Positions 1 to 64,000 of a stretch of DNA of 64,000 nucleotides are shown here, one piece after another. The notes beneath the pieces are model-generated. The model made no database searches, was not told the DNA's origin, and saw only the letters and a list, made by a program, of their open reading frames with translations. Position 1 is the stretch's first letter, and each line of letters starts with the position of its first letter. The DNA lies in NCBI RefSeq assembly GCF_009193155.1, contig NZ_VUKD01000005.1, forward strand, positions 124,001 through 188,000. The letters are read 5' to 3'. This DNA is from Georgenia subflava (GTDB lineage: Bacteria > Actinomycetota > Actinomycetes > Actinomycetales > Actinomycetaceae). A program made the translations under genes and the position numbers.

Positions 1-1079
1 ATCCCGCCGTCGACGCTGACGTACGTTCGGGTGCCGCCGTCGTCGAGCGCGACGTCCTTGACGGTGCCGACCGTGTACAGCGTCAGCCCGGCCGGACCGA
101 CGACCGAGCGGCCGGGCTCGACGGAGATGCGCGGCACCGGGGTGCCGAGGTCGGCGCAGGTCCGGCGGACGGCGTCGGCGAGGGTGGTCGCGATCTGCTC
201 CGGGGTGGGCGGGACGTCGTCCGCCGCGGTGTACCGGATGCCGTAGCCGCCGCCGAGGTCGACCTCGGGCACGAGGTACCCGGTCCTGGCTGCGACGTCG
301 GCGCGCAGGCCGAGGACGGCGCGGGCAGCGACCTCGAACCCGGCGAGGTCGACGATCTGGCTGCCGATGTGGGAGTGCAGGCCGACCAGCTCGAGGTCGT
401 CGTCGGCGAGGATCTGCTCGACCGCCTTGCCCGCGGCGCCCGAGGCCAGCGAGAGACCGAACTTCTGGTCCTCGTGGGCGGTGGCGATGAAGTCGTGGCC
501 GCCGGCGTGGACGCCCGTCGTCACCCGCACCATGACGGGGGCGCGCACCCCGGCCGCGGCGGCGAGCGCACCGACCCGCTCGATCTCCACGAGGGAGTCG
601 ACGACGATGCGTCCGACGCCGTGCGCCAGCGCGGTCCGGATCTCCTCGTCGGACTTGTTGTTGCCGTGCAGGCCGATCGCCTCGCCGGGCACACCGGCGC
701 GGATCGCCACCGCGAGCTCGCCGTCGGTGGACGTGTCGATCCGCAGGCCCTCCTCGTGAACCCACCGGGCGACGGCGAGGGAGAGGAAGGCCTTGCCGGC
801 GTAGTAGACGTCCGCACCAGCCAGCCCGGCGTCCTCGGCGAAGGCCGCGTCGAACGCCGACGCGAAGGCGCGCGCCCGGGCACGCACGTCGGCCTCGTCC
901 AGGACGTAGGCGGGTGTGCCGTGCTCGGCCGCCAGGTCGCTCAGGTCGAGGCTGGCGACGGCGAGCGCACCGTCGTCGCCCCTGCGCACGCCGGTGGACC
1001 ACACCCCGCCGGGGGTGCCGTCGGGCTCGGGGGCCGGGAGGGGACGCCGGTCTGCGCCCGCCGCGTGCGCGCCGCTCAC
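1..1079 (-). CDS. lysA: Diaminopimelate decarboxylase (3' end missing)
   Basis: This PLP enzyme makes the last step of lysine synthesis, decarboxylating meso-diaminopimelate to L-lysine in the cytoplasm. About 359 codons are visible before the gene leaves the window on the left; actinobacterial LysA is usually about 450-470 residues. The reading shows the PLP lysine in VYYAGKAF (Lys96), then GLHGNNKSDEE, HSHIGSQI and VEPGRSVVGPAG, all typical of fold-type III decarboxylases. The start is taken as GTG at 1079 because it overlaps the argS stop codon as GTGA. That overlap indicates translational coupling in an argS-lysA operon, an arrangement common in actinobacteria. The N-terminal 50 residues are a poorly conserved leader. 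Confidence 0.93.
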   Translation of the reverse strand, partial: MSGAHAAGADRRPLPAPEPDGTPGGVWSTGVRRGDDGALAVASLDLSDLAAEHGTPAYVLDEADVRARARAFASAFDAAFAEDAGLAGADVYYAGKAFLSLAVARWVHEEGLRIDTSTDGELAVAIRAGVPGEAIGLHGNNKSDEEIRTALAHGVGRIVVDSLVEIERVGALAAAAGVRAPVMVRVTTGVHAGGHDFIATAHEDQKFGLSLASGAAGKAVEQILADDDLELVGLHSHIGSQIVDLAGFEVAARAVLGLRADVAARTGYLVPEVDLGGGYGIRYTAADDVPPTPEQIATTLADAVRRTCADLGTPVPRISVEPGRSVVGPAGLTLYTVGTVKDVALDDGGTRTYVSVDGG

Positions 1080-2722
1080 ATCCGCTCCGGGGCGGAGACG
1101 CCGAGCAGGTCGAGGCCGTTGGCGAGCACCTGGGTGGTGGCGTCGTTGAGCCACAGACGCGCCGTGTGCCCGGCGTCGACGGGATCCTCCCCGCGGGGGG
1201 AGATCCGGGTCTGGCCGTACCACTGGTGGTAGGCCGCGGCGAGCTGCTCGAGGTAGCGCGCCACGCGGTGCGGCTCGCGCAGCCGGGCGGCGTGCGCGAC
1301 GACCTCGGGGAACTGACCGAGCGACCCGAGCAGGGCGGCGTCGGCGGGGTGGTCCAGCCGGGCCGGGTCGAACGTCGCGCGCGGCACACCGTGCTCGGCG
1401 GCGTTGCGGGAGGCGTTGCGGGTGCGTGCGTGGGCGTACTGGACGTAGTAGACCGGGTTGTCCATGTTCTGCTCGCGCAGCTTCTCCCCGTCCAGGGTCA
1501 GCGGGGAGTCCGCCGGGAACCGGGCCAGGGTGTAGCGGACCGGGTCGGTGCCGATCCACTCGATGAGGTCGCGCAGCTCGATGATGTTGCCCGCGCGCTT
1601 GCTCATCCGGGCACCGGCCACGGAGACGAGCTGGCCGATGAGGATCTCGATGTTGCGCTCGGGGTCGTCCCCGGCGCAGGAGGCAAGCGCCTTGAGCCGG
1701 TTCACGTAGCCGTGGTGGTCGGCGCCGAGCAGGTAGATCTTCCCGGTGAAGCCGCGGTCCTTCTTCGACAGGTAGTAGGCGGCGTCTGCGGCGAAGTAGG
1801 TGGGCGTGCCGTCGGCGCGGACCATCACCCGGTCCTTGTCGTCGGTGAAGTCGGTGGTGCGCAGCCACACCGCGCCGCCGTCGTCGAAGACGTGGCCCTG
1901 CTCGCGCAGCCGTGCGACGGCCGCCTCGACGGCGCCGCCCGCGTGCAGCTCGCGCTCGGAGAACCAGACGTCGAAGTGGACGTTGAACGCCTCGAGGGTC
2001 TGCCGGATCTCGGCCATCTGGAGCCGGTAGCCGGCCTCGCGGGCGACGGCGACGGCCTCCTCGGCGGGCAGGTCGAGCAGGTCCGGGCGCTCGGCGACGA
2101 CCTTGGCGGCCAGGTCGGCGACGTACTCGCCGCGGTACCCGCCCTCGGGGACCTCGTTGCCCGCGGCGCGGGCGAGGATCGAGGCGCCGAACTTGTCCAT
2201 CTGGGCGCCGGCGTCGTTGATGTAGTACTCGGGCGTGACCTCGGCGCCGGAGGCGCGCAGCAGGCGCACGAGGGCGTCGCCGAGGGCGGCCCAGCGGGTG
2301 TGGCCGATGTGCAGCGGGCCCGTGGGGTTCGCCGAGACGAACTCCATGTTGATGACGTGACCGGCCAGCGCCTCGTTGCGGCCGTAGTCCCTGCCGGCGT
2401 CGACGATGGTGCGGGCCAGCTCCCCGGCCGCGCCGGCCTCGAGACGGATGTTGAGGAAGCCGGGGCCCGCGACCTCGGCGGCCGCGACGCCGTCGGCCGC
2501 ACCCAGACGCTCGGCGAGGAGCTCGGCGAGGGCGCGCGGGTTGGTGCCTGCCTTCTTGGCCAGCTGCATGGCGACGTTGGTGGACCAGTCGCCGTGCTCG
2601 CGCTGACGGGGCCGCTCGACCCGGGGCTCGGGGACGTCCTCGGCGTTCAGTGCGACGTCGCCGGCGGCGACGACCTCGAGGAGGACGGAGCGGATGAGTG
2701 CGGCGAGCTCGGCAGGTGTCAC
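1076..2722 (-). CDS. argS: Arginyl-tRNA synthetase
   Basis: Class I aminoacyl-tRNA synthetase that charges tRNA-Arg. The 548 residues match the usual bacterial length. The HIGH signature is at residues 138-141 (GPLHIGHTRWAALG), preceded by the conserved VSANPTGP. The KMSKS loop is degenerate (ARMSKRAGN), as in many ArgRS. The C-terminal anticodon-binding region contains NPVYYVQYAHAR. Translation probably starts at GTG 2722, only 7 nt after a TACCCT -10 element, so the mRNA is likely leaderless. lysA follows with a GTGA overlap. A tRNA-Arg gene lies about 1.5 kb away on the other strand. Confidence 0.96.
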   Translation of the reverse strand: MTPAELAALIRSVLLEVVAAGDVALNAEDVPEPRVERPRQREHGDWSTNVAMQLAKKAGTNPRALAELLAERLGAADGVAAAEVAGPGFLNIRLEAGAAGELARTIVDAGRDYGRNEALAGHVINMEFVSANPTGPLHIGHTRWAALGDALVRLLRASGAEVTPEYYINDAGAQMDKFGASILARAAGNEVPEGGYRGEYVADLAAKVVAERPDLLDLPAEEAVAVAREAGYRLQMAEIRQTLEAFNVHFDVWFSERELHAGGAVEAAVARLREQGHVFDDGGAVWLRTTDFTDDKDRVMVRADGTPTYFAADAAYYLSKKDRGFTGKIYLLGADHHGYVNRLKALASCAGDDPERNIEILIGQLVSVAGARMSKRAGNIIELRDLIEWIGTDPVRYTLARFPADSPLTLDGEKLREQNMDNPVYYVQYAHARTRNASRNAAEHGVPRATFDPARLDHPADAALLGSLGQFPEVVAHAARLREPHRVARYLEQLAAAYHQWYGQTRISPRGEDPVDAGHTARLWLNDATTQVLANGLDLLGVSAPERM

Positions 2723-2729
2723 GTGGGTC

Positions 2730-2735
2730 AGGGTA
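2730..2735 (-). promoter_or_regulatory. -10 element of a leaderless argS promoter
   Basis: TACCCT on the minus strand lies exactly 7 nt upstream of the argS GTG. TANNNT at this distance is the usual layout of leaderless actinobacterial transcripts. No Shine-Dalgarno sequence is seen. Confidence 0.6.
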
Positions 2736-2755
2736 GTAGGCGGACGGGAGCGGGC

Positions 2756-2790
2756 GAGGGCCGCACCCCAGGCCTCGGGGTGCGGCCCTC
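2756..2790 (-). terminator. Hairpin terminator between the 2826-4079 gene and argS
   Basis: A perfect 14-bp stem, GAGGGCCGCACCCC and its complement, encloses a 7-nt loop. No T-tract follows, which is normal in very G+C-rich actinobacteria. It separates the upstream membrane-protein gene from argS, both read leftward. Confidence 0.65.
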
Positions 2791-2825
2791 GTCACAGCGC
2801 CTCGGGCGCCTGCGCGGCGGCGAGG

Positions 2826-4079
2826 TCAGATGAGCATGTTGGAGTAGATCGTCGGGACGGCCTGGGGGTCGCCGGTGAGGCTGAGCACCACGCCGTCGTC
2901 CGTCTGCCACACGACGGTGGTGGTCACGCCGTCGGCGAGCAGGTACGCCCAGAAGTGCCCGGTCTCGTCCGGGTAGACGGGACCGTCCTCCAGCTGCGTG
3001 GCGCCCGACTCGTCGAGCTCGGCGATCAGCTGCTGGCTGTAGGCGTCCTGGTCCTCGATGCTCTCGAAGGCGGCGGCGGTGACGGGCACGTCCACCGAGC
3101 CGTCGGAGTAGGTGCCGCTGATGGCCTCACGCGCCCCGGCGGCCATGGCGTCGCCGTGCTCGGTCCAGCCGGCGTCGGTCAGCGTGAACTCGGTCTCCGT
3201 GACGGTGGTGTCGACCCTCGGCTCGAGCGGGTCGGCACTGACCACGCGGGTGTCCTCGGTGGTCTGCCCGGTCGGCTCACTGCCCGCTGCGGGCGCGGTG
3301 GCGTCACCGGCAGGGTCCTGGACGGTCCCGTCGTTCGGGTCCTGCGCGGCGTCCGAGTCCTGCGCGGCGTCGCCGGTGGGGTCCTGCGCCGCACCGTCGG
3401 TGGCGTTCTCGGGCTGCCCGGCGGTCGCGGTTGGCGAGGCGATCGGCTCGGCGCCAGGACCACGGGTGAGGAAGAACACGGCGGCCGCCACGAGCACGAC
3501 CACCGCGACGCCGATGACGGCCGGGACCAGCCAGGTGTTTCTCTTCTCGGGCTCCTGGCCGTACGGCACCTGGGCGCCGTACGCGGCACCGCCGTACGGC
3601 GGACCGCCTGCCGGTCCTCCGGGCGTGGGCGGGCCGGCGTAGCCGCCAGGAACGGCGGCGGGTGGTTGCTGCACCGGCAGGGTCTGTGTGGCCTGGGAGT
3701 CAGGGCCGACGGCGGGCGGCTGCTGTGCCGGGAAGGCCTGCGTTGCCTGGGAGTCCGGCTCGACGGCGGACGGCGGTTGCACCGGCAGGGCCTGCGTGGC
3801 CCGGGAGTCCGGCCCGACGGCGGACGGCGGCTGCACCGGGAAGGCCTGCGTGGCCCGGGAGTCCGGCCCGACGGCGGACTCAGGCTGTACCGGCAGGGCC
3901 CGCGTGTCCTGGGAGTCCGGGCCGACGGCAGGCGGCTGCTGCGCCGGGAAGACCTGCGTCGGCTGCCGGTCCTTGGCCTCGGTCGACCGTTCGCCTGCCG
4001 GAGGTTCGACGTCGTCCGTGGGTTCGGCGGGGTGCCCGTCCGGCTGGTCGTCGCGCCCCTGCGGCGGCGTCTGGGACAT
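2826..4079 (-). CDS. Single-pass membrane protein with Pro/Gln-rich repeat domain
   Basis: I do not recognise a named family. The 417-residue protein has a cytoplasmic N-terminal region built of about five and a half 18-residue repeats (residues 41-141, of the type TQAFPVQPPSAVGPDSRA). A Pro/Gly linker follows, then one membrane segment near residues 190-212 (LVPAVIGVAVVVLVAAAVFF). Next comes a Thr/Ala/Asp-rich linker and an extracytoplasmic domain of about 150 residues with FESIEDQDAYSQQL and VVWQTDDGVVLSLTG. The start ATG at 4079 has a good GAGGAGGAG ribosome-binding site. The layout resembles other actinobacterial surface proteins with disordered cytoplasmic tails. The threonines in the repeats could be kinase targets, but that is inference. 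Confidence 0.75.
   Translation of the reverse strand: MSQTPPQGRDDQPDGHPAEPTDDVEPPAGERSTEAKDRQPTQVFPAQQPPAVGPDSQDTRALPVQPESAVGPDSRATQAFPVQPPSAVGPDSRATQALPVQPPSAVEPDSQATQAFPAQQPPAVGPDSQATQTLPVQQPPAAVPGGYAGPPTPGGPAGGPPYGGAAYGAQVPYGQEPEKRNTWLVPAVIGVAVVVLVAAAVFFLTRGPGAEPIASPTATAGQPENATDGAAQDPTGDAAQDSDAAQDPNDGTVQDPAGDATAPAAGSEPTGQTTEDTRVVSADPLEPRVDTTVTETEFTLTDAGWTEHGDAMAAGAREAISGTYSDGSVDVPVTAAAFESIEDQDAYSQQLIAELDESGATQLEDGPVYPDETGHFWAYLLADGVTTTVVWQTDDGVVLSLTGDPQAVPTIYSNMLI
3657..3959 (-). repeat. 54-bp in-frame tandem repeats
   Basis: The DNA encodes 5.6 copies of an 18-residue unit ending in AVGPDS. Copies differ mainly in A/P/Q positions and stay in frame, so copy number may vary between strains. 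Confidence 0.85.
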
Positions 4080-4216
4080 GGCTGCTCCTCCTCGGCGGAG
4101 GCTCGTGCCCCCGATGCTCTCCTGCCAGGTTAGGTCTCGGCCGACCGGCGTGTCGCGCCCGGATCCGCCGATCCGATGGGGAGTGCTCCCCCACGGGGCC
4201 GGTCTCCGGACGGAGG

Positions 4217-4246
4217 GTGAAGAGCAGTCCCCGCGGCTGATAACAT
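4217..4246 (+). promoter_or_regulatory. Candidate promoter of tRNA-Arg
   Basis: A -35-like GTGAAG (4217-4222) and a -10-like TAACAT (4241-4246) are 18 bp apart. They end 23 bp before the mature tRNA 5' end. The local A+T content is higher than in the surroundings. Confidence 0.45.
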
Positions 4247-4269
4247 CGCCAAGCGCTGTCCGCAGCGGC

Positions 4270-4342
4270 GCCCCTTTAGCTCAGTGGATAGAGCGTCTGC
4301 CTCCGGAGCAGAAGGTCGCTGGTTCGAATCCAGTAGGGGGCA
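4270..4342 (+). tRNA. tRNA-Arg (anticodon CCG)
   Basis: The cloverleaf folds completely. The acceptor stem GCCCCTT pairs with AGGGGGC (one G-U), the D stem is GCTC/GAGC, and the anticodon stem TCTGC/GCAGA holds the loop CTCCGGA with anticodon CCG. The T stem is closed by GCTGG/CCAGT around TTCGAAT. The discriminator base is A and CCA is not encoded. It decodes CGG, a frequent arginine codon here. Confidence 0.97.
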
Positions 4343-4348
4343 CGGCCG

Positions 4349-4380
4349 AGTCCTCGTCCTGTCACAGGGCGGGGACTTTT
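4349..4380 (+). terminator. Intrinsic terminator of tRNA-Arg
   Basis: AGTCCTCGTCCTG and CAGGGCGGGGACT form a 13-bp RNA stem with two G-U pairs and a 3-nt loop. A short T run follows, unusually canonical for this genome. Confidence 0.75.
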
Positions 4381-4502
4381 CGCTTCCCGGGTGTGGACTC
4401 ACGCTTCCCGGGTGGGGACTCACGCTTCCCGGGCGGGGAGCTCGCGTCCCGGGTCGGGACTCTCGCTTCCCGGGTGGAGGTTCGCGTTCCGAGCGGGAAG
4501 CT
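4381..4502. repeat. Six degenerate copies of a ~20-bp tandem repeat
   Basis: The unit is close to CGCTTCCCGGGTGGGGACTC, with copies of 19-21 bp that decay toward the right. It fills the gap between the tRNA-Arg terminator and the 3' end of the TetR gene. No reading frame or known element explains it. Confidence 0.8.
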
Positions 4503-4532
4503 CGTGTCCCTGCCCGGGCCGGGCCGAACGGC

Positions 4533-5105
4533 TCAGACAGACGACCGGTCCGGCGCGCGTCGGTCGGACCACGGCAGCGACAGCGAGCGGAGGAACGCCG
4601 CCGCGGTCCCGGCCGGGTCCGCCTCGAGGAGCACCGCCTCCAGCGCGCCGTACGCGCCGAACCCGAGGACGCGGGCGCCGACGGCGACGTCCGCGTCGGG
4701 TACCTCGGCGCCGACGCGGGCGCGCAGCGCCTCCTCCGAACGCACGACGAGCCGGTCGCACACCGCCCGCACGAGGGCGGGGTCGCCGTCGGGCCCGATC
4801 AGACCGGCGTACGTGCGCCGGTGGGCACCGACGTGGTCCAGGAGGGCAGTGAGCCAGGCGTCGTAGTCGTCGCGCCCGTCCGGGACCTCGAGCCTGGCGA
4901 GCAGGTCGGCGAGGGTCTCCCGCGCGAGCTCGGTGACCGTCGCGAAGTGCTTGTAGAACGTGGTGCGGTGCACCCCGGCACGCCGGCACAGCTCGGCCAC
5001 CGAGACCTGGCTGAGCGGCGTCGTCCGGACCGTCTCGGTCAGCGCGTGCTGCAGGGCGTCGAGCGTGCGCAGGCTGCGCGGGTCGGTGCGGACGTCGACG
5101 CTCAT
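4533..5105 (-). CDS. TetR-family transcriptional regulator
   Basis: A 190-residue one-component regulator. The N-terminal helix-turn-helix is clear (ELCRRAGVHRTTFYKHF, about residues 40-56) and is followed by an all-helical ligand-binding region typical of TetR proteins. The ligand is unknown. The C-terminal half resembles the TetR-like C-terminal domain seen in regulators of membrane or drug-response genes, but no specific relative is recognised. The start ATG 5105 lies 34 bp downstream of the stop of the glycerophosphodiesterase gene read in the same direction, so the two may be cotranscribed. Confidence 0.88.
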   Translation of the reverse strand: MSVDVRTDPRSLRTLDALQHALTETVRTTPLSQVSVAELCRRAGVHRTTFYKHFATVTELARETLADLLARLEVPDGRDDYDAWLTALLDHVGAHRRTYAGLIGPDGDPALVRAVCDRLVVRSEEALRARVGAEVPDADVAVGARVLGFGAYGALEAVLLEADPAGTAAAFLRSLSLPWSDRRAPDRSSV

Positions 5106-5139
5106 GGGGCCATCATGACGCCCCGCCAGGCCGGGCGTC

Positions 5140-5910
5140 TCAGTGCCACGCGCCCCGTGCGGTCAGCACCTCGCGCAGCACCCGGGGCCGGTCGCTGATG
5201 AGGCCGTCCACGCCGAGGTCGAGCAGGCGCACCATCTCGGCGGGCTCGTCGACGGTCCAGACGTGCACGGCCAGCCCGTGGCGGTGGGCCGTGGCGACGA
5301 AGCGTCGGGTGACGATCGGCACGCCCCGGTAGCGCGGGGGCACCTGGACGCACACGGCGCCCTGGGCCGGACCGGCCACCGAGCGGCGCACCCGGGCGCC
5401 CAGCCGCGCCGCGGCCACGAGCCGGGCGGTGTCCCGCCGGCCAAGGCTGGTGGCGACGCCAGGGCCGAGCTCCGCGCGCAGCCGCCGCAGCCGCTCGTCC
5501 GAGAAGGAGGCCAGGCACACCCGGTCCAGGGCACCGGCCGCGCGGAGCGTGTCCACCAGCGGCCCGACGACGGCGTCGTCCTTGGCGTCGATGTTCACCC
5601 GCAGGTCCGGGTAGTCGCTCAACAGCTCGTCCAGCCGCAGCAGCCGCTCGCCGGAGGCGTCACGCAGCGTCGCCAGCCGGTCCCAGTCCATCTCCCCGAC
5701 CGCCCCGGTGCCGTCGGTGACGCGGTCGACGGTCGGGTCGTGCGAGAGCACCACCACCCCGTCGGCAGTCGCGTGGACGTCGGTCTCGAGGTAGCCCAGG
5801 CCGAGCGCGAGGGTGTGCTCGACGGCGGCCCGGGAGTTCTCGGGGACCTCGCGCCCGCCGCCGCGGTGCGCGAGGGCGATGGGGCCGGGTCCGGAGAGGT
5901 AGTCGCTCAC
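5140..5910 (-). CDS. Glycerophosphodiester phosphodiesterase
   Basis: A 256-residue TIM-barrel enzyme that hydrolyses glycerophosphodiesters to glycerol-3-phosphate and an alcohol. Family motifs are visible: AHRGGGREVPENS near the N-terminus, LETDVHATADG with the metal-binding acidic pair, and SHDPTVDR with the catalytic His. The C-terminus has VHVWTVDEPAEM and GVDGLISDRP. The start is GTG 5910, preceded by GGAAGG at a good distance; an in-frame upstream start would add 14 unconserved residues. No signal peptide is seen, so the enzyme is cytoplasmic. It is divergent from the disrupted SDR gene. Confidence 0.93.
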   Translation of the reverse strand: MSDYLSGPGPIALAHRGGGREVPENSRAAVEHTLALGLGYLETDVHATADGVVVLSHDPTVDRVTDGTGAVGEMDWDRLATLRDASGERLLRLDELLSDYPDLRVNIDAKDDAVVGPLVDTLRAAGALDRVCLASFSDERLRRLRAELGPGVATSLGRRDTARLVAAARLGARVRRSVAGPAQGAVCVQVPPRYRGVPIVTRRFVATAHRHGLAVHVWTVDEPAEMVRLLDLGVDGLISDRPRVLREVLTARGAWH

Positions 5911-6022
5911 GCGGCCATCCTTCCCTACGCGCAGCGAATACCTCTCTCCCACACCTCGACGGCACGAACTATGTGGACATCAGCCATCGGGGCGCCGTCG
6001 TCGGCTACATAGGTTGCAAGGC

Positions 6023-6292
6023 ATGAGAGACGACGACGGCGTCGGCCTGACCGGCCGGAAGGCGCTCGTGACCGGTGCCGCCAGCGGCATCGGCGCGGCC
6101 GTGGCGCGCGAGCTGGCCGGTCACGGCGCCGACGTGGTGGTCTGCGACGTCGACGCGGACGGTGCCCAGGCGCTGGCGGCGCAGATCGGCGGCGAGGCGT
6201 GGGCGGTGGATCTGTCGGACACCGCGGCGCTGGCGGACCTGCGCCTCGACGTCGACGTCGTGGTGAACAACGCGGGCATCCAGCACGATGCT
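6023..6292 (+). pseudogene. 5' part of an SDR gene (3-hydroxybutyrate dehydrogenase-like) cut by an IS
   Basis: Ninety codons encode the Rossmann nucleotide-binding half of a short-chain dehydrogenase: the glycine motif VTGAASGIGAAV near the N-terminus and VVNNAGIQH at the end. At 6291 the reading frame enters an IS110-family element. The missing half resumes at 7624. Joining 6023-6292 to 7624-8121 gives one open frame of 255 residues, a normal length for this family. QHxxxSPVEEFPP plus the active-site segment resemble D-3-hydroxybutyrate dehydrogenases. The start could also be TTG 6014. The gene is presumed inactive. Confidence 0.88.
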
Positions 6293-6302
6293 CCTATGGA
6301 TG

Positions 6303-7400
6303 TCAAGCGGCCTGTGGGAGGTCGGCGGCAAGGGATGAGGGGTGCGCGCCTCGGGCCTGAAGATCGTGGATCAGGGCTCGGTAGATGTCGCGGGCAATGT
6401 GGCGCTTGAGGCAACGCATGATGTCCTTCTTCGAGAGTCCTTGCTTGGTGCGGCGCTGGACGTAGGCCTTGGTGCGCGAGTCCCATCGCATGCGGGACAG
6501 GGCGATGGTGTGCAGGGCGTGGTTCGCGGCCCGGTCCCCGCCGCGGTTGAGGCGGTGGCGGTCCCGACGCCCGGAGGAGGCGGGGATCGGGGAGACGCCG
6601 CACAGGTGCGCGAACGCGGCCTCGGAGCGTAGCCGGTCGGGATTGTCCCCGGCGGTGGCCAGGAGCTGGCCGGCGACGTCGGTGCCGACGCCCATGCGGG
6701 CGAGCAGTGCAGGGGCGGCCTGGGTGGTCAGGGTCTTCAGCTCGGCGTCGAGCTCGGCGATCTCCTCGGCCAGGGCCAGGATCCGCCGGCCAAGGCGGCG
6801 CAACGCGGCCTTGGTCGCCCCGGTCGGGTCGGCCAGGTCGTCGGGGCGTAGCCGGGCGCAGGTCCGGGCCAGCTCGGTGGCGGAGAGGCCGCGCAGCTGC
6901 GCGCGCAGTGCCTCGGGGGCGGTGACCAGGAGCTGACGGGCCTGGTTGATGGCCTGGGTGCGGGCCTTGATCGCGGAGCGTCGCGGGACCCGCAGGGCGC
7001 GGATGGCCTCGACGATCCCGTCGCGGGTCTTCGGGGTGCCGGTGGCGCGGCCTGAGGCCACCGCGGTCGCGGCGGCGTAGGCGTCGATCGGGTCGGACTT
7101 GCCCCGCAGCCGTCGGGTCTTGCGGTCGGGGCGGTCGACCTCGACCACTCTCAGCCCGGACCGGGTCAGGACCCGGGCGAGCTCGGCACCGTAGGCGCCG
7201 GTGCCCTCGACTCCCACCGCGGCCACGGTGCCGTGGGAGCCGAGCCAGGTCATCAGCTGCCGGTAGCCGGCGCCGGTCGCCGCGAACTCCTTGTCGGCCA
7301 GGTGCCGGCCGAGCCCGTCGACCACCGCGGCGTGATGCGTCTGGCCGTGGGTGTCCACCCCGGCGATGACTTCCAGGTGCTGATCCGTCATGCTGGTCAC
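6303..7400 (-). CDS. IS110-family transposase (DEDD/serine recombinase)
   Basis: A 365-residue recombinase. The N-terminal RuvC-like DEDD domain shows GVDTHGQTH (Asp16), VGVEGTGAYG (Glu65) and DPIDAYAAA (Asp103, Asp106). A coiled-coil region follows, and the C-terminal Tnp domain has HLCGVSPIPASSGR, which holds the conserved serine (275 or 276). Length and motifs are complete, with no frameshift. GTG 7400 is chosen because GAGAGGA lies just upstream; ATG 7391 is an alternative. In the studied member IS621 such proteins act with a bridge RNA from the element's non-coding end, and a candidate is described separately. The gene reads opposite to the SDR gene it interrupts. Confidence 0.95.
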   Translation of the reverse strand: MTSMTDQHLEVIAGVDTHGQTHHAAVVDGLGRHLADKEFAATGAGYRQLMTWLGSHGTVAAVGVEGTGAYGAELARVLTRSGLRVVEVDRPDRKTRRLRGKSDPIDAYAAATAVASGRATGTPKTRDGIVEAIRALRVPRRSAIKARTQAINQARQLLVTAPEALRAQLRGLSATELARTCARLRPDDLADPTGATKAALRRLGRRILALAEEIAELDAELKTLTTQAAPALLARMGVGTDVAGQLLATAGDNPDRLRSEAAFAHLCGVSPIPASSGRRDRHRLNRGGDRAANHALHTIALSRMRWDSRTKAYVQRRTKQGLSKKDIMRCLKRHIARDIYRALIHDLQARGAHPSSLAADLPQAA

Positions 7401-7420
7401 TGCTGTCCTCTCGCTGATCC

Positions 7421-7610
7421 GGTGGGCAGCACGCGCCGGCCGGGCGGGCGGACAAGACAGTGGCGGGGCTTCTGAACCAAGCTCCTATGAGGTCACAGCG
7501 CCCGTCCGGTCGCGTGCGTGATGGTCCCTCGAGCGAGCCGACAGATCGCAAACAAGACAGCCGAGGCGTCGGTCAGCCCGTGAGTCAGACCCCACCCGAG
7601 GAACCACCAC
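7421..7610 (-). ncRNA. Putative bridge RNA of the IS110 element
   Basis: This non-coding DNA lies directly upstream of the transposase, where IS110-group elements encode the RNA that pairs with target and donor. In the RNA sense, CGGGCTGAC (7580-7572) is identical to the target flank at 7632-7624 next to the junction. CATAGGAGC (7489-7481) is identical to the far end of the element at 6298-6290, including the AG core. These fit a left target guide and a left donor guide. Each is followed 11-20 nt later by CTGTCTTGT (7560-7552 and 7460-7452), whose first CT would be the core of the right guides. The right donor guide pairs only over CACT and the right target guide is weak. RNA ends are unknown. 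Confidence 0.6.
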
Positions 7611-7623
7611 ACACATCATCACT

Positions 7624-8121
7624 GTCAGCCCGGTGGAGGAGTTCCCGCCGGACCGCTTCGCACGGATCCTGCGCCTGATGCTCGAGTCCCCGTTCCTCCT
7701 CACCCGGGCGGCGCTCCCGCACATGTACGAGCGCGGGTGGGGCCGCCTCGTGCACATCTCGAGCGCGCACGGGCTGCGGGCGAGCGCCTTCAAGTCCGCG
7801 TACGTCGCGGCCAAGCACGGGCTGGAGGGGCTCTCCAAGGTCATCGCGCTGGAGGGCGCGGAGCGCGGCGTCACGAGCAACTGCGTCAACCCCGGCTACG
7901 TGCGCACGCCCCTGGTGGAGAGGCAGGTGCGTGACCAGGCCCGGGTGCACGGCCTCTCCGAGGAGGACGTCCTCGCCCAGGTCATGCTCAAGAGCTCGGC
8001 GATCAAGCGCCTGCTGGACCCGACGGAGGTGGCCCGGGCCGTCACCTACCTCTGCTCCCCCGCCGCCTCGTTCGTGACCGGGAGCAACATCGTCCTCGAC
8101 GGCGGCTGGTCGGCCAGCTGA
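7624..8121 (+). pseudogene. 3' part of the SDR gene (3-hydroxybutyrate dehydrogenase-like)
   Basis: This is the catalytic half of the interrupted dehydrogenase, 165 codons to the stop at 8119-8121. It contains the Ser-Tyr-Lys active site (ISSAHG, then SAYVAAKHGLEG), NCVNPGYVRTPLVE and the C-terminal FVTGSNIVLDGGW, all strong for D-3-hydroxybutyrate dehydrogenase. It has no Rossmann motif and so cannot work alone. A GTG at 7633 could start a fragment. The downstream regulator gene begins within about 70 bp, so the insertion may be polar on it. Confidence 0.88.
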
Positions 8122-8188
8122 CGCCATGGATGCCACCGCCGGGGCTCGCCCTGCCGCTCCTCCCACCGTCGTGCGGACGTCAGTCACA

Positions 8189-10051
8189 ATGACGGGCGTG
8201 AGGGGGACGGAGTACCTGGAGCTGCTGGCGCGCGACGCCTCGCCGGTCGAGTTCGAGGCGCCGCTCCTCGCGGCGCGGAGCGCGGCCGCTGACGCGGAGA
8301 CGATCGAGCGCCTCGAGCGCGCGAAGACCCTGGCGCTGCAGGTGCGTGCGGTGCTGGAGTCGCGCCGGCGCCGGGCGACCGAGCTCACGGCGCTCTTCGA
8401 GACCGCGAGCGACCTGGCGTCGCTGACCGACGTCGACGCCGTCCTGGAGGCCATCGTGCGACGGTCCCGGCAGCTGCTCGGCAGCGACGTCGCCTACCTG
8501 TCGCTCATGGACGAGGACGCCGGCGACACGTACATGCGGGTGACGGTCGGATGCTCCTCGAACCTCTTCCGCGCGGTCCGGCTGCCCATGGGCGCCGGCC
8601 TCGGCGGGCTCGTCGCCCAGACGGCGACGCCGTACGCCGCGGCGACGTACTTCCAGGACGACCGGTTCAACCACACGGAGGGCATCGACTCGGCGGTCCG
8701 GGACGAGGGCATCACCTCGATCGTGGGTGTGCCGCTGCTGCTCGGCCGCCAGGTCATCGGCGTGCTGTACGCGGCCAACCGCACCGTCCGGCCGTTCGGC
8801 CGCTCCGAGATCGCACTGCTGAGCTCGTTCGCCGCGCACGCCGCCATCGCGTTGGACAACGCGCGGCTGCTGAGCGAGACCCAGCTCGCGCTGCACGACC
8901 TGCGGGCGGCCGGCGAGGAGCTCCGGGAGCGCACCACGAGCGTGGAGCGCGCCACCGACGCCCACGACCGCCTGCTGGAGCTGGTGCTCCGGGGCGGCGA
9001 CGTGGAGGACGTCGCCCGGGAGGTCGGCGAGGTCCTCGGGGGCACCGTCGTGATGACCGAGAAGGACGGGTCGCTGCCGGCCGAGGACCGCACGCACGCT
9101 CCGGCCGCGGAGGCCGAGACGGTCGAGCGGGCGGTGCGGACCCACCGCACCCGCACGGGCGACGGCGTCGTCGCGGCGCCGGTCCTGGCCGGCGGCGAGA
9201 CGCTGGGTGCCCTGGTGCTGCGCCGGGCCGAGCCGCTGGACGAGGCCGACCGGCGCATCCTCGAGCGCGCGGCACTCGTCACCGCGCTGCTGCTGCTGTT
9301 CCGTCGCTCGGTTGCGAGCGCCGAGGAGCGGATGCGCGGGGAGCTCCTCGACGACGTCCTGCTCGGGCGCGACCCGCACGGCCTGCGTGAGCGGATCAGG
9401 CTGGCCGGGGCCGATCTGGACGCCCCGCACGCCGTCGTCGTCGCCGACATCGTGGGTGACCGGGCCCGGACGACCCAGGCGGCCGCCTTCCTGGCCGGCA
9501 GCCACCACGGCCTCTCCACCGTCCACGACGGGCGGATCGTCCTCGTCCTGCCGGCCGTCGAGCCGCGCGAGGCCGCCCGCACGGTGATCTCGGAGCTCCG
9601 CCGCGTGGCGGGCCGACCGGTGACCGCCGGCGTCGCGGGTCCGACGTGCGGCGCGGCGGAGATCACGGTGGCCCACGCCGAGGCGGCGCGCTGCCTGCAC
9701 ACCCTCCTCGTGCTCGGCCGCACCGGTGAGGTGGCCGGCGCGGCGGACCTCGGGTTCGTCGGGCTCCTCCTCGGTGAGGACCGCGACGTGCCGGCCTACG
9801 TGGGGTCGGTGCTCGGGCCGGTCCTCGAGTACGACTCCGCGCGCGGCACGGCGCTGGCCGACACGCTCCGCACCTACTTCGCCCAGGGCGCGAATCTCGG
9901 GCGCACGGGAACGGCGCTCCACGTGCACACGAACACGGTCACCCAGCGCCTCGAGCGGATCACGAGCCTGCTGGGCGAGGGGTGGAACGCACCGGAGCGC
10001 CTCCTCGAGGTCCAGCTCGCGCTCCGGCTGCACGCGCTGCTCCCCCGCTGA
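8189..10051 (+). CDS. GAF-domain PucR/CdaR-type transcriptional regulator
   Basis: The protein has an N-terminal helical region, then a GAF sensor domain (about residues 75-225; LSLMDEDAGDTYMRVTVG, GVPLLLGRQVIGVLYAANR). A coiled linker follows, then a GGDEF-like CdaR region, and at the C-terminus the PucR helix-turn-helix (TGTALHVHTNTVTQRLERI). Such proteins sense small metabolites and control catabolic genes. Its place between a hydroxybutyrate-dehydrogenase-like gene and a Liv-type transporter suggests it controls their use of an organic acid or amino acid; this is inference. The start is uncertain: ATG 8189 is chosen because the conserved part begins just after it, but ATG 8126 would give 641 residues. 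Confidence 0.85.
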   Translation: MTGVRGTEYLELLARDASPVEFEAPLLAARSAAADAETIERLERAKTLALQVRAVLESRRRRATELTALFETASDLASLTDVDAVLEAIVRRSRQLLGSDVAYLSLMDEDAGDTYMRVTVGCSSNLFRAVRLPMGAGLGGLVAQTATPYAAATYFQDDRFNHTEGIDSAVRDEGITSIVGVPLLLGRQVIGVLYAANRTVRPFGRSEIALLSSFAAHAAIALDNARLLSETQLALHDLRAAGEELRERTTSVERATDAHDRLLELVLRGGDVEDVAREVGEVLGGTVVMTEKDGSLPAEDRTHAPAAEAETVERAVRTHRTRTGDGVVAAPVLAGGETLGALVLRRAEPLDEADRRILERAALVTALLLLFRRSVASAEERMRGELLDDVLLGRDPHGLRERIRLAGADLDAPHAVVVADIVGDRARTTQAAAFLAGSHHGLSTVHDGRIVLVLPAVEPREAARTVISELRRVAGRPVTAGVAGPTCGAAEITVAHAEAARCLHTLLVLGRTGEVAGAADLGFVGLLLGEDRDVPAYVGSVLGPVLEYDSARGTALADTLRTYFAQGANLGRTGTALHVHTNTVTQRLERITSLLGEGWNAPERLLEVQLALRLHALLPR

Positions 10052-10063
10052 GCCGCCACACCG

Positions 10064-10190
10064 CCCACTCCACGCGATCGGTGAGGACCGCTCACTCCAG
10101 GCGGTCGCAGGGCCGCCCACTCCACGCGATCGGTGAGGACCGCCCACTCCAGGCGGTCGCAGGGCCGCCCACTCCACGCGATCGCAGGGC
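10064..10190. repeat. Alternating 25-27-bp tandem repeats
   Basis: Two related units alternate: CGCCCACTCCACGCGATCGG followed by TGAGGAC, and CGCCCACTCCAGGCGGTCGC followed by AGGGC. About five copies lead into the larger 116-bp duplication. The stretch lies between the 3' ends of the convergent PucR-type gene and livM. Confidence 0.85.
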
Positions 10191-10419
10191 CGCCCACTCC
10201 ACGCGATCGGTGAGGATTCGATGCAGTTATCGCACCGTTTCCTCACCGATCTTTGGCGGCGCCGGCCACGCGGGCGTCTGCGCGTCGCGACGGCGGGCGC
10301 CGGGGCCGCCCACTCCACGCGATCGGTGAGGATTCGATGCAGTTAACGCACCGTTTCCTCACCGATCATTGGCGGCGCCCGCCACGCAGGCGTGTGCGCG
10401 TCGCGACGGCGGGCGCCGG
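10188..10419. repeat. 116-bp tandem duplication, each copy with a 12-bp inverted repeat
   Basis: Copies at 10188-10303 and 10304-10419 differ at only a few bases. Each starts with the 27-bp unit of the neighbouring array and contains GATCGGTGAGGA and its perfect complement TCCTCACCGATC (10205-10216/10240-10251 and 10321-10332/10356-10367), spaced by 23 nt. The conserved dyads could serve as transcription stops for both convergent genes or as protein-binding sites. Confidence 0.85.
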
Positions 10420-10459
10420 GGCGAGACCGGCACGCGGGGCGGGACCGGCGTGCGGGGCG

Positions 10460-11707
10460 CTACTCCGCGCGCAGCGGCTGCGACCGGTGCGCCGGGTCGA
10501 CGACACGGGGGTCCGCGGCCGTCGCGGGGTGCTCGCTCGGACCGTCGCCGGCGGGCCTGTCCGGTCCGTCGTCGCCGGGACCGTCGTCGTCGGGCCCGCG
10601 GTCGCCGGGCCCGCCGCCGTCGCCAAAACTCCCGTCGCCGGGACCGTGGTCACCGTGTCCGCCGTCGCCCGGTCCGTCCCGGCCCTCGGCCGCGGCGTCT
10701 CTCTTCTCGCGCCGCAGCCGGAGCGCGTGGAGCGCCGTCCCCCAGACGCCCCGGCGGAAGAGCAGGACCACGACGACGAAGACGGACCCGGTGATGATGC
10801 CGATGCCGTCGAACCCGGCCGAGGCGAGCTGGTCCTCGAGGATGATGATGATGGCCGCGCCGACGATCCCGCCCCACAGGGTGCCGATGCCGCCGAGGAC
10901 GGTGATGAGCACGACCTTGCCGGAGGTGGTCCAGTTGACCTCCTGCAGGGAGACGAAGCCGTGGCTGATCGCGAACAGGCCGCCGGCCAGACCGGCCAGG
11001 CCGGCGGAGAGCACGAACGCTGCGACCTTGTACTTCTCGACGTCGTAGCCGAGCGCCCGCGCACGCGGGACGTTGTCGCGGATGGAGACCAGCACCCGCC
11101 CGAACGGCGAGTGCACGATCCGCCACGCCATCCACATCCCGAGCAGGATCATCGGCAGTGCCGCGTAGTAGAAGTAGAACGCGTCGGTCTCGACGGCCGC
11201 GATCCCGAAGAACGACTTCGGCACGGACTGCAGGCCGTTCTCGCCGCCCGTGACGTCGCTCCACTGGTTGGCGAGGAAGAAGATCATCTGGGCGAAGGCC
11301 AGCGTCACCATGGCGAAGTAGATGCCGGCGCGCCGGACCGAAAGGTATCCCACCGGCAGCGCGATGAGCATGGCCGCCAACATGCCGGCGAGGACGGCGA
11401 GCGGGAAGGGCACCCCGAGGTGCACCGCCACGAGTCCCGTCACGTACGCCGAGCCGCCCCAGTAGGCCGCGTGCCCGAAGGAGAGCAGACCGGTGTAGCC
11501 GAGCAGGATGTCCAGGGCGATGGCGAACAGCGCCCAGCAGACGATGTCCATCGCGACGGGCGGGTAGATGATCCACGGCAGCGCCACCGCGACGAGCAGG
11601 CCGACGGCGAGCAGGGCCCACGTCTTCAGCGACCGGCGGGCGATGCGGTGGGGAACGATCCCGCTGGATGCCCGCTCCTCCAGCAGGGTGCGTGGGGTCG
11701 AGCTCAT
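10460..11707 (-). CDS. livM: Branched-chain amino acid ABC transporter permease LivM
   Basis: Inner-membrane permease of a HAAT-type importer, 415 residues with about nine hydrophobic segments. Family features include DILLGYTGLLSFGHAAYWGG near the N-terminus and the EAA-like loop with FGRVLVSIRDNVPRARALG. It ends in an unusual 80-residue Gly/Asp-rich tail (GDGGHGDHGPGDGSFGDGGG) that looks disordered and is not part of the family. The start ATG 11707 overlaps the livH stop as ATGA. It is the last gene of the livG-livF-livK-livH-livM set, and a repeat array lies beyond its stop. Confidence 0.93.
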   Translation of the reverse strand: MSSTPRTLLEERASSGIVPHRIARRSLKTWALLAVGLLVAVALPWIIYPPVAMDIVCWALFAIALDILLGYTGLLSFGHAAYWGGSAYVTGLVAVHLGVPFPLAVLAGMLAAMLIALPVGYLSVRRAGIYFAMVTLAFAQMIFFLANQWSDVTGGENGLQSVPKSFFGIAAVETDAFYFYYAALPMILLGMWMAWRIVHSPFGRVLVSIRDNVPRARALGYDVEKYKVAAFVLSAGLAGLAGGLFAISHGFVSLQEVNWTTSGKVVLITVLGGIGTLWGGIVGAAIIIILEDQLASAGFDGIGIITGSVFVVVVLLFRRGVWGTALHALRLRREKRDAAAEGRDGPGDGGHGDHGPGDGSFGDGGGPGDRGPDDDGPGDDGPDRPAGDGPSEHPATAADPRVVDPAHRSQPLRAE

Positions 11708-12573
11708 GCCCGCTCCTCCCGTCCGAACAGGCCGGCCGGGCGCAGCAGCACCACGACGGCCATGAGCACGAAGACCACGATCTGGGAGAACGCGCTGGCG
11801 TAGGCCTGACCGAACGCCTCGACGAGGCCGACGAGGAAGCCGGCCACGACCGCCCCCACGATGGACCCGAGCCCGCCGATGACCACCACGGCGAACAGGA
11901 TGATGATGAAGCTCGAGCCCATGTCGGCCGTGATGGCTCGGAACGGCGCCGCGAGCACCCCGGCCAGACCGGCGAGTGCGATGCCGAAGCCGAAGACCGG
12001 GGTGATCCACCGGCCGACGTTCACGCCTAGCGCCCGGGCGACGTCGGGGCGCTCGGTCGCGGCCCGCACGATCATGCCGACGCGCGTGCGGGTCATGACC
12101 AGCCAGACGGCCGCGCACACCAGCAGCGAGGCCACGAACACGAACACCTGGTAGGTCGGCAGGCGCACGCCCCCGAGCGCGAGCTGGCCGGCGAGCACGT
12201 CGGGGAGCTCGTAGGGCAGGCCCGAGACGCCGTACTGCCGCTTGACGAGGTCGACGAGGAACAGCGACAGGCCGAAGGTGAGCAGGAAGTTGTACAGCGG
12301 CTCCAGCCGGAGCAGCCACTGCACGAACAGCCGCTCGATGACCACCCCGAAGACGAAGAGCAGGACCGGGACGACGAGCAACGCCCACCACAGGCTGAGG
12401 CCCAGCAGGTCCTGCAGGACCGCCGCGACCACCGCGCCGAGCATGTAGCAGGCGCCGTGGGCGAAGTTGACGACGCCGAGCACGCCGAAGATCACCGCCA
12501 GCCCGAGCGCGGCGACCGCGTAGAAGCTGCCGGCCGCCAGGCCCTGGATCGTGTACTGCAGGATCTCGTTCAT
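11704..12573 (-). CDS. livH: Branched-chain amino acid ABC transporter permease LivH
   Basis: The second permease of the importer, 289 residues, about eight membrane spans. It has the LivH-type start (ILQYTIQGLAAGSFYAVAALG), GVVNFAHGACYMLGA, and the cytoplasmic loop TRVGMIVRAATERPDVARALG. The start ATG 12573 is supported by GGAGGAAC at the right distance; an upstream GTG would add 19 residues of non-family sequence. It forms a heterodimer with LivM. Confidence 0.95.
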   Translation of the reverse strand: MNEILQYTIQGLAAGSFYAVAALGLAVIFGVLGVVNFAHGACYMLGAVVAAVLQDLLGLSLWWALLVVPVLLFVFGVVIERLFVQWLLRLEPLYNFLLTFGLSLFLVDLVKRQYGVSGLPYELPDVLAGQLALGGVRLPTYQVFVFVASLLVCAAVWLVMTRTRVGMIVRAATERPDVARALGVNVGRWITPVFGFGIALAGLAGVLAAPFRAITADMGSSFIIILFAVVVIGGLGSIVGAVVAGFLVGLVEAFGQAYASAFSQIVVFVLMAVVVLLRPAGLFGREERA

Positions 12574-12595
12574 CACCCGTTCCTCCCTCCTCGTG

Positions 12596-12632
12596 CGGTG
12601 CGCCGGGTGCCACGCGGGCACCCGGCGCACCG
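12596..12632 (-). terminator. Strong hairpin between livK and livH
   Basis: CGGTGCGCCGGGTGCC and its perfect complement form a 16-bp stem around a 5-nt loop (ACGCG). It lies between the binding-protein gene and the permease genes. In ABC operons such hairpins often lower permease expression relative to the binding protein by partial termination or by mRNA protection; that role is inferred. Confidence 0.7.
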
Positions 12633-12645
12633 TGCGGCCTCTCGG

Positions 12646-13899
12646 TCAGCCCATCTCGCAGCCGGACTCGGCGACCGGGCGGAAGGCGTCCTCCGCGGGG
12701 ATCGTGTTGAGGATGTTCTGGTAGTCCCAGTCCTCGGTGACGTCGCCCGGTGCCTTGACCTCGGCGAGGTAGACGTCGTGGATGACCCGGTGGTCCTCGG
12801 CGCGGATCTTCCCGTTGCGCAGGAAGACGTCCTCGATCTCCTTGCCCTCGAGATCCTCGACGACCGTGTCGGCGTCGTCGGTCTCGGTGGCCTGGACGGC
12901 CTCGAGGTACTGCAGCGCGCCGGAGTAGTTGCCGGCGTGGGCGAACGACGGCCGGGTGCCGGTCTCCTCGAGGAACCGGTCCGCCCAGGCACAGGACTCC
13001 TCGTCCATGTTCCAGTACCAGGCGTCGGTGAAGGTGGTGCCCTCGAACTGGTCGACGCCCAGGGAGTGGATGTCGGTGATGAACATCAGGCCGACGGCGA
13101 GGCCGATGCCCTGATCACGCAACCCCGCCGCGTTGTACTGCTTGACGAGGTTGATGAGGTCGCCGCCCGCCTGCATCGTCCCGATGACGTCCGGCGAACC
13201 GGAGGCCGCACGGGTGAGGAAGGTCGAGAAGTTGTCGTTGGGGAACGGCGTGGCGATCGAGCCGCTCACCGTGCCGCCGGCCTCCTCGACCGCCTCGGTG
13301 AAGGACTTCTCCATGTCCTGGCCGAAGGCGTAGTCCGGGTAGATGATCTGCCAGTCCGTGCCGCCGTTCTCGGTGACGGTCGTGCCGGTGCCGTTCGCGA
13401 GCATGTACGTGTCGTACGCCCAGTGGAAGACGTACGGGCTGCACTGCGCGCCGGTCAGCTCCGTGGTGGCGGCCCCGATGTTGAAGTGCAGCCTCTTCTT
13501 CTGGTCGGCCTGGCTGGCGACGGCGAGCGCCGCGGAGAAGGCGGGGACGTCGAGGATGATGTCGGCGCCCTGCCGGTCGTACATCTCCTGCGCCTTGGTG
13601 TTGGCGACGTCGGGCTCGTTCTGGTGGTCCGCGGTGATGACCTCGATCTGCTCCTCGGTGAGGACGGCGTCGTCGCCGTACTTCTCGAGGTAGTCCTGCA
13701 CCGCCATCTCCACGGCGATCACGCTGTTCGGGCCGGAGAGGTCCTTGTAGACGCCGGACTGGTCGTTGAGGACGCCGATGACGACCTTGTCGTCGGTGAA
13801 GGGGCCGTCCGCGGCGGAAGGGCCACCTCCGCCGCACGCGCTCAGCAGGAGCGCCCCGGACATCAGTGCGGCCGCGCCGCCCGCAAGCTTCTTGGTCAT
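12646..13899 (-). CDS. livK: ABC transporter substrate-binding lipoprotein (LivK-type)
   Basis: A 417-residue periplasmic-binding-protein-like lipoprotein. The signal peptide ends in the lipobox LLLSAC (Cys about 22), followed by a short Gly/Ser linker. The mature part begins with VVIGVLNDQSGVYKDLSGPN, typical of family-4 (amino acid/amide) binding proteins, and continues with HQNEPDVANTKAQEM and WQIIYPDYAFGQDMEKSF. Homologues may bind branched-chain amino acids, amides or other small organic acids, and the ligand cannot be told from the sequence. The start ATG 13899 has an AGGAAC ribosome-binding site. Confidence 0.93.
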   Translation of the reverse strand: MTKKLAGGAAALMSGALLLSACGGGGPSAADGPFTDDKVVIGVLNDQSGVYKDLSGPNSVIAVEMAVQDYLEKYGDDAVLTEEQIEVITADHQNEPDVANTKAQEMYDRQGADIILDVPAFSAALAVASQADQKKRLHFNIGAATTELTGAQCSPYVFHWAYDTYMLANGTGTTVTENGGTDWQIIYPDYAFGQDMEKSFTEAVEEAGGTVSGSIATPFPNDNFSTFLTRAASGSPDVIGTMQAGGDLINLVKQYNAAGLRDQGIGLAVGLMFITDIHSLGVDQFEGTTFTDAWYWNMDEESCAWADRFLEETGTRPSFAHAGNYSGALQYLEAVQATETDDADTVVEDLEGKEIEDVFLRNGKIRAEDHRVIHDVYLAEVKAPGDVTEDWDYQNILNTIPAEDAFRPVAESGCEMG

Positions 13900-13958
13900 C
13901 CGAGTTCCTGTTCTCTCGTTCCGGGTGGTGCGTGGTTATGTGGGCGGCACACAGGCCG

Positions 13959-14651
13959 TCAGACGCCGAGGTGCTCGAGGAGCTCGTGCTCCCGGGCGGT
14001 GAACTGGGCGTTGTCGAGGTGCTCGACGACGCGTCCCTGGGACAGCAGGTAGTGGCGGTCGGCGACCGTGGCCGCGAACTTCACGTTCTGCTCGATCAGC
14101 AGCACCGTGACGCCGATCGCCTTGACCTCCCGGACGATGTCGCCGATGGCGGCCACGATCACCGGGGCGAGGCCCTCCGTGGGCTCGTCCAGGAGCAGCA
14201 GCCGCGAGCCGGTCCGCAGCACGCGGGCGATGGCCAGCATCTGCTGCTCACCGCCCGAGAGGGTGGTGCCGGCCGCCCGGCGGCGGTCCGCGAGCACGGG
14301 GAAGGTCTCGTAGACCCGGGCGAGCGGCCACGCCCTGTCCGAGACGACCGGCGGGAGCAGCAGGTTCTCCTCGACGGAGAGCGAGGCATAGATGCCGCGG
14401 TCGTCCTGGACCCAGCCCATCCCGAGCCGGGCCCGCCGGTGGGTGGGCAGGCGGGTGATGTCGGCACCGTCGAGGCTGACGGTGCCGCTGACGTGGCGGT
14501 GCAGGCCGATGAGGGTGCGCAGCAGCGTCGTCTTGCCCGCGCCGTTGCGGCCGACGAGCGTGACGACCTCGCCCTCGGCGACGTCGATGCTGACGTCGAC
14601 CACGGCCTGGGCCTCGCCGTACCAGGCGCTCAGGTTGCGCACCTCAAGCAT
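13959..14651 (-). CDS. livF: Branched-chain amino acid ABC transporter ATPase LivF
   Basis: A 230-residue ATPase with Walker A GRNGAGKTT, the LivF-type sequence GMGWVQDDRGIYASLSVEENL, signature LSGGEQQ, Walker B LLLLDEPTEG, and switch His in the H-loop region. It pairs with LivG to drive the LivHM channel. The start ATG 14651 lies inside the 3' end of livG (8-bp overlap) with GGGGAGG before it, so translation is coupled. Confidence 0.96.
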   Translation of the reverse strand: MLEVRNLSAWYGEAQAVVDVSIDVAEGEVVTLVGRNGAGKTTLLRTLIGLHRHVSGTVSLDGADITRLPTHRRARLGMGWVQDDRGIYASLSVEENLLLPPVVSDRAWPLARVYETFPVLADRRRAAGTTLSGGEQQMLAIARVLRTGSRLLLLDEPTEGLAPVIVAAIGDIVREVKAIGVTVLLIEQNVKFAATVADRHYLLSQGRVVEHLDNAQFTAREHELLEHLGV

Positions 14652-15411
14652 GGCTTGCCTCCCCGAGGTAGGCGGTGATCACGCGGGGGTCCCGGCGGAC
14701 CTCTTCGTAGGACCCCTCGGCCAGGACCTTGCCCTGCTGGAGCACGGTGACGCGGTCCGCGAGGCTGCCGACGACGTGCATGTTGTGGTCCACGAACACG
14801 ACCGTGCGGCCGACTGCGATCCTCTTGACGAGCTCGATGGTCCGGGTGACGTCCTCGATGCCCATGCCGGCGGTCGGCTCGTCGAGCAGCATGATCGCGG
14901 GGTCCAGGGCGAGGACGAGCGCCATCTCCAGCGCACGTTTCTGGCCGTAGGCGAGCTCGCCGGCCGGCTTCTCGGCCAGATGGCTGAGACCGACCTCCGC
15001 GAGCAGCTCGTCCGCACGGGGGCGGAACTGGCGCATGATCTTCTCGGAGCGCCAGAACCTCCGCCCCAGGCTCGTGCGGCTCTGCAGCGCCAGCTCGACG
15101 TGCTCCCGCGGCTTGAGGTTCTCGAAGAGGCTGGTGATCTGGAACGACCGGGCGACGCCCTTGTGGGCGATCTGCTCGGGCTGCAGCCCGGTCACGTCCT
15201 CACCGCGCACGGTGATGGTGCCGGCCGTGGGTGTGAGGAAGCCGCTGAGCAGGTTGAAGAGCGTCGTCTTGCCGGCACCGTTGGGGCCGACCAGGGCGTG
15301 CACTCCCCCCGCGACGACCGTGAGGTCGACGTTGTCGACGGCACGGAAGCCGCGGAAGTCCTTGGTCAGACCGGTGGCCTGCAGAGCGATCTGCTGTGAC
15401 GACGGCGTCAC
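14644..15411 (-). CDS. livG: Branched-chain amino acid ABC transporter ATPase LivG
   Basis: A 255-residue ATPase and the first gene of the transporter operon. It has Walker A GPNGAGKTT, the LivG-type GVARSFQITSLFENLKPREH, the signature variant LAYGQKRALEMA, Walker B IMLLDEPTAGM, and VVFVDHNMHVV. The start GTG 15411 follows AGGAG. The order livG-livF-livK-livH-livM on one strand is a complete importer. The operon promoter should lie in 15412-15627, but no convincing -35/-10 pair was found there. Confidence 0.96.
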   Translation of the reverse strand: MTPSSQQIALQATGLTKDFRGFRAVDNVDLTVVAGGVHALVGPNGAGKTTLFNLLSGFLTPTAGTITVRGEDVTGLQPEQIAHKGVARSFQITSLFENLKPREHVELALQSRTSLGRRFWRSEKIMRQFRPRADELLAEVGLSHLAEKPAGELAYGQKRALEMALVLALDPAIMLLDEPTAGMGIEDVTRTIELVKRIAVGRTVVFVDHNMHVVGSLADRVTVLQQGKVLAEGSYEEVRRDPRVITAYLGEASHA

Positions 15412-15627
15412 GGCACTCCTTCCCCTGGCTACGTTGCCGCTACGAGTGCGGTGCAGTGAACGCTAGGAAAGGCCTGCCCGGTGCAGCCATGTCGAGGCAC
15501 CCACAAAGGGCACGGAAGGTGTGGTGGACCGGGCTACCCGGGGCGTGCGGGGTGGGCCGGTCACCCGCCCGGACGGGACGGGGCGGTCCCGATCAGGGAC
15601 GGCCGACGCGGTGGCGCGGGGTGCTGC

Positions 15628-17124
15628 TCAGCAGAGCGCGGAAACCTCGACCGCGCCGCGCTCCTCGAGCCAGGCGAGCGGGTCGACGGTGGTGCCGTCC
15701 TCGTCGAGGTGCAGCTCGAAGTGCAGGTGCGGGCCGGTCGAGTTGCCGTTGTTCCCGACCTCGGCGATCACCTCGCCGGCGCGGACCTGCTCGCCCTCGG
15801 TGACCTTGATGCCGTTGGCGTACATGTGCACGTGCCAGCTGTAGACCGTCTCACCGCCGATCTCGTGGCGCAGGATCACGAGCATGCTCGACCGGCCGTC
15901 CTTGCCCGGTCCGACGTACTCGACCGTGCCGTCGGCGATGGCGTGGATCGGCGTGCCGAGCGAGGCGGCGAAGTCGGTGCCGGTGTGGAGGTTGTACGCC
16001 CCGCTGATGGGGTGCACGCGATAGCCGTAGCGTGACGAGTTGCGGTAGGTGCCGTCGGCGACGGGCCGCACCACCTGGTCCTCGACCTCGTCGGTCACGG
16101 CGGCACGGGTACCGCTGGCGCCGTCGAGCGGGGCACACTCGAGCGCGTTGCGGTCGGCCGCGCGCGAGGTCTGCAGGATCGTCGCCCGGCTCGACGCCGC
16201 CGGGTCTCTCAGGAGGCTCTCCGGGACGGTTGCTGTCCCGGCACCCGCGCCCCGCTCGTCCAGGATGGCGAGCACCGACGCGTCGGCCTGCACACCGGAG
16301 ATCGACCTTGCGAACGCCGAGTTCTCCGGCGCGCCGAAGCCGGCCAGCGGCGCCACGATCGTCAGCACGCCCATCGCTCCCAGGACGGCAGCACGCGGTG
16401 CCCATGCCCGGGCAGGCGGCCGGGAGTCGGCCGGCCGGGTCGTGCCCGTGCGTGCGCCGCGCAGCTCTCGGCGGGACGGCAGGGAGCACTGGCCGGTCAG
16501 GACCTCGGTCGCCGTGCTGTCGGCGTCGTGGACCGTGTCGGCGGGCTCGGCGGGGCTGGGTGCGGTCTCGGCCTCGTCGGCCGCGCGGGACTCGGGCGAC
16601 GCCGGGGCGGGCAGCACACCGACGACGGTGGGCACGACCGGAGCGGGCAGCACACCGACGACGATGGGCACGACCGGGGCGGGGAGCACACCGACGACGG
16701 TGGGCGCGGCCGCGACGACGGTGCGGGCCGGTGCGGCGACGGGCGGGACGTCGATCGTCCACGTCCTGCTCGCAGCGATGCGCTCCGCCCGCTGACGCTC
16801 GGCCGCGCGAAGGGCCGCACGGGTCAGCGGCGCTCCTGTCGGGGCGGCAGGTTCCTGGGCGGCGGCACGCTCCTGGATCGCACGCTCCTCAGCGGCACGC
16901 TCCTGGATCGCACGCTCCTCAGCGGCACGCTCCTGGGCCGCACGCTCCTCGGCAGCACGCTCCTGCGCCGCACGCTCCTCAGCGGCACGCTCCTGGGCCG
17001 CACGCTCCTCGGCAGCGCGCTCGCGGGCCGCACGCTCCTCGGCGGCGGCACGGGCTCGCTCTGCCTCACGGATCTGACGACGGGTCAGCGGTGCCGCAGG
17101 CGCGGGCACAGCGCTACCAGCCAT
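15628..17124 (-). CDS. M23-family peptidase with Glu/Arg/Ala-repeat N-terminus
   Basis: A 498-residue membrane-anchored murein endopeptidase candidate. The C-terminal M23 domain has the zinc motifs NLHTGTDFA, SWHVHMY and GPHLHFELH, all complete. Before it come one membrane segment (about residues 245-265) and an extracytoplasmic linker. The cytoplasmic N-terminal half is unusual. Residues 25-90 are 10-residue repeats RAAEERAAQE, a likely charged helix, and then VVGVLPAPVVPT is repeated three times. The basic motif LTRRQIREAER recurs in changed form as LTRAALRAAERQ and LPSRRELRGAR. The start ATG 17124 has GGAGG upstream. It probably cleaves peptidoglycan peptide bridges at the cell surface. 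Confidence 0.9.
   Translation of the reverse strand: MAGSAVPAPAAPLTRRQIREAERARAAAEERAARERAAEERAAQERAAEERAAQERAAEERAAQERAAEERAIQERAAEERAIQERAAAQEPAAPTGAPLTRAALRAAERQRAERIAASRTWTIDVPPVAAPARTVVAAAPTVVGVLPAPVVPIVVGVLPAPVVPTVVGVLPAPASPESRAADEAETAPSPAEPADTVHDADSTATEVLTGQCSLPSRRELRGARTGTTRPADSRPPARAWAPRAAVLGAMGVLTIVAPLAGFGAPENSAFARSISGVQADASVLAILDERGAGAGTATVPESLLRDPAASSRATILQTSRAADRNALECAPLDGASGTRAAVTDEVEDQVVRPVADGTYRNSSRYGYRVHPISGAYNLHTGTDFAASLGTPIHAIADGTVEYVGPGKDGRSSMLVILRHEIGGETVYSWHVHMYANGIKVTEGEQVRAGEVIAEVGNNGNSTGPHLHFELHLDEDGTTVDPLAWLEERGAVEVSALC
16855..17052 (-). repeat. 30-bp in-frame tandem repeats in the M23 gene
   Basis: About six and a half copies of a 30-bp unit encode RAAEERAAQE. A shorter 36-39-bp repeat encoding VVGVLPAPVVPT lies further along at about 16610-16705. 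Confidence 0.85.
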
Positions 17125-17313
17125 CGATCAAACCTCCGGAGGGTGGAGTACGACCCGCTCGAGGCCGAGCGGCACCACCATCGGGACGAGGTCCCGCACC
17201 AGTGGCTGTCACGAAACAGTAACGGACGACGTGGGCTGCGTCCAACATCCTGTGGACGTGGTGACGGTCTCACGGCAACCGGTCGCACGACCGCCTTTGC
17301 CGGACCGCGCCGG

Positions 17314-18381
17314 TCACCGGCGTTCGTCGCGCTGCATCGAGTCGCGGACCTCACCGACCAGCTCTTCGAGGATGTCCTCGAGGAACACCACACCGACCTC
17401 GGTGTCCGTGCCCGTAGCGCCCTCGCGACCCGGTCGGACGACACGCGCGAGGTGGGCGCCCGAGCGTTGCATCGCGGCCAACGCGTCCTCGACCTCGTCG
17501 GTGGGCGCCACCGAGGCGAGCGCGCGGATCCGCCAGCTCGGCACCGGGCGCTCGCGCGCCTCCCCCTCGGCGTACAGCACGTCCTTCACGTGCAGGTAGC
17601 CGGCCAGCGCGCCGTCGTCGTCGACCAGCGGGAACCGTGAGTAGCCCGTACGAGCCACCTCCCGCTCGACGTCCTCGGGGGTGCAGGCCACGGACAGCGT
17701 CACCAGCTCGCCGGGCGGGATCATGACCTGCTCCGCGGTCTCCTCGGAGAACTCGATCGCCCCGGTGAGGAGTCCCAGGTCGTCCTGGAGCACTCCCTCG
17801 GCCTGCGAGCGCTCGACGATCGAGGCCACCTCCTCGGCGGTGAAGGCGGAGGCGACCTCGTCCTTGGGCTGGACGCCGACCATGCGCAGGAGCAGGTTCG
17901 CGAACCAGTTCAGGGCGGATATGACCGGGTGGAGCACCTTGGAGACCAGCACGAGCGGCGGGGCGAAGATCAGCGCAGCCCGCTCCGGCGAGGTGACGGC
18001 GAGGTTCTTCGGCACCATCTCGCCGACCACCACGTGCAGGTAGACCACGAGCGCCAGGGCGACGACGAAACCGACGGCGTGGCTCGCCTCGGGGGGCAGC
18101 CCGACCGCGACGAGCGGGCCCTCGACCAGGCGGGCGATCGCCGGTTCCGCGACGACCCCCAGCCCGGTGGAGCACACGGTGATGCCCAGCTGCGCGCAGG
18201 CGAGCATCAGCGTGACATTCTCCATCGCGTACAGCACCGTGCGGGCGGGGCGCGACCCCTGCGCGACGAGCGGCTCGATGCGTGAGCGCCTGGCGGACAT
18301 CACGGCGAACTCGGCACCGACGAAGAAGGCGTTGAGCGCGAGCAGCACGAGGCCGACGACGAGCGCGGTCCCGGTGCTCAC
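17314..18381 (-). CDS. CorC/HCC-family membrane protein with CBS domains (second copy)
   Basis: A 355-residue CNNM/HlyC-CorC-type protein. The N-terminal DUF21 domain has about four membrane segments and HVVVGEMVPKNLAVTSPERA, characteristic of the family. A CBS pair follows (TGYSRFPLVDDDGALAGYLHVKD). It ends soon after EDILEELVGEV and lacks the C-terminal CorC_HlyC domain that its upstream neighbour has. The start GTG 18381 overlaps the stop of that neighbour (GTGA). Family members are linked to Mg2+ or Co2+ efflux, but the ion here is unknown. Confidence 0.92.
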   Translation of the reverse strand: MSTGTALVVGLVLLALNAFFVGAEFAVMSARRSRIEPLVAQGSRPARTVLYAMENVTLMLACAQLGITVCSTGLGVVAEPAIARLVEGPLVAVGLPPEASHAVGFVVALALVVYLHVVVGEMVPKNLAVTSPERAALIFAPPLVLVSKVLHPVISALNWFANLLLRMVGVQPKDEVASAFTAEEVASIVERSQAEGVLQDDLGLLTGAIEFSEETAEQVMIPPGELVTLSVACTPEDVEREVARTGYSRFPLVDDDGALAGYLHVKDVLYAEGEARERPVPSWRIRALASVAPTDEVEDALAAMQRSGAHLARVVRPGREGATGTDTEVGVVFLEDILEELVGEVRDSMQRDERR

Positions 18382-19709
18382 TGCTCCTCCCCCGCGGTGG
18401 GCAGCGCCCACACCCGCAGCCGGTCGACCCGGCGCCCGTCCATCTGCTCCACGTGGAGGACGACGTCGGCCACGGTGACCTCGTCGCCGACGCGCGGGAT
18501 GCGACCCAGCCGGTCCATCACGAGGCCGCCGAGCGTCTCGAACGGGCCGTCGTCGGGTACGTGCAGGTCGGCCTGGTGGCCCAGCTCGTCCGGCCGCATG
18601 ACGCCCGGGACGACCCAGCTGCCGCCGGGGCCGGCGTGGGCGCCGGAGCGCCGCCGGTCGTGCTCGTCGGCGACGTCACCCACGAGCTCCTCGACGACGT
18701 CCTCGAGCGTGACGATGCCCGACGTGCCGCCGTACTCGTCGACGACGACGGCCATCTGCAGGCCCTCGTCGCGCAGCTGGACGAGCAGCGGCGCCAGCGC
18801 CACGGTCTCGGGCACCCGGGGGGCGTCGACCATGATGGAGGAGGACGCGACCGGCACCTCGCCGCGGCGCTCGTAGGGCACGGCGATCGCCCGGCGCAGG
18901 TGCACCAGGCCGACGATGTCGTCGTTGTCGTCGCCGATGACGGGGAAGCGGGAGTGGCCGGTGGTGCGGGCGAGGCTCACGACGTCGGCCGCCGTGTGCT
19001 CGCGCGTGAGCGTGTGCACACGGCCGCGGTCGGTCATGACGTCGACGGCGGTGAGCGCGCCGAGCCCGATGGAGCGGGTGAGCAGCCGGGCGGTGCCCAG
19101 GTCGAGGGTGCCGTGCTCGGCGGAGCGGCGCACGAGCGCCGCCAGCTCGGAGGCCGAGCGGCCGCCGGAGAGCTCCTCGGCGGCCTCGACGCCGAAGAGG
19201 CGCAGGATCGCGTTCGCCGAGTTGTTCAGACCGGCGATGACCGGGCGGAGAGCCCGGGTGAAGACGCCCTGCACGGGAGCGACGAACCCGGCGGTGGCGA
19301 GGGGGTCGGCCAGCGCGAGGTTCTTCGGGACGAGCTCGCCGAAGACCATGGAGAAGGTGTTGACGAGCACCAGCGAGAGCACGACCGCCGCGCCCGTGGC
19401 GGCGGCGCCGGCGAGCCCGGCGCTGCCGAGCGGTCCGGTGAGCAGCGTGGCGAGGGCCGCCTGGGCGGTGTAGCCGAGGAGGATCGTGGTCAGGGTGATA
19501 CCGACCTGGGCGCTGGAGAGCTCCAGGGACAGCCGCTTCAGCGCGGCACCGACGCCGACGGCCCGTTTGTCGCCGGCGGCGATCCGCCGGTCGACGGTGC
19601 CCGGGTCGAGGGCGACGAGGGAGAACTCGGCCGCCACGAAGACGGCCGTCCCGGCGGTCAGGACGACGCCGAGGAGGATGAGCAACCACTCGGTCAGCAC
19701 GCGGGCCAC
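18378..19709 (-). CDS. CorC/HCC-family membrane protein (full length)
   Basis: A 443-residue member of the same family as the next gene. It has a DUF21 membrane domain (AEFSLVALDPGTVDRR, MVFGELVPKNLALADPLA), a CBS pair (TGHSRFPVIGDDNDDIVGLV; VVVDEYGGTSGIVTLEDVV) and a C-terminal CorC_HlyC domain ending DRLRVW. The start is GTG 19709, or GTG 19700. Two tandem HCC genes with one lacking the last domain are common in actinobacteria and may form a heteromer in the membrane. Confidence 0.93.
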   Translation of the reverse strand: MARVLTEWLLILLGVVLTAGTAVFVAAEFSLVALDPGTVDRRIAAGDKRAVGVGAALKRLSLELSSAQVGITLTTILLGYTAQAALATLLTGPLGSAGLAGAAATGAAVVLSLVLVNTFSMVFGELVPKNLALADPLATAGFVAPVQGVFTRALRPVIAGLNNSANAILRLFGVEAAEELSGGRSASELAALVRRSAEHGTLDLGTARLLTRSIGLGALTAVDVMTDRGRVHTLTREHTAADVVSLARTTGHSRFPVIGDDNDDIVGLVHLRRAIAVPYERRGEVPVASSSIMVDAPRVPETVALAPLLVQLRDEGLQMAVVVDEYGGTSGIVTLEDVVEELVGDVADEHDRRRSGAHAGPGGSWVVPGVMRPDELGHQADLHVPDDGPFETLGGLVMDRLGRIPRVGDEVTVADVVLHVEQMDGRRVDRLRVWALPTAGEEQ

Positions 19710-20191
19710 CGCACCTGGGGGCCGGCTCGTCGGGGGCTCGGGGACGGGGCAGGTTCAGGGGGGTCGGCGGGATGTCGACCGCGGCGTGATCGTCGCATGG
19801 TGGGTCGATTGTACGAGCGCGCCGGGCGCCGTCCAGCGGGTTGTGCGCGACGCCGACGCGACGCACGAGTTGCACACGACACCCACGCGGCGCACGGCCC
19901 ACGAGCGCCCGCCCGAGCCCGGTGGCGGGAGAGCCGCGTCGGGGCCGTCGATACCTACCTGGAGTGGCTCCAGACGTCGACCCGGAGGTGCCGGCCGACG
20001 TCGACCACCACAGGCGGCGCTCGTACCTGGGGGTGACGACGCCTTGACCCGGGCTTGGTCGGCGCGCCGCCCGAGGCCCGTCCGGAAGTGAATTTGGGTA
20101 CTCAGAGGCCTGCCGATGCGAGACGGGCCGGGGCTAGACCGTAGGGTTGTAGGGATCTTCGTCACACCCCCTGGAAGAGGGCGATTTCCGA
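19710..20191. other. Gene-free divergent region upstream of kgd
   Basis: No credible gene was found in these 482 bp. The right part holds the kgd promoter region; TAGGGT at 20142-20147 is the best -10-like word. The kgd ribosome-binding site AAGAGGG lies 11-17 nt before its GTG. The left part should hold the promoter of the HCC gene pair, which was not identified. Confidence 0.5.
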
Positions 20192-23100
20192 GTGTCCACG
20201 CAGGAGCACCACGACCCCATGGCTGCCTTCGGCGCCAACGAATGGCTCATCGAGGAGCTGTACGACAAATACCGTCAGGACAAGAAGCTGGTCGACCCCG
20301 CCTGGTGGGACTTCTTCGAGGACTACGACGGTGGCGCCAACGGGGCGGGCAACGGCGCCGCACCGACGGCCGAGCCGACGACGTCCGGCGCGCCGCGCGC
20401 CGCGGGCGCTGAGACGGCCGGGTCGGCCCAGCCGACCAGCCGCCCGGACGCCGCGGTGAGCAAGGAGCGCACCCCGGTGGACCGGCTCGACCCGCGCACG
20501 GAGCAGCCGGCCACCGAGCAGGTCCGCGCCGACCTGCCGCCGGCGCCGCCCGTCGCCGCCCAGCCACCGACGCACCCCTACGCCGAGCGCCTCGCCCGGC
20601 GGGCCGAGGACGGGTACGGCGAGGACCAGGACGAGACCGTCAAGCTCCGCGGCGTGGCGGCACGCACCGTCAAGAACATGGAGACCAGCCTCGAGCTGCC
20701 CGTGGCCACGAGCGTGCGAGCCGTCCCGGCCAAGGTGATGGTGGACAACCGCATCGTCATCAACAACCACCTCGCGCGCTCGCGCGGCGGCAAGATCTCG
20801 TTCACGCACCTCATCGGCTACGCCATGGTCGAGGCGCTGGCGGACATGCCGGACATGAACTACTCGTACAGCCAGACGGAGGACGGCAAGCCCGCCGTCT
20901 TCCAGCCCGCCCACGTGGGCTTCGGCCTGGCCATCGACCTGCCCAAGCCGGACGGCACCCGCTCCCTCGTGGTGCCCTCGGTCAAGAAGGCGGACGAGAT
21001 GGACTTCGCCCAGTTCTGGACCGCGTACGAGGAGCTCGTGCGTAAGGCCCGGAACAACAAGCTCACGCTCGAGGACTACGCGGGTACCACGATCACGCTG
21101 ACCAACCCCGGCGGCATCGGCACCGTGCACTCCATCCCGCGGCTCATGCAGGGCCAGGGCACCATCATCGGCGTCGGGGCGATGGACTACCCGGCCGAGT
21201 TCGCCGGGTCCTCCCCGCAGACCCTCGCCCGGATGGGCGTGTCGAAGGTCCTGACCCTGACCTCGACGTACGACCACCGCATCATCCAGGGCGCGGCGTC
21301 GGGCGAGTACCTCAAGCTGATCCACGGCAAGCTGCTCGGCACCGACGGGTTCTACGACCGGGTGTTCGCGGCACTGCGCGTGCCCTACGAGCCGGTGCGC
21401 TGGCTCCAGGACGTCGAGTACGACCCGGAGACGGAGCTGGGCAAGCCGGCCCGCATCGCCGAGCTCATCCACGCGTACCGCTCCCGCGGTCACCTGATGG
21501 CCGACACCGACCCGCTGGCCTACCGTCAGCGCCGGCACCCGGACCTCGACGTCGCGAACTACGGCCTGACCCTGTGGGACCTCGACCGCAAGTTCCCGAC
21601 GGGTGGGTTCGGCGGGGCCTCGCGCCTGCCGCTGCGTGACATCCTCGGCCAGCTCCGCGACGCGTACTGCCGCACCATCGGCATCGAGTACATGCACATC
21701 CAGGACCGGGCCCAGCGCCGCTGGTTCCAGGACCGTCTCGAGACGCCGTACGAGAAGCCGTCGAGCGAGCAGCAGCTGCGGATCCTCAGCAAGCTCAACG
21801 CCGCCGAGGCCTTCGAGACGTTCCTGCAGACGAAGTACGTCGGGCAGAAGCGCTTCTCGCTCGAGGGCGGCGAGTCGCTCATCCCGCTGCTCGACGCGAT
21901 GCTCACCGGCGCCGCCCAGGAGGGCCTGGACGAGGTCACCATCGCCATGGCGCACCGCGGCCGGCTCAACGTCCTGGCGAACATCGCCGGGAAGTCCTAC
22001 GGGCAGATCTTCTCCGAGTTCGAGGGCAACGAGGACCCCCGCACCGTGCAGGGCTCGGGCGACGTGAAGTACCACCTGGGCACCGTCGGGGAGTTCACCT
22101 CCCCCGACGGCGAGCAGACCAAGGTCTACCTCGCCGCCAACCCCTCGCACCTCGAGGCGGCCGACGGCGTCCTGGAGGGCGTCACGCGCGCCAAGCAGGA
22201 CCGTATCGACCTCGGTTCGCAGGGCTTCTCCGTGCTGCCCGTGCTGATCCACGGCGACGCCGCCTTCTCGGGCCAGGGCGTCGTCGTCGAGACCCTGCAG
22301 CTCTCGCAGCTGCGCGGGTACCGTACCGGCGGCACCGTGCACATCGTCGTCAACAACCAGATCGGGTTCACCACCGGCCCGTCGAGCTCGCGCTCGTCGT
22401 ACTACACCACCGACGTGGCCAAGGGGCTGCAGATCCCGATCTTCCACGTCAACGGGGACGACCCCGAGTCGGTGGCCCGGGTCGCCGAGCTGGCGTTCGC
22501 GTACCGCCAGGAGTTCCACAAGGACGTCATCGTCGACATGGTGTGCTACCGCCGTCGCGGGCACAACGAGGGTGACGACCCCTCGATGACCCAGCCGGTG
22601 ATGTACTCCCTGATCGAGAACAAGCGCTCGGTGCGCAAGCTCTACACCGAGTCGCTCATCGGGCGCGGCGACCTGACGGCCGAGCAGGCCGAGCAGGCGC
22701 TCAAGGACTACCAGCGCGAGCTGGAGAAGGTCTTCACCGAGACCCGCGAGGGCGGCTGGAACCCGCCGGAGCGCTCCGAGCAGGTCGCCGGCCTGGACCG
22801 GCCGGAGTCCCAGCTCGAGGACGCCGGGACCATGGTGGGCTGGCAGACGGCGGTGCCGGGCAGCATGCTCGAGCGCGTCGGGCAGGCGCACGTTCGCCCG
22901 CCGGAGGGCTTCCACGTCCACCCGAAGCTCGCGCAGCTGCTCGAGAAGCGGGACAAGATGGCCCGCGAGGGCGGTATCGACTGGGGCTTCGGCGAGATCC
23001 TCGCGTTCGGCTCGCTGCTGATGGAGGGCACCCCCGTCCGGCTTGCCGGCCAGGACTCCCGCCGCGGCACCTTCGTCCAGCGCCATGCGGTCCTTCACGA

Positions 23101-24007
23101 CCACACCACCGGTTCGGAGTGGACGCCGCTGATGTACCTGACGCCGGACCAGGCGAAGTTCTGGATCTACGACTCCTCGCTGAGCGAGTACGCGGCGATG
23201 GCCTTCGAGTACGGCTACTCGGTGGAGCGCCCGGACGCCCTGGTGCTGTGGGAGGCGCAGTTCGGCGACTTCGCCAACGGCGCCCAGACCGTCATCGACG
23301 AGTTCATCTCCTCGTCCGAGCAGAAGTGGGGGCAGCGTTCCTCGCTGGTGCTGCTCCTGCCGCACGGCTACGAGGGCCAGGGGCCGGACCACTCCTCCGC
23401 GCGCATCGAGCGCTTCCTGCAGATGTGCGCCGAGGAGAACATGGTGGTCGCCCAGCCCTCCACCCCGGCGAACCACTTCCACATGCTGCGCCGCCAGGCC
23501 TACGCCCGGCCACGCAAGCCGCTGATCGTGTTCTCGCCGAAGCAGCTGCTGCGCCTCAAGGCCGCGGCCTCGCCGCTGGAGGAGTTCACCTCGGGCACGT
23601 TCCGCCCGGTCATCGGTGAGGTCGAGTCGCGGGTGCGCGACGCGGCCGACCAGGTCGAGCGCGTGCTGCTGTGCTCGGGCCGCGTGTACTACGACCTCGC
23701 CGCGCAGCGCATCAAGACCGACGACTCGCGCACCGCGATCGTCCGGCTCGAGCAGCTCTACCCCCTCGAGCTCGACCAGATCCGCGCCGAGCTGGCCGCC
23801 TTCCCGAACGCCGAGGTGGTGTGGGTGCAGGACGAGCCGCAGAACCAGGGGCCGTGGACCTTCGTGTCGGACCACCTGGGCGACGCCCTGGACGGACGTG
23901 AGCTCCGCGTGGTCTCCCGACCGGCCGCCGCCTCGCCGTCCACCGGCTCCGGCAAGCGCCACAAGGAGGAGAACGGCGACCTGATGGAGCGGGCCTTCGC
24001 CCGCTGA
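20192..24007 (+). CDS. kgd: Multifunctional 2-oxoglutarate decarboxylase/dehydrogenase E1-E2 (Kgd/OdhA type)
   Basis: A 1271-residue TCA-cycle enzyme that decarboxylates 2-oxoglutarate with thiamine diphosphate and passes the succinyl group on. It has the fused architecture of actinobacteria. An N-terminal tail (ANEWLIEELYDKYRQDKKLV) leads to an Ala/Pro linker, then an E2 acyltransferase domain with the catalytic DHR motif (STYDHRIIQGAASG, near residue 365). The large E1 domain follows, with MAHRGRLNVLANIAG, GDAAFSGQGVVVETL and VVNNQIGFTT for ThDP/Mg binding. The E2 part lacks a lipoyl domain, as expected for this class. The start GTG 20192 matches the usual N-terminus. A hairpin terminator follows at 24025. 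Confidence 0.97.
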   Translation: MSTQEHHDPMAAFGANEWLIEELYDKYRQDKKLVDPAWWDFFEDYDGGANGAGNGAAPTAEPTTSGAPRAAGAETAGSAQPTSRPDAAVSKERTPVDRLDPRTEQPATEQVRADLPPAPPVAAQPPTHPYAERLARRAEDGYGEDQDETVKLRGVAARTVKNMETSLELPVATSVRAVPAKVMVDNRIVINNHLARSRGGKISFTHLIGYAMVEALADMPDMNYSYSQTEDGKPAVFQPAHVGFGLAIDLPKPDGTRSLVVPSVKKADEMDFAQFWTAYEELVRKARNNKLTLEDYAGTTITLTNPGGIGTVHSIPRLMQGQGTIIGVGAMDYPAEFAGSSPQTLARMGVSKVLTLTSTYDHRIIQGAASGEYLKLIHGKLLGTDGFYDRVFAALRVPYEPVRWLQDVEYDPETELGKPARIAELIHAYRSRGHLMADTDPLAYRQRRHPDLDVANYGLTLWDLDRKFPTGGFGGASRLPLRDILGQLRDAYCRTIGIEYMHIQDRAQRRWFQDRLETPYEKPSSEQQLRILSKLNAAEAFETFLQTKYVGQKRFSLEGGESLIPLLDAMLTGAAQEGLDEVTIAMAHRGRLNVLANIAGKSYGQIFSEFEGNEDPRTVQGSGDVKYHLGTVGEFTSPDGEQTKVYLAANPSHLEAADGVLEGVTRAKQDRIDLGSQGFSVLPVLIHGDAAFSGQGVVVETLQLSQLRGYRTGGTVHIVVNNQIGFTTGPSSSRSSYYTTDVAKGLQIPIFHVNGDDPESVARVAELAFAYRQEFHKDVIVDMVCYRRRGHNEGDDPSMTQPVMYSLIENKRSVRKLYTESLIGRGDLTAEQAEQALKDYQRELEKVFTETREGGWNPPERSEQVAGLDRPESQLEDAGTMVGWQTAVPGSMLERVGQAHVRPPEGFHVHPKLAQLLEKRDKMAREGGIDWGFGEILAFGSLLMEGTPVRLAGQDSRRGTFVQRHAVLHDHTTGSEWTPLMYLTPDQAKFWIYDSSLSEYAAMAFEYGYSVERPDALVLWEAQFGDFANGAQTVIDEFISSSEQKWGQRSSLVLLLPHGYEGQGPDHSSARIERFLQMCAEENMVVAQPSTPANHFHMLRRQAYARPRKPLIVFSPKQLLRLKAAASPLEEFTSGTFRPVIGEVESRVRDAADQVERVLLCSGRVYYDLAAQRIKTDDSRTAIVRLEQLYPLELDQIRAELAAFPNAEVVWVQDEPQNQGPWTFVSDHLGDALDGRELRVVSRPAAASPSTGSGKRHKEENGDLMERAFAR

Positions 24008-24024
24008 CGCAGGCAGCCACCACC

Positions 24025-24064
24025 GAGGGGCCGGTCCGGGCATCACGCCCAGGGCCGGCCCCTC
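24025..24064 (+). terminator. Hairpin after kgd
   Basis: GAGGGGCCGG (24025-24034) pairs with CCGGCCCCTC (24055-24064). Outer CCACCAC/GTGGTGG words extend the structure. It lies 18 bp after the kgd stop. Confidence 0.65.
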
Positions 24065-24158
24065 GGCCGTGGTGGGCGCCGGGCCTCCGGCGCGCGTGCG
24101 GACCCCTCGCGCCCGGACGAGGCAGGATGATGGCAGGAGTCGAGACGAAGGAGCCGGA

Positions 24159-24755
24159 GTGGGCGAGGGCCAGCTGTGCATCTGCGTGATCGGTGACGAG
24201 CTCACCGCCGGTACGGGCGACGCCCGCGGCCTGGGCTGGGTGGGGCGGGTGATGGCCCGGACACAGACCGAGGAGCCGGCGTTCGTGGCGCAGCTCGCGG
24301 TGCCGCACGAGTCCACCACGGCGCTGTCCGCCCGGTGGGAGGAGGAGGTCCGGCGCCGCCACCAGCCCCACGGCGACAACCGGCTCGTCATCGGCCTCGG
24401 CTCGACGGACCTCGACGAGGGCCTGTCCCTGGCCCGCTCGCGACTCAACCTCGCGAACATCCTCGACGGCGCCGCGGCCTCGCGCATCGGCTGCTTCGTC
24501 GTCGGTCCGCCGCCCCGTCCCGACGTCGACGCCGACGCCCTCGCCAGCCTCTCCGGCGCCTTCGCCGACGTCTGCCAGCGCCGGCACGTGCCCTACGTGG
24601 AGACGTTCGAGCCGCTGCGGACCCACGAGCACTGGCACGCTGACGTCGCCGCCGGCGACGGCGTGCACCCCGGCCAGGCGGGCTACGGGCTGCTCGCGTG
24701 GCTGGTCCTGCACAACGGCTGGCACGACTGGCTCGGCGTGCCGACAGCGAGCTGA
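24159..24755 (+). CDS. SGNH/GDSL-family hydrolase
   Basis: A 198-residue predicted esterase or lipase of the SGNH fold. Block I is variant: VIGDELTAGTGDARGLGW, with Asp-Glu-Leu in place of the usual GDS, so the nucleophilic serine is not obvious. LVIGLGSTDLDEG corresponds to block III, and the C-terminal GDGVHPGQAGYGLLAW provides the catalytic Asp and His. The missing serine argues either for an altered active site or for a non-hydrolytic role. The start GTG 24159 follows AAGGAG; an in-frame start upstream at 24069 has no such site. There is no signal peptide, so the protein is cytoplasmic. Confidence 0.8.
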   Translation: MGEGQLCICVIGDELTAGTGDARGLGWVGRVMARTQTEEPAFVAQLAVPHESTTALSARWEEEVRRRHQPHGDNRLVIGLGSTDLDEGLSLARSRLNLANILDGAAASRIGCFVVGPPPRPDVDADALASLSGAFADVCQRRHVPYVETFEPLRTHEHWHADVAAGDGVHPGQAGYGLLAWLVLHNGWHDWLGVPTAS

Positions 24756-24778
24756 GCAGCTCACCGCTCGCCGTCCCC

Positions 24779-24985
24779 GTCCAGCCTGGCCATCACGGAC
24801 CCTCTGCTCGCCGTCACCGTCCAGCCGCACCATCACGGACCCGCTGCCCGCCGTCACGGTCCAGGCTCACCGTCACGCCCCCCAGCCTCACCCAGGGCCC
24901 AGGCTCACCGTCACGCCCCCCAGCCTCGCCGTCACGGCCCAGCCTCACCGTCACGGCCCCCAGCCTCACCGTCACGGCCCGCCTG
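24779..24985. repeat. Degenerate ~20-bp tandem repeats
   Basis: The unit is close to CAGCCTCACCGTCACGGCCC with changes in length. About nine copies fill most of the gap between the SGNH gene and moaA. No reading frame or known element is recognised in the gap apart from the dyad at 25036. Confidence 0.8.
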
Positions 24986-25035
24986 CTCACCAACACCGAC
25001 CCGCCGGCGCAGAACCGCCGACCAGCCGTGGGCAC

Positions 25036-25070
25036 GGAACATTCGTCAGGATAGGCCTGACGAATGTTCC
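25036..25070. repeat. Perfect 15-bp inverted repeat upstream of moaA
   Basis: GGAACATTCGTCAGG and its exact complement are separated by ATAGG. The sequence is much richer in A+T than its surroundings. It lies about 95 bp upstream of moaA and downstream of the SGNH gene. It could be a terminator of the SGNH gene or an operator for the moa genes. Confidence 0.85.
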
Positions 25071-25153
25071 CCAGGCGGCTGCCGACCTGCCGACCGACTA
25101 CCGATGACCGACCACCGACGACCCGTGGTGGCGGCGGTTCCGAGTTCCGTGGT

Positions 25154-25159
25154 TACAGT
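25154..25159 (+). promoter_or_regulatory. -10 element of a leaderless moaA promoter
   Basis: TACAGT ends 6 nt before the moaA ATG at 25166. This fits a leaderless transcript and supports the choice of the internal ATG over the upstream in-frame start. Confidence 0.6.
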
Positions 25160-25165
25160 GGTCGT

Positions 25166-26275
25166 ATGCCTCTGACCGAGCTCGGACTGCCGAGCGCCCG
25201 CCCGACGCCCGCGGCCGGCGATGCCGTCGCGCCCGAGGCGAGCGCGCGCCCGGACACCCCCGAGCTCGTCGACCGTTTCGGCCGCGTCGGCCGCGACCTG
25301 CGGGTATCGCTGACCGACCGGTGCAACCTGCGCTGCGAGTACTGCATGCCCCCCGAGGGCTTCGACTGGCTACCGACGCCCCAGGTGCTCTCCGACGCCG
25401 AGGTGGTGCGGCTGATCACTGTGGCGGTCGAGCACCTGGGCATCCGCGAGATCCGCTTCACCGGCGGCGAGCCGCTGCTGCGCAAGGGACTGGAGCAGAT
25501 CGTCGCCGCCACCACCGCCCTGCGCACCGACCAGGGCCTGGTCCCCGAGACGTCGCTGACGACCAACGGGCTGGGCCTGCAGCGCCGCGCCGCCGGGCTC
25601 GCCGCCGCCGGCCTGGAGCGGGTGAACATCTCCCTCGACTCGCTCGACCGCGAGACCTACGCCACGTTGACCCGCCGGGACCGTCTGCCCGACGTGCTCG
25701 CCGGCGTCGACGCCTCCGAGGCAGCCGGCCTGCTGCCCGTGAAGATCAACGCGGTTCTCATGCGAGGCCTCAACGACCACGAGGCGCCCGAGCTGCTCGC
25801 CTACGCCCTGCGCCGCGGCTTCGAGCTGCGCTTCATCGAGCAGATGCCGCTCGGCCCGCCCGAGATGTGGAAGCGCGGCGAGATGGTCACGGCGACGGAG
25901 ATCCTCGACCTCCTGCAGGCCCGCTTCACCCTCAGCGCGCACGACCCCGCCGAGCGCGGCGCGGCTCCCGCCGAGCGGTGGACGGTCGAGCCGGGCGAGG
26001 GCCACCCGGGCGGGACCGTCGGTGTCATCGCCTCGGTGACCCAGCCGTTCTGCGGTGCGTGCGACCGCACCCGGCTCACCGCCGACGGCCAGGTCCGCAC
26101 GTGCCTGTTCTCCCGCACCGAGACCGATCTGCGAGCCCTCCTCCGCGGCGGCGCGTCGGACGCCGAGATCGCCGACGTGTGGCGGGTGGCCATGTGGGGC
26201 AAGAAGGCCGGCCACGGCATCGACGACGAGGGGTTCCTGCAGCCGCAGCGACCCATGAGCGCCATCGGAGGATGA
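25166..26275 (+). CDS. moaA: GTP 3',8-cyclase MoaA
   Basis: A 369-residue radical-SAM enzyme of molybdenum-cofactor synthesis that converts GTP to 3',8-cyclo-GTP. The N-terminal 4Fe-4S site is CNLRCEYC (Cys53, 57, 60), followed by RFTGGEPLL. The second cluster site near the C-terminus is CGACDRTRLTADGQVRTC. The protein ends in the conserved Gly-Gly (SAIGG). The start ATG 25166 is favoured by the TANNNT element just before it. moaD follows one base after the stop codon. Confidence 0.96.
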   Translation: MPLTELGLPSARPTPAAGDAVAPEASARPDTPELVDRFGRVGRDLRVSLTDRCNLRCEYCMPPEGFDWLPTPQVLSDAEVVRLITVAVEHLGIREIRFTGGEPLLRKGLEQIVAATTALRTDQGLVPETSLTTNGLGLQRRAAGLAAAGLERVNISLDSLDRETYATLTRRDRLPDVLAGVDASEAAGLLPVKINAVLMRGLNDHEAPELLAYALRRGFELRFIEQMPLGPPEMWKRGEMVTATEILDLLQARFTLSAHDPAERGAAPAERWTVEPGEGHPGGTVGVIASVTQPFCGACDRTRLTADGQVRTCLFSRTETDLRALLRGGASDAEIADVWRVAMWGKKAGHGIDDEGFLQPQRPMSAIGG

Positions 26276-26276
26276 G

Positions 26277-26579
26277 TTGAGCACAGGAGTCGACACCACG
26301 CCGACGACCACGACGGTGACGGTCCACGTGCGGTACTTCGCCGGCGCGGCGGAGGCGGCGGGCACTCCCGCCGAGGAGCTCGTCCTGCCCGCGGCCGCGA
26401 CGGCGCTGGACCTGCGTGCCGCCGTCGTCGCCTCGCGCGGACCCCAGGTCGCGCGGGTGCTGACGATCTCGTCGCTGCTGGTCGACGACGTCGTCCGGGA
26501 GGACCTCGCCGCACCGCTGCGCTCAGCCTCGACGACGGACGTGCGGGTCGACGTCCTGCCTCCGTTCGCCGGGGGCTGA
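26277..26579 (+). CDS. moaD: Molybdopterin synthase sulfur carrier subunit MoaD
   Basis: A 100-residue ubiquitin-like protein that carries sulfur as a C-terminal thiocarboxylate to MoaE. The fold signature is VHVRYFAGAAEAAGTPAEE at the N-terminus and DVLPPFAGG at the end, with the essential Gly-Gly. The start is TTG 26277, preceded by GGAGGA that overlaps the moaA stop, so the two genes are coupled. Confidence 0.93.
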   Translation: MSTGVDTTPTTTTVTVHVRYFAGAAEAAGTPAEELVLPAAATALDLRAAVVASRGPQVARVLTISSLLVDDVVREDLAAPLRSASTTDVRVDVLPPFAGG

Positions 26580-26594
26580 GCCGAGGGGCCGGGA

Positions 26595-27053
26595 TCAGGC
26601 GCTTCCGGTCCACTCGTGGCTGCCGTCGGGGAAGACCTGCCGCTTCCACACCGGCAGCCGCTTCTTGATCTCCTCGACGAGCTCCGCCGTCGCCTCGAAC
26701 GCCTCCGCCCGGTGCGCCGCGGACACGGCGGCCGCGAGCGCGACGTCCCCGACCCCGAGGGTTCCCACCCGGTGCACGACGGCGATCGCGTCGACCGGGA
26801 AGCGCACCGCGACGTCGGCGGCGACCTGCTTGACGACGTCGCCGGCGCCCGGGTGACCGACGTACTCGATACCGGTCACCGGGCGGCCGAGGTCGTGGTT
26901 GCGCACCACGCCGCCGAACGTCACGACGGCGCCGGCCGCCGCGTCCTCGACGGCGGCGGCGCACTCGGCGACGTCGACCGGCGCGGTCCGGACCTCGGCG
27001 AGCACGACCCGGCGGGCGGGCGGGCTGACGCGGGAGCCGTCGGGCGTGCTCAC
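26595..27053 (-). CDS. moaE: Molybdopterin synthase catalytic subunit MoaE
   Basis: A 152-residue subunit that inserts sulfur into precursor Z using MoaD. Motifs include VVTFGGVVRNHDLG, GIEYVGHPGA, VVHRVGTLGVGDVA, AHRAEAFEA and the active-site lysine region EEIKKRLPVWKRQ. It is convergent with moaD, leaving only 15 bp between their stops. The start GTG 27053 overlaps the stop of the DUF6457 gene (GTGA). Confidence 0.95.
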   Translation of the reverse strand: MSTPDGSRVSPPARRVVLAEVRTAPVDVAECAAAVEDAAAGAVVTFGGVVRNHDLGRPVTGIEYVGHPGAGDVVKQVAADVAVRFPVDAIAVVHRVGTLGVGDVALAAAVSAAHRAEAFEATAELVEEIKKRLPVWKRQVFPDGSHEWTGSA

Positions 27054-27367
27054 CGGCCGCCGTCCTCGTCCTCGGGCGCGTTCTCGGCGGTCCATCGTTC
27101 GACGAGACGGGACACCGCGTCGATACGTTCGGCGACGGCGGCTTCCTGGCCGGCCCGGTCGGTCGCTGCGGTGGCGGCGGCGAGCCCCACGAGGAAGGCG
27201 GTCAGCGGGGCACCCGGGCGGCTCGGCCCGTGCGCGACCTCGCCGATCAGGCGCAGCAGCGGAGAGGTGCTCGACGTCATGAGCGTCCGGTCCACGCCGA
27301 GCTCGGTGCAGACCTCGTCGAGCCAACGGTTCATCACCGCCATCTTGCGGGTCTCGTCGTCCCTCAT
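27050..27367 (-). CDS. DUF6457-type small protein linked to moaE
   Basis: A 105-residue helical protein with NRWLDEVCTELGVDRTL and EVAHGPSRPGAPLTAFLVGLA. These words recur in actinobacterial DUF6457 proteins, which are found beside or fused to MobA-type cofactor genes. The function is unknown. The start ATG 27367 has GGAGAGGAG upstream. The overlap with moaE supports a role in molybdenum-cofactor synthesis or loading; this rests on context only. Confidence 0.8.
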   Translation of the reverse strand: MRDDETRKMAVMNRWLDEVCTELGVDRTLMTSSTSPLLRLIGEVAHGPSRPGAPLTAFLVGLAAATAATDRAGQEAAVAERIDAVSRLVERWTAENAPEDEDGGR

Positions 27368-27461
27368 GCTGCTCCTCTCCGGGGCCGCGGCGCGGGCCCC
27401 CGGCCATCGTGGCACAGCCGCGCCCTGGTGCCCGGGGCGCAGCCGGCGGCGGGCACGACGG

Positions 27462-28088
27462 TCAGTCGCCGTCCCCGCCGAGGACCTCCCGGCGGTAGTC
27501 GCGTCCGCTCTCGACGGACAGAACGGCGAGGACCACGCGGCCCAGCGTGCGCCACACCTTCGCGCTCGCGCCGGTGGCCAGGCGCCCTGCCAGGTCGGGC
27601 AGCACCGTGACCAGCTGCTCCTCGATCAGGGCACGCTCCGCTGCCCGCAGCTCCTTGCCACCGGCCATGTCACCCGCGGACCAGGCGTCCGCCTCGCGCC
27701 GGCACAGCTCCGCGACGGCCCGGACGTGCCCGGCGACGGCGGCGCCGGCACCCACGAGCTCCGCGTGATCGGCGCGCAGCCGGGCGAGGTCGTCCGCGAC
27801 GCTGCGCCGACGTGACCCGCGGGCGTAGACGTCGAGGCTCATGAGGTCGGACGTGAACAGCTCGGCGTCCTCCCCCAGCCACCGCGCGCCCAGGCGCCAA
27901 GTGGTCGACAGCTCACCGCTGCGCAGCAGCTCGGCCAGCCGCTCGTCGGGCGGCTCGAGCACGGCGGCGACGGCGTCCCAGCTCCCCGCCCGGTCGCGGG
28001 CCGCCTGGGACACCTGGGCCCGGAAGGAGGCGACGGTGTCGTCGGCGACGCCCTCGACGGGGGCGAGCCGGCCGTCGTCGGCCGTCAT
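27462..28088 (-). CDS. Hypothetical helical protein downstream of DUF4097 gene
   Basis: I recognise no family. The 208-residue protein is soluble and rich in Ala, Arg, Glu and Leu, with predicted long helices ([33 protein letters not shown]) and a final KVWRTLGRVVLAVLSVESG. There is no signal peptide. ATG 28088 overlaps the stop of the upstream DUF4097 gene (ATGA), so the two are likely made together and may act together. Confidence 0.7.
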   Translation of the reverse strand: MTADDGRLAPVEGVADDTVASFRAQVSQAARDRAGSWDAVAAVLEPPDERLAELLRSGELSTTWRLGARWLGEDAELFTSDLMSLDVYARGSRRRSVADDLARLRADHAELVGAGAAVAGHVRAVAELCRREADAWSAGDMAGGKELRAAERALIEEQLVTVLPDLAGRLATGASAKVWRTLGRVVLAVLSVESGRDYRREVLGGDGD

Positions 28089-28903
28089 GCCGGTGCGTCG
28101 GTGACGGCCGCCGGCATCCGGGTGACGTCCAGCGATCCCGCGACCGTGCGGGTGGTGAGGAAGCAGATGCCCGCCTCGGATCGCTCCTCGACGGTGGTGG
28201 CCGACAGCCCGCCCGCACGGTGGTCGACGCCGTCGAGGCGCACCGGTCCGGTGACGCCCCGCGCCGTCAGCGACACGCCCGCACCGGCCGGGAGGTTCAC
28301 GCGCATGGCACCGGAGACCGTGGCGAGGTCGACCATCGAGGTCGGTGCCGTGGTGCTGACGCTGACGGCGCCGGCGACGCTGGTGACCTCGACGCGCGGC
28401 AGCTCGCCGCTGAGCGTGGTGCGCCCGGCGGCGGTGGAGACGCGCACCGGCCCGTCGTGCCCGAGGACGTCCACGGCACCGGAGGCGGACTTCAACGAGG
28501 TGGCGCCCTGGCACCCGGTGACCCGCAGGTGGGCGCTGGCGGTGATGAGCGAGGTGTCCTCGGTCAGGTCGCTCACGGTGGCGTCGGCGACGGCCGTGGC
28601 GACGGCGACGGCGGTGCCGCGCGGGACGTGCACGGTCAGCCGGGCGGTGTCGGCCGAGCGGTACGAGCGCAGCCGCTTGACCCAGCCGTCCCAGCCCAGG
28701 AAGGGGTAGCCGATCGTGAGCCGGTCCCCCTCGACGTCGAGCTCGAGCGGGTTGCCGGCGACCTCGGTGACCTCGACGTGCACGTGCTCGGCGTCGTGAC
28801 CGACGACGGTGACGGCGCCGGCGACGAGCTGGACGCGCAGCGAGGCGACGTGCTCGACGTCGTGCTGGGAGGGGCCGGGGACGATCCAGGAGCGGGTAGC
28901 CAT
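28085..28903 (-). CDS. DUF4097-family beta-repeat protein
   Basis: A 272-residue protein of repeated short beta-strands (VEVTSVAGAVSVSTTAPTS, DLATVSGAMRVNLPAG), the pattern of DUF4097 adhesin-like beta-solenoids. There is no signal peptide or membrane segment, so the location is probably cytoplasmic. The molecular role of the family is not established. The transcript appears leaderless: TAGGGT lies 6 nt before ATG 28903 and shares its TAG with the stop codon of the MDR gene upstream. Confidence 0.85.
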   Translation of the reverse strand: MATRSWIVPGPSQHDVEHVASLRVQLVAGAVTVVGHDAEHVHVEVTEVAGNPLELDVEGDRLTIGYPFLGWDGWVKRLRSYRSADTARLTVHVPRGTAVAVATAVADATVSDLTEDTSLITASAHLRVTGCQGATSLKSASGAVDVLGHDGPVRVSTAAGRTTLSGELPRVEVTSVAGAVSVSTTAPTSMVDLATVSGAMRVNLPAGAGVSLTARGVTGPVRLDGVDHRAGGLSATTVEERSEAGICFLTTRTVAGSLDVTRMPAAVTDAPA

Positions 28904-28909
28904 GCTCCG

Positions 28910-28915
28910 ACCCTA
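28910..28915 (-). promoter_or_regulatory. -10 element of a leaderless DUF4097 promoter
   Basis: TAGGGT lies 6 nt before ATG 28903. Its TAG is the stop codon of the preceding MDR gene, so one short word serves as both a stop and a promoter. Confidence 0.55.
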
Positions 28916-29884
28916 CGCGTCGAGCTCGACGACCACCTTGCCGACGACGTCGCCGTCGGCCATCCGGCCCAGCGCCGCGGGAACGTCGTCGAGGCGGACG
29001 ACGGAGTCGATGACCGGCCGGGCGCCGGTCGCGAGGAGCATCTGCTGGAGCGCGACGAGCTGGTCCCGGGTGCCCATGGTCGTGCCGACCACGCGCAGCG
29101 AGCGGAAGAAGATCCGGCTGAGGTCCGCGGGTGGCATGGCGCCCGACGTCGCACCGGCCACCGCCACGGTGCCGCCCGGGCGCAGCGCCTTGAGGGAGTG
29201 CGACCAGGTCGCCTCGCCGACGGTCTCGAGGACGGCGTCGACCTGCTCCGGCAGCCGCGCCCCGGTCTCGAAGGCTTCGTGCGCCCCGATCTCGAGGGCG
29301 CGGGCGCGCTTGGTGTCGCTGCGCGAGGTCACCCAGACGCGCAGCCCTGCCGCACGGGCCAGGACCGTCGCGGCGGTCGCGACCCCGCCGCCGGCGCCCT
29401 GGACCAGGACCGTCTGCCCGGGGCGCAGCGCCGCGGCGTCGAAGAGCATCCGGTAGGCGGTCAGGTACGCCGTCGGCAGGCAGGCCGCCTCGGGCCAGGA
29501 GATCGCCGGGTCCTTCGGCACCACGTTGCGGGCGGGGACCCTGACCCGCTCGGCGAGCGTGCCGGGATGGAGCTCCGAGAGCAGCGTCCGCCGGGGGTCG
29601 AGGGTCTCCTCGCCCTGCCAACCGGGGCTGGGTACCACCGAGTGGACGATGACCTCCGTGCCGTCGTCCAGGACTCCGGCGGCGTCGGTGCCGAGGATCA
29701 TCGGCAGCCGGTCGCCGGGCAGACCGACCCCGCGCAGCGACCACAGGTCGTGGTGGTTGAGGGCGACGGTGCGCACTGTGACGCTCGTCCAGCCCTCGGG
29801 CGCGGCGGGCTCGGGCAGGTCACCGACCACGAGGCCGGCGAGCGGGTCGTCGGGGTCCTGGCTCCGGGCGTAGGCGCAGCGCAT
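28913..29884 (-). CDS. MDR-family zinc-binding-type alcohol dehydrogenase/quinone oxidoreductase
   Basis: A 323-residue NAD(P)H-dependent medium-chain reductase-type protein. The N-terminal GroES-like domain has NHHDLWSLRGVG and LGTDAAGVL. The Rossmann domain has VLVQGAGGGVATAATVLARA and a C-terminal VVGKVVVEL. The structural-zinc cysteines are absent, which favours the quinone oxidoreductase side of the family. The substrate is unknown. ATG 29884 is chosen because TAGGGT lies exactly 7 nt before it; a GTG 9 bp upstream overlaps that element. Confidence 0.88.
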   Translation of the reverse strand: MRCAYARSQDPDDPLAGLVVGDLPEPAAPEGWTSVTVRTVALNHHDLWSLRGVGLPGDRLPMILGTDAAGVLDDGTEVIVHSVVPSPGWQGEETLDPRRTLLSELHPGTLAERVRVPARNVVPKDPAISWPEAACLPTAYLTAYRMLFDAAALRPGQTVLVQGAGGGVATAATVLARAAGLRVWVTSRSDTKRARALEIGAHEAFETGARLPEQVDAVLETVGEATWSHSLKALRPGGTVAVAGATSGAMPPADLSRIFFRSLRVVGTTMGTRDQLVALQQMLLATGARPVIDSVVRLDDVPAALGRMADGDVVGKVVVELDA

Positions 29885-29891
29885 GGCCGAC

Positions 29892-29897
29892 ACCCTA
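29892..29897 (-). promoter_or_regulatory. -10 element of a leaderless MDR-gene promoter
   Basis: TAGGGT lies 7 nt upstream of ATG 29884 on the minus strand. Confidence 0.55.
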
Positions 29898-29929
29898 ACC
29901 AGGCACGGCGCTCGGCCTTCCCTGCACGG

Positions 29930-30060
29930 CGCGCAGCGCTGTCACCCCGACCATGCGCGGCGCTGGGCCGTGCCATCACGGCGCGGTGCATGGTGGCACC
30001 CCGACCATGCGCGGCCACCGAACGCGCTCGGCCGTGCCGTCACGGTGCGTGGCCCACCGA
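29930..30060. repeat. Two imperfect ~55-bp direct repeats
   Basis: The word CACCCCGACCATGCGCGGC occurs twice about 54 bp apart, each followed by a GGCCGTGCC-TCACGG segment. No gene is seen here. It forms part of a 440-bp gap between the MDR gene and bL37. Confidence 0.65.
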
Positions 30061-30073
30061 GGCGCCGGGCCGT

Positions 30074-30117
30074 TTGACTGCCGATCTGGTCGCTATAGCG
30101 ACCAGATCGGCGGTCAA
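30074..30117. repeat. 44-bp near-perfect palindrome
   Basis: Two 22-bp arms meet with no spacer at GGTCGCTATAGCGACC. The only mismatch is one G/T position. It stands between two tandem-repeat stretches and is not next to a gene start. Confidence 0.9.
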
Positions 30118-30129
30118 GTTTCCGGTGGG

Positions 30130-30250
30130 CGCGGGCAACGCGACGGTCGGTGGGAGGAACCCGACGTCGGCGCGGACAACGCGACCGTCGGTGGGAGGAA
30201 CCCGACGACGGCGCGGACAACGCGACGGTCGGTGTGCGGAACGCGACGGC
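30130..30250. repeat. Three ~40-bp tandem repeats
   Basis: Each unit contains ACGCGACGGTCGGTGGGAGG followed by AACCCGACG, with 39-41-bp spacing. The last copy is degenerate. Confidence 0.8.
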
Positions 30251-30272
30251 GGGCCGTCGGCCGGGGATGCCG

Positions 30273-30304
30273 ACGGGCCGGCCACCGTGCGGTGACCGGC
30301 CCGT
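30273..30304 (-). terminator. Hairpin after bL37
   Basis: ACGGGCCGG and CCGGCCCGT form an outer 9-bp stem. After one mismatch a 5-bp inner stem CACCG/CGGTG closes a 2-nt loop. It lies 30 bp downstream of the bL37 stop. Confidence 0.65.
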
Positions 30305-30333
30305 CGAGCCTGTGGGCGTACGCCCGGCAGGAC

Positions 30334-30408
30334 TCAGGCGTTGGGGCGCTTGCCGTGGTTGGCGGCGCCGCTCTTGCGGGCCCGGCGCTTGCGACCGCGC
30401 TTGCTCAT
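30334..30408 (-). CDS. Large-subunit ribosomal protein bL37 (24 residues)
   Basis: This tiny gene reads MSKRGRKRRARKSGAANHG then KRPNA and stop. The length of 24 residues and the very basic sequence ending in NHGKRPNA match the mycobacterial ribosomal protein bL37, found in actinobacterial 50S subunits. The start ATG 30408 has GGGAGA before it and a hairpin terminator follows the stop, so it forms a complete small transcription unit. It is easily missed by gene finders because of its size. The name rests on my memory of the family and not on a search. Confidence 0.85.
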   Translation of the reverse strand: MSKRGRKRRARKSGAANHGKRPNA

Positions 30409-30569
30409 GGTGATCTCCCGGATCTCTCGTCTCGGCCGCCGGCGGACGGCCGTTTCTCGCCGCCCATCGTCCCACAGATCGGCGGGCCAACGCAGCGCGC
30501 GCCGCTGGTCGCCATCCCCGGCTGCCCGGAGCTCGACCTGCCGGTCTGGCTGCCGAGGGCGGCGCCTCG

Positions 30570-30745
30570 CACCGGGCGCAGCCCTGGCACGTCAGACCGG
30601 CCAGCGGCGCCTCCCACCGGGCGCGGCCCGTGGCGCCTCGCACCGGGCGCGGCCCGTGGCACGTCAAGCAGGCGCGGCCCGTGGCGCGTCAGAGCAGGCG
30701 CGGCCCGTGACGCGTCAGACTTGGTGCGGCCGGTGGCGTCAGAGG
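30570..30745. repeat. Degenerate ~24-bp tandem repeats
   Basis: About six units near GCGCGGCCCGTGGCGCGTCA followed by a few variable bases run up to the 3' end of rsrA. The rest of this 343-bp gap (30409-30569) shows no gene and should contain the bL37 promoter. Confidence 0.75.
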
Positions 30746-30751
30746 GGGCGC

Positions 30752-31075
30752 TCAGTCGGCGGTGCGGATGCCGTTGACCCGCAGCACCGTCAGCTGGGAC
30801 TGCACGCGCACGCGCAGCGAGCTCGGCGCCACCTCGGCGCACGACCGGCGCACGAGTGCTCTGATGTGCTGCTCCGCGTCCGCGGCCTCGGTGCACGTGG
30901 GGCACTCGGCGGCGTGCGCGCGGAAACGAGCGTACTGGTCCTCGTCCAGCTCGGAGTCGAGGAACTCGAAGAGGTGATCGAGCAGCTCCTCGCAGCTGCA
31001 CACCGAGCCGGGCCGGGCGCGGCGGCGCAGCGCCTCCTCGGCCCGGTCGACGAGGTGGGCGTTCTCGTCGGTCAT
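30752..31075 (-). CDS. rsrA: Zinc-binding redox anti-sigma factor (RsrA type)
   Basis: A 107-residue ZAS-family anti-sigma factor. It shows the zinc motif H-x3-C-x2-C as HAAECPTC (His54, Cys58, Cys61) and an upstream CSC (Cys26, Cys28). The family mechanism is that thiol stress forms a disulfide, releases zinc and frees the sigma factor. The start ATG 31075 overlaps the sigma stop (ATGA), giving the usual one-to-one coupling. Confidence 0.93.
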
Positions 31076-31692
31076 GCCTTGGCCTCCGTCCTGATCCCCA
31101 GCTCGCGGGCGTGGTCGACGAGCAGCTCGCGGAGCTGTCGTCGGCCGCGGTGGAGCCGGGACATCACGGTCCCGATAGGTGTGCCCATGATCTCGGCGAT
31201 CTCCTTGTACGCGAAGCCCTCGACGTCGGCGAGGTACACCGCGATGCGGAAGTCCTCGGGGAGCTGGTTCAGCGCGTCCTTGATCTCCGAGTCGGGCAGC
31301 AGGTCCAGCGCCTCGGCCTCCGCCGAGCGCAGCCCGGAGGAGGTGTGCGACGCCGCACGGTGGATCTGCCAGTCCTCCACCTGCTCGGCGTCGGACTGCA
31401 GCGGCTCCCGCTGCTTCTTGCGGTAGGTGTTGATGAAGGTGTTCGTCAGGATCCGGTACAGCCACGCCTTGAGGTTCGTGCCCGGCCGGTACTGGTGGAA
31501 GGACGCGTAGGCCTTGGCGAAGGTCTCCTGCACCAGGTCCTCCGCGTCCGCGGGGTTGCGCGTCATGCGCATCGCGGCGCCGTAGAGCTGGTCCAGGAAC
31601 GGCAGCGCCTCGTTCTCGAAGCGCAGCGACCGTTCGGCGTCGGACTCACCCTCGGGCGCTCGGTCGAGGTCTCCCTCGTGGCTCTCGGTCAT
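31072..31692 (-). CDS. sigR: ECF sigma factor, SigR/SigH type
   Basis: A 206-residue sigma factor for the thiol-oxidative and heat-stress response. Region 2 has [20 protein letters not shown] and region 4 has [20 protein letters not shown], close to SigR/SigH proteins. The spacer also has the family words [23 protein letters not shown] 31692 is chosen (GTG 31695 is possible); longer in-frame upstream sequence is not conserved in kind. A consensus GGAAT-N18-GTT promoter lies about 110 bp upstream, so the gene is probably autoregulated. Confidence 0.95.
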
Positions 31693-31803
31693 CACCCACG
31701 AGCCTAGTCCGCGTCGCGACTTCGGCAGGTCGGGCGCCCACGGCGCGAGCAGGGTCGCGGTACGCGGGGTCGGGTCCAGGGCGATGACGGTCACGACGGG
31801 TAC

Positions 31804-31829
31804 AACCACTGCGACCGGCCATGCATTCC
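31804..31829 (-). promoter_or_regulatory. SigR-type promoter upstream of sigR
   Basis: GGAAT (31829-31825), an 18-nt spacer and GTT (31806-31804) match the SigR consensus exactly on the minus strand. It would give a 5' leader of about 105 nt before ATG 31692. Confidence 0.75.
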
Positions 31830-31925
31830 GGACCCGCGCGGCTGATTCCCGCCCGCGCTCTCGACGGCCCCGGAGGGGGCCCGCCAGCGCTCGCCCCGAC
31901 GCCGCGTTTGCGGTAGCAATGTGAC

Positions 31926-32423
31926 ATGAGCCCCACACGACTCCTCGCCCGACCGATGCTCGCCTCCGTCTTCGTGGTCGACGGGATCGACGCGCTCCGG
32001 CATCCCGACGAGCACGCGGCGAGGTTCAAGAAGGTCCAGGGCTACCTCGAGAAGGCGGGTGTGCCCCCGGCGCTGGCTGGGGACGCGAAGATGCTGACCA
32101 GGGTCGCCGGCGCCGTCTCCGTCGTCTCCGGTCTCCTGCTGGCCACCGGGCGTCGTCCGCGGTCCGCCGCGCTGACGCTGGCCATCGTCAACATCCCGAT
32201 GACCGTGATCAACAACCCGGTGTGGGACGCGAAGGACAAGGAGGAGCGCAAGCGCTACCTGTCCGGCCTGCTGCGGGGCGTCGGGCTCGGCGGCGGTCTC
32301 CTCCTCGCGGCGGCCGACCTCGCCGGCAAGCCCTCGCTGGGCTGGCGGATCGGCAACGCCCGCGAGCACCGGGCCGATCTGCGCGAGACCCGCACCGCGC
32401 TCAAGGAGCGTTACAAGGACTGA
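31926..32423 (+). CDS. DoxX-family membrane protein
   Basis: A 165-residue protein with about four membrane segments. It starts [21 protein letters not shown], the usual DoxX beginning, and ends in a basic cytoplasmic tail. In Mycobacterium tuberculosis a DoxX protein joins a membrane oxidoreductase complex that handles oxidative stress. Its position opposite the redox sigma factor fits such a role but does not prove it. The transcript may be leaderless, with TAGCAAT just before ATG 31926. Confidence 0.88.
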
Positions 32424-32424
32424 C

Positions 32425-32430
32425 TACGCT
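32425..32430 (+). promoter_or_regulatory. -10 element of a leaderless aroA promoter
   Basis: TACGCT lies 6 nt before ATG 32437 and directly after the doxX stop codon. Confidence 0.6.
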
Positions 32431-32436
32431 CGGGGC

Positions 32437-33798
32437 ATGACCCGCGCTGAAGATCCCTGGTCCGCCCCGGTCGCCGCCGGGCCGCTGGACGCCGTCGTGG
32501 ACGTGCCCGGCTCGAAGTCGCTGACGAACCGCTACCTGCTGCTGGCCGCGCTCGCGCAGACCCCGACCGAGCTCGTCGCACCGCTGCACTCGCGCGACGC
32601 CGACCTCATGGTCGGTGCGCTGCGTGCGCTGGGCACACAGGTCGAGGCCACCGGCGCGGACGGGGCCGACCTGCGGGTCACGGCACGCCCGCTGCGCGGC
32701 CCGGCCACCGTGGACTGCGGGCTCGCCGGCACGGTCATGCGGTTCGTCCCCGCCCTGGCCGTCCTGGCCGACGGCGAGGTGCGCCTGGACGGCGACGAGC
32801 GCGCACGCGAGCGCCCGATGGCACCCGTCGTCCAGGGGCTGCGGGACCTCGGCGCCGCGATCGAGGCCGCGGAGGGGCCGGGCGGCGCCGCCGTCCTGCC
32901 GCTGACGGTCCACGGCACCGGCTCGCTGCCCGGCGGCTCGGTCGACGTCGACGCGTCCGGCTCCAGCCAGTTCGTCTCGGCCCTGCTGCTCGCCGCCCCC
33001 GCCTACGACCTCGGGGTGGACCTGCGGCACACCGGCGCGACGCTGCCGTCGCTCCCCCACATCGACATGACGGTGGCGGTCCTTCGCGAGCGCGGCGTCA
33101 CCGTCGAGGAGCTCGACGCCGACGGCGGCCCCGCGGGCGGGCAGACCGGCACGGCACCCACCCGCTGGCGTGTCCATCCCGGACCGGTCGCCGGCGGGAC
33201 CGTCGTCGTCGAGCCGGACCTGTCGAACGCCGGGCCGTTCCTCGCCGCCGCGCTCGCCGCCGGCGGGACGGTGCGGGTGCCCCGGTGGCCGGCGACGACC
33301 ACCCAGGGCGGGGACGCGCTGCGGGACCTGCTCGCGCGGATGGGGGCCGGCGTCGTGCTCGGCGACGACGGCGTCCTGGCGGTCACCGGCCCGGCCGACG
33401 GCGCGATCCTGGGCCTGGACGCCGACCTGCACGAGGTGGGCGAGCTCGCCCCGACGATCGCCGCGCTGTGCGCGCTCGCCGAGACCCCCTCACGGCTGCG
33501 CGGCATCGCCCACCTGCGCGGGCACGAGACCGACCGCCTGGCCGCCCTCGTCGCCGAGATCACCCGGCTCGGTGGCCGGGCCCGGGAGACCGACGACGGC
33601 ATCGAGATCGACCCGGCGCCGTTGCACGGCGGCATCGTGCAGACCTACGCCGACCACCGGATGGCGACGTTCGCGACCATCCTCGGCCTGCGTGTACCCG
33701 GCGTGCAGGTGGTGGACATCGCGACCACCGCCAAGACCGTGCCGGACTTCCCCGTCATGTGGGAAGCGATGGTCGCGCAGCGGGTCAGGGCGGACTGA
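32437..33798 (+). CDS. aroA: 3-phosphoshikimate 1-carboxyvinyltransferase (EPSP synthase)
   Basis: A 453-residue enzyme of the shikimate pathway that joins phosphoenolpyruvate to shikimate-3-phosphate. Motifs: PGSKSLTNRYLLLAALA at the N-terminus, GLAGTVMRFVPALA, DGDERARERPM, SGSSQFVSALLLAA, and HETDRLAALVAEI and DHRMATFATILGL near the C-terminus. Length and motifs are complete. It is followed 12 bp later by rsgA, a pairing seen in many actinobacteria. Confidence 0.96.
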   Translation: MTRAEDPWSAPVAAGPLDAVVDVPGSKSLTNRYLLLAALAQTPTELVAPLHSRDADLMVGALRALGTQVEATGADGADLRVTARPLRGPATVDCGLAGTVMRFVPALAVLADGEVRLDGDERARERPMAPVVQGLRDLGAAIEAAEGPGGAAVLPLTVHGTGSLPGGSVDVDASGSSQFVSALLLAAPAYDLGVDLRHTGATLPSLPHIDMTVAVLRERGVTVEELDADGGPAGGQTGTAPTRWRVHPGPVAGGTVVVEPDLSNAGPFLAAALAAGGTVRVPRWPATTTQGGDALRDLLARMGAGVVLGDDGVLAVTGPADGAILGLDADLHEVGELAPTIAALCALAETPSRLRGIAHLRGHETDRLAALVAEITRLGGRARETDDGIEIDPAPLHGGIVQTYADHRMATFATILGLRVPGVQVVDIATTAKTVPDFPVMWEAMVAQRVRAD

Positions 33799-33809
33799 GG
33801 GCCCTGCCG

Positions 33810-34838
33810 GTGGCACGCGACACGGGCACCGACGACGCACGGGTGCGGGTGCGCCCCAACCCCCGCGGCACCCGGCCCCGGACGAAGACCCGTCCCGAGC
33901 ACGCCGACGCGGTCGGCGCGATGGTCACCGGCGTCGACCGCGGCCGCTACCAGCTGCTGACCGACGCGGGCACGCCCGTGGTGGGGATGAAGGCACGAGA
34001 GCTCGGGCGCGGCGACCGCTCCGCCGTCGTCGTCGGGGACCGGGTGGGGGTGGTCGGTGACGTCTCCGGCCGCAAGGACACCCTGGCCCGGATCGTGCGG
34101 GTCGAGGAGCGCAGCTCCGCGCTGCGCCGCTCGGCCGAGGACGGCGAGGGCGCGGGGGTGGAGCGGGTGATCGTCGCCAACGCGGACCAGCTGCTCATCG
34201 TGACCGCGCTGGCCGACCCGGAGCCGCGTCCCCGCATGGTCGACCGGTGCCTGGTCGCGGCCTACGACGCGGGCATGGAGCCGGTGCTGTGCCTGACGAA
34301 GGCCGACCTGGCCGATCCAGCCGCCTTCCTGGCCCAGTACGAGGCGCTGGCGGTGCCGGCGTTGGTGACCTCGATCGTCGGGGACGAGATCCGCGGGCTC
34401 GAGGCGGTTCAGGAGCATCTCGCGGGGCGCACCTCGGTGCTGATCGGTCACTCCGGGGTCGGCAAGTCCACCCTCGTCAACGCCCTGGTGCCCGACGCCG
34501 GACGGGCGACCGGCGGCGTCAACGTGGTCACCGGACGGGGCCGGCACACGTCGTCCTCGGCCGTCGCGCTGGCGCTGCCGGACGGCGGCTGGGCGATCGA
34601 CACCCCGGGCGTGCGGTCCTTCGGTCTGAGCCATATCGGCGCCGACGACCTGCTGGCGGCCTTCGCGGACCTCTCGGCCGTCGCCGCGGACTGCCCACGC
34701 GGCTGCAGCCACGCCGAGGACGCACCCGACTGCGCCCTGGACGAGTGGGCGGCCCGCGGGGACGCGGGACCGGCCGGGAGGGCTCGGCTCGCCTCCTTCC
34801 GGCGGCTGCTGGCGGCCAAGATCGGTGCGTCGGAGTGA
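33810..34838 (+). CDS. rsgA: Ribosome small-subunit GTPase RsgA
   Basis: A 342-residue circularly permuted GTPase that assists late 30S maturation. The motif order is permuted as expected: G4 LTKADLAD, then G1 GHSGVGKSTLVN and G3 DTPGVRSFG. An OB-fold precedes the G domain (residues about 30-110). The C-terminal zinc site is CPRGCSHAEDAPDC. The start GTG 33810 is supported by GAGGG 8 nt before it. Confidence 0.95.
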   Translation: MARDTGTDDARVRVRPNPRGTRPRTKTRPEHADAVGAMVTGVDRGRYQLLTDAGTPVVGMKARELGRGDRSAVVVGDRVGVVGDVSGRKDTLARIVRVEERSSALRRSAEDGEGAGVERVIVANADQLLIVTALADPEPRPRMVDRCLVAAYDAGMEPVLCLTKADLADPAAFLAQYEALAVPALVTSIVGDEIRGLEAVQEHLAGRTSVLIGHSGVGKSTLVNALVPDAGRATGGVNVVTGRGRHTSSSAVALALPDGGWAIDTPGVRSFGLSHIGADDLLAAFADLSAVAADCPRGCSHAEDAPDCALDEWAARGDAGPAGRARLASFRRLLAAKIGASE

Positions 34839-35251
34839 GACGCTGCCGGGTCGTGCTGGTGGTCGGACTGCTCGCCCTGGCCGGCTGCGCCGAGGCGGAG
34901 CAGGGATACACCTCGGTGAGCGCCGGCGGCCTGACCGTCCTGACCGCGACCGACCTCGTCGGCGAGCCCGGCAACGCGGTGAGCGGCACCGTGGCCGTCG
35001 ACGACGCCGGCTGCGTCGGCCTCGAGGACGGCGACGAGCTCCGGCTGGTCGTGTGGCCCGCGGGGACGGGGCTCGGCACCGACGGCCGGATCATGCTCCC
35101 CGAGCTCCGCAACGTCGCGGTCGGCCAGCAGCTGTCGGGCACGGGCATCCCCGTGCCCGCCGACGAGGTCGACGCCGGGGCGGACTGCCCCACGGACCAG
35201 GCGGAGGTGACCGTGCTCGACGCGGTCGGGACCGTGTGGGGCGCGCACTGA
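34835..35251 (+). CDS. Small secreted lipoprotein of unknown function
   Basis: A 138-residue protein with a signal peptide ending in the lipobox ALAGC (Cys18). It is followed by one compact beta-rich domain with two cysteines (about 56 and 123) that could form a disulfide. No family is recognised. GTG 34835 overlaps the rsgA stop (GTGA), so it is coupled to the aroA-rsgA unit. Confidence 0.78.
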   Translation: MRRCRVVLVVGLLALAGCAEAEQGYTSVSAGGLTVLTATDLVGEPGNAVSGTVAVDDAGCVGLEDGDELRLVVWPAGTGLGTDGRIMLPELRNVAVGQQLSGTGIPVPADEVDAGADCPTDQAEVTVLDAVGTVWGAH

Positions 35252-35305
35252 GCACGTGCCGCCCGGGCGGCGGAGCGCCGTCGCCGCTGCGGCGCGGGGC
35301 CGCGA

Positions 35306-35311
35306 TACGGT
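35306..35311 (+). promoter_or_regulatory. -10 element of a leaderless hisN promoter
   Basis: TACGGT lies exactly 7 nt before ATG 35319. Confidence 0.6.
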
Positions 35312-35318
35312 GCCCGTC

Positions 35319-36125
35319 ATGACTGTGCAAGGCGCCAGCCGCCACACCGACGACCTGCGCCTGGCGCACGTCATCGCCGACCAGGTCGACGGGCAGACCA
35401 TGCACCGCTTCGGCGCCCAGGACCTCACGGTGGAGACCAAGCCCGACCTGAGCCCCGTCACCGACGCGGACCGCAGCGCCGAGGAGATCGTCCGGGCGCA
35501 GCTGAGCCGCACCCGGCCGCGCGACTCCGTGCTCGGCGAGGAGTTCGGGACCACCGGGCACTCCCAGCGCCAGTGGGTCGTCGACCCCATCGACGGGACC
35601 AAGAACTTCGTGCGCGGCGTGCCGGTGTGGGCCACGCTCATCGGTCTCGTCGAGGACGGTGAGGTGGTGCTCGGCGTCGTCTCGGCACCTGCGCTGAACC
35701 GGCGCTGGTGGGCGGCGCTCGGCTCGGGCGCGTGGACCGGACGGTCGCTCTCCGCGGCTCGCCAGCTCCACGTCTCGAAGGTCTCGCAGCTGGCCGACGC
35801 CTCGATGAGCTACTCCTCGCTCGACGGCTGGGCCGAGCGCGGCTCACTCCGCTCGTTCCTGGGGCTCGCGCAGCAGGTGTGGCGCACCCGCGCGTACGGC
35901 GACTTCTGGTCCTACATGCTCGCCGCGGAGGGCGCCGTCGACATCGCGTGCGAGCCTGAGCTGGAGGTGTACGACATGGCCGCGCTCGTGCCCATCGTCA
36001 CCGAGGCCGGCGGACGGTTCACGAGCCTGGACGGCGCGGACGGCCCCTGGGGCGGCAGCGCCGTGGTGACCAACGGCCTGCTCCACGACGCGGTGCTCGA
36101 GCAGCTGGCCGCGCAGGAGGACTGA
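35319..36125 (+). CDS. hisN: Histidinol-phosphatase HisN (inositol-monophosphatase family)
   Basis: A 268-residue Mg2+-dependent phosphatase that converts histidinol phosphate to histidinol, the actinobacterial form of this step. Metal-site motifs are VLGEEFG, WVVDPIDGTKNFVRG, and the C-terminal ELEVYDMAALVPIVTEAGG. The last motif usually has Trp-Asp and here has Tyr-Asp. The start ATG 35319 is supported by TACGGT 7 nt upstream; an in-frame ATG 63 bp earlier is less likely. Confidence 0.92.
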   Translation: MTVQGASRHTDDLRLAHVIADQVDGQTMHRFGAQDLTVETKPDLSPVTDADRSAEEIVRAQLSRTRPRDSVLGEEFGTTGHSQRQWVVDPIDGTKNFVRGVPVWATLIGLVEDGEVVLGVVSAPALNRRWWAALGSGAWTGRSLSAARQLHVSKVSQLADASMSYSSLDGWAERGSLRSFLGLAQQVWRTRAYGDFWSYMLAAEGAVDIACEPELEVYDMAALVPIVTEAGGRFTSLDGADGPWGGSAVVTNGLLHDAVLEQLAAQED

Positions 36126-36163
36126 CCGCTACGCGTCCGACGACCGGGCACTGAGCCACCGGC

Positions 36164-36289
36164 TCACGTGCCGGACGAACCCGACCTGGCGACGGACATC
36201 TCTCCGGCAGCATCGAGGTCCGCGATGAGCTCCTTCATGGTGCGCAGACGCACTGCCAGGACGTCCGGCCGGAGGTCCTTGGGGCTCAC
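36164..36289 (-). pseudogene. Truncated HEPN-domain toxin remnant
   Basis: A 41-codon frame starts with GTG 36289, overlapping the stop of the MNT gene (GTGA). Its beginning (SPKDLRPDVLAVRLRTMKEL) resembles the first helix of HEPN (DUF86-type) toxins paired with MNT antitoxins. It ends after SVARSGSSGT, before the region where the catalytic R-x4-6-H motif should lie. Only 38 bp remain before the hisN stop, so the C-terminal two thirds are deleted. The identification is moderate because the fragment is short. Confidence 0.6.
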
Positions 36290-36702
36290 GCGCCCATCAG
36301 CTCCAGCTGGGCGCGGCGCAGCGGCTTCGTATCGAGATAGTCGCGGACGGCGAACATCTGGGCCTCGGCAAAAATGCTCGGATCCGCCTCGTAAAGCAGC
36401 TCGACACCCCGGCCCAGAGCCTCGAACCGGGCCACGGGGCCCGCACGGCGAAGGTCCATGACGTCGATCGCGTCGGAGCCGGTGAGATGGATCAGGTCGG
36501 TGACGACGGCCGCCGGATCGCCGGTGCGGCCGTGCTCGAACCTGATGGCCAGGTCGATATCCGCCGCGGTCGCGGGCTGGCGCGTGGCACTACCGAAAAG
36601 CACGACAAGATCGACGTCTCGGCGGATGCATAGCCGTTCAAGCTCGCCCTGGTCGGCAGCGGCACGAAGCCGCGCAAGACCGGCGTCGATCGAGGTGGCC
36701 AT
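36286..36702 (-). CDS. Minimal nucleotidyltransferase (MNT) antitoxin-like protein
   Basis: A 138-residue nucleotidyltransferase-fold protein. The catalytic pattern GS-x10-D-x-D is present as LFGSATRQPATAADIDLAI. In HEPN/MNT toxin-antitoxin systems such proteins transfer AMP to the HEPN toxin and so silence it. Here the partner gene is truncated, so this is an orphan. The start ATG 36702 is supported by TACGCT 7 nt upstream. It is divergent from DUF1992. Confidence 0.85.
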   Translation of the reverse strand: MATSIDAGLARLRAAADQGELERLCIRRDVDLVVLFGSATRQPATAADIDLAIRFEHGRTGDPAAVVTDLIHLTGSDAIDVMDLRRAGPVARFEALGRGVELLYEADPSIFAEAQMFAVRDYLDTKPLRRAQLELMGA

Positions 36703-36709
36703 AGCCACA

Positions 36710-36715
36710 AGCGTA
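36710..36715 (-). promoter_or_regulatory. -10 element of a leaderless MNT promoter
   Basis: TACGCT on the minus strand lies 7 nt before ATG 36702. Confidence 0.55.
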
Positions 36716-36797
36716 GCCTCGGAGACCTCGCCGACGCCGGACAGCGGCATTGCCTATTGGGTCGCGGTGCGTCGGGCTCGGGCGGCACACTCGGGGT

Positions 36798-37367
36798 ATG
36801 ACCGAGCGCAGGCCCGCCGACTTGCCGGTGGGGAACTGGGTCGACCAGCTCGTCCGCCAGGCGCAGGAGCGCGGGGAGTTCGACAACCTCCCCGGCGCCG
36901 GCAAACCGCTGCCCGACGTCGACGGTCCGCACGACGAGAACTGGTGGATCCGGCGAAAGCTCGCCGACGAGGGCCTGCCCGCCGACGCGCTCCTCCCGCC
37001 GGCGCTGCAGCTGCGCAAGGAGGTCGCCGCCCTGCCGGAGACCGTCCGGGACCTGCCGTCGGAGGACGCCGTGCGCGAGACGGTCCGCGAGGTGAACCAG
37101 CGCGTGGCCGCGTGGATCCGCACGCCGTCGGGGCCGGTGGTGCCCGTCGGCCCGGCCGACGTGGAGACGGTCGTCCGCGGCTGGCGTGCCGGGCGGACCG
37201 CTGCCGCGGCCGGTGCCACCCCGTCACAACCCGACGGCGGCACGTCACCCGCACCTCCCGACGGCGCCACGTCACCCGCACGCCCCGACGGCGGCGAGAA
37301 CGCGACGGGCAAGACCCGGCCGCCGTGGTGGCGACGAGTCCTTCGGCGGCGCGCACACCGGGACTGA
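36798..37367 (+). CDS. DUF1992-family protein
   Basis: A 189-residue protein. The first 70 residues carry the DUF1992 signature (VDQLVRQAQERGEFDNLPGA, then GKPLP and WWIRRKLADEG), also seen in DnaJ homologue subfamily C member 28. A short helical region and a Pro/Ser/Gly-rich tail follow, ending in a strongly basic WWRRVLRRRAHRD. The function is unknown. The basic tail could contact membrane or nucleic acid. Confidence 0.85.
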   Translation: MTERRPADLPVGNWVDQLVRQAQERGEFDNLPGAGKPLPDVDGPHDENWWIRRKLADEGLPADALLPPALQLRKEVAALPETVRDLPSEDAVRETVREVNQRVAAWIRTPSGPVVPVGPADVETVVRGWRAGRTAAAAGATPSQPDGGTSPAPPDGATSPARPDGGENATGKTRPPWWRRVLRRRAHRD

Positions 37368-37483
37368 GCCGAGTCACTGGTCGACCGTCTGGATCACGCC
37401 GCGTGCGGGAGCCCGTTGCGACCACAGGGCAGCTGTGGGCGACACTCCTCCACAGCCTCACGGGCGATGTCGGTACCCGCGGT

Positions 37484-37489
37484 TAGTTT
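37484..37489 (+). promoter_or_regulatory. -10 element of a leaderless sbcD promoter
   Basis: TAGTTT lies 7 nt before ATG 37497, in a locally A+T-richer spot. Confidence 0.6.
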
Positions 37490-37496
37490 CGGTGTC

Positions 37497-38708
37497 ATGC
37501 GGATCCTGCACACCTCGGACTGGCACCTGGGCCGCACCCTGCACGGGGTCGACCTCCAGGAGCACCACGCCACGTTCCTCGACCACCTCGTCGAGCTCGT
37601 GCGTGCCGAGAAGGTGGACGCGGTGCTGGTCGCGGGAGACGTCTACGACCGGGCGGTCCCGCCAGTGGCCTCGGTGGAGCTACTCTCCGACGCGCTCACC
37701 AGGCTCACCGAGACCACCCGTGTGGTGCTCACCCCCGGCAACCACGACTCCGCCACCCGGCTCGGCTTCGGTGCCGGCCTCTTCCGCGACCGTCTCGTGG
37801 TGCGATCCGCCGTCGCCGATCTGGGAAGGCCGGTTGCGCTGCCGGACGTCGACGGCGCCACCGGCGCCCTCGTCTACGCCCTTCCGTACCTCGACCCCGA
37901 CATGACGCGCGAGGCGCTCGCCGGGCCGGAGCGGGACGAGCACGGCCGCCAGGTCCGCCCGGCCAGGTCGCACGAGGCCGTCACGGCCGCCGCCCTGCGC
38001 CGCGTCCGGGCGGACCTGGACCCGCGCCGCGCCGGCGGCGGCGCCCGGGTGCCGGCGGTGCTGCTCGCGCACACGTTCGTCACCGGGGGCGACGCCAGCG
38101 AGTCGGAGCGGGACATCCGCGTCGGCGGGGTCGACCAGGTGCCGTCCGGCGTGTTCGGCGACCCGTCCGGCCTCGACTACGTGGCGCTCGGCCACCTGCA
38201 CGGCCCGCAGCGGGTGGGCCGGGACGGCGTCGACCCGGTGATGCGCTACGCAGGCTCCCCGCTGGCCTTCTCCTTCTCCGAGGCGCGCCACCACAAGTCG
38301 ACCGCGCTGGTGGAGCTCGGACCCGACGGCGTCCGCGGGACCGAGCTCGTCCCCACCCCGGTGGCCCGACGGCTCGGCGACGTGACGGGCACGCTGGAGC
38401 AGCTCCTCGGCCGCACCTTCGACGACCGCACCGACGACTGGCTGCGGGTCACCGTGACCGATGACGTGCGCCCGGAGCAGATGTGGGCCCGGGTCGCCGC
38501 ACGCTTCCCCCACGCCCTGGTCGTCCAGCACGTCCCGGCCACGCTGCGTGAGCGGGCGGGGGCGGTCGCCGTCACCGCGGCGCAGGACCCGCTCGAGGTG
38601 GCCGCACAGTTCCTGCTCGCCGCCGGTGGCCGTCCCGCCGAGCAGGCCGAGCTCGCGGTCGTGCGAGAGGCGTACGAACGGGTCCTGGCAACGGAACGGA
38701 GCGCCTGA
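37497..38708 (+). CDS. sbcD: Exonuclease SbcD (Mre11-like nuclease subunit)
   Basis: A 403-residue metallophosphoesterase that, with SbcC, cleaves hairpins and double-strand ends. The metal motifs are HTSDWHLGRTLHG, LVAGDVYDRAVPP, TPGNHDSATRLG and ALGHLHGPQRVG. The start ATG 37497 is chosen because TAGTTT lies 7 nt upstream and the family begins MRILHTSD. Its TGA overlaps the sbcC ATG. Confidence 0.96.
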   Translation: MRILHTSDWHLGRTLHGVDLQEHHATFLDHLVELVRAEKVDAVLVAGDVYDRAVPPVASVELLSDALTRLTETTRVVLTPGNHDSATRLGFGAGLFRDRLVVRSAVADLGRPVALPDVDGATGALVYALPYLDPDMTREALAGPERDEHGRQVRPARSHEAVTAAALRRVRADLDPRRAGGGARVPAVLLAHTFVTGGDASESERDIRVGGVDQVPSGVFGDPSGLDYVALGHLHGPQRVGRDGVDPVMRYAGSPLAFSFSEARHHKSTALVELGPDGVRGTELVPTPVARRLGDVTGTLEQLLGRTFDDRTDDWLRVTVTDDVRPEQMWARVAARFPHALVVQHVPATLRERAGAVAVTAAQDPLEVAAQFLLAAGGRPAEQAELAVVREAYERVLATERSA

Positions 38709-41707
38709 TGCGGATCCATCGACTCACCCTGCAGGCCGTCGGTCCCTTCCCCGGCCGGCACACGGTCGACGTCGACGCGCTCTCGGCCGGCGGGCTCTTC
38801 CTGCTCGAGGGGCCGACCGGGGCGGGCAAGTCCACCATCATCGACGCCGTCGTGTTCGCCCTGTACGGCGGGGTCGCCGGCGGTGAGTCGTCCGACGACC
38901 GCCTCCACTCCGACCACGCCGACCCCGAGGTCGAGCCGTTCGTCGAGCTGACCTTCTCCACCGCGGCCGGGATATACCGCGTCTGGCGCTCGCCGAAGTT
39001 CCTCCGGCCCAAGAAGCGTGGCGGCGGCTTCACCACGCAGAACGCCCGCGCCAAGCTGTGGCGCCTGAGCGGCGCGGATGACGTAGGCGAGCCGGTCTCC
39101 GCGCAGGTGCAGGAGGTCGGTGGCGAGCTCGGACGCATCGTGGTGCTCGACCGGGCCCAGTTCACCCAGACCGTCGTGCTCCCGCAGGGGCAGTTCGCGT
39201 CGTTCCTGCGCGCACGGCCGGAGGACCGGCGGGCGGTGCTGCAGGACGTCTTCGGCACCGAGGTGTACGAGAAGCTCCAGAAGCAGCTCGCCGAGATGGC
39301 TCGAACCACCCGCACCGAGCTCGACAGGGCAACCGACGACATCGGCGCGGCGGCGCGCGCGTTCGCGTCGGCAGCCGCGCTCGAGGAGGGGCCCGCACTC
39401 GAGGACCCCGCGACGCTCGACGGCGACACCCTCACCGCCCTCACCGGGACCGTGTGCAAGCAGGTCGAGGAACGGGCCGACCAGGAGGACGCCCGGTGCA
39501 CGGCGGCGGCCGCCGCCGAACGCTCCGCCCGGTCGCGGCTCGACGCCCAGCGTGCCCTCGCCGAGCAGCTGCGACGTCGGTCCGCGCTCCTCGTCGAGCT
39601 GGAGACGCTGACCGCGGCCGAGCCCGGCATCAGGTCCGACACCGAACGCCTGGAGCTCGCCCGCCGCGCGGCGACCGTCACCGGGGCCGCCGGTGCCTAC
39701 GAACGCGCCACCGCACGCGTCGAGCGCGCCCAGCAGCAGCACGATTCCCTTCTGGCCACCGTCCGGTCCGGCACGCACACAGACCTCGCTCCGCTGGACT
39801 CCCTCGCGCTGCGCGCAGCGTGCGACGCGGCAACCGCCGAGCTGGGTGCGGTCACCGAGCTCGTCACCCTCGAGGCCGGCCTCCCCGCACGGCAGGAGCG
39901 GCTCGCCGCGGACCGTGCCGGCCTGGAGAGAGCGCTCGCCCGCACGGCGGAGGACCAGGCGGCGCTCGAGCTACGCCCGGCCGCCCGGGCGAAGATAGAC
40001 GACGAGCTCGGCGGCTACCGGGACGCCGGCGCCCGGCACTCCGGGGCGCAGGCGGACGCCACAGCCGCGAACGCCGTGCTCGAGGCCGCCCGGGCAGCCC
40101 GGGAGCGCGCGAGGGACGTCGCCACGGCCGAGACAGCGGTGGCAGCCGCTGCCGCCCGGTGCGCCGCCGCGGCGGACGCAGAGCACACCGTGCGTCGGCG
40201 CTGGGTCGCCGGGATCGCCGGTGCCCTGGCCGGGACCCTGCAGGACGGCCGGCCCTGCGCCGTGTGCGGCTCGCCCGAGCACCCCGCGCCCGCCCGCCCG
40301 TCGCCGGAGCACGCGACCGACGAGGACGTCGAGGTCGCCACCACGGCCCGCGAGGAGGCAGACCGTTCCCTCGGCGAGGCACGCACCCGGCTCACCACCG
40401 TGACCGAGCAGCTGCACGCGTTGCGAGCCGCGGCCGAGGGGCTGGACGTCGAGGCCGCCCAGGAGCGGTGCATGACGGCGGCAGGTGCCGTCGACGCGGC
40501 GATGGCAGCCATCCTGCGCTCGGCGCAGCTCGAGCAGGACCTCTCCGACCACGACGCCGAGACGGCGAGCCTCACGGGACGTCTCGCAGCCGCCCGCGCC
40601 GACCAGGCCGGCCTCACGGCGCGGCTGGCGCAGCAGGACCAGCAGCTCGCCGCCGACCGGGCGCGGTGCGAGCGCGGCCGCGGCGGGTCCACGTCCGTCA
40701 CCCACCGAGCGGCGGAGCTGCAGCAGCGGGCCGAGACCGCCCACGCGCTGCTGGAGGCGGCCCAGGAGCGGACCAGCGCGGCCGAGGCCGCCGACGATGC
40801 CGCCGCACGCCTGACCGCGGCCCTCACCGAGGCCGACCTGGCCGACGTCGCCGCCGTCCGTGGGGCGATCCTCACCGCCGATGACCAGCGCGTCCTCGCC
40901 GAGCGGGTCCGACGCCACGACAACGATGCGGCCCGAGTCCGAGCCGGCCTCGGCGAACCGGCGGTCGCGGCGCTGTCCGGGGACGAGAAGGCCGACGTCC
41001 CCGGTGCGGAGTCGGCGCACCAGCAGGCCATGGCCGTCCTCGCCGACGCCACCGGGGCGGCGCGCGAGCACCGCGTGCGGGCGCGGCAGGTGCGGGCGGC
41101 CGCCGACACGCTGCTCGCCACCCTGACGGCGCACGAGCAACGGCTCCGGCAGGCGGCCCCGGTCCTGCGGACCGCGGCCCTGGCCACCGCGGGCGAGGGC
41201 AACGAGCTCGACACGACCCTGGCGACCTTCGTGCTGCTGCGGCGTTTCGAGGACGTCGTCGCGGCCGCCAACGACCGTCTGTCGCTGATGTCGGACGGCC
41301 GTTACGCCCTCGAACGCATCGACGAGCGCGAGGGTGGGCAGCGCTCGCGCAAGGCCGGCCTCGGGCTCCAGGTCCGCGACCACGTCACCGAGTCCCCGCG
41401 CGACCCGCACACGCTGTCGGGCGGCGAGACGTTCTACGTCTCGCTGTGCCTGGCGCTCGGGCTGGCCGACGTCGTGCGCTCCGAGGCGGGGGGCGTCGAG
41501 CTCGGCACCCTCTTCGTCGACGAGGGGTTCGGCTCGCTCGACCCCGCCACGCTCGATACCGTCATGACCGAGCTGGGGCGGCTGCGCGAGGGCGGGCGGT
41601 CGGTCGGGATCGTCTCCCACGTGACCGAGCTCAAGGACCGCATCCCGGAGCGGATCGAGGTCCGGCGACTTCCCTCGGGCGCCTCGACGCTCGCTGTGCG
41701 GTCGTGA
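38708..41707 (+). CDS. sbcC: Exonuclease SbcC (Rad50-like SMC ATPase)
   Basis: A 999-residue SMC-like ATPase. Walker A is GPTGAGKSTIID (residues 35-46). Long Ala/Arg/Glu-rich coiled coils surround a zinc hook CAVC near residue 517, which joins two molecules. The C-terminal lobe has the ABC signature LSGGETFYVSLCLALGLAD and Walker B LFVDEGFGSLD. Translation is coupled to sbcD through TGATG. The sbcDC pair protects against palindromes, which matters in a genome with perfect inverted repeats. Confidence 0.96.
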   Translation: MRIHRLTLQAVGPFPGRHTVDVDALSAGGLFLLEGPTGAGKSTIIDAVVFALYGGVAGGESSDDRLHSDHADPEVEPFVELTFSTAAGIYRVWRSPKFLRPKKRGGGFTTQNARAKLWRLSGADDVGEPVSAQVQEVGGELGRIVVLDRAQFTQTVVLPQGQFASFLRARPEDRRAVLQDVFGTEVYEKLQKQLAEMARTTRTELDRATDDIGAAARAFASAAALEEGPALEDPATLDGDTLTALTGTVCKQVEERADQEDARCTAAAAAERSARSRLDAQRALAEQLRRRSALLVELETLTAAEPGIRSDTERLELARRAATVTGAAGAYERATARVERAQQQHDSLLATVRSGTHTDLAPLDSLALRAACDAATAELGAVTELVTLEAGLPARQERLAADRAGLERALARTAEDQAALELRPAARAKIDDELGGYRDAGARHSGAQADATAANAVLEAARAARERARDVATAETAVAAAAARCAAAADAEHTVRRRWVAGIAGALAGTLQDGRPCAVCGSPEHPAPARPSPEHATDEDVEVATTAREEADRSLGEARTRLTTVTEQLHALRAAAEGLDVEAAQERCMTAAGAVDAAMAAILRSAQLEQDLSDHDAETASLTGRLAAARADQAGLTARLAQQDQQLAADRARCERGRGGSTSVTHRAAELQQRAETAHALLEAAQERTSAAEAADDAAARLTAALTEADLADVAAVRGAILTADDQRVLAERVRRHDNDAARVRAGLGEPAVAALSGDEKADVPGAESAHQQAMAVLADATGAAREHRVRARQVRAAADTLLATLTAHEQRLRQAAPVLRTAALATAGEGNELDTTLATFVLLRRFEDVVAAANDRLSLMSDGRYALERIDEREGGQRSRKAGLGLQVRDHVTESPRDPHTLSGGETFYVSLCLALGLADVVRSEAGGVELGTLFVDEGFGSLDPATLDTVMTELGRLREGGRSVGIVSHVTELKDRIPERIEVRRLPSGASTLAVRS

Positions 41708-41742
41708 CCCACGGCGGGCGAGAGCGGTGAGAGCCCTCATGA

Positions 41743-41809
41743 GGCTCTGCACGACCACGGCCGCGGCTCCCTGGCGGCTCTGCTCGACCACGGCCGCGGG
41801 CTCCTCGGC
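41743..41809. repeat. Two ~33-bp direct repeats between convergent genes
   Basis: GGCTCTGC-CGACCACGGCCGCGG occurs at 41743 and 41776 with small differences. AGAGCC/GGCTCT forms a short hairpin just before. They lie between the 3' ends of sbcC and the DUF6912 gene and may help stop transcription. Confidence 0.7.
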
Positions 41810-41821
41810 GGCTTGAATCGC

Positions 41822-42286
41822 CTAGCCGCCGAGCTCCGCGCGCAGGTCGTCCAGCTCGACGACGTCGTACCAGAGCAGGTCCCGCTCGGCCGACCGGTCC
41901 AGCGCACCGTCGTCGCCGGCGGCCGCGGCCCGGACGTCGTCCGCCGCCGCCGGCTCGTCCACGAGCAGCGCGACCACGTCGGTCCACCGGACCGGGCCCA
42001 CGACCTCGACGGCCGAAGGCAGCTGCTCCTCCCCGAGCACCTCGGGCACCTGGACGAGCGCGTCGGGCAGGTCGGCCACCACGACCACGCGCCGGGGCAC
42101 GGAGGCGTCCGACGCGATCCGCCGCACCGAGTCGTCCGCGGCGGCCAGGGTCGCCGTCATCTCCAGCCCCTCGTCGTCCTCGTCGGCGAGCTCGGCACGC
42201 AGGGCCGCCGTGACGGCGTGCGCCCAGTCGAGGTCGAGACCGTCGCCGCGAAGGTCACCGGCAGTGGCAGGCAGGTAGATCCGCAT
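41822..42286 (-). CDS. DUF6912-type protein
   Basis: A 154-residue acidic soluble protein beginning MRIYLPATAGDL, the typical start of an actinobacterial family I know as DUF6912. It has VVVVADLPDA in the middle and ERDLLWYDVVELDDLRAEL at the end. No catalytic motif is visible and the function is unknown. ATG 42286 is the natural start; longer frames add only Gly/Ser-rich sequence. Confidence 0.8.
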   Translation of the reverse strand: MRIYLPATAGDLRGDGLDLDWAHAVTAALRAELADEDDEGLEMTATLAAADDSVRRIASDASVPRRVVVVADLPDALVQVPEVLGEEQLPSAVEVVGPVRWTDVVALLVDEPAAADDVRAAAAGDDGALDRSAERDLLWYDVVELDDLRAELGG

Positions 42287-42290
42287 GCCG

Positions 42291-43748
42291 TCAGTGTCTC
42301 GCACCTGCTGGCCAGGCACCCGTGCGGCGGCGCCGCCCCCGTCGTTCCCGCTCCCCGGCCAGGCGCCGGGCGAGCTGCTCGACGGCAAGCCGGGCCGGCG
42401 AGGCGGGCGCGACGGCCGTCAGGGTCCGGCCCTGCAGGACGGCCTTGTCGAGCGCCGGGCGGTCGTCCGGGACGAGGACGGCGTCGTCCACCCCGGCGAA
42501 GCGCACGAGCGCCTCGTGGATCGACCGGGCGGGCGACGGACCCGCTGCCGAGGCGCGGACACGGTTGACGACCACCACGCGTTCCGTCCCGGGCGTCAGG
42601 AGCACCTCGTCGGTCAGCTCGCCGAGCGCCATCACCAGGCGTCGCATCCCGACGGGCTCCCCGGCACCGACCACCACGACGACGTCCGCGGCACGGAGCG
42701 CCGACAGCGTCGCCTGGTGCCGGCGGGGCCCGAAGGTGCCGTCACCGGCACCGGTCTCCAGCGCCGCCCCGGTGTCGACGACCGTCCACGGCGCCGACTC
42801 CCGCGCGACGTCCCACACCACCTCGAGCGCCGCCTCCGGCAGCTCGCGCCAGCGGTCGGCCCGGGTCAGGCCGGTCATGACGCGGAGCGTGTCGTCCACG
42901 ACCGGACACAACCGCCGGAGCGTCGCCCGGTCGAGACGACCGTTGGCGGCGTGACGTGCGAGCGCCGCGACCGCCGACGAGTCGTCCAGGATGCCGAGCA
43001 CCTGGGTGATGGCGGGTGCCTCCGTGTCGGCGTCCACCAGCAGGGCGGAGCCGGACAGCGTCGCGAGCTCGGCGGCCAGGGTCACCGCCAGGGTGGTGCG
43101 GCCCGGGGCGCCGGGCGGGCCCCAGACGGTGACCAGTCGTCCGCGCTGCGGGGGCGCAGACGCTCCCCCGTCAGGGCCGTCGGCGGGCGCCTCCGTGTCG
43201 GCGGCGGCCGGGACGTCCACGGGCGGACCGTCCGCGGCGGGGCCGTCCGCGGACCGGTCCGTGGCTGCTCCCCGTGCCACGGGCAGTGGTCCGGGCTCAC
43301 CGGTGCGGACTCCGGGAGCGCGGCCCGCACCTGCGCCGTCGCCGGCTCCGTCCGCGGTGGCACGACGCCCTGTGGGCGGCACGCCGCCGCCGGTTCCGAC
43401 GGCGCTAGCCACCGCGGTGACGACGTCGGCGAGCGCCTGGACCGGTTGCGGGAGCACCTCGACGGCGTCGGCCCCGAGGGCAGCACAGCGATCGACGTCG
43501 ACCGCCTCGGCGACCAGGACGGTGCGGACCCCTGCCGCGCGCAGGCGAGAGACGACCGTGCGGTCGACGCCGGGCAGGTCGGCGGACAGGACGGCGACCG
43601 CACCGAGACCGGCTGCCGCGGCGGCGAGGACCTCGGGCACGTCGGCGCACCGGCGTACGACCCGGACCCCGGAGCCGGAACCGTCGAGCACCTGGACGAG
43701 GCTGCTCTCCACCGGGCCGGTCAGCGCCAGCAGGACACCGACGCTCAC
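42291..43748 (-). CDS. CpaE/MinD-like P-loop ATPase
   Basis: A 485-residue protein. The N-terminal 120 residues look like a receiver-type domain (VRTVLVAEAVDVDRCAALGA), then a Pro/Gly/Ala linker, then a MinD/ParA-like ATPase (LVTVWGPPGAPGRTTLAV; LLVDADTEAP; WTVVDTGA). The P-loop lysine is replaced by arginine (GAPGRTT). This resembles CpaE-type localisation factors of Flp/Tad pili, but no other pilus genes are in the window. It is coupled to the SAF gene by a GTGA overlap. Confidence 0.8.
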   Translation of the reverse strand: MSVGVLLALTGPVESSLVQVLDGSGSGVRVVRRCADVPEVLAAAAAGLGAVAVLSADLPGVDRTVVSRLRAAGVRTVLVAEAVDVDRCAALGADAVEVLPQPVQALADVVTAVASAVGTGGGVPPTGRRATADGAGDGAGAGRAPGVRTGEPGPLPVARGAATDRSADGPAADGPPVDVPAAADTEAPADGPDGGASAPPQRGRLVTVWGPPGAPGRTTLAVTLAAELATLSGSALLVDADTEAPAITQVLGILDDSSAVAALARHAANGRLDRATLRRLCPVVDDTLRVMTGLTRADRWRELPEAALEVVWDVARESAPWTVVDTGAALETGAGDGTFGPRRHQATLSALRAADVVVVVGAGEPVGMRRLVMALGELTDEVLLTPGTERVVVVNRVRASAAGPSPARSIHEALVRFAGVDDAVLVPDDRPALDKAVLQGRTLTAVAPASPARLAVEQLARRLAGERERRGRRRRTGAWPAGARH

Positions 43749-44452
43749 GCCTCGCCCTCCGCCGAGACCCCGTCTCGGGCCGGCGTGCCCGAGCCGGCAC
43801 CGGCGAAGGTCGGCACGATGACCAGCTGCCCCTCGCCGGAGAGCGCGGCCAGCACGTCGGGCAGGTCGAGACGCGGTACCAGGAGCTCCACCGATGTGCC
43901 GGACCCGCCGGCGAACATCGAGCTGTCCTCGACCAGCTCGGCGACGACGAGGTCGGCGGCCAGCAGCAGCGGCTCCGCCGCCTCCGCGCCCTCGTCATCC
44001 GCTCGGCCCGTCTCCGGTGGCGGCGTCATCCACAGATCGACCACCGAGCCCGGTCCCAGGTCCGCGGGGACCGACAGCCCCGCCGGCACCACCACCGGGC
44101 GCAGGTCGACGTCGGCGGCATCCCCGACGGCCGTCCGGGGCACGAGCTCCCCCGCCCCGACCGTGCGGACGGCGACGGAGTCCTCCGGGAGACCGTCGGC
44201 GACGAGGTGGTAGAGCTCCTCGCCGGCGCCGAGGCGGACCTCGCGCACCACGAGCGCGTCGCCGCCGAGGGCGTCCCCCGGTGTGAGCGCGTCACGGGCG
44301 GCGTAGACCTCCACGGTCTCGGCCGCGTCCCGCACCGCCCACGTACCGAGTGCCACCGCACCGGCCACGAGAAGCACGCCGACGCCGAGCCGCGGGTCGC
44401 GCCACGTCGGTCGACGCAGCCGGCGGGCCTGGGGCGAGTCGTCCGGGCTCAT
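43745..44452 (-). CDS. SAF-domain (CpaB/RcpC-like) membrane protein
   Basis: A 235-residue protein with one N-terminal membrane segment (LGVGVLLVAGAVALGTWAV) and an external SAF domain (VYAARDALTPGDALGGDALV; VGAGELVPRTAVG). Related CpaB/RcpC proteins help assemble Flp pili or bind sugars in the envelope. The coupled downstream ATPase suggests that the pair works together at the membrane. ATG 44452 has AAGGAGG upstream. Confidence 0.83.
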   Translation of the reverse strand: MSPDDSPQARRLRRPTWRDPRLGVGVLLVAGAVALGTWAVRDAAETVEVYAARDALTPGDALGGDALVVREVRLGAGEELYHLVADGLPEDSVAVRTVGAGELVPRTAVGDAADVDLRPVVVPAGLSVPADLGPGSVVDLWMTPPPETGRADDEGAEAAEPLLLAADLVVAELVEDSSMFAGGSGTSVELLVPRLDLPDVLAALSGEGQLVIVPTFAGAGSGTPARDGVSAEGEA

Positions 44453-44578
44453 TCAGCCCCTCCTTGGTCGGCGGTCCGGGCCACCATCGTGCCGGTGGAC
44501 CGCGTTGGGTGCCCGTCGTTGTCCACAGGTGCCGCGTAGTGACGGTCGATCCACGGTGATGATGGGATGATGGGCGGC

Positions 44579-44791
44579 ATGGCGCAGCGATTCCTCACCC
44601 TGGCCGACGTCGCCGAGGAGCTGGCGGTCTCGGTGGCCCAGGCGCGTGTGCTCGTGCGCACCGGCGAGCTGCGCGCCATCCAGGTCGGTGGCCGGAACCA
44701 GTGGCGCGTGGAGTCCTCGGCGCTCGAGGAGTACATCCAGGAGCAGTACGCGCGCACGCGTGCCCGGATCGAGACCCAGCAGGGCGGCTGA
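44579..44791 (+). CDS. BldC-like helix-turn-helix regulator
   Basis: A 70-residue MerR/excisionase-like DNA-binding protein: LTLADVAEELAVSVAQARVL, RTGELRAIQVGG and QWRVESSALEEYIQ. This matches the BldC family, which controls development in Streptomyces and is present in many non-sporulating actinobacteria. ATG 44579 is preceded by GATGAT at 7 nt, so the transcript may be leaderless. It is divergent from the SAF/CpaE-like pair and may regulate it. Confidence 0.88.
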   Translation: MAQRFLTLADVAEELAVSVAQARVLVRTGELRAIQVGGRNQWRVESSALEEYIQEQYARTRARIETQQGG

Positions 44792-44796
44792 GCCGG

Positions 44797-45318
44797 TCAC
44801 GCCGTCGCCACCGCGACGACTGACGCCAGCGCCACCGTGATCACGTCCGGCGCCTGGCCTGCGCCGTCGTCGCGCAGGTCCAGGTGGTCGGTGCCCACCC
44901 GGGTGAGCCGGCCGGAGTAGGCACCGGCGTCACAGGTCACCCGCACCCGGCTCCCCTCGCGGGCCAGCCCGCGCAACACGTGCGTGATGCGCAGGCGCTG
45001 TTCGACCTGCCCCGCCTCGGGGGCGACGGGCCCGAGCGGCCAGGCCAGGTGCACCGCCTCGAGAGGCACCAGCGTCCGGCGCTCTCCCGATCCCACCAGC
45101 ACCCACTGCGGGGCGGCGTCGAGGATCGTCCCGCGCACGTCCAGCCCGGTGCGCAGCCGCAGGCTGACGTCGTGCCCGAGCTGTGCTCGCAACCGGTCGC
45201 CGATCCTGGTGCCACCGGCCTCCGCCTCGGCCAGCTCGGCGACCAGATCCTCCTCCTCGGCCCGCACGGCGGCGTCGAACTGGCTCTGCAGGTCGTCGAA
45301 GAGGGATTCCCACCGCAT
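44797..45318 (-). CDS. Conserved actinobacterial protein of unknown function
   Basis: A 173-residue cytoplasmic protein starting MRWESLFDDLQSQFDAAVRA, with an N-terminal helix rich in Glu/Ala and an SH3-like beta domain (VRGTILDAAPQWVLVGSGE; SGRLTRVGTDHLDLR). I know similar proteins from other actinobacteria near secA, but not a function. The start ATG 45318 is supported by TACGGT 6 nt before it. Confidence 0.8.
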   Translation of the reverse strand: MRWESLFDDLQSQFDAAVRAEEEDLVAELAEAEAGGTRIGDRLRAQLGHDVSLRLRTGLDVRGTILDAAPQWVLVGSGERRTLVPLEAVHLAWPLGPVAPEAGQVEQRLRITHVLRGLAREGSRVRVTCDAGAYSGRLTRVGTDHLDLRDDGAGQAPDVITVALASVVAVATA

Positions 45319-45324
45319 CCCCGC

Positions 45325-45330
45325 ACCGTA
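45325..45330 (-). promoter_or_regulatory. -10 element of a leaderless promoter for the 44797-45318 gene
   Basis: TACGGT on the minus strand lies 6 nt before ATG 45318. Confidence 0.55.
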
Positions 45331-45391
45331 GGGCAACCACCTGTCACGAGCGCAACGATCGCGGGCGTTGTCCACCGCCCGGCCGCACCGG

Positions 45392-45420
45392 TTTACACCG
45401 CGGGGCGCGACGCCTAGTGT
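45392..45420 (+). promoter_or_regulatory. SigA-type promoter of the LysM gene
   Basis: TTTACA (45392-45397) and TAGTGT (45415-45420) are spaced by 17 bp. An A+T-rich leader of about 60 nt leads to the ribosome-binding site GGAG before ATG 45488. Confidence 0.7.
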
Positions 45421-45487
45421 CATGATTCATCATCAAACGGCATCATCCGACATCGTCAATCACCTAACCGTCTGATTGGAGAAGTCG

Positions 45488-46462
45488 ATGACGACGACGC
45501 GACGGCACACCCTCATCGCCCTCACCTTGATGCTCGGCACAGGAACGCTCGGCCTCTGGCTCGGCCACCTGTCGCTCGAGGCGGCGCGGTTCCTGCTCGA
45601 CGCACCGTCGGCGCACCTCGGAGCGGGACAGCTGGACGAGGTGGCGTCCCTCGTCCTGCTCGGCGTCGGCGCCGCGGTGGCTGCCTGGTACTCCGGCACC
45701 TGCGCTCTCGTGGTCGTCGTGCACGCCGGCCGGGCCGTCGGCACCCGGACCGACCAGCTCGAGCGTGCCCTGCGTCGCTGGGGCTTCCCGGTGGTCCGGC
45801 GCCTGGCGCTGACGACGGCGGCCGTCGGGATGGGCGCGGCCCTCACGGCCGGCCCGGCGGGTGCCGTGGCGACCGACGGTCAGGACCCGCTGCCCTTGGA
45901 CCTCGGCTGGGGCGGAGCCACCGTCGCCACGGCCCCGGCGACGTCGGAGCCGGGGGCGACGACGCACCCGGCGGCTCCCGCCACACCGACGGCAGGGACG
46001 ACTGCGACCGACGCGCCGCCTGCCGCAAGCGCGACACCGGAGACCAGCGCGACCGCAGCGGCAACACCGGGGGCCACAGCGACTGCGGCGGCGACACCGC
46101 TACCGACCCGGACGGCTGCGACGGTCACGCCGGTTGCGACCGGCGAGCCCGCCACCGGTGCGCCGCAGCCTCCGGAAGCCCTGCCCGCGGCAAGGCCCTC
46201 CACCGCCACGGCACCGGCCTCTGCGACGTCCGCCGGAGCACGACGGACGGCCGACCGGGACACGCCCGCCACCTACACGGTCCGGCCTGGCGACTCGCTC
46301 TGGGCCATCGCGGAAGCCCATCTCAGACCGGATGCGGCGGACGCCGACGTCGCCGCCGCCTGGCCGGAGTGGTACCGCACCAACCGCGCCCTCGTGGGTG
46401 CGGACCCGAACGTCATCCACCCCGGTCAGCAGCTGTTGGCCCCGACAGAGGAGAAGTCATGA
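45488..46462 (+). CDS. Membrane protein with C-terminal LysM domain
   Basis: A 324-residue protein. Two or three N-terminal membrane segments (IALTLMLGTGTLGLWLG; LVLLGVGAAVAAWYSG; LALTTAAVGMGAALTAG) precede a long Thr/Ala/Pro-rich linker and a C-terminal LysM-like domain (TYTVRPGDSLWAIAEAHL; NPNVIHPGQQLL in slightly varied form). LysM binds peptidoglycan. Its place before the Rv3235-like gene and near secA is typical of Micrococcales. ATG 45488 follows GGAG. Confidence 0.87.
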   Translation: MTTTRRHTLIALTLMLGTGTLGLWLGHLSLEAARFLLDAPSAHLGAGQLDEVASLVLLGVGAAVAAWYSGTCALVVVVHAGRAVGTRTDQLERALRRWGFPVVRRLALTTAAVGMGAALTAGPAGAVATDGQDPLPLDLGWGGATVATAPATSEPGATTHPAAPATPTAGTTATDAPPAASATPETSATAAATPGATATAAATPLPTRTAATVTPVATGEPATGAPQPPEALPAARPSTATAPASATSAGARRTADRDTPATYTVRPGDSLWAIAEAHLRPDAADADVAAAWPEWYRTNRALVGADPNVIHPGQQLLAPTEEKS

Positions 46463-46992
46463 GCACCACCACGCTGGTCCGCCCCGCCGTCGCCGGACGA
46501 CCCCAGACCGCAACCCGGCGCCCTGCTCACTCGGTGGGCACCGCGGAGGTGCCCCGCACGTCGGTCGCCCAGCCGTGGGACCGGGTCAGGTTCGCCGGCC
46601 CGACTTCCCCGCCGACGGCTGCCGACGCCGACCCGGCCGACGCCGAGGTCGACGCCGACACCCTGCCCGACCCGGCCCAGTGGGCCGGGGCGCTGGTGCG
46701 CTCCGCGGTGGAGGCGTTGCGCGGCATCCGACCCGCAGCCCAGCTCGCCCGCTGGCTGTCGGCAGAGCTGTACGACTCCCTCGCACGCCGAGCCGGGCTG
46801 GCGGTCAGGGTGCTGGGCCGACCGACCGTCGCCCACCGCGCGATGATCCGCCGGGTGCACGTGTGCCGGCTCGGCCCGGGCACGGTCGAGGCCGCCGTGG
46901 TCGTCCACGACGGGCAGCACATGCGCGCGGCCGCCGTACGGCTGGAGGTGCACCGAGGACGCTGGCGGGCCACCGCGCTCGAGATCGGCTGA
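46459..46992 (+). CDS. Rv3235-family protein
   Basis: A 177-residue protein with a disordered N-terminal half and a C-terminal alpha/beta domain: VHVCRLGPGTVEAAVVVHDG and VRLEVHRGRWRATALEIG. This C-terminal form is seen in the Rv3235 family, encoded near secA1 in mycobacteria; the function is unknown. ATG 46459 overlaps the LysM stop (ATGA), so the two are coupled. Confidence 0.82.
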   Translation: MSTTTLVRPAVAGRPQTATRRPAHSVGTAEVPRTSVAQPWDRVRFAGPTSPPTAADADPADAEVDADTLPDPAQWAGALVRSAVEALRGIRPAAQLARWLSAELYDSLARRAGLAVRVLGRPTVAHRAMIRRVHVCRLGPGTVEAAVVVHDGQHMRAAAVRLEVHRGRWRATALEIG

Positions 46993-47011
46993 CCGCCCGC
47001 CGGGACGACGA

Positions 47012-47037
47012 ACGGCCACGTCCGAGGACGTGGCCGT
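47012..47037. terminator. Hairpin between convergent Rv3235-like and FMN-reductase genes
   Basis: ACGGCCACGTC and its perfect complement form an 11-bp stem with a 4-nt loop. Outer CCGCCCGC/GCGGGCGG words may extend it. It can serve both converging transcripts. Confidence 0.65.
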
Positions 47038-47091
47038 CGCGCGGGCGGGCCGGCTTCGCGAGGGGGAACGCAAGGGCACCGCCCGGTGGGG

Positions 47092-47709
47092 TCACATGCT
47101 CCCGAGCATCTGACCGAACGAGGGCACGTCCGCGTAGAGGTCGGCGACTCCCCCGCCCTCGTGGGCGGCCACCATCTCGGCGAGCTCGCGCCCGGCGCGC
47201 CTGATGCGGGCGGGCAGCGGGTTGACGGTGTCGCCCTCGCCGGCCCAGTCGTCGGTGGCCGCGAACACGGACGTCGTGGCGACGTCGGCGCGGAGGTAGG
47301 TGAACAGCGGCCTCATCGAGTACTCCAGCGCGAGCGAGTGCCGCGGGGTCCCGCCGGTCGCGCCGAGCAGGACCGGCACGCCGGTCAGCGCGTCCTTGTC
47401 GATGATGTCGACGAAGGACTTGAACAGGCCCGAGTAGGTGGTGGTGAACAGCGGCGAGACGGCGATGATGCCGTCGGCGCCGGTGACCTTCTCCATCACC
47501 TTCGCCAGCTCGCCCGTGGCGAAGCCCGTGAGCATCGTGTTGATGATCTCGTGGGCGACGTCGCGCAGCTCGACCGTCTCGACCGTGGCGCTCACCCCCC
47601 GCTCCGCGAGCTCGGTGACTGTCGCCTCGGCGAGCCGGTCGGCGAGCAGCCGGGTGGAGGACGGCTGGCCCAGGCCGGCCGAGACCGCGACGATGGTGCG
47701 CTCGTTCAT
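47092..47709 (-). CDS. NAD(P)H-dependent FMN reductase (CE1759-like)
   Basis: A 205-residue flavodoxin-fold reductase (VAVSAGLGQPSSTRLLADRL; VSPLFTTTYSGLFKSFVD; LLGATGGTPRHSLALEY). It likely supplies reduced FMN to the flavin monooxygenase encoded just upstream. ATG 47709 has AAGGAGAG before it. The pair matches a two-gene unit known in corynebacteria and relatives. Confidence 0.9.
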   Translation of the reverse strand: MNERTIVAVSAGLGQPSSTRLLADRLAEATVTELAERGVSATVETVELRDVAHEIINTMLTGFATGELAKVMEKVTGADGIIAVSPLFTTTYSGLFKSFVDIIDKDALTGVPVLLGATGGTPRHSLALEYSMRPLFTYLRADVATTSVFAATDDWAGEGDTVNPLPARIRRAGRELAEMVAAHEGGGVADLYADVPSFGQMLGSM

Positions 47710-47735
47710 GTGCTCTCCTTCTTGGTCGGTCCGGC

Positions 47736-48932
47736 TCAGAGCCCGAAGGCCGAACCGCGCTTGGCAGTCTCGTCGGCGGCCGCGGTGTCGTCCTCGGCGG
47801 TCTTGCCGGTCCACTTGTCCTCGCCCGCGACGTGACCGCCGCCCTCCTTGCCCGCGGCCCGGGCCTGCGCGACGCGGTCGGCGTGGCTGGGCGGGCCGGA
47901 CGGGACGTGCGCCGGGCGCTTGGACTCGTTCTCCTTGCGCAGGGCCGGGACGATCTCCTCGCCGAGGATGTCGATCTGCTCCAGCACGGTCTTCAGCGGC
48001 AGGCCGGCGTGGTCGATGAGGAACAGCTGGCGCTGGTAGTCGCCGACGTCCTCGCGCATCTTGGCGTAGCGGTCGATGATCTCCTGCGGGGAGCCGACGG
48101 TCAGCGGGGTCTCGGCGGTGAACTCCTCCATCGTCGGGCCGTGGCCGTAGACGGGAGCGTTGTCGAAGTACGGCCGGAACTCGCTCTTGGCGTCCTGGGA
48201 GTTCTTGCGGGCGAAGAACTGACCGCCCAGCCCGACGATCGCCTGGTCGGCGGAGCCGTGGCCGTAGTGCTCGAAGCGCTGGCGGTAGTACTGCACCATC
48301 CGCTTGGTGTGCTGCATCGGCCAGAAGATGTTGTTGTGGAAGAACCCGTCGCCGTAGTACGCCGCCTGCTCGGCGATCTCGGGCGATCGGATCGAGCCGT
48401 GCCACACGAACGGCGGCACGCCGTCGAGCGGCCGGGGGGTGGCGGTGAAGCCCTGCAGCGGCGTGCGGAACTTGCCCTGCCAGTCCACCACCTCTTCCTC
48501 CCACAGCCGACGCAGGAGGGCGTAGTTCTCGATCGCCAGGTTGATGCCCTGGCGGATGTCCTTGCCGAACCACGGGTAGACCGGTCCGGTGTTGCCGCGC
48601 CCCATCATCAGGTCCATGCGCCCGTCCGAGATGACCTGGAGCATCGCGTAGTCCTCTGCGATCTTCACCGGGTCGTTCGTGGTGATGAGCGTCGTCGCGG
48701 TGGACAGGATGATGTTCTCGGTCGTCCCGGCGAGGTAGCCGAGCATCGTCGTCGGCGACGACGCGACGAACGGCGGGTTGTGGTGCTCACCGGTGGCGAA
48801 CACGTCCAGGCCTGCCTGGTCGGCGTGCTGTGCGATCTTCAGGATGGCGCGCACGCGCTCGGTGTCGTCCGGCGTCTTGCCGGTGGTCGGGTCGGTCGTG
48901 ACATCACTGACCGTGAAGATTCCGAACTGCAT
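47736..48932 (-). CDS. LLM-class flavin-dependent oxidoreductase (CE1758-like)
   Basis: A 398-residue luciferase-like monooxygenase. Motifs: GLDVFATGEHHNPPFVASSP, DLMMGRGNTGPVYPWFGKD and PPFVWHGSIRSPEIAEQAAY. A charged Lys/Glu/Asp-rich tail of about 60 residues follows the barrel. It should use reduced FMN from the next gene (26 bp away). The substrate is unknown. ATG 48932 is preceded by GAGGGG. Confidence 0.92.
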   Translation of the reverse strand: MQFGIFTVSDVTTDPTTGKTPDDTERVRAILKIAQHADQAGLDVFATGEHHNPPFVASSPTTMLGYLAGTTENIILSTATTLITTNDPVKIAEDYAMLQVISDGRMDLMMGRGNTGPVYPWFGKDIRQGINLAIENYALLRRLWEEEVVDWQGKFRTPLQGFTATPRPLDGVPPFVWHGSIRSPEIAEQAAYYGDGFFHNNIFWPMQHTKRMVQYYRQRFEHYGHGSADQAIVGLGGQFFARKNSQDAKSEFRPYFDNAPVYGHGPTMEEFTAETPLTVGSPQEIIDRYAKMREDVGDYQRQLFLIDHAGLPLKTVLEQIDILGEEIVPALRKENESKRPAHVPSGPPSHADRVAQARAAGKEGGGHVAGEDKWTGKTAEDDTAAADETAKRGSAFGL

Positions 48933-49053
48933 GATGCGCCCCTCGCGAGATCGATGCTTTTGCATGTACATCGAGGCCAACAGTAGGACCTTGGTCTGTA
49001 TTCCGCCCTCACCTCCGCTCGAGGTGACGCTCACCACGGTCCCAGACAGCGAC

Positions 49054-49084
49054 GGGGTCCGCACCCTCCTCGGGTGCGGACCCC
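49054..49084 (-). terminator. Terminator of secA
   Basis: GGGGTCCGCACCC and its perfect complement form a 13-bp stem with a 5-nt loop, about 55 bp after the secA stop. Confidence 0.75.
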
Positions 49085-49137
49085 GAGGTCCTGGTGGGCC
49101 GTCGGCCGCGTGCTCTGGGCGAGAACCGGCCGGCGGC

Positions 49138-51999
<2,862 letters not shown>

Positions 52000-52111
52000 G
52001 CAGAACTCCTGATCGTCTACTTCCACCGGGACGGTCGGCCCCGGTGCGGGCGCCCTCGGCCGGACGCACCCGCCTCCATGGTAGGCGCAGCGGCCCGCGT
52101 GGCGTGCAACC

Positions 52112-53395
52112 TCACCCCAGCTGCCGCCCCAGCTCCGGCAGCAGGTCGCCGTGGGCGTCGGGATCGATCACGACGGCGCCCAGGCCAAGCCAGGCGCCCA
52201 GGTCGGCCAGCTCGGCCGCCAGGTTCTCCACGACGACGCCCCTCGCCGGCCACGCTCCCCCGCCCGCCCGCACCAGCCCCGGTACGGCGCCGGCGTCCTC
52301 CGCCAGGGCGGCCCGCACCCGCAGCAGCCCGGCGGCCCGGTCGGCCTTGACGTCGACCCGGGCCACGAGGTGCTCGCCGAGGAGGAACGGCAGCGCGTAG
52401 TAGCCGTGGGTGCGGTCCGCGGCCGGGGTGTAGATGCCGATGCGGTAGTGCATGCCGAACAGCTCGAGCAGCCGCCTGCGCTCGAAGACGAGCGGGTCGA
52501 ACGGCGCGAGCAGGGCGCGTGCGGAGGTCCGCCAGGGCAGGCGGGCGGCGGTGTGCAGGTAGGCCGGGCGCTGCCAGCCGGAGACCCGCACGGGCTCGAG
52601 CACCCCTTCCTCGACGAGCTCGGCCGCGGCCTGCCGGGCGTCCGCGGTGCCGAGGCGGAAGTAGTCGGCCAGGCAGCGGATCGACGCCACGCCGTGGGCG
52701 CGGGCGCCGATGGCCACGAGCTCGCGGACGGCGTCGGCCCGTCCCGGCACCGGCTCGGCGAGCACGGCGGGCGGCAGCACCCGCTCGGTGAGGTCGTAGG
52801 CACGCTCGAACTGAGGGGTGCGGTGCGCGGCGGCGATCTCCCCGACCTCGAAGAGGTGCTCGAGGGCGTGCTTGGCCGGCGTCCAGTTCCAGCCCCAATT
52901 GTCCTTGGCGCCTCGCTCATGACCGAGCACCGTGTGCAGCCGGCCGGCGGTGATCGGGCCGTGCTCGGCGACGTGGTCGCGGACCGCCTCGACCAGGCCG
53001 GGGTGGTGGGACAGCTCCCGTCCCCAGTGGTTGCGCACCCGGTAGGCGGCCATGCGCCACCGGAGCAGCTGGTAGGTGCGCGGCGGCACGTAGGAGGCCT
53101 CGTGCGCCCAGAACTCGACGAGCCGGCGGGGGGCGCGGCCGCTCGCCCGGTCGAGGAGGGCGACGTCGTAGGGACCGAGGCGGGAGAACACCGGCAGCAG
53201 GTGCGCCCGGGCGACGACGTTGACGGAGTCGATCTGCAGCAGCCCGACGCGGTCGATCAGCCGCTGCAGGTGCGCCATCGTCACGGTGCCGGGGGCGGGG
53301 CGCGGGCGGTCGAGCCCCTGGGCGGCGACCGCCGCACGGCGCGCCTGGCCGAGGGTGAGGCTCCGGGTCGGCGTGGGCTCCGTCGTCGTCGTCAT
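52112..53395 (-). CDS. AlkX/YcaQ-type winged-helix DNA glycosylase
   Basis: A 427-residue HTH_42-family protein. These enzymes remove bulky alkylated bases and unhook interstrand crosslinks. The catalytic Q-x-D motif of the YcaQ/AlkX branch is present ([11 protein letters not shown], Gln54, Asp56), as opposed to Q-x-Q in AlkZ. Other family words are [35 protein letters not shown] (split by positions about 315-337) and [16 protein letters not shown] 53395 follows GAGAGGA. UdgX and DUF72 genes lie just upstream on the same strand, suggesting a repair cluster. Confidence 0.88.
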
Positions 53396-53453
53396 GCGGT
53401 CCTCTCGATGCTCACGGCGACGATCCTGCCTCGTCCCACCGACACGGGAGCGA

Positions 53454-54086
53454 TCAGCCCGCCGCGAGCCGCAGGTCCGCCACGAGCCCGTCGAAGGCCT
53501 CCTGCCACTCGGGCCGGCCGCGCAGCCGCACGACGGCGGAGGGGTGGGTGGTGACGAGCACGCGCACCGGCCCGGCCGGCCCCTCGGTCTCGAGCAGCTC
53601 GCCGCGGACCTCGCCGATCCGCACGGGTCTGCCGAGCACGGCCCGGGCCGCCGTCGCCCCGAGGCAGACGACGACGGACGGCGCGACGGCCGCGAGCTCC
53701 GCCTCGAGCCACGGGTGGCAGGCCTCGAGGTGCGCGACACCCGGCTTCTTGTGGATGCGCCGCTTGCCGCGCTCCTCGAAGCGGAAGTGCTTGACGGCGT
53801 TCGTCAGGTACACCTCGTCCTTGTCGAGACCGGCGGCGGCGAGGGCGGCGTCGAGCTCGCCCCCGGCGGGGCCGACGAACGGCTCGCCCGCGCGGTCCTC
53901 CTTGTCGCCGGGCTGCTCACCGACGAGCACCACCCGCGCCCGGTCCGTGCCGGCGGAGAACACCACCTGGGTGGCGTCGGCCCACAGCTCGCACCCGCGA
54001 CAGCCGGGCGCGGCCTCGCGCAGCGACCCGACGTCGGCGTCCGGCGGCACCCATCTCTCGGCGCCGGGGCGTTCGCGGGTGGCCAT
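53454..54086 (-). CDS. udgX: UdgX-type uracil-DNA-binding protein/glycosylase
   Basis: A 210-residue iron-sulfur uracil-DNA glycosylase superfamily member. It has the distinctive UdgX loop KRRIH (residues 108-112); in the studied mycobacterial enzyme this His forms a covalent bond to the DNA after uracil removal. Motif A is GEQPGDKEDRAGEPFVGPAG. Cysteines that can hold a 4Fe-4S cluster are at CRGC, AVKHFRF-CHPW and VVCLGATAA. ATG 54086 overlaps the stop of DUF72 (TGATG). Confidence 0.92.
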   Translation of the reverse strand: MATRERPGAERWVPPDADVGSLREAAPGCRGCELWADATQVVFSAGTDRARVVLVGEQPGDKEDRAGEPFVGPAGGELDAALAAAGLDKDEVYLTNAVKHFRFEERGKRRIHKKPGVAHLEACHPWLEAELAAVAPSVVVCLGATAARAVLGRPVRIGEVRGELLETEGPAGPVRVLVTTHPSAVVRLRGRPEWQEAFDGLVADLRLAAG

Positions 54087-54931
54087 CAGTCCTCCTCCGT
54101 CGTCGGGCGGACCACGATGTCGGCCAGCCGCTCGGTCAGCCCGATCGCGTCGTGCGGTGCCCGCACCTTGGCGTCGTTGTCGAAGTACACGAAGACGTCG
54201 TGCCCGTCATCGTGCCAGCGCCGGACCCGGCCGGCCCAGAGGTCCAGGGCGGCGTCGTCGTAGCCGCTGACGTACAGCTCGCTGTCGCCGTGCAGCCGCA
54301 CGTAGACGTGCGCGGCGGTGGCCTCCTGGATCAGCGGCCACTTCCCTGCGGTGTCGGCCACGACGACCGCGACGTCGTGGGCGCGCAGCAGGTCCAGGAA
54401 GGACGGGTCGTGGAAGGAGTCGTGCCGGACCTCGAGGGCGTGACGGAGGGGGCGGTCCTGCTCGACGGCGGTCCAGGCACGTCCGTCGAGCCGCTCGTCG
54501 TGGTCCTCGGCGAGGCGGGCGGCTGCGCTCGTGGTCCTCGGCAGCAGCTCGAAGAACGCGGTGAGACGGCCGAGGTCCAGGCCAAGGGTCGGCGGCAGCT
54601 GCCACAGGAGCGGCCCGAGCTTGTCCTCCAGCGCCAGGACACCGGACGCGAAGAAGTTGGCGAGCGGGGTACGGACGTCGGCGAGCTTCTTCATGTGGGT
54701 GATGAAGCGGCCGCCCTTGACCGAGAACAGGAAGCCCGGCGGCGTGGCGGCCGACCAGGACCGGTAGCTGGCCGGGCGCTGCAGGGAGTAGAAGGACCCG
54801 TTGATCTCCACCGTGCCGAGCCGCCCGGACACGTACTCCAGCTCGCGGCGCTGGGGCAGTCCCTTCGGGTAGAAGGTGCCGCGCCACGGCTTGTACCGCC
54901 ACCCCGAGATACCGACGTGGACGCTGGCCAT
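54086..54931 (-). CDS. DUF72-family protein
   Basis: A 281-residue TIM-barrel-like protein of the DUF72 (YecE) family: VHVGISGWRYKPWRGTFYP at the start, VEINGSFYSLQRPASYRSW, FLFSVKGGRFITHMKKL, and DVFVYFDNDAKVRAPHDA near the end. No activity is firmly assigned to the family. It is the first gene of a coupled unit with udgX, followed by alkX. The transcript is probably leaderless, with TAGACT 7 nt before ATG 54931. Confidence 0.92.
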   Translation of the reverse strand: MASVHVGISGWRYKPWRGTFYPKGLPQRRELEYVSGRLGTVEINGSFYSLQRPASYRSWSAATPPGFLFSVKGGRFITHMKKLADVRTPLANFFASGVLALEDKLGPLLWQLPPTLGLDLGRLTAFFELLPRTTSAAARLAEDHDERLDGRAWTAVEQDRPLRHALEVRHDSFHDPSFLDLLRAHDVAVVVADTAGKWPLIQEATAAHVYVRLHGDSELYVSGYDDAALDLWAGRVRRWHDDGHDVFVYFDNDAKVRAPHDAIGLTERLADIVVRPTTEED

Positions 54932-54938
54932 CTGCCGG

Positions 54939-54944
54939 AGTCTA
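54939..54944 (-). promoter_or_regulatory. -10 element of a leaderless DUF72 promoter
   Basis: TAGACT on the minus strand lies 7 nt before ATG 54931. Confidence 0.6.
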
Positions 54945-54980
54945 TGAGCGCGGCCGCTCCTCGGCGCGCGAAGACGGTCC

Positions 54981-55013
54981 CGGGGCCCACCACCGTCGCG
55001 GTGATGGGCCCCG
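54981..55013 (-). terminator. Terminator of hpf
   Basis: CGGGGCCCACCACCG and CGGTGATGGGCCCCG form a 15-bp stem with one mismatch and a 3-nt loop, 18 bp after the hpf stop. Confidence 0.7.
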
Positions 55014-55030
55014 GGGTGGGTCGGGCTCGG

Positions 55031-55708
55031 TCAGGCGTTGATGTTCGCGCCCGCCGACTCGTGCACGTGGTTGGTCGAGTCCCCGGCGACGACCGTGTCG
55101 AGGCGGATCACGCCGTACGTCCAGCCGTGCCGGTGGTACACGGCGCAGGGCTGGCCGGTCTCGTCGTCGATGAACAGGTAGAACGGGTGGCCCACGAGCT
55201 CCATCTCGTACAGGGCCTGGTCCACCGACATGGGACGGGCCTCGTGGAGCTTCTGGCGCACGATGACGGGCGAGTCGCCCAGCTGGGCCTCCACCGCCTG
55301 CCCGGGCTCGGTGGGCGGCACCGGGCGCTCGGGCGCCTCCTCCGCCGGCGCGGGCTCGGCCGCCGCGAGGGTCGCCTCACCCGGCTCGGGCACGGCGTAG
55401 CGGTGGTGGTCCTTGCGGCGGTCGCGCGATCGGCGCAGCCGTTCGAGGAGCTTTCCGGAGGCGATGTCGAGGGCCCCGTAACGGTCCGAGGCCTTCGCCT
55501 CGGCGCGGATCACCGGCCCCTTGTCACGCACGGTGATCTCCACCCGCTCGGCCTGGTCGGCCTGGCGCGGGTTGCGCTCGTGGGTGAGCTCGACGTCCAC
55601 GCGCTGCGCACGGGGGGCGAACTGCTCGATCTTGGCGAGCTTCTCCTCGACGTGCGTGCGGAACCGGTCGGCGATCTCGGTGTTGCGGCCCTTGACGACG
55701 ATCTCCAT
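55031..55708 (-). CDS. hpf: Long-form ribosome hibernation promoting factor
   Basis: A 225-residue protein. The N-terminal S30AE/YfiA domain (EIVVKGRNTEIADRFRTHVE; EITVRDKGPVIRAEAKASD) binds the 30S decoding site. An acidic Pro/Glu-rich linker leads to the C-terminal dimerisation domain (ARPMSVDQALYEMELVGHPF; NVIYHRH-like AVYHRHGWTYGVIRL) that pairs ribosomes into 100S particles. ATG 55708 follows GGAGGT. Confidence 0.95.
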   Translation of the reverse strand: MEIVVKGRNTEIADRFRTHVEEKLAKIEQFAPRAQRVDVELTHERNPRQADQAERVEITVRDKGPVIRAEAKASDRYGALDIASGKLLERLRRSRDRRKDHHRYAVPEPGEATLAAAEPAPAEEAPERPVPPTEPGQAVEAQLGDSPVIVRQKLHEARPMSVDQALYEMELVGHPFYLFIDDETGQPCAVYHRHGWTYGVIRLDTVVAGDSTNHVHESAGANINA

Positions 55709-55919
55709 GGTGACCTCCGTTGGTGTGGAAGCAGGGGGTGACAAGGCCCCCTGAGACAAGTTGGTGTGCCCGCGGGTTCATCGGCGGGCGGTCGGGAAGT
55801 GGACCACCTCCCCCCGGTCGGGCCCGGTCCGCGCACCCTCGCGCGGCCGCCTCGGCCTCGACCTGTCCTCCATCACCACACGTTAGACCAGATCCCGGTC
55901 GGGGAACACGTCGAACGTC

Positions 55920-56774
55920 CTACATCGGCAGCCGCGCACCGCCACGACCGGGCGACGGGGTGGAGGCCAGCGCGAACGCCCCGGCCACCCGGCCGCCGGC
56001 GCCCCCGACCGCCGCGACGCACGCTGCCAGGGTGGCACCCGTCGTCACGACGTCGTCGACGAGGAGCACGACGGCGTCCGGCGGCAGCCGCGTCAGGGCC
56101 ACCACCGTTCCGTGCCTGTTCGCAGAGCGGCCGCGTGCGCCCATGCCGGACTGGTGCGCCCGGCCGCCGCGCCGGCGCAGCAGGTCGACGACGAGCACCC
56201 GGGCGACCCGGGGCGCATCGGCCCCGACGGCGTCCCCCAGGCCGGCGGCATCCCGCAGGCCGACGGCGTCCCGCAGGCCGACGGCGTCCCGCAGGCCAGC
56301 GGCGTCCCGCAGGCCGGCGGCGAGACCGCGGGCTACCGCGTCGGCCAGGTCGGCGACCACGAGACGTCGGCTCACCCTGCGGCGCCAGCCCGAGGGCGCC
56401 GGCACCACCACGACGTCGACACCGGCGGCACCGCCGACCAGCCGGCGCTGCAGGTCCGGCTCGTGCGCCCACACCTCGGCCGCGTCCTGGGCGGCGGCCA
56501 GCATCGCCGGGGCGATGTCCTGACGCCGGTGGTTCTTCCACGCCAGGACCACCGAGCGCAACGCACCGCGGTACGGCCCGAGCGACCAGGTGGGCACCAG
56601 CGGCGCCGCGCCGTCGGCCGCGAGCAGCGGCGCGTCCTCGTCGCACCGCACCGGTGCCGCCCGCAGGAGCTGCTCGCAGTCCCGGCACAGCGCCACGTCC
56701 CACCGGCCGCAGCCCGCACACTCCACCGGGAGCACGAGGGCGCCGGCCTCGGCCAGCGCGGGACGCCACTCCAT
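55920..56774 (-). CDS. comF: ComF-family phosphoribosyltransferase-like protein
   Basis: A 284-residue ComF protein. It has an N-terminal zinc finger (VECAGC and LCRDC), then LGPYRGALRSVVLAWKNHRR, and the PRPP-binding motif VVLLVDDVVTTGATLAAC near the end. ComF proteins aid DNA uptake or recombination in naturally competent bacteria. An in-frame insertion of five to six Leu-Arg-Asp-Ala-Ala-Gly repeats sits between the two halves. The start could be GTG 56798; ATG 56774 gives the usual short lead to the zinc finger. Confidence 0.9.
   Translation of the reverse strand: MEWRPALAEAGALVLPVECAGCGRWDVALCRDCEQLLRAAPVRCDEDAPLLAADGAAPLVPTWSLGPYRGALRSVVLAWKNHRRQDIAPAMLAAAQDAAEVWAHEPDLQRRLVGGAAGVDVVVVPAPSGWRRRVSRRLVVADLADAVARGLAAGLRDAAGLRDAVGLRDAVGLRDAAGLGDAVGADAPRVARVLVVDLLRRRGGRAHQSGMGARGRSANRHGTVVALTRLPPDAVVLLVDDVVTTGATLAACVAAVGGAGGRVAGAFALASTPSPGRGGARLPM
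56223..56318 (-). repeat. 18-bp in-frame tandem repeats inside comF
   Basis: About five copies of an 18-bp unit encode GLRDAA/GLRDAV. They enlarge a surface loop and are not a normal part of ComF. Confidence 0.85.
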
Positions 56775-56902
56775 CGCCACAGCGTCCCGCGCAGCCACGC
56801 CCCGGCGGAAGCCGCGACCGCCGCCCTGTGGACGAAGCGGGTCGGCCCGGCAGCGGTGAGACGAGAACGGCCAGGCCGGCGAACCGGGCGACGAGACCCA
56901 AC

Positions 56903-56970
56903 CCGGTCAGCAGCACACCGGGTCGAAACCGGTCAGCAGGGCACCGGGACGAAGCGGTCAGCCCGGCAGC
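56903..56970. repeat. 26-bp tandem repeats that run into the lpqB stop codon
   Basis: Two full copies (56903-56928, 56929-56954) of CCGGTCAGCAGGGCACCGGG plus GACGAA are followed by a partial copy. The TCA of that partial copy (56958-56960) is the complement of the lpqB stop codon. The repeat may derive from the end of lpqB. Confidence 0.75.
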
Positions 56971-58658
56971 GCGGGGTCGGCGACGCCCTCGAGGGTCGCG
57001 CGCCACGAGGCGCCGTTGCGTTCGTACAGCCGCCCCTCCTCGGTCGCGAGCACCAGCGACCGGTCGCCCCGGCCGGCGGTGATCGAGACCGCACCCTCGA
57101 CGGCGGGCAGCCGCGTGCTGGGGCCGCCGATCGGCAGGAGGTGCACGGACGGGCTGGGCGCGGCGGCGGAGGTGCCGAGCACCGCGACTGTGTACTCGTC
57201 GATCCAGGCCGCGTCGGTGGCGGTGCTGAGCCGGTCCCCGATCCGCACAGGGTCGCCGAGACCGCGCGGGACGCCGTCGAGGCCGCGCACCACGGAGGCC
57301 ACGTCGATGACCGTGGTGCCGGCGCTCTCCCACAGCACCACCACACGCGCTCCCTCGCGCGAGATGCGCAGGGCCCGGACGGTTCCCCCCTCGAGCCAGG
57401 GCGCGTTGACCTCGACGAGGTCTCCGGAGGGGCGCACCGCGATCAGGTTGCCCGTGCTCTCCGCCGGTGTGGTCCAGACCCAGCCCCGCCGGTCCACCGA
57501 GGGGGCGACCAGGTCGGAGCCCTGGGCGAGCAGGAAGGACTGGCTCTCCGCGGCGGGGGCGGTCACCAGCCGGTCGGTGCCGTCGAGCAGCACCGTGAGG
57601 GGCGAGTCGGTCTCGTAGCCGAGCGCCGGGTGGTGCGGGTCCAGCCCTTCCATCAGGCCGGCCCCGGGCAGCGCCTCGGCGGTGGTGCCGGTGACCTCGG
57701 CGAGGACGCCGTCGTCGACGACCACCACCGGGCGTGCCGTGTACGGGTAGGCCGTCAGCTCCGGCACGGGCTCGGCCACCTCGTACGGTGCGCTCGCCGC
57801 GGTGATCTCCAGCTCCTGGACCTCGGGGACGTCCCGCAGGGTGCGTTCCAGCTGGGCGTGGAGCAACGGCCGCTCGGCGGGTCCGGCGGCGAGCGAGTCC
57901 GCGGACAGGTCCACCCGGGCGACCCCCTCGGAGACGAGCACCGACTCCACGGTCAGGCGGGTGCCGGCGGGCACCATGCTGACCACCCCTGGCTGCAACC
58001 AAGGCGACGGTCCGGCCAGCAGGCCGCGCACGAGCGCGGTGGCGAGGTTGTGCTGGGGGTACCAGCGCACGTCCGGGACGAAGGCGTCGAGCTCGGGGGT
58101 GAGGAAGTACAGGGCGCTCTGCACGTACACGGAGCGGAAGTTGGCCACCGGGAGCAGCACGCCGTCGTCGAGGTCGATGATGCGCCACTCCCCGTCGGGG
58201 TTGCGGGCGAGGGTGAAGTCGGTCTCGAGGGTGGTCTGCACGGCCGTCTCGGTGTAGCGGCCGGCGGAGTCCACCGATCCCTCGCCGATGACGCTCAGCC
58301 GTACCGCGCCGTCGTCGGTGCGCGAGTACTCCGGCGCCGGTGTGTCGGCGTAGATCCGCACCTGCTCCAGCGGCTGCCACGTCTCGACGGCGGGACCGGC
58401 GAGGAACTGGCGGGCCACCAGGAACTCGTCGGAGTACCCGGCCCAGGAGGCGGTGAGGAAGCCGTCGACGATCTGCTGCGGGGTCGCGCCGGGCTCGGGC
58501 CCGCGCGCAAACAGCCCGATGCCCTGGGGCACGGGCAGGTCCGGCTCGGACGCCGTGACCGGTCCCGAGCGCGGCAGGTTGACGCAGCCGGCCAGGGCCA
58601 ACGCGCAGGCCAGGGCGAGCAGCAGCACCCGGGCGCACCGGGAGCGCGTGGGCGTCAT
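56958..58658 (-). CDS. lpqB: Lipoprotein LpqB, MtrAB-associated
   Basis: A 566-residue lipoprotein with signal peptide and lipobox LALAGC (Cys about 24). A GerMN-like domain (LARNPDGEWRIIDLDDGVLL; LATALVRGLLAGPSPWLQPG) leads to a C-terminal beta-propeller-like region (VDRRGWVWTTPA). In actinobacteria LpqB interacts with the sensor MtrB and affects its signalling. ATG 58658 overlaps the mtrB stop (ATGA) and has GGAGGAG upstream. Confidence 0.95.
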   Translation of the reverse strand: MTPTRSRCARVLLLALACALALAGCVNLPRSGPVTASEPDLPVPQGIGLFARGPEPGATPQQIVDGFLTASWAGYSDEFLVARQFLAGPAVETWQPLEQVRIYADTPAPEYSRTDDGAVRLSVIGEGSVDSAGRYTETAVQTTLETDFTLARNPDGEWRIIDLDDGVLLPVANFRSVYVQSALYFLTPELDAFVPDVRWYPQHNLATALVRGLLAGPSPWLQPGVVSMVPAGTRLTVESVLVSEGVARVDLSADSLAAGPAERPLLHAQLERTLRDVPEVQELEITAASAPYEVAEPVPELTAYPYTARPVVVVDDGVLAEVTGTTAEALPGAGLMEGLDPHHPALGYETDSPLTVLLDGTDRLVTAPAAESQSFLLAQGSDLVAPSVDRRGWVWTTPAESTGNLIAVRPSGDLVEVNAPWLEGGTVRALRISREGARVVVLWESAGTTVIDVASVVRGLDGVPRGLGDPVRIGDRLSTATDAAWIDEYTVAVLGTSAAAPSPSVHLLPIGGPSTRLPAVEGAVSITAGRGDRSLVLATEEGRLYERNGASWRATLEGVADPALPG

Positions 58659-60409
58659 CGTCCCTCCTCCGTCAGGCCGGACCATGCCGTCGGGTCCCCG
58701 GGACCGACCAGCTCGCGCACCGTCGTCGGCGGGTCCTCCTCGGGCGAGAGCGGCAGCGGCGAGGTGCCGTGGCGCGCGCCGGCGCGGCGCGGCAGCGTCA
58801 GCAGGAAGGCGGCGCCGACGCCGGGCCGCCCCCATGCCTGGAGGCTGCCGCCGTGCAGCCGCGCGTCCTCCACCGAGATCGACAGACCGAGTCCGGTGCC
58901 GCCGGTGGTGCGGGCCCGGGCGGGATCACCGCGCCAGAACCTGTCGAAGACGTGCGCAGCGGCGTCCGGGCTCATGCCCACGCCGTGGTCGCGCACCCGC
59001 ACGGCGACGGTCGTCGCGTTGAGCGCGATGGTGATGTCGATCGGCCGGCCCTCGCCGTGCTCGATTGCGTTGCTGACCAGGTTGCGCAGGATCCGCTCGA
59101 CGCGGCGTGGGTCGACGTCGGCGCTGCAGGGCCGTTCCGGGGCGTGCACCCGGACCACGGAGCCCTTGCGGTCGGCGAGGATCGCGGTGAGGTCCACGAC
59201 CCTGGCCACGAGCTCACGCATGTCCCGCTCCTCGACGTCCAGCACTGCCGCCCCGGCGTCGAAGCGGGAGATCTCGAGAAGGTCGGCGAGCATGGACTCG
59301 AACCGGTCCAGCTGGGTGTGCAGCAGCTCCGCCGAGCGGCGCACCGCCGGGTCGAAGGAGTCCTTGGCGTCGTGGATCAGCTCACCGGCCATGCGGATGG
59401 TCGTCAGCGGCGTGCGCAGCTCGTGGGAGACGTCGGAGACGAACCGCTGCTGGAGGCGGGAGAGCTCCTCCATCCGTTCGATCTGGTCCTGCAGGGACGT
59501 GGCCATCTCGTTGAACGACTCCCCCAGCAGCGCGAGCTCGTCGCGGCCGCGGACCTCCATGCGCTCGTCGAGCAGGCCGTCAGCCAGCCGCTCCGCCGTG
59601 AACGCCGCCTGCCGGACCGGGTGGAGGACCCACCGGGTGATGAGCCAGGTCATCGCGCCCAGGAGCAGCACCAGCGACACGGCGCCGACGGCGAGCACGC
59701 GGAGCACCAGGGAGATGGTCTGCTCCTCCGGCTCGAGCGTGTAGACGAGGTACAGCTCGTAAGGCCCGGCGGCCGGCAGCGTGACCGTGGACCCCACCAC
59801 GATGCCGGGCTCGTCGTCGCCCGCGACGGGCAGGGAGACGGGCTGCCAGTGCTGGCCGCCCTCGGCGCCGACGGCGTCCCGGAGCTCGTCCCTCACCAGC
59901 TCGCGCAGCGGGATCGGGGTGTTGGTGGTGGGTTCGGCGATGGTCACCGAGGAGGTCGCCTGGGGCGAGCGCATGAGGATGGCGCCGACGAGGCCCGAGC
60001 CGGCCCGCTCCAACGTGCGGACCCAGTCGTTGGCGGTCTGCTGGACCTGCTGGCTGGTCGTCGCGACGGCGTTGTCGAAGTTCTGCTGGGCGTCCTGGGT
60101 GCGCAGCGCGGCGTCCTCGAGCATCTGTCCGACCCGCTCGTCGTAGAGGCCGTCGCGGATCTGGGTGGAGATCACCCCGCCGAGCAGCGCGAGCGCGACG
60201 AGCCCGCCGACGATCGTGAACGTGACCACCCGGACGCTCAGGGACGAGCGCCACCGGCCCGCCAGCGAGAGCACCTTCCGGCGCAGCCGGACCCGCAGCC
60301 CCGGACGCGTCCGCGGCCTGTAGGTCGTCGCCGGCCCGGCCGGCTGAGGGACGGACCCGGTCGCCGGTACCCCGACGACGTGCGGGCCTCCGTCGACGTC
60401 ACGGCTCAC
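58655..60409 (-). CDS. mtrB: Sensor histidine kinase MtrB
   Basis: A 584-residue kinase that controls cell-wall and division genes through MtrA. It has two membrane segments (VVTFTIVGGLVALALLGGVI; VLAVGAVSLVLLLGAMTWLI), an extracytoplasmic domain between them, and a HAMP domain. The H-box is FVSDVSHELRTPLTT, the N-box is RILRNLVSNAIEHG and the G-boxes are DHGVGM and GGTGLGLSI. The start GTG 60409 overlaps the mtrA stop (GTGA). Confidence 0.96.
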   Translation of the reverse strand: MSRDVDGGPHVVGVPATGSVPQPAGPATTYRPRTRPGLRVRLRRKVLSLAGRWRSSLSVRVVTFTIVGGLVALALLGGVISTQIRDGLYDERVGQMLEDAALRTQDAQQNFDNAVATTSQQVQQTANDWVRTLERAGSGLVGAILMRSPQATSSVTIAEPTTNTPIPLRELVRDELRDAVGAEGGQHWQPVSLPVAGDDEPGIVVGSTVTLPAAGPYELYLVYTLEPEEQTISLVLRVLAVGAVSLVLLLGAMTWLITRWVLHPVRQAAFTAERLADGLLDERMEVRGRDELALLGESFNEMATSLQDQIERMEELSRLQQRFVSDVSHELRTPLTTIRMAGELIHDAKDSFDPAVRRSAELLHTQLDRFESMLADLLEISRFDAGAAVLDVEERDMRELVARVVDLTAILADRKGSVVRVHAPERPCSADVDPRRVERILRNLVSNAIEHGEGRPIDITIALNATTVAVRVRDHGVGMSPDAAAHVFDRFWRGDPARARTTGGTGLGLSISVEDARLHGGSLQAWGRPGVGAAFLLTLPRRAGARHGTSPLPLSPEEDPPTTVRELVGPGDPTAWSGLTEEGR

Positions 60410-61089
60410 CCTTGGGGAACTCCTGCCCGGTAGCCGACACCACGGACGGTGACGACGACCTCTGGGTGCTCGGGATCCTTCTCGACCTTCGCGCGCAGAC
60501 GCTGCACGTGGACGTTGACCAGGCGGGTGTCCGCGGCGTGCCGGTAGCCCCAGACCTGCTCGAGGAGGACCTCTCGGCTGAACACCTGCCAGGGCTTGCG
60601 GGCCAGGGCGACGATGAGGTCGAACTCCAACGGGGTCAGCGCGATGACCGTGTCGCCCCGGGTGACCTCGTGGCCGGCCACGTCGATGTCGAGGTCGCCG
60701 ATGCGGAGCTTCTCCGCCTCGCCGTCCTCCTGGCGGCGCAGCCGGGCACGCACCCGGGCGACGAGCTCCTTGGGCTTGAAGGGCTTGGCGATGTAGTCGT
60801 CGGCCCCCGCCTCGAGACCGGCGACGACGTCGATCGTGTCGGACTTGGCGGTGAGCATGACGATGGGGACGTCGGACTCGGCCCGGATCATCCGGCAGAT
60901 CTGGATGCCGTCGAGCCCCGGGAGCATCAGGTCGAGCAGGACGAGGTCGGGCTGCTCGGCCCGGAACATCTCCGGGGCGCGGGCGCCGTCGGCGCAGAAG
61001 ACCGCGTCGAAGCCTTCTGCCTCGAGCACGATGCCGATCATCTCGGCGAGGGCGATGTCGTCGTCGACCACAAGAAGACGGGCGTTCAT
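60406..61089 (-). CDS. mtrA: Response regulator MtrA
   Basis: A 227-residue OmpR-type regulator. The receiver domain shows VVDDD, the phospho-acceptor Asp53 (VLLDLMLPG), MLTAKSD and Lys in YIAKPFKP. The winged helix has ALTPLEFDLIVALAR and RLVNVHVQRLRAKVE. It is the first gene of the mtrA-mtrB-lpqB unit and is divergent from the GPDPase-like gene. Confidence 0.97.
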   Translation of the reverse strand: MNARLLVVDDDIALAEMIGIVLEAEGFDAVFCADGARAPEMFRAEQPDLVLLDLMLPGLDGIQICRMIRAESDVPIVMLTAKSDTIDVVAGLEAGADDYIAKPFKPKELVARVRARLRRQEDGEAEKLRIGDLDIDVAGHEVTRGDTVIALTPLEFDLIVALARKPWQVFSREVLLEQVWGYRHAADTRLVNVHVQRLRAKVEKDPEHPEVVVTVRGVGYRAGVPQG

Positions 61090-61220
61090 GCCACCATGGT
61101 CCCACCTCCGGACACGGACGGTCGTCATCCGGCACGGGAGGGCGCCGTCGCGCGTCCCGGAGTGGGACGATGGCGCCAGCAGACGAGGGCGCCACCGAGC
61201 GCCGGAGGGGAACGCGGTAG

Positions 61221-62777
61221 ATGTCGAGCGACGACGGCTGGAGCGGCACCGGCCGCGGGGTGCCCGGCGGAGGGTCCGACGCCCCGCACGGGCCGCCAGA
61301 CGGCTACGGGCCCTACGGCCAGTACGGCCGGCAGCCCGACGGCCCGGACGCGAACCGCTCCCCCGACGAGCCGGCCACCGGGCCGGACGAGCCGGGTCGG
61401 TACGGCGCGGCAGACCAGCAGACCGGCCGGTACGGGCAGTACGGCGCACCTGAGCAGCGGAACGACCACGGCGCAGCTGGGCAGCAGGACGACCAGTACG
61501 GCGCGTACGGCCAGTACGGCGCTTACGGCGCGCAGTCCGGCCCGGTGCCTCCGGTGCCCGGCACCGGGACGGGTGGGCCCGGCGGGCCGTACGGCCAGGC
61601 GCCCGCCGCGGGACCGGCGCCCTGGCAGGGCCAGAACCAGCAGTGGGACCAGGGCGGCCAGCAGTGGGGCCAGGGCGGCCAGCAATGGGGCCAGGGCGGC
61701 CAGCAATGGGGCCAGGGCAACCAGCAGTGGGGCCAGGGCAACCAGCAGTGGGGCCAGGGCAGCCAGCAGTGGCAGTCCGCGCCCGCGTACGGTCAGTACG
61801 GCTCGGGCGTCCAGCAGGCGATGCCCCGCGGCTTCGGCGGCGCCGCCCAGCCCGGCATCGTCCCGCTGCGCCCGCTGAACATCGGCGAGATCCTCGACGG
61901 CGCCTTCCGGGCGATCCGGGCGAACCCGAAGGTGATGTTCGGGCTCTCGCTGATCGTCCTCGGTGCGATGGCGGTGATCGAGGCCGTCCTCATGGGCCTG
62001 TTCCTCGGCCAGACCATCCCGCTCATCGAGTCCGGCGCGACGGCGGAGACCCTGGGCGCGGTCGGCGCCTCCAGCCTCATCGGGCTGCTCGTCGCAGGCG
62101 TCGGCGTGTTCATCGCGTCCATCCTGCTCACGGCCGTCCTCATCGTCTCGGTGAGCCAGTCGGTCATCGGGCGGGTCATCACCGTGTCCGAGGTCTGGCA
62201 GCACGCGAAGGGCCAGATCTGGCGCCTGCTGGGGCTCACCCTGATCCTCGGGGTGGGCTGGGTGGTCGTGGTGGTCGCCGTGTCCGTCGTCGCCGCGCTG
62301 CTCATCGCCGCCGCCCTGGCATCGGTCGGCGAGTCCGCCCCGGTGCTCGTCGGGCTCCTCGTGCTGCTCGTCGTCGTCGGCTCGGTGGTGGCGATGGCGT
62401 TCTTCGCCGTGCGGCTGACGCTCGCGGCACCCGCCATGATGCTCGAACGGGCGGGTGTGATGACGTCGCTGCGGCGCTCGTGGTCGCTCACCAAGGGCAA
62501 CTTCTGGCGCATCTTCGGCGCCCTGGCACTGTCGGTGATCATCGTCAGCGTCATCTCCTACGCCCTGATGATCCCGATCAGCCTGGCGACGACGCTGCTG
62601 GGCACTGACGTCACCGCGCTGGTGGCGTCCATGGTCATCACCACCGTGCTGTCCGTGCTCATCTCCGCCCTGACCACGCCGTTCCTCGCCGCGGTCCTCG
62701 CCCTGGCCTACATCGACGTGCGCATGCGCAAGGAGGGGCTGGACGTGGAGCTGGCCCGCGCCGCAGAGGCCCGCTGA
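61221..62777 (+). CDS. Membrane protein with GPDPase-type domain and Gln/Gly-rich N-terminus
   Basis: A 518-residue protein. Residues 1-210 are a disordered Gly/Tyr/Gln/Pro-rich region with repeated YGQYG words and six to seven copies of QQWGQGG. The rest has about six membrane segments with LRPLNIGEILDGAFRAIRAN and SLRRSWSLTKGNFWRIFGAL, typical of the glycerophosphoryl diester phosphodiesterase membrane domain. No catalytic GDPD domain is present, so the role is unknown. ATG 61221 has GGAGGGG upstream. It begins a run with DUF4129 and DUF4350 genes. Confidence 0.87.
   Translation: MSSDDGWSGTGRGVPGGGSDAPHGPPDGYGPYGQYGRQPDGPDANRSPDEPATGPDEPGRYGAADQQTGRYGQYGAPEQRNDHGAAGQQDDQYGAYGQYGAYGAQSGPVPPVPGTGTGGPGGPYGQAPAAGPAPWQGQNQQWDQGGQQWGQGGQQWGQGGQQWGQGNQQWGQGNQQWGQGSQQWQSAPAYGQYGSGVQQAMPRGFGGAAQPGIVPLRPLNIGEILDGAFRAIRANPKVMFGLSLIVLGAMAVIEAVLMGLFLGQTIPLIESGATAETLGAVGASSLIGLLVAGVGVFIASILLTAVLIVSVSQSVIGRVITVSEVWQHAKGQIWRLLGLTLILGVGWVVVVVAVSVVAALLIAAALASVGESAPVLVGLLVLLVVVGSVVAMAFFAVRLTLAAPAMMLERAGVMTSLRRSWSLTKGNFWRIFGALALSVIIVSVISYALMIPISLATTLLGTDVTALVASMVITTVLSVLISALTTPFLAAVLALAYIDVRMRKEGLDVELARAAEAR
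61641..61772 (+). repeat. 21-bp in-frame tandem repeats encoding QQWGQGG
   Basis: Six to seven near-identical copies of a 21-bp unit (CAGCAGTGGGGCCAGGGCGG plus C). Silent and Gly-to-Asn changes mark single copies. Confidence 0.88.
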
Positions 62778-62778
62778 G

Positions 62779-63447
62779 GTGCTGGGCCACCCGGTGCGCC
62801 TCGGCGTGCCCGTGGATCCCGAGGCCGCAGAGGCCCGGCGCTGGGCGGAGGAGGAGCTCGCCAAGGCCGTCTACTCCGACGAGCCGAGCCTGCTCGAGCG
62901 TGCGCTCGCGTGGTTCCTCCGGCTGTTCGAGGGCATCGGCGAGATCGGTCTCTCGGCACCGCCCGCCGTCGTACCGGTCCTGGTCGTCCTCGCCTTCGTG
63001 GCCGTCCTGGTCCTGGCGCTGGTCGTCGGCGGCCGCGTGCGCCGCAACCGCGCGGTGGCCGGCGCTGCCTCGACCGAGCTGTTCGAGGACGACCGGTCCA
63101 GCGCCGAGCTGGCCAGGACGGCCGACGACGCCGCCCGCCGCGGTGACTGGGCCACCGCCGTGCTCGAGCGCTTCCGTGCGCTCATCCGGGGTCTGGACGA
63201 ACGAGCGGTGCTCGACGACCGCCCCGGCCTCACCGCGCACGAGGCCGCCGGTCTCGCCGCGGCGGCCCTGCCCGAGGTGGCCGACGGGCTCCGCTGGGCC
63301 GGCCGCCTCTTCGACGACGTGCGCTACGGCCACGTCGCCCCAGGCGCGGCGGAGGACGAGGACCTGCGCGAGCTCGTCGCACGGGTGGACCGCGCCCGCC
63401 CGGCGCCGGCCGGGGTGGGCGCGGATGGTTGGGCAGGGGTCTCGTGA
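62779..63447 (+). CDS. DUF4129-domain membrane protein
   Basis: A 222-residue protein with one membrane segment (VVPVLVVLAFVAVLVLALVVGG) and a C-terminal helical domain (AARRGDWATAVLERFRALIR; GLTAHEAAGLAAAALPEVAD; DVRYGHVAPGA) that marks DUF4129. Such genes sit with DUF4350, MoxR and DUF58 genes in actinobacteria. The start is GTG 62779, one base after the preceding stop. Confidence 0.88.
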   Translation: MLGHPVRLGVPVDPEAAEARRWAEEELAKAVYSDEPSLLERALAWFLRLFEGIGEIGLSAPPAVVPVLVVLAFVAVLVLALVVGGRVRRNRAVAGAASTELFEDDRSSAELARTADDAARRGDWATAVLERFRALIRGLDERAVLDDRPGLTAHEAAGLAAAALPEVADGLRWAGRLFDDVRYGHVAPGAAEDEDLRELVARVDRARPAPAGVGADGWAGVS

Positions 63448-64000
63448 GGGCCCCGGAGACCGCCGCGGCACCGACTGCGGACGCCCCCACGACGAACGAC
63501 ACGTCAGCGTCCGGCGCCGGTGCCGGGCCGGACGACGCGACGGGTTCCCCCACCGCGGGACCCTCGCTCTGGCGCCGGAGCGCACGCTGGTGGCGTCGTC
63601 GTCGCACGGTCGTCGTGGTCGTGGTCGCCTTCGTCGCCCTGGCGGTGCTCGCCGTCGTGCTCGGCTCGCGCACCTCGTCCCGCCCGCTCGCGCCGGACAA
63701 CCCGGATGCCGGCGGTGCGCGGGCCGCCGCCCAGATCCTCTCCCGGCAGGGGGTGGCTGTGCACGAGGCGAGCCGGCTCGCGCAGGTGGGCGAGCTCGCC
63801 GGGCCGGGCACGACGGTGCTCGTCACCGACATCTCGATCCTCTCGACGGAGCAGCGCGCCGAACTCGTCGGCACGGGCGCCGACCTGGTCATCGCGGGCA
63901 GCCCGTTCGCCTCCCTCGACGGGCTCGGGGTGCCGTTCAGCCCCGGTGGTGCCGGGTCGGCCGAGCCCGTGCACGCGCAGTGCCCGGACCCGGACGCGGG
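63444..64000 (+). CDS. DUF4350-domain membrane protein (cut by window edge)
   Basis: The frame opens with GTG 63444, which overlaps the DUF4129 stop (GTGA), and stays open to the window end (185 codons). It has a disordered N-terminus, a basic stretch WWRRRRTVVVVVVAFVALAV forming one membrane segment, and then a domain starting ARAAAQILSRQGVAVHEASR with VLVTDISILS, typical of DUF4350. A MoxR ATPase gene is expected to follow outside the window. Confidence 0.85.
   Translation, partial: MRAPETAAAPTADAPTTNDTSASGAGAGPDDATGSPTAGPSLWRRSARWWRRRRTVVVVVVAFVALAVLAVVLGSRTSSRPLAPDNPDAGGARAAAQILSRQGVAVHEASRLAQVGELAGPGTTVLVTDISILSTEQRAELVGTGADLVIAGSPFASLDGLGVPFSPGGAGSAEPVHAQCPDPDA

Follow-up and report, generated by a model that had tools for sequence, protein, structure and literature searches.

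The 64,000-nt stretch of Georgenia subflava DNA analysed here (the window) contains an IS110-group insertion sequence that very probably moves by RNA-guided recombination. The mechanism has been described recently and is not new in itself; the element is a well-preserved instance of it and represents a clear further IS110 bridge-RNA element with a likely variant core. Two 97% identical copies in one genome, two guide letters apart and each located at a matching place, form a natural retargeting series, and the change of address of RNA-guided transposons is testable by simple comparison of such copies.

The element and its recombinase

The element is inserted in a short-chain dehydrogenase gene, which is disrupted by the window copy (Table 1). 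Models of the Pfam family adh_short match both halves of this gene, which is taken to be 3-hydroxybutyrate-dehydrogenase-like, a name derived from a motif. The original prediction had described an IS110 element extending from 6290 to 7632. The assignment to IS110 is supported by family models; the ends had to be moved to 6287 and 7623 according to further copies and empty sites. The element ends with C6287, a base that it has in common with C7624 of the target, and A7623 is the first base of its own. The same end bases were found in a second copy and in a copy from a sister genome when the elements were compared. The left end comprises 223 nt (7623-7401), compared to 16 nt for the right end (6302-6287). 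An ordinary tRNA-Arg gene (ccg) lies near the element at 4270-4343.

The recombinase scores 176.7 bits, and thus over the cut-off, with NF033542, the NCBI model for IS110 RNA-guided transposases. A DEDD RuvC-like domain and a Transposase_20 domain with the catalytic serine, as expected for the IS110 group, are predicted from its sequence. At the level of protein sequence it matches the structures of IS621 (8wt6, E 2.9e-11) and ISCro4 (9t56, E 5.2e-10). Residues D16, E65, D103, D106 and S276 align with the catalytic residues of IS621.

Table 1. Features of the element, its predicted bridge RNA and the interrupted host gene (window positions unless a locus is named)
Feature	Position	Strand	Remarks
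IS110-group element, 1,337 bp	6287..7623	-	base C common to both junctions (7624 left, 6287 right)
Interrupted short-chain dehydrogenase gene, 5' part	6014..6286	+	PF00106; orthologues L119-L125
Interrupted dehydrogenase gene, 3' part	7625..8121	+	PF13561 to model position 236 of 236
IS110 recombinase, 365 aa	6303..7400	-	Pfam PF01548 (DEDD) and PF02371 (Transposase_20)
Left target in host gene, 9 bases	7624..7632	-	equals left target guide
Left donor (right end) CATAGGAGCATC	6287..6298	-	last three bases NTC in 76/76 readable right ends
TTGACA, -35-like box	6301..6306	-	17-nt spacer to GATGAT across circle junction
GATGAT, -10-like box	7615..7620	-	
Predicted bridge RNA, two stem-loops	7429..7613	-	5' end placed by putative junction promoter, 3' end by donor-loop stem
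Target-binding loop, outer stem 5' side	7584..7608	-	
Left target guide CGGGCTGAC, positions 1-9	7572..7580	-	equals 9 host bases 7632-7624
Target-binding loop, apical hairpin	7556..7570	-	helix 2
Right target guide TTTGCGAT	7545..7552	-	G7547 pairs shared C
Target-binding loop, outer stem 3' side	7520..7542	-	
Donor-binding loop, outer stem 5' side	7499..7517	-	
Left donor guide CATAGGAGC	7481..7489	-	equals left donor 6298-6290
Right donor guide CACTGTC	7456..7462	-	CACT pairs element's first bases AGTG
Donor-binding loop, outer stem 3' side	7429..7450	-	
Nested element	L053 1631-2909		IS110-family by Pfam

The predicted bridge RNA

According to the RNA model and the fold, the predicted RNA is located upstream of the recombinase gene in the long left end, as in the IS110 group. 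It contains two internal loops with target guides followed by donor guides, and the donor guides match the element ends (CATAGGAGC; CACT/AGTG in the window). RNA downstream of the gene, which characterizes the IS1111 group, is absent, as only 16 nt follow the gene.

A two-loop fold with the left target guide ahead of the left donor guide had been anticipated, together with a proposal to fold this region, and is borne out by covariation and by tests of own against swapped guides. For counting, the structure was taken from the window sequence, guides were kept unpaired, and 41 sequences were aligned with MAFFT. In this structure, 87.6% of the cells are paired and 27 pairs have changed on both sides; cells changed on both sides number 161, compared to 61.5 after shuffling and 31-69 with partners slid. 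The structure behind these counts derives from the window, and set 2 (see below) was aligned to the model, which works in favour of this reading. For helix 2, the apical hairpin, 98.5% of the cells are paired and three pairs have changed on both sides. RNAalifold recovered the target loop from the plain alignment and missed the outer stem of the donor loop. As a single sequence, the window fold is moderately unusual, with a minimum free energy of -107 compared to -96.1 for shuffled sequences (sd 5.0; z -2.2) and 6 of 200 shuffles as good. The RNA model matches the window at 7396-7623 with 221.6 bits, the window being among the sequences from which it was built. No IS110 RNA family was matched in Rfam, either at gathering scores or up to E 1, where a single match far under its cut-off was obtained. 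An apparent tandem pair of bridge RNAs in genome G836 was rejected since it looks like an assembly join with N between the two.

All 50 right ends that were found among 54 loci have a TTGAC box at a distance of 14-16 nt from the junction, which suggests that the circle would carry a promoter, as is the case for IS621. In the excised circle, TTGACA of the right end would meet GATGAT of the left end, and the resulting promoter would drive the bridge RNA encoded in the left end. The second loop would then name the element itself, through pairing of the right end with CATAGGAGC and of the left end with CACT. The junctions show the one shared C, at which the recombinase would join circle and target with a chemistry modelled on that of IS621.

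Guides and insertion sites of the window copy and its close relatives

Both 9-mers on which the bridge RNA had originally been postulated are present. On the minus strand, CGGGCTGAC was confirmed at 7580-7572 and at 7632-7624. CATAGGAGC occurs at 7489-7481 and 6298-6290 as described; it does not span the end of the element as had been supposed, since the last base is C6287 and the 9-mer therefore sits 3 nt inside the right end. The chance expectation of 0.001 was of the right order, with 0.0028 for CGGGCTGAC and 0.0005 for CATAGGAGC calculated from the base composition of the 223-nt left end. Pairing of the right donor guide through CACT (7462-7459) was likewise found; it is not limited to these four bases, as CACTGTC extends the pairing to GAC of the target, with which GTC would pair after the exchange. 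In the window copy, pairing between the right target guide and the right target is limited to position 10 plus the shared C, in agreement with the expectation of a match next to the core. The guide bases A7546 and T7545 are the handshake bases for T8 and A7 of the donor. In part, the short matches of the right guides represent handshake pairing, which is known from IS621.

A second copy in the same genome (L002) is 97% identical and a third copy in a sister genome of the same genus (L008) is 92% identical, each located at a different site; L008 and L044 (Georgenia sp. EYE_87) have the same element sequence and the same flanks. Flanks ending in CGGGCTGAC, TGATCTGAC and AGGCCTGAC go with the guides CGGGCTGAC, CGATCTGAC and CGGCCTGAC in the window copy, L002 and L008, respectively, so that guide and flank are identical at 8-9 of 9 positions in three copies carrying three guides. 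Copies in sites unrelated to CGGGCTGAC had been named in advance as evidence against a bridge RNA. L002 and L008 do lie in such sites, yet their guides match their own sites, and because the guides have changed along with the sites, the bridge-RNA reading is strengthened, the letter of that statement notwithstanding.

Between the window copy and L002 there are 41 substitutions, of which 38 fall in the gene and three in the 223-nt left end. Among the latter, two affect positions 3 and 4 of the left target guide and one is adjacent to the right target guide. From this pattern of differences, it is suggested that new targets arise by mutation of the left target guide, through which copies probably gain their new sites. 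Extended by one base of the right target, the guide of the window copy has 60 exact sites (CGGGCTGACG) in its own genome, and that of L002 has 34 exact sites (GATCTGACG) in that genome. In the sister genome G004, short relics of the left end of the element are found around position 1501 of L012 and L020; the relic in L020 apparently forms a short tandem repeat preceded by CTGAC.

Matching of guides and flanks across relatives

A first set of 83 loci (set 1) consisted of the best 80 of 259 relatives, from named genomes, together with the window copy, L002 and L008. A fixed rule, whose pattern prescribed the bases at donor positions 8-9 and target position 9, parsed 54 of these; the 29 failures include loci at contig ends, 15 loci with a nested element (see below) and divergent ones. 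Among 51 unique pairs, 5.67 of 7 positions are identical between the left target guide and its own flank, compared to 3.40 for shuffled pairs (maximum 4.12; 0 of 20,000 shuffles reach the observed value), with positions 8-9 outside the test and with some rows (e.g. L043, L070 and L093) retained in which the rule misplaced the guide. For positions 10-14 of the right target guide, 3.11 of 5 match the own target (shuffled 1.58, n=45, 0/20,000), and position 10 matches in 43 of 45 loci.

For set 2, 394 genomes of the class were searched using an RNA model based on set 1; of these genomes, 44, including that of the window, were matched at E 1e-15. Loci of set 1, further copies in the genomes of the window and of L038-L040 (G954) and one partial match were left aside. 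The remaining 75 matches were aligned to the model, and 67 were retained after eight had been dropped as duplicate, short or already used. Here, left guides match their own flanks at 5.34 of 7 positions (shuffled 2.34, maximum 3.04, n=67, 0/20,000); 12 of the 67 sites match at three or fewer of the 7 positions, some of them with an uncertain end or register. Since some species occur in both the named and the unnamed collection, the novelty of set 2 lies in its sites, and its lineages are not fully independent. The alignment to the model replaced a strict pattern parse of further loci, which failed for 55 of 72. The 16 new sites that it did parse gave 5.56 compared to 3.17 (0/20,000), and the right-guide test on six sites was weak, with 393 of 20,000 shuffles as high.

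Alternatively, the flank could serve as the template for a change of the guide once the element has inserted, e.g. through gene conversion, and the match would record the site without having chosen it. All three close copies show the match, and a single site cannot reveal the direction of copying, both of which would be compatible with rewriting. This explanation is nevertheless regarded as highly improbable, since the match stops at the edge of the guide: position 0 agrees in 12 of 51 cases (shuffled 9.4), position -1 in 25 of 51 (24.4) and position -2 in 14 of 51 (16.7). Furthermore, one guide is found at several sites in multi-copy genomes, with matches at 7-9 of 9 positions, namely in Streptomonospora (L038-L040) and in Streptomyces AC1-42W (L062, L064 and L067-L069). 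The chance that the 9-mer identities reflect coincidence or local composition, with sites picked by protein-DNA contacts alone, is negligible: CTGAC is frequent in flanks and left ends of the clade, for which reason shuffled matches already reach 3.40 of 7, but the swap tests have refuted this explanation, as neither set has a shuffle out of 20,000 that attains the observed match, 25 different 7-mer guides, of which the fixed rule misplaced a few, accompany their own flanks, and three near-identical elements switch guide and site together.

The core and the handshake

AG had been proposed as the core, which is not supported: according to the empty sites, the junctions have a single base, C, in common. 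For the dehydrogenase gene, the six closest sister orthologues (L119, L120, L121, L123, L124 and L125) are continuous across the site, and three more distant homologues (L126, L129 and L130) are likewise uninterrupted and contain no extra codon. At L104, the element splits an IS256 transposase gene (YFPD|WLLERR); a Pseudonocardia plasmid carries an intact relative with the sequence YFPDWLLERR. Since the codon required by a CA core is absent from the empty sites of both genes, only C is shared. A core dinucleotide CA (or AG) common to both junctions, in the usual manner of IS621-type elements, would imply a host allele with an extra codon. Reading the junction as GGAGCA/TCG with CA as core does preserve the frame of the dehydrogenase gene, but the extra codon is missing from the six closest orthologues and from the intact IS256 transposase gene, so that a shared dinucleotide is very unlikely and the CA candidate was discarded.

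Donor ends were recounted with positions 7-9 left free. Right ends were readable in 49 of 54 loci of set 1 and 27 of 67 of set 2, and all 76 read T followed by C. Target position 8 is A in 46 and C in 5 sites of set 1 (n=51) and A in 45 and G in 4 of the 49 sites of set 2 with a guide match of at least 5; the other 18 of the 67 sites were kept out of this count because the end or the guide is uncertain. Among them is L189, with a guide match of 2 of 7 and T at this position. Among the 100 targets whose guides match, none has T before the shared C. The dinucleotide common to donor and target in IS621 has no equivalent here, as the donor has TC in 76/76 readable right ends and position 8 of these 100 targets is never T.

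In IS621, the handshake involves positions 6-7, and the CT core is shared at positions 8-9, according to the original reports (PMC11208158; PMC11208160). In the elements analysed here, donor position 7 complements the handshake base of the target loop in 46 of 46 cases with three base types (the pattern allowed A, T and C), and target position 7 complements the handshake base of the donor loop in 42 of the 49 sites of set 2 with a guide match of at least 5. From the crossed guides and the contrast of T and non-T at position 8, which is shared in IS621, position 8 seems to be part of the handshake, unlike its counterpart in the IS621 core. Judging from covariation, the guide bases beside C would pair crosswise with the partner strand once the exchange has occurred. 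No handshake role for position 8 was found in the bridge-RNA and IS110 literature as far as covered, which was in part and largely outside subscription papers.

It is about equally probable that this actinobacterial clade does or does not recombine at a one-base core, with guides that are crossed at position 8 and pair with the partner strand only after the exchange. The bottom strands of IS621 are cut two bases apart. Such a stagger would swap the bases at position 8 in half of the descendants, and the 0 of 100 at left junctions suggests either a one-base stagger or strong selection. If real, a one-base core would widen the target choice for bridge-type recombinases and show which guide bases need crossing when a target is programmed.

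Relation to characterized elements

The element shares with IS621 a DEDD recombinase with a C-terminal serine domain, a bridge RNA in the left end with the target loop followed by the donor loop, left guides of 8-9 nt pairing with the bottom strand and short right guides pairing with the top strand, as well as handshake guides and a circle-junction promoter, the RNA and the promoter being predicted here. In contrast, the sequence match of the recombinases is distant (8wt6, E 2.9e-11), and target and donor have the CT core dinucleotide in common in IS621 and only C here. ISCro4 (9t56) also possesses an IS110-family recombinase of solved structure, with which the comparison extends to the protein sequence match alone. 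The seekRNA of ISEc21 and ISMch6 resembles the predicted RNA in its upstream position and in having the bottom-strand match 5' of the top-strand match, as stated in the respective study (PMC11187229). There, the target of ISEc21 is described as a conserved motif in IS3 transposase genes, and a relative with a 72% identical transposase represents a natural redirection with a changed guide (PMC11187229). Here, in contrast, the redirected copies are 97% identical, lie in one genome and differ in two guide bases. Members of the IS1111 group belong to the same transposase superfamily and differ in that the right end, following the gene, contains the RNA (PMC11208160), which here is located upstream.

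Landing sites of the clade

Many elements of the clade have TGA at guide positions 6-8. Using a simple GC-frame classifier, it was asked whether the TGA ends an open, best-coding upstream frame. This applies to 33 of 65 TGA sites, which directly follow the stop codon of a co-directional gene, compared to 67 of 554 for the CTGAC sites that these flanks contain (Fisher p 3.5e-12, with sites that are not all independent). Individually, the counts are 19/33 in set 1, 8/20 in set 2 and 6/12 for copies outside set 1. Other segment lengths gave 34/65 compared to 70/567 and 36/65 compared to 59/542, and an earlier run with fewer loci 20/33 compared to 33/263. Seven of ten scanned TGA-ended frames match Pfam, several to the model end, e.g. 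RtcB at 426 of 426. The combination of TGA guides and landing behind stop codons suggests how the elements limit harm to the host. The placement may also stem from the loss of harmful insertions, i.e. survivorship, with no preference involved. The window copy does not follow this placement. The guides of L087 and L093 point at a DDE transposase gene, and that of L104 at IS256.

A nested second IS110 element

In 15 of the best 80 named loci, a second element on the opposite strand lies inside the left donor guide (CATAG|GGAGC). In addition to L053, it was found in L052, L054, L056, L059, L061, L063, L076, L077, L095, L099, L102, L107, L108 and L112, comprising several subfamilies, with five of the 15 loci from one genome. 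Both junctions are visible in 12 of the 15 loci. The gene of the nested element belongs to the IS110 family by Pfam in L053, and similar frames are present in other loci. An origin of this module from TnpB or omega-RNA was rejected because the adjacent gene, which lies on the opposite strand, encodes another IS110 transposase. The bridge RNA is split by the insertion, and the RNA model accordingly matches two pieces (L053 and L061). By eye, guides of the nested element partly match the donor guide region, in L095 over approximately 10 nt. The nested element also occurs elsewhere; one of five full-length plasmid copies, among seven listed, has flanks resembling the donor guide.
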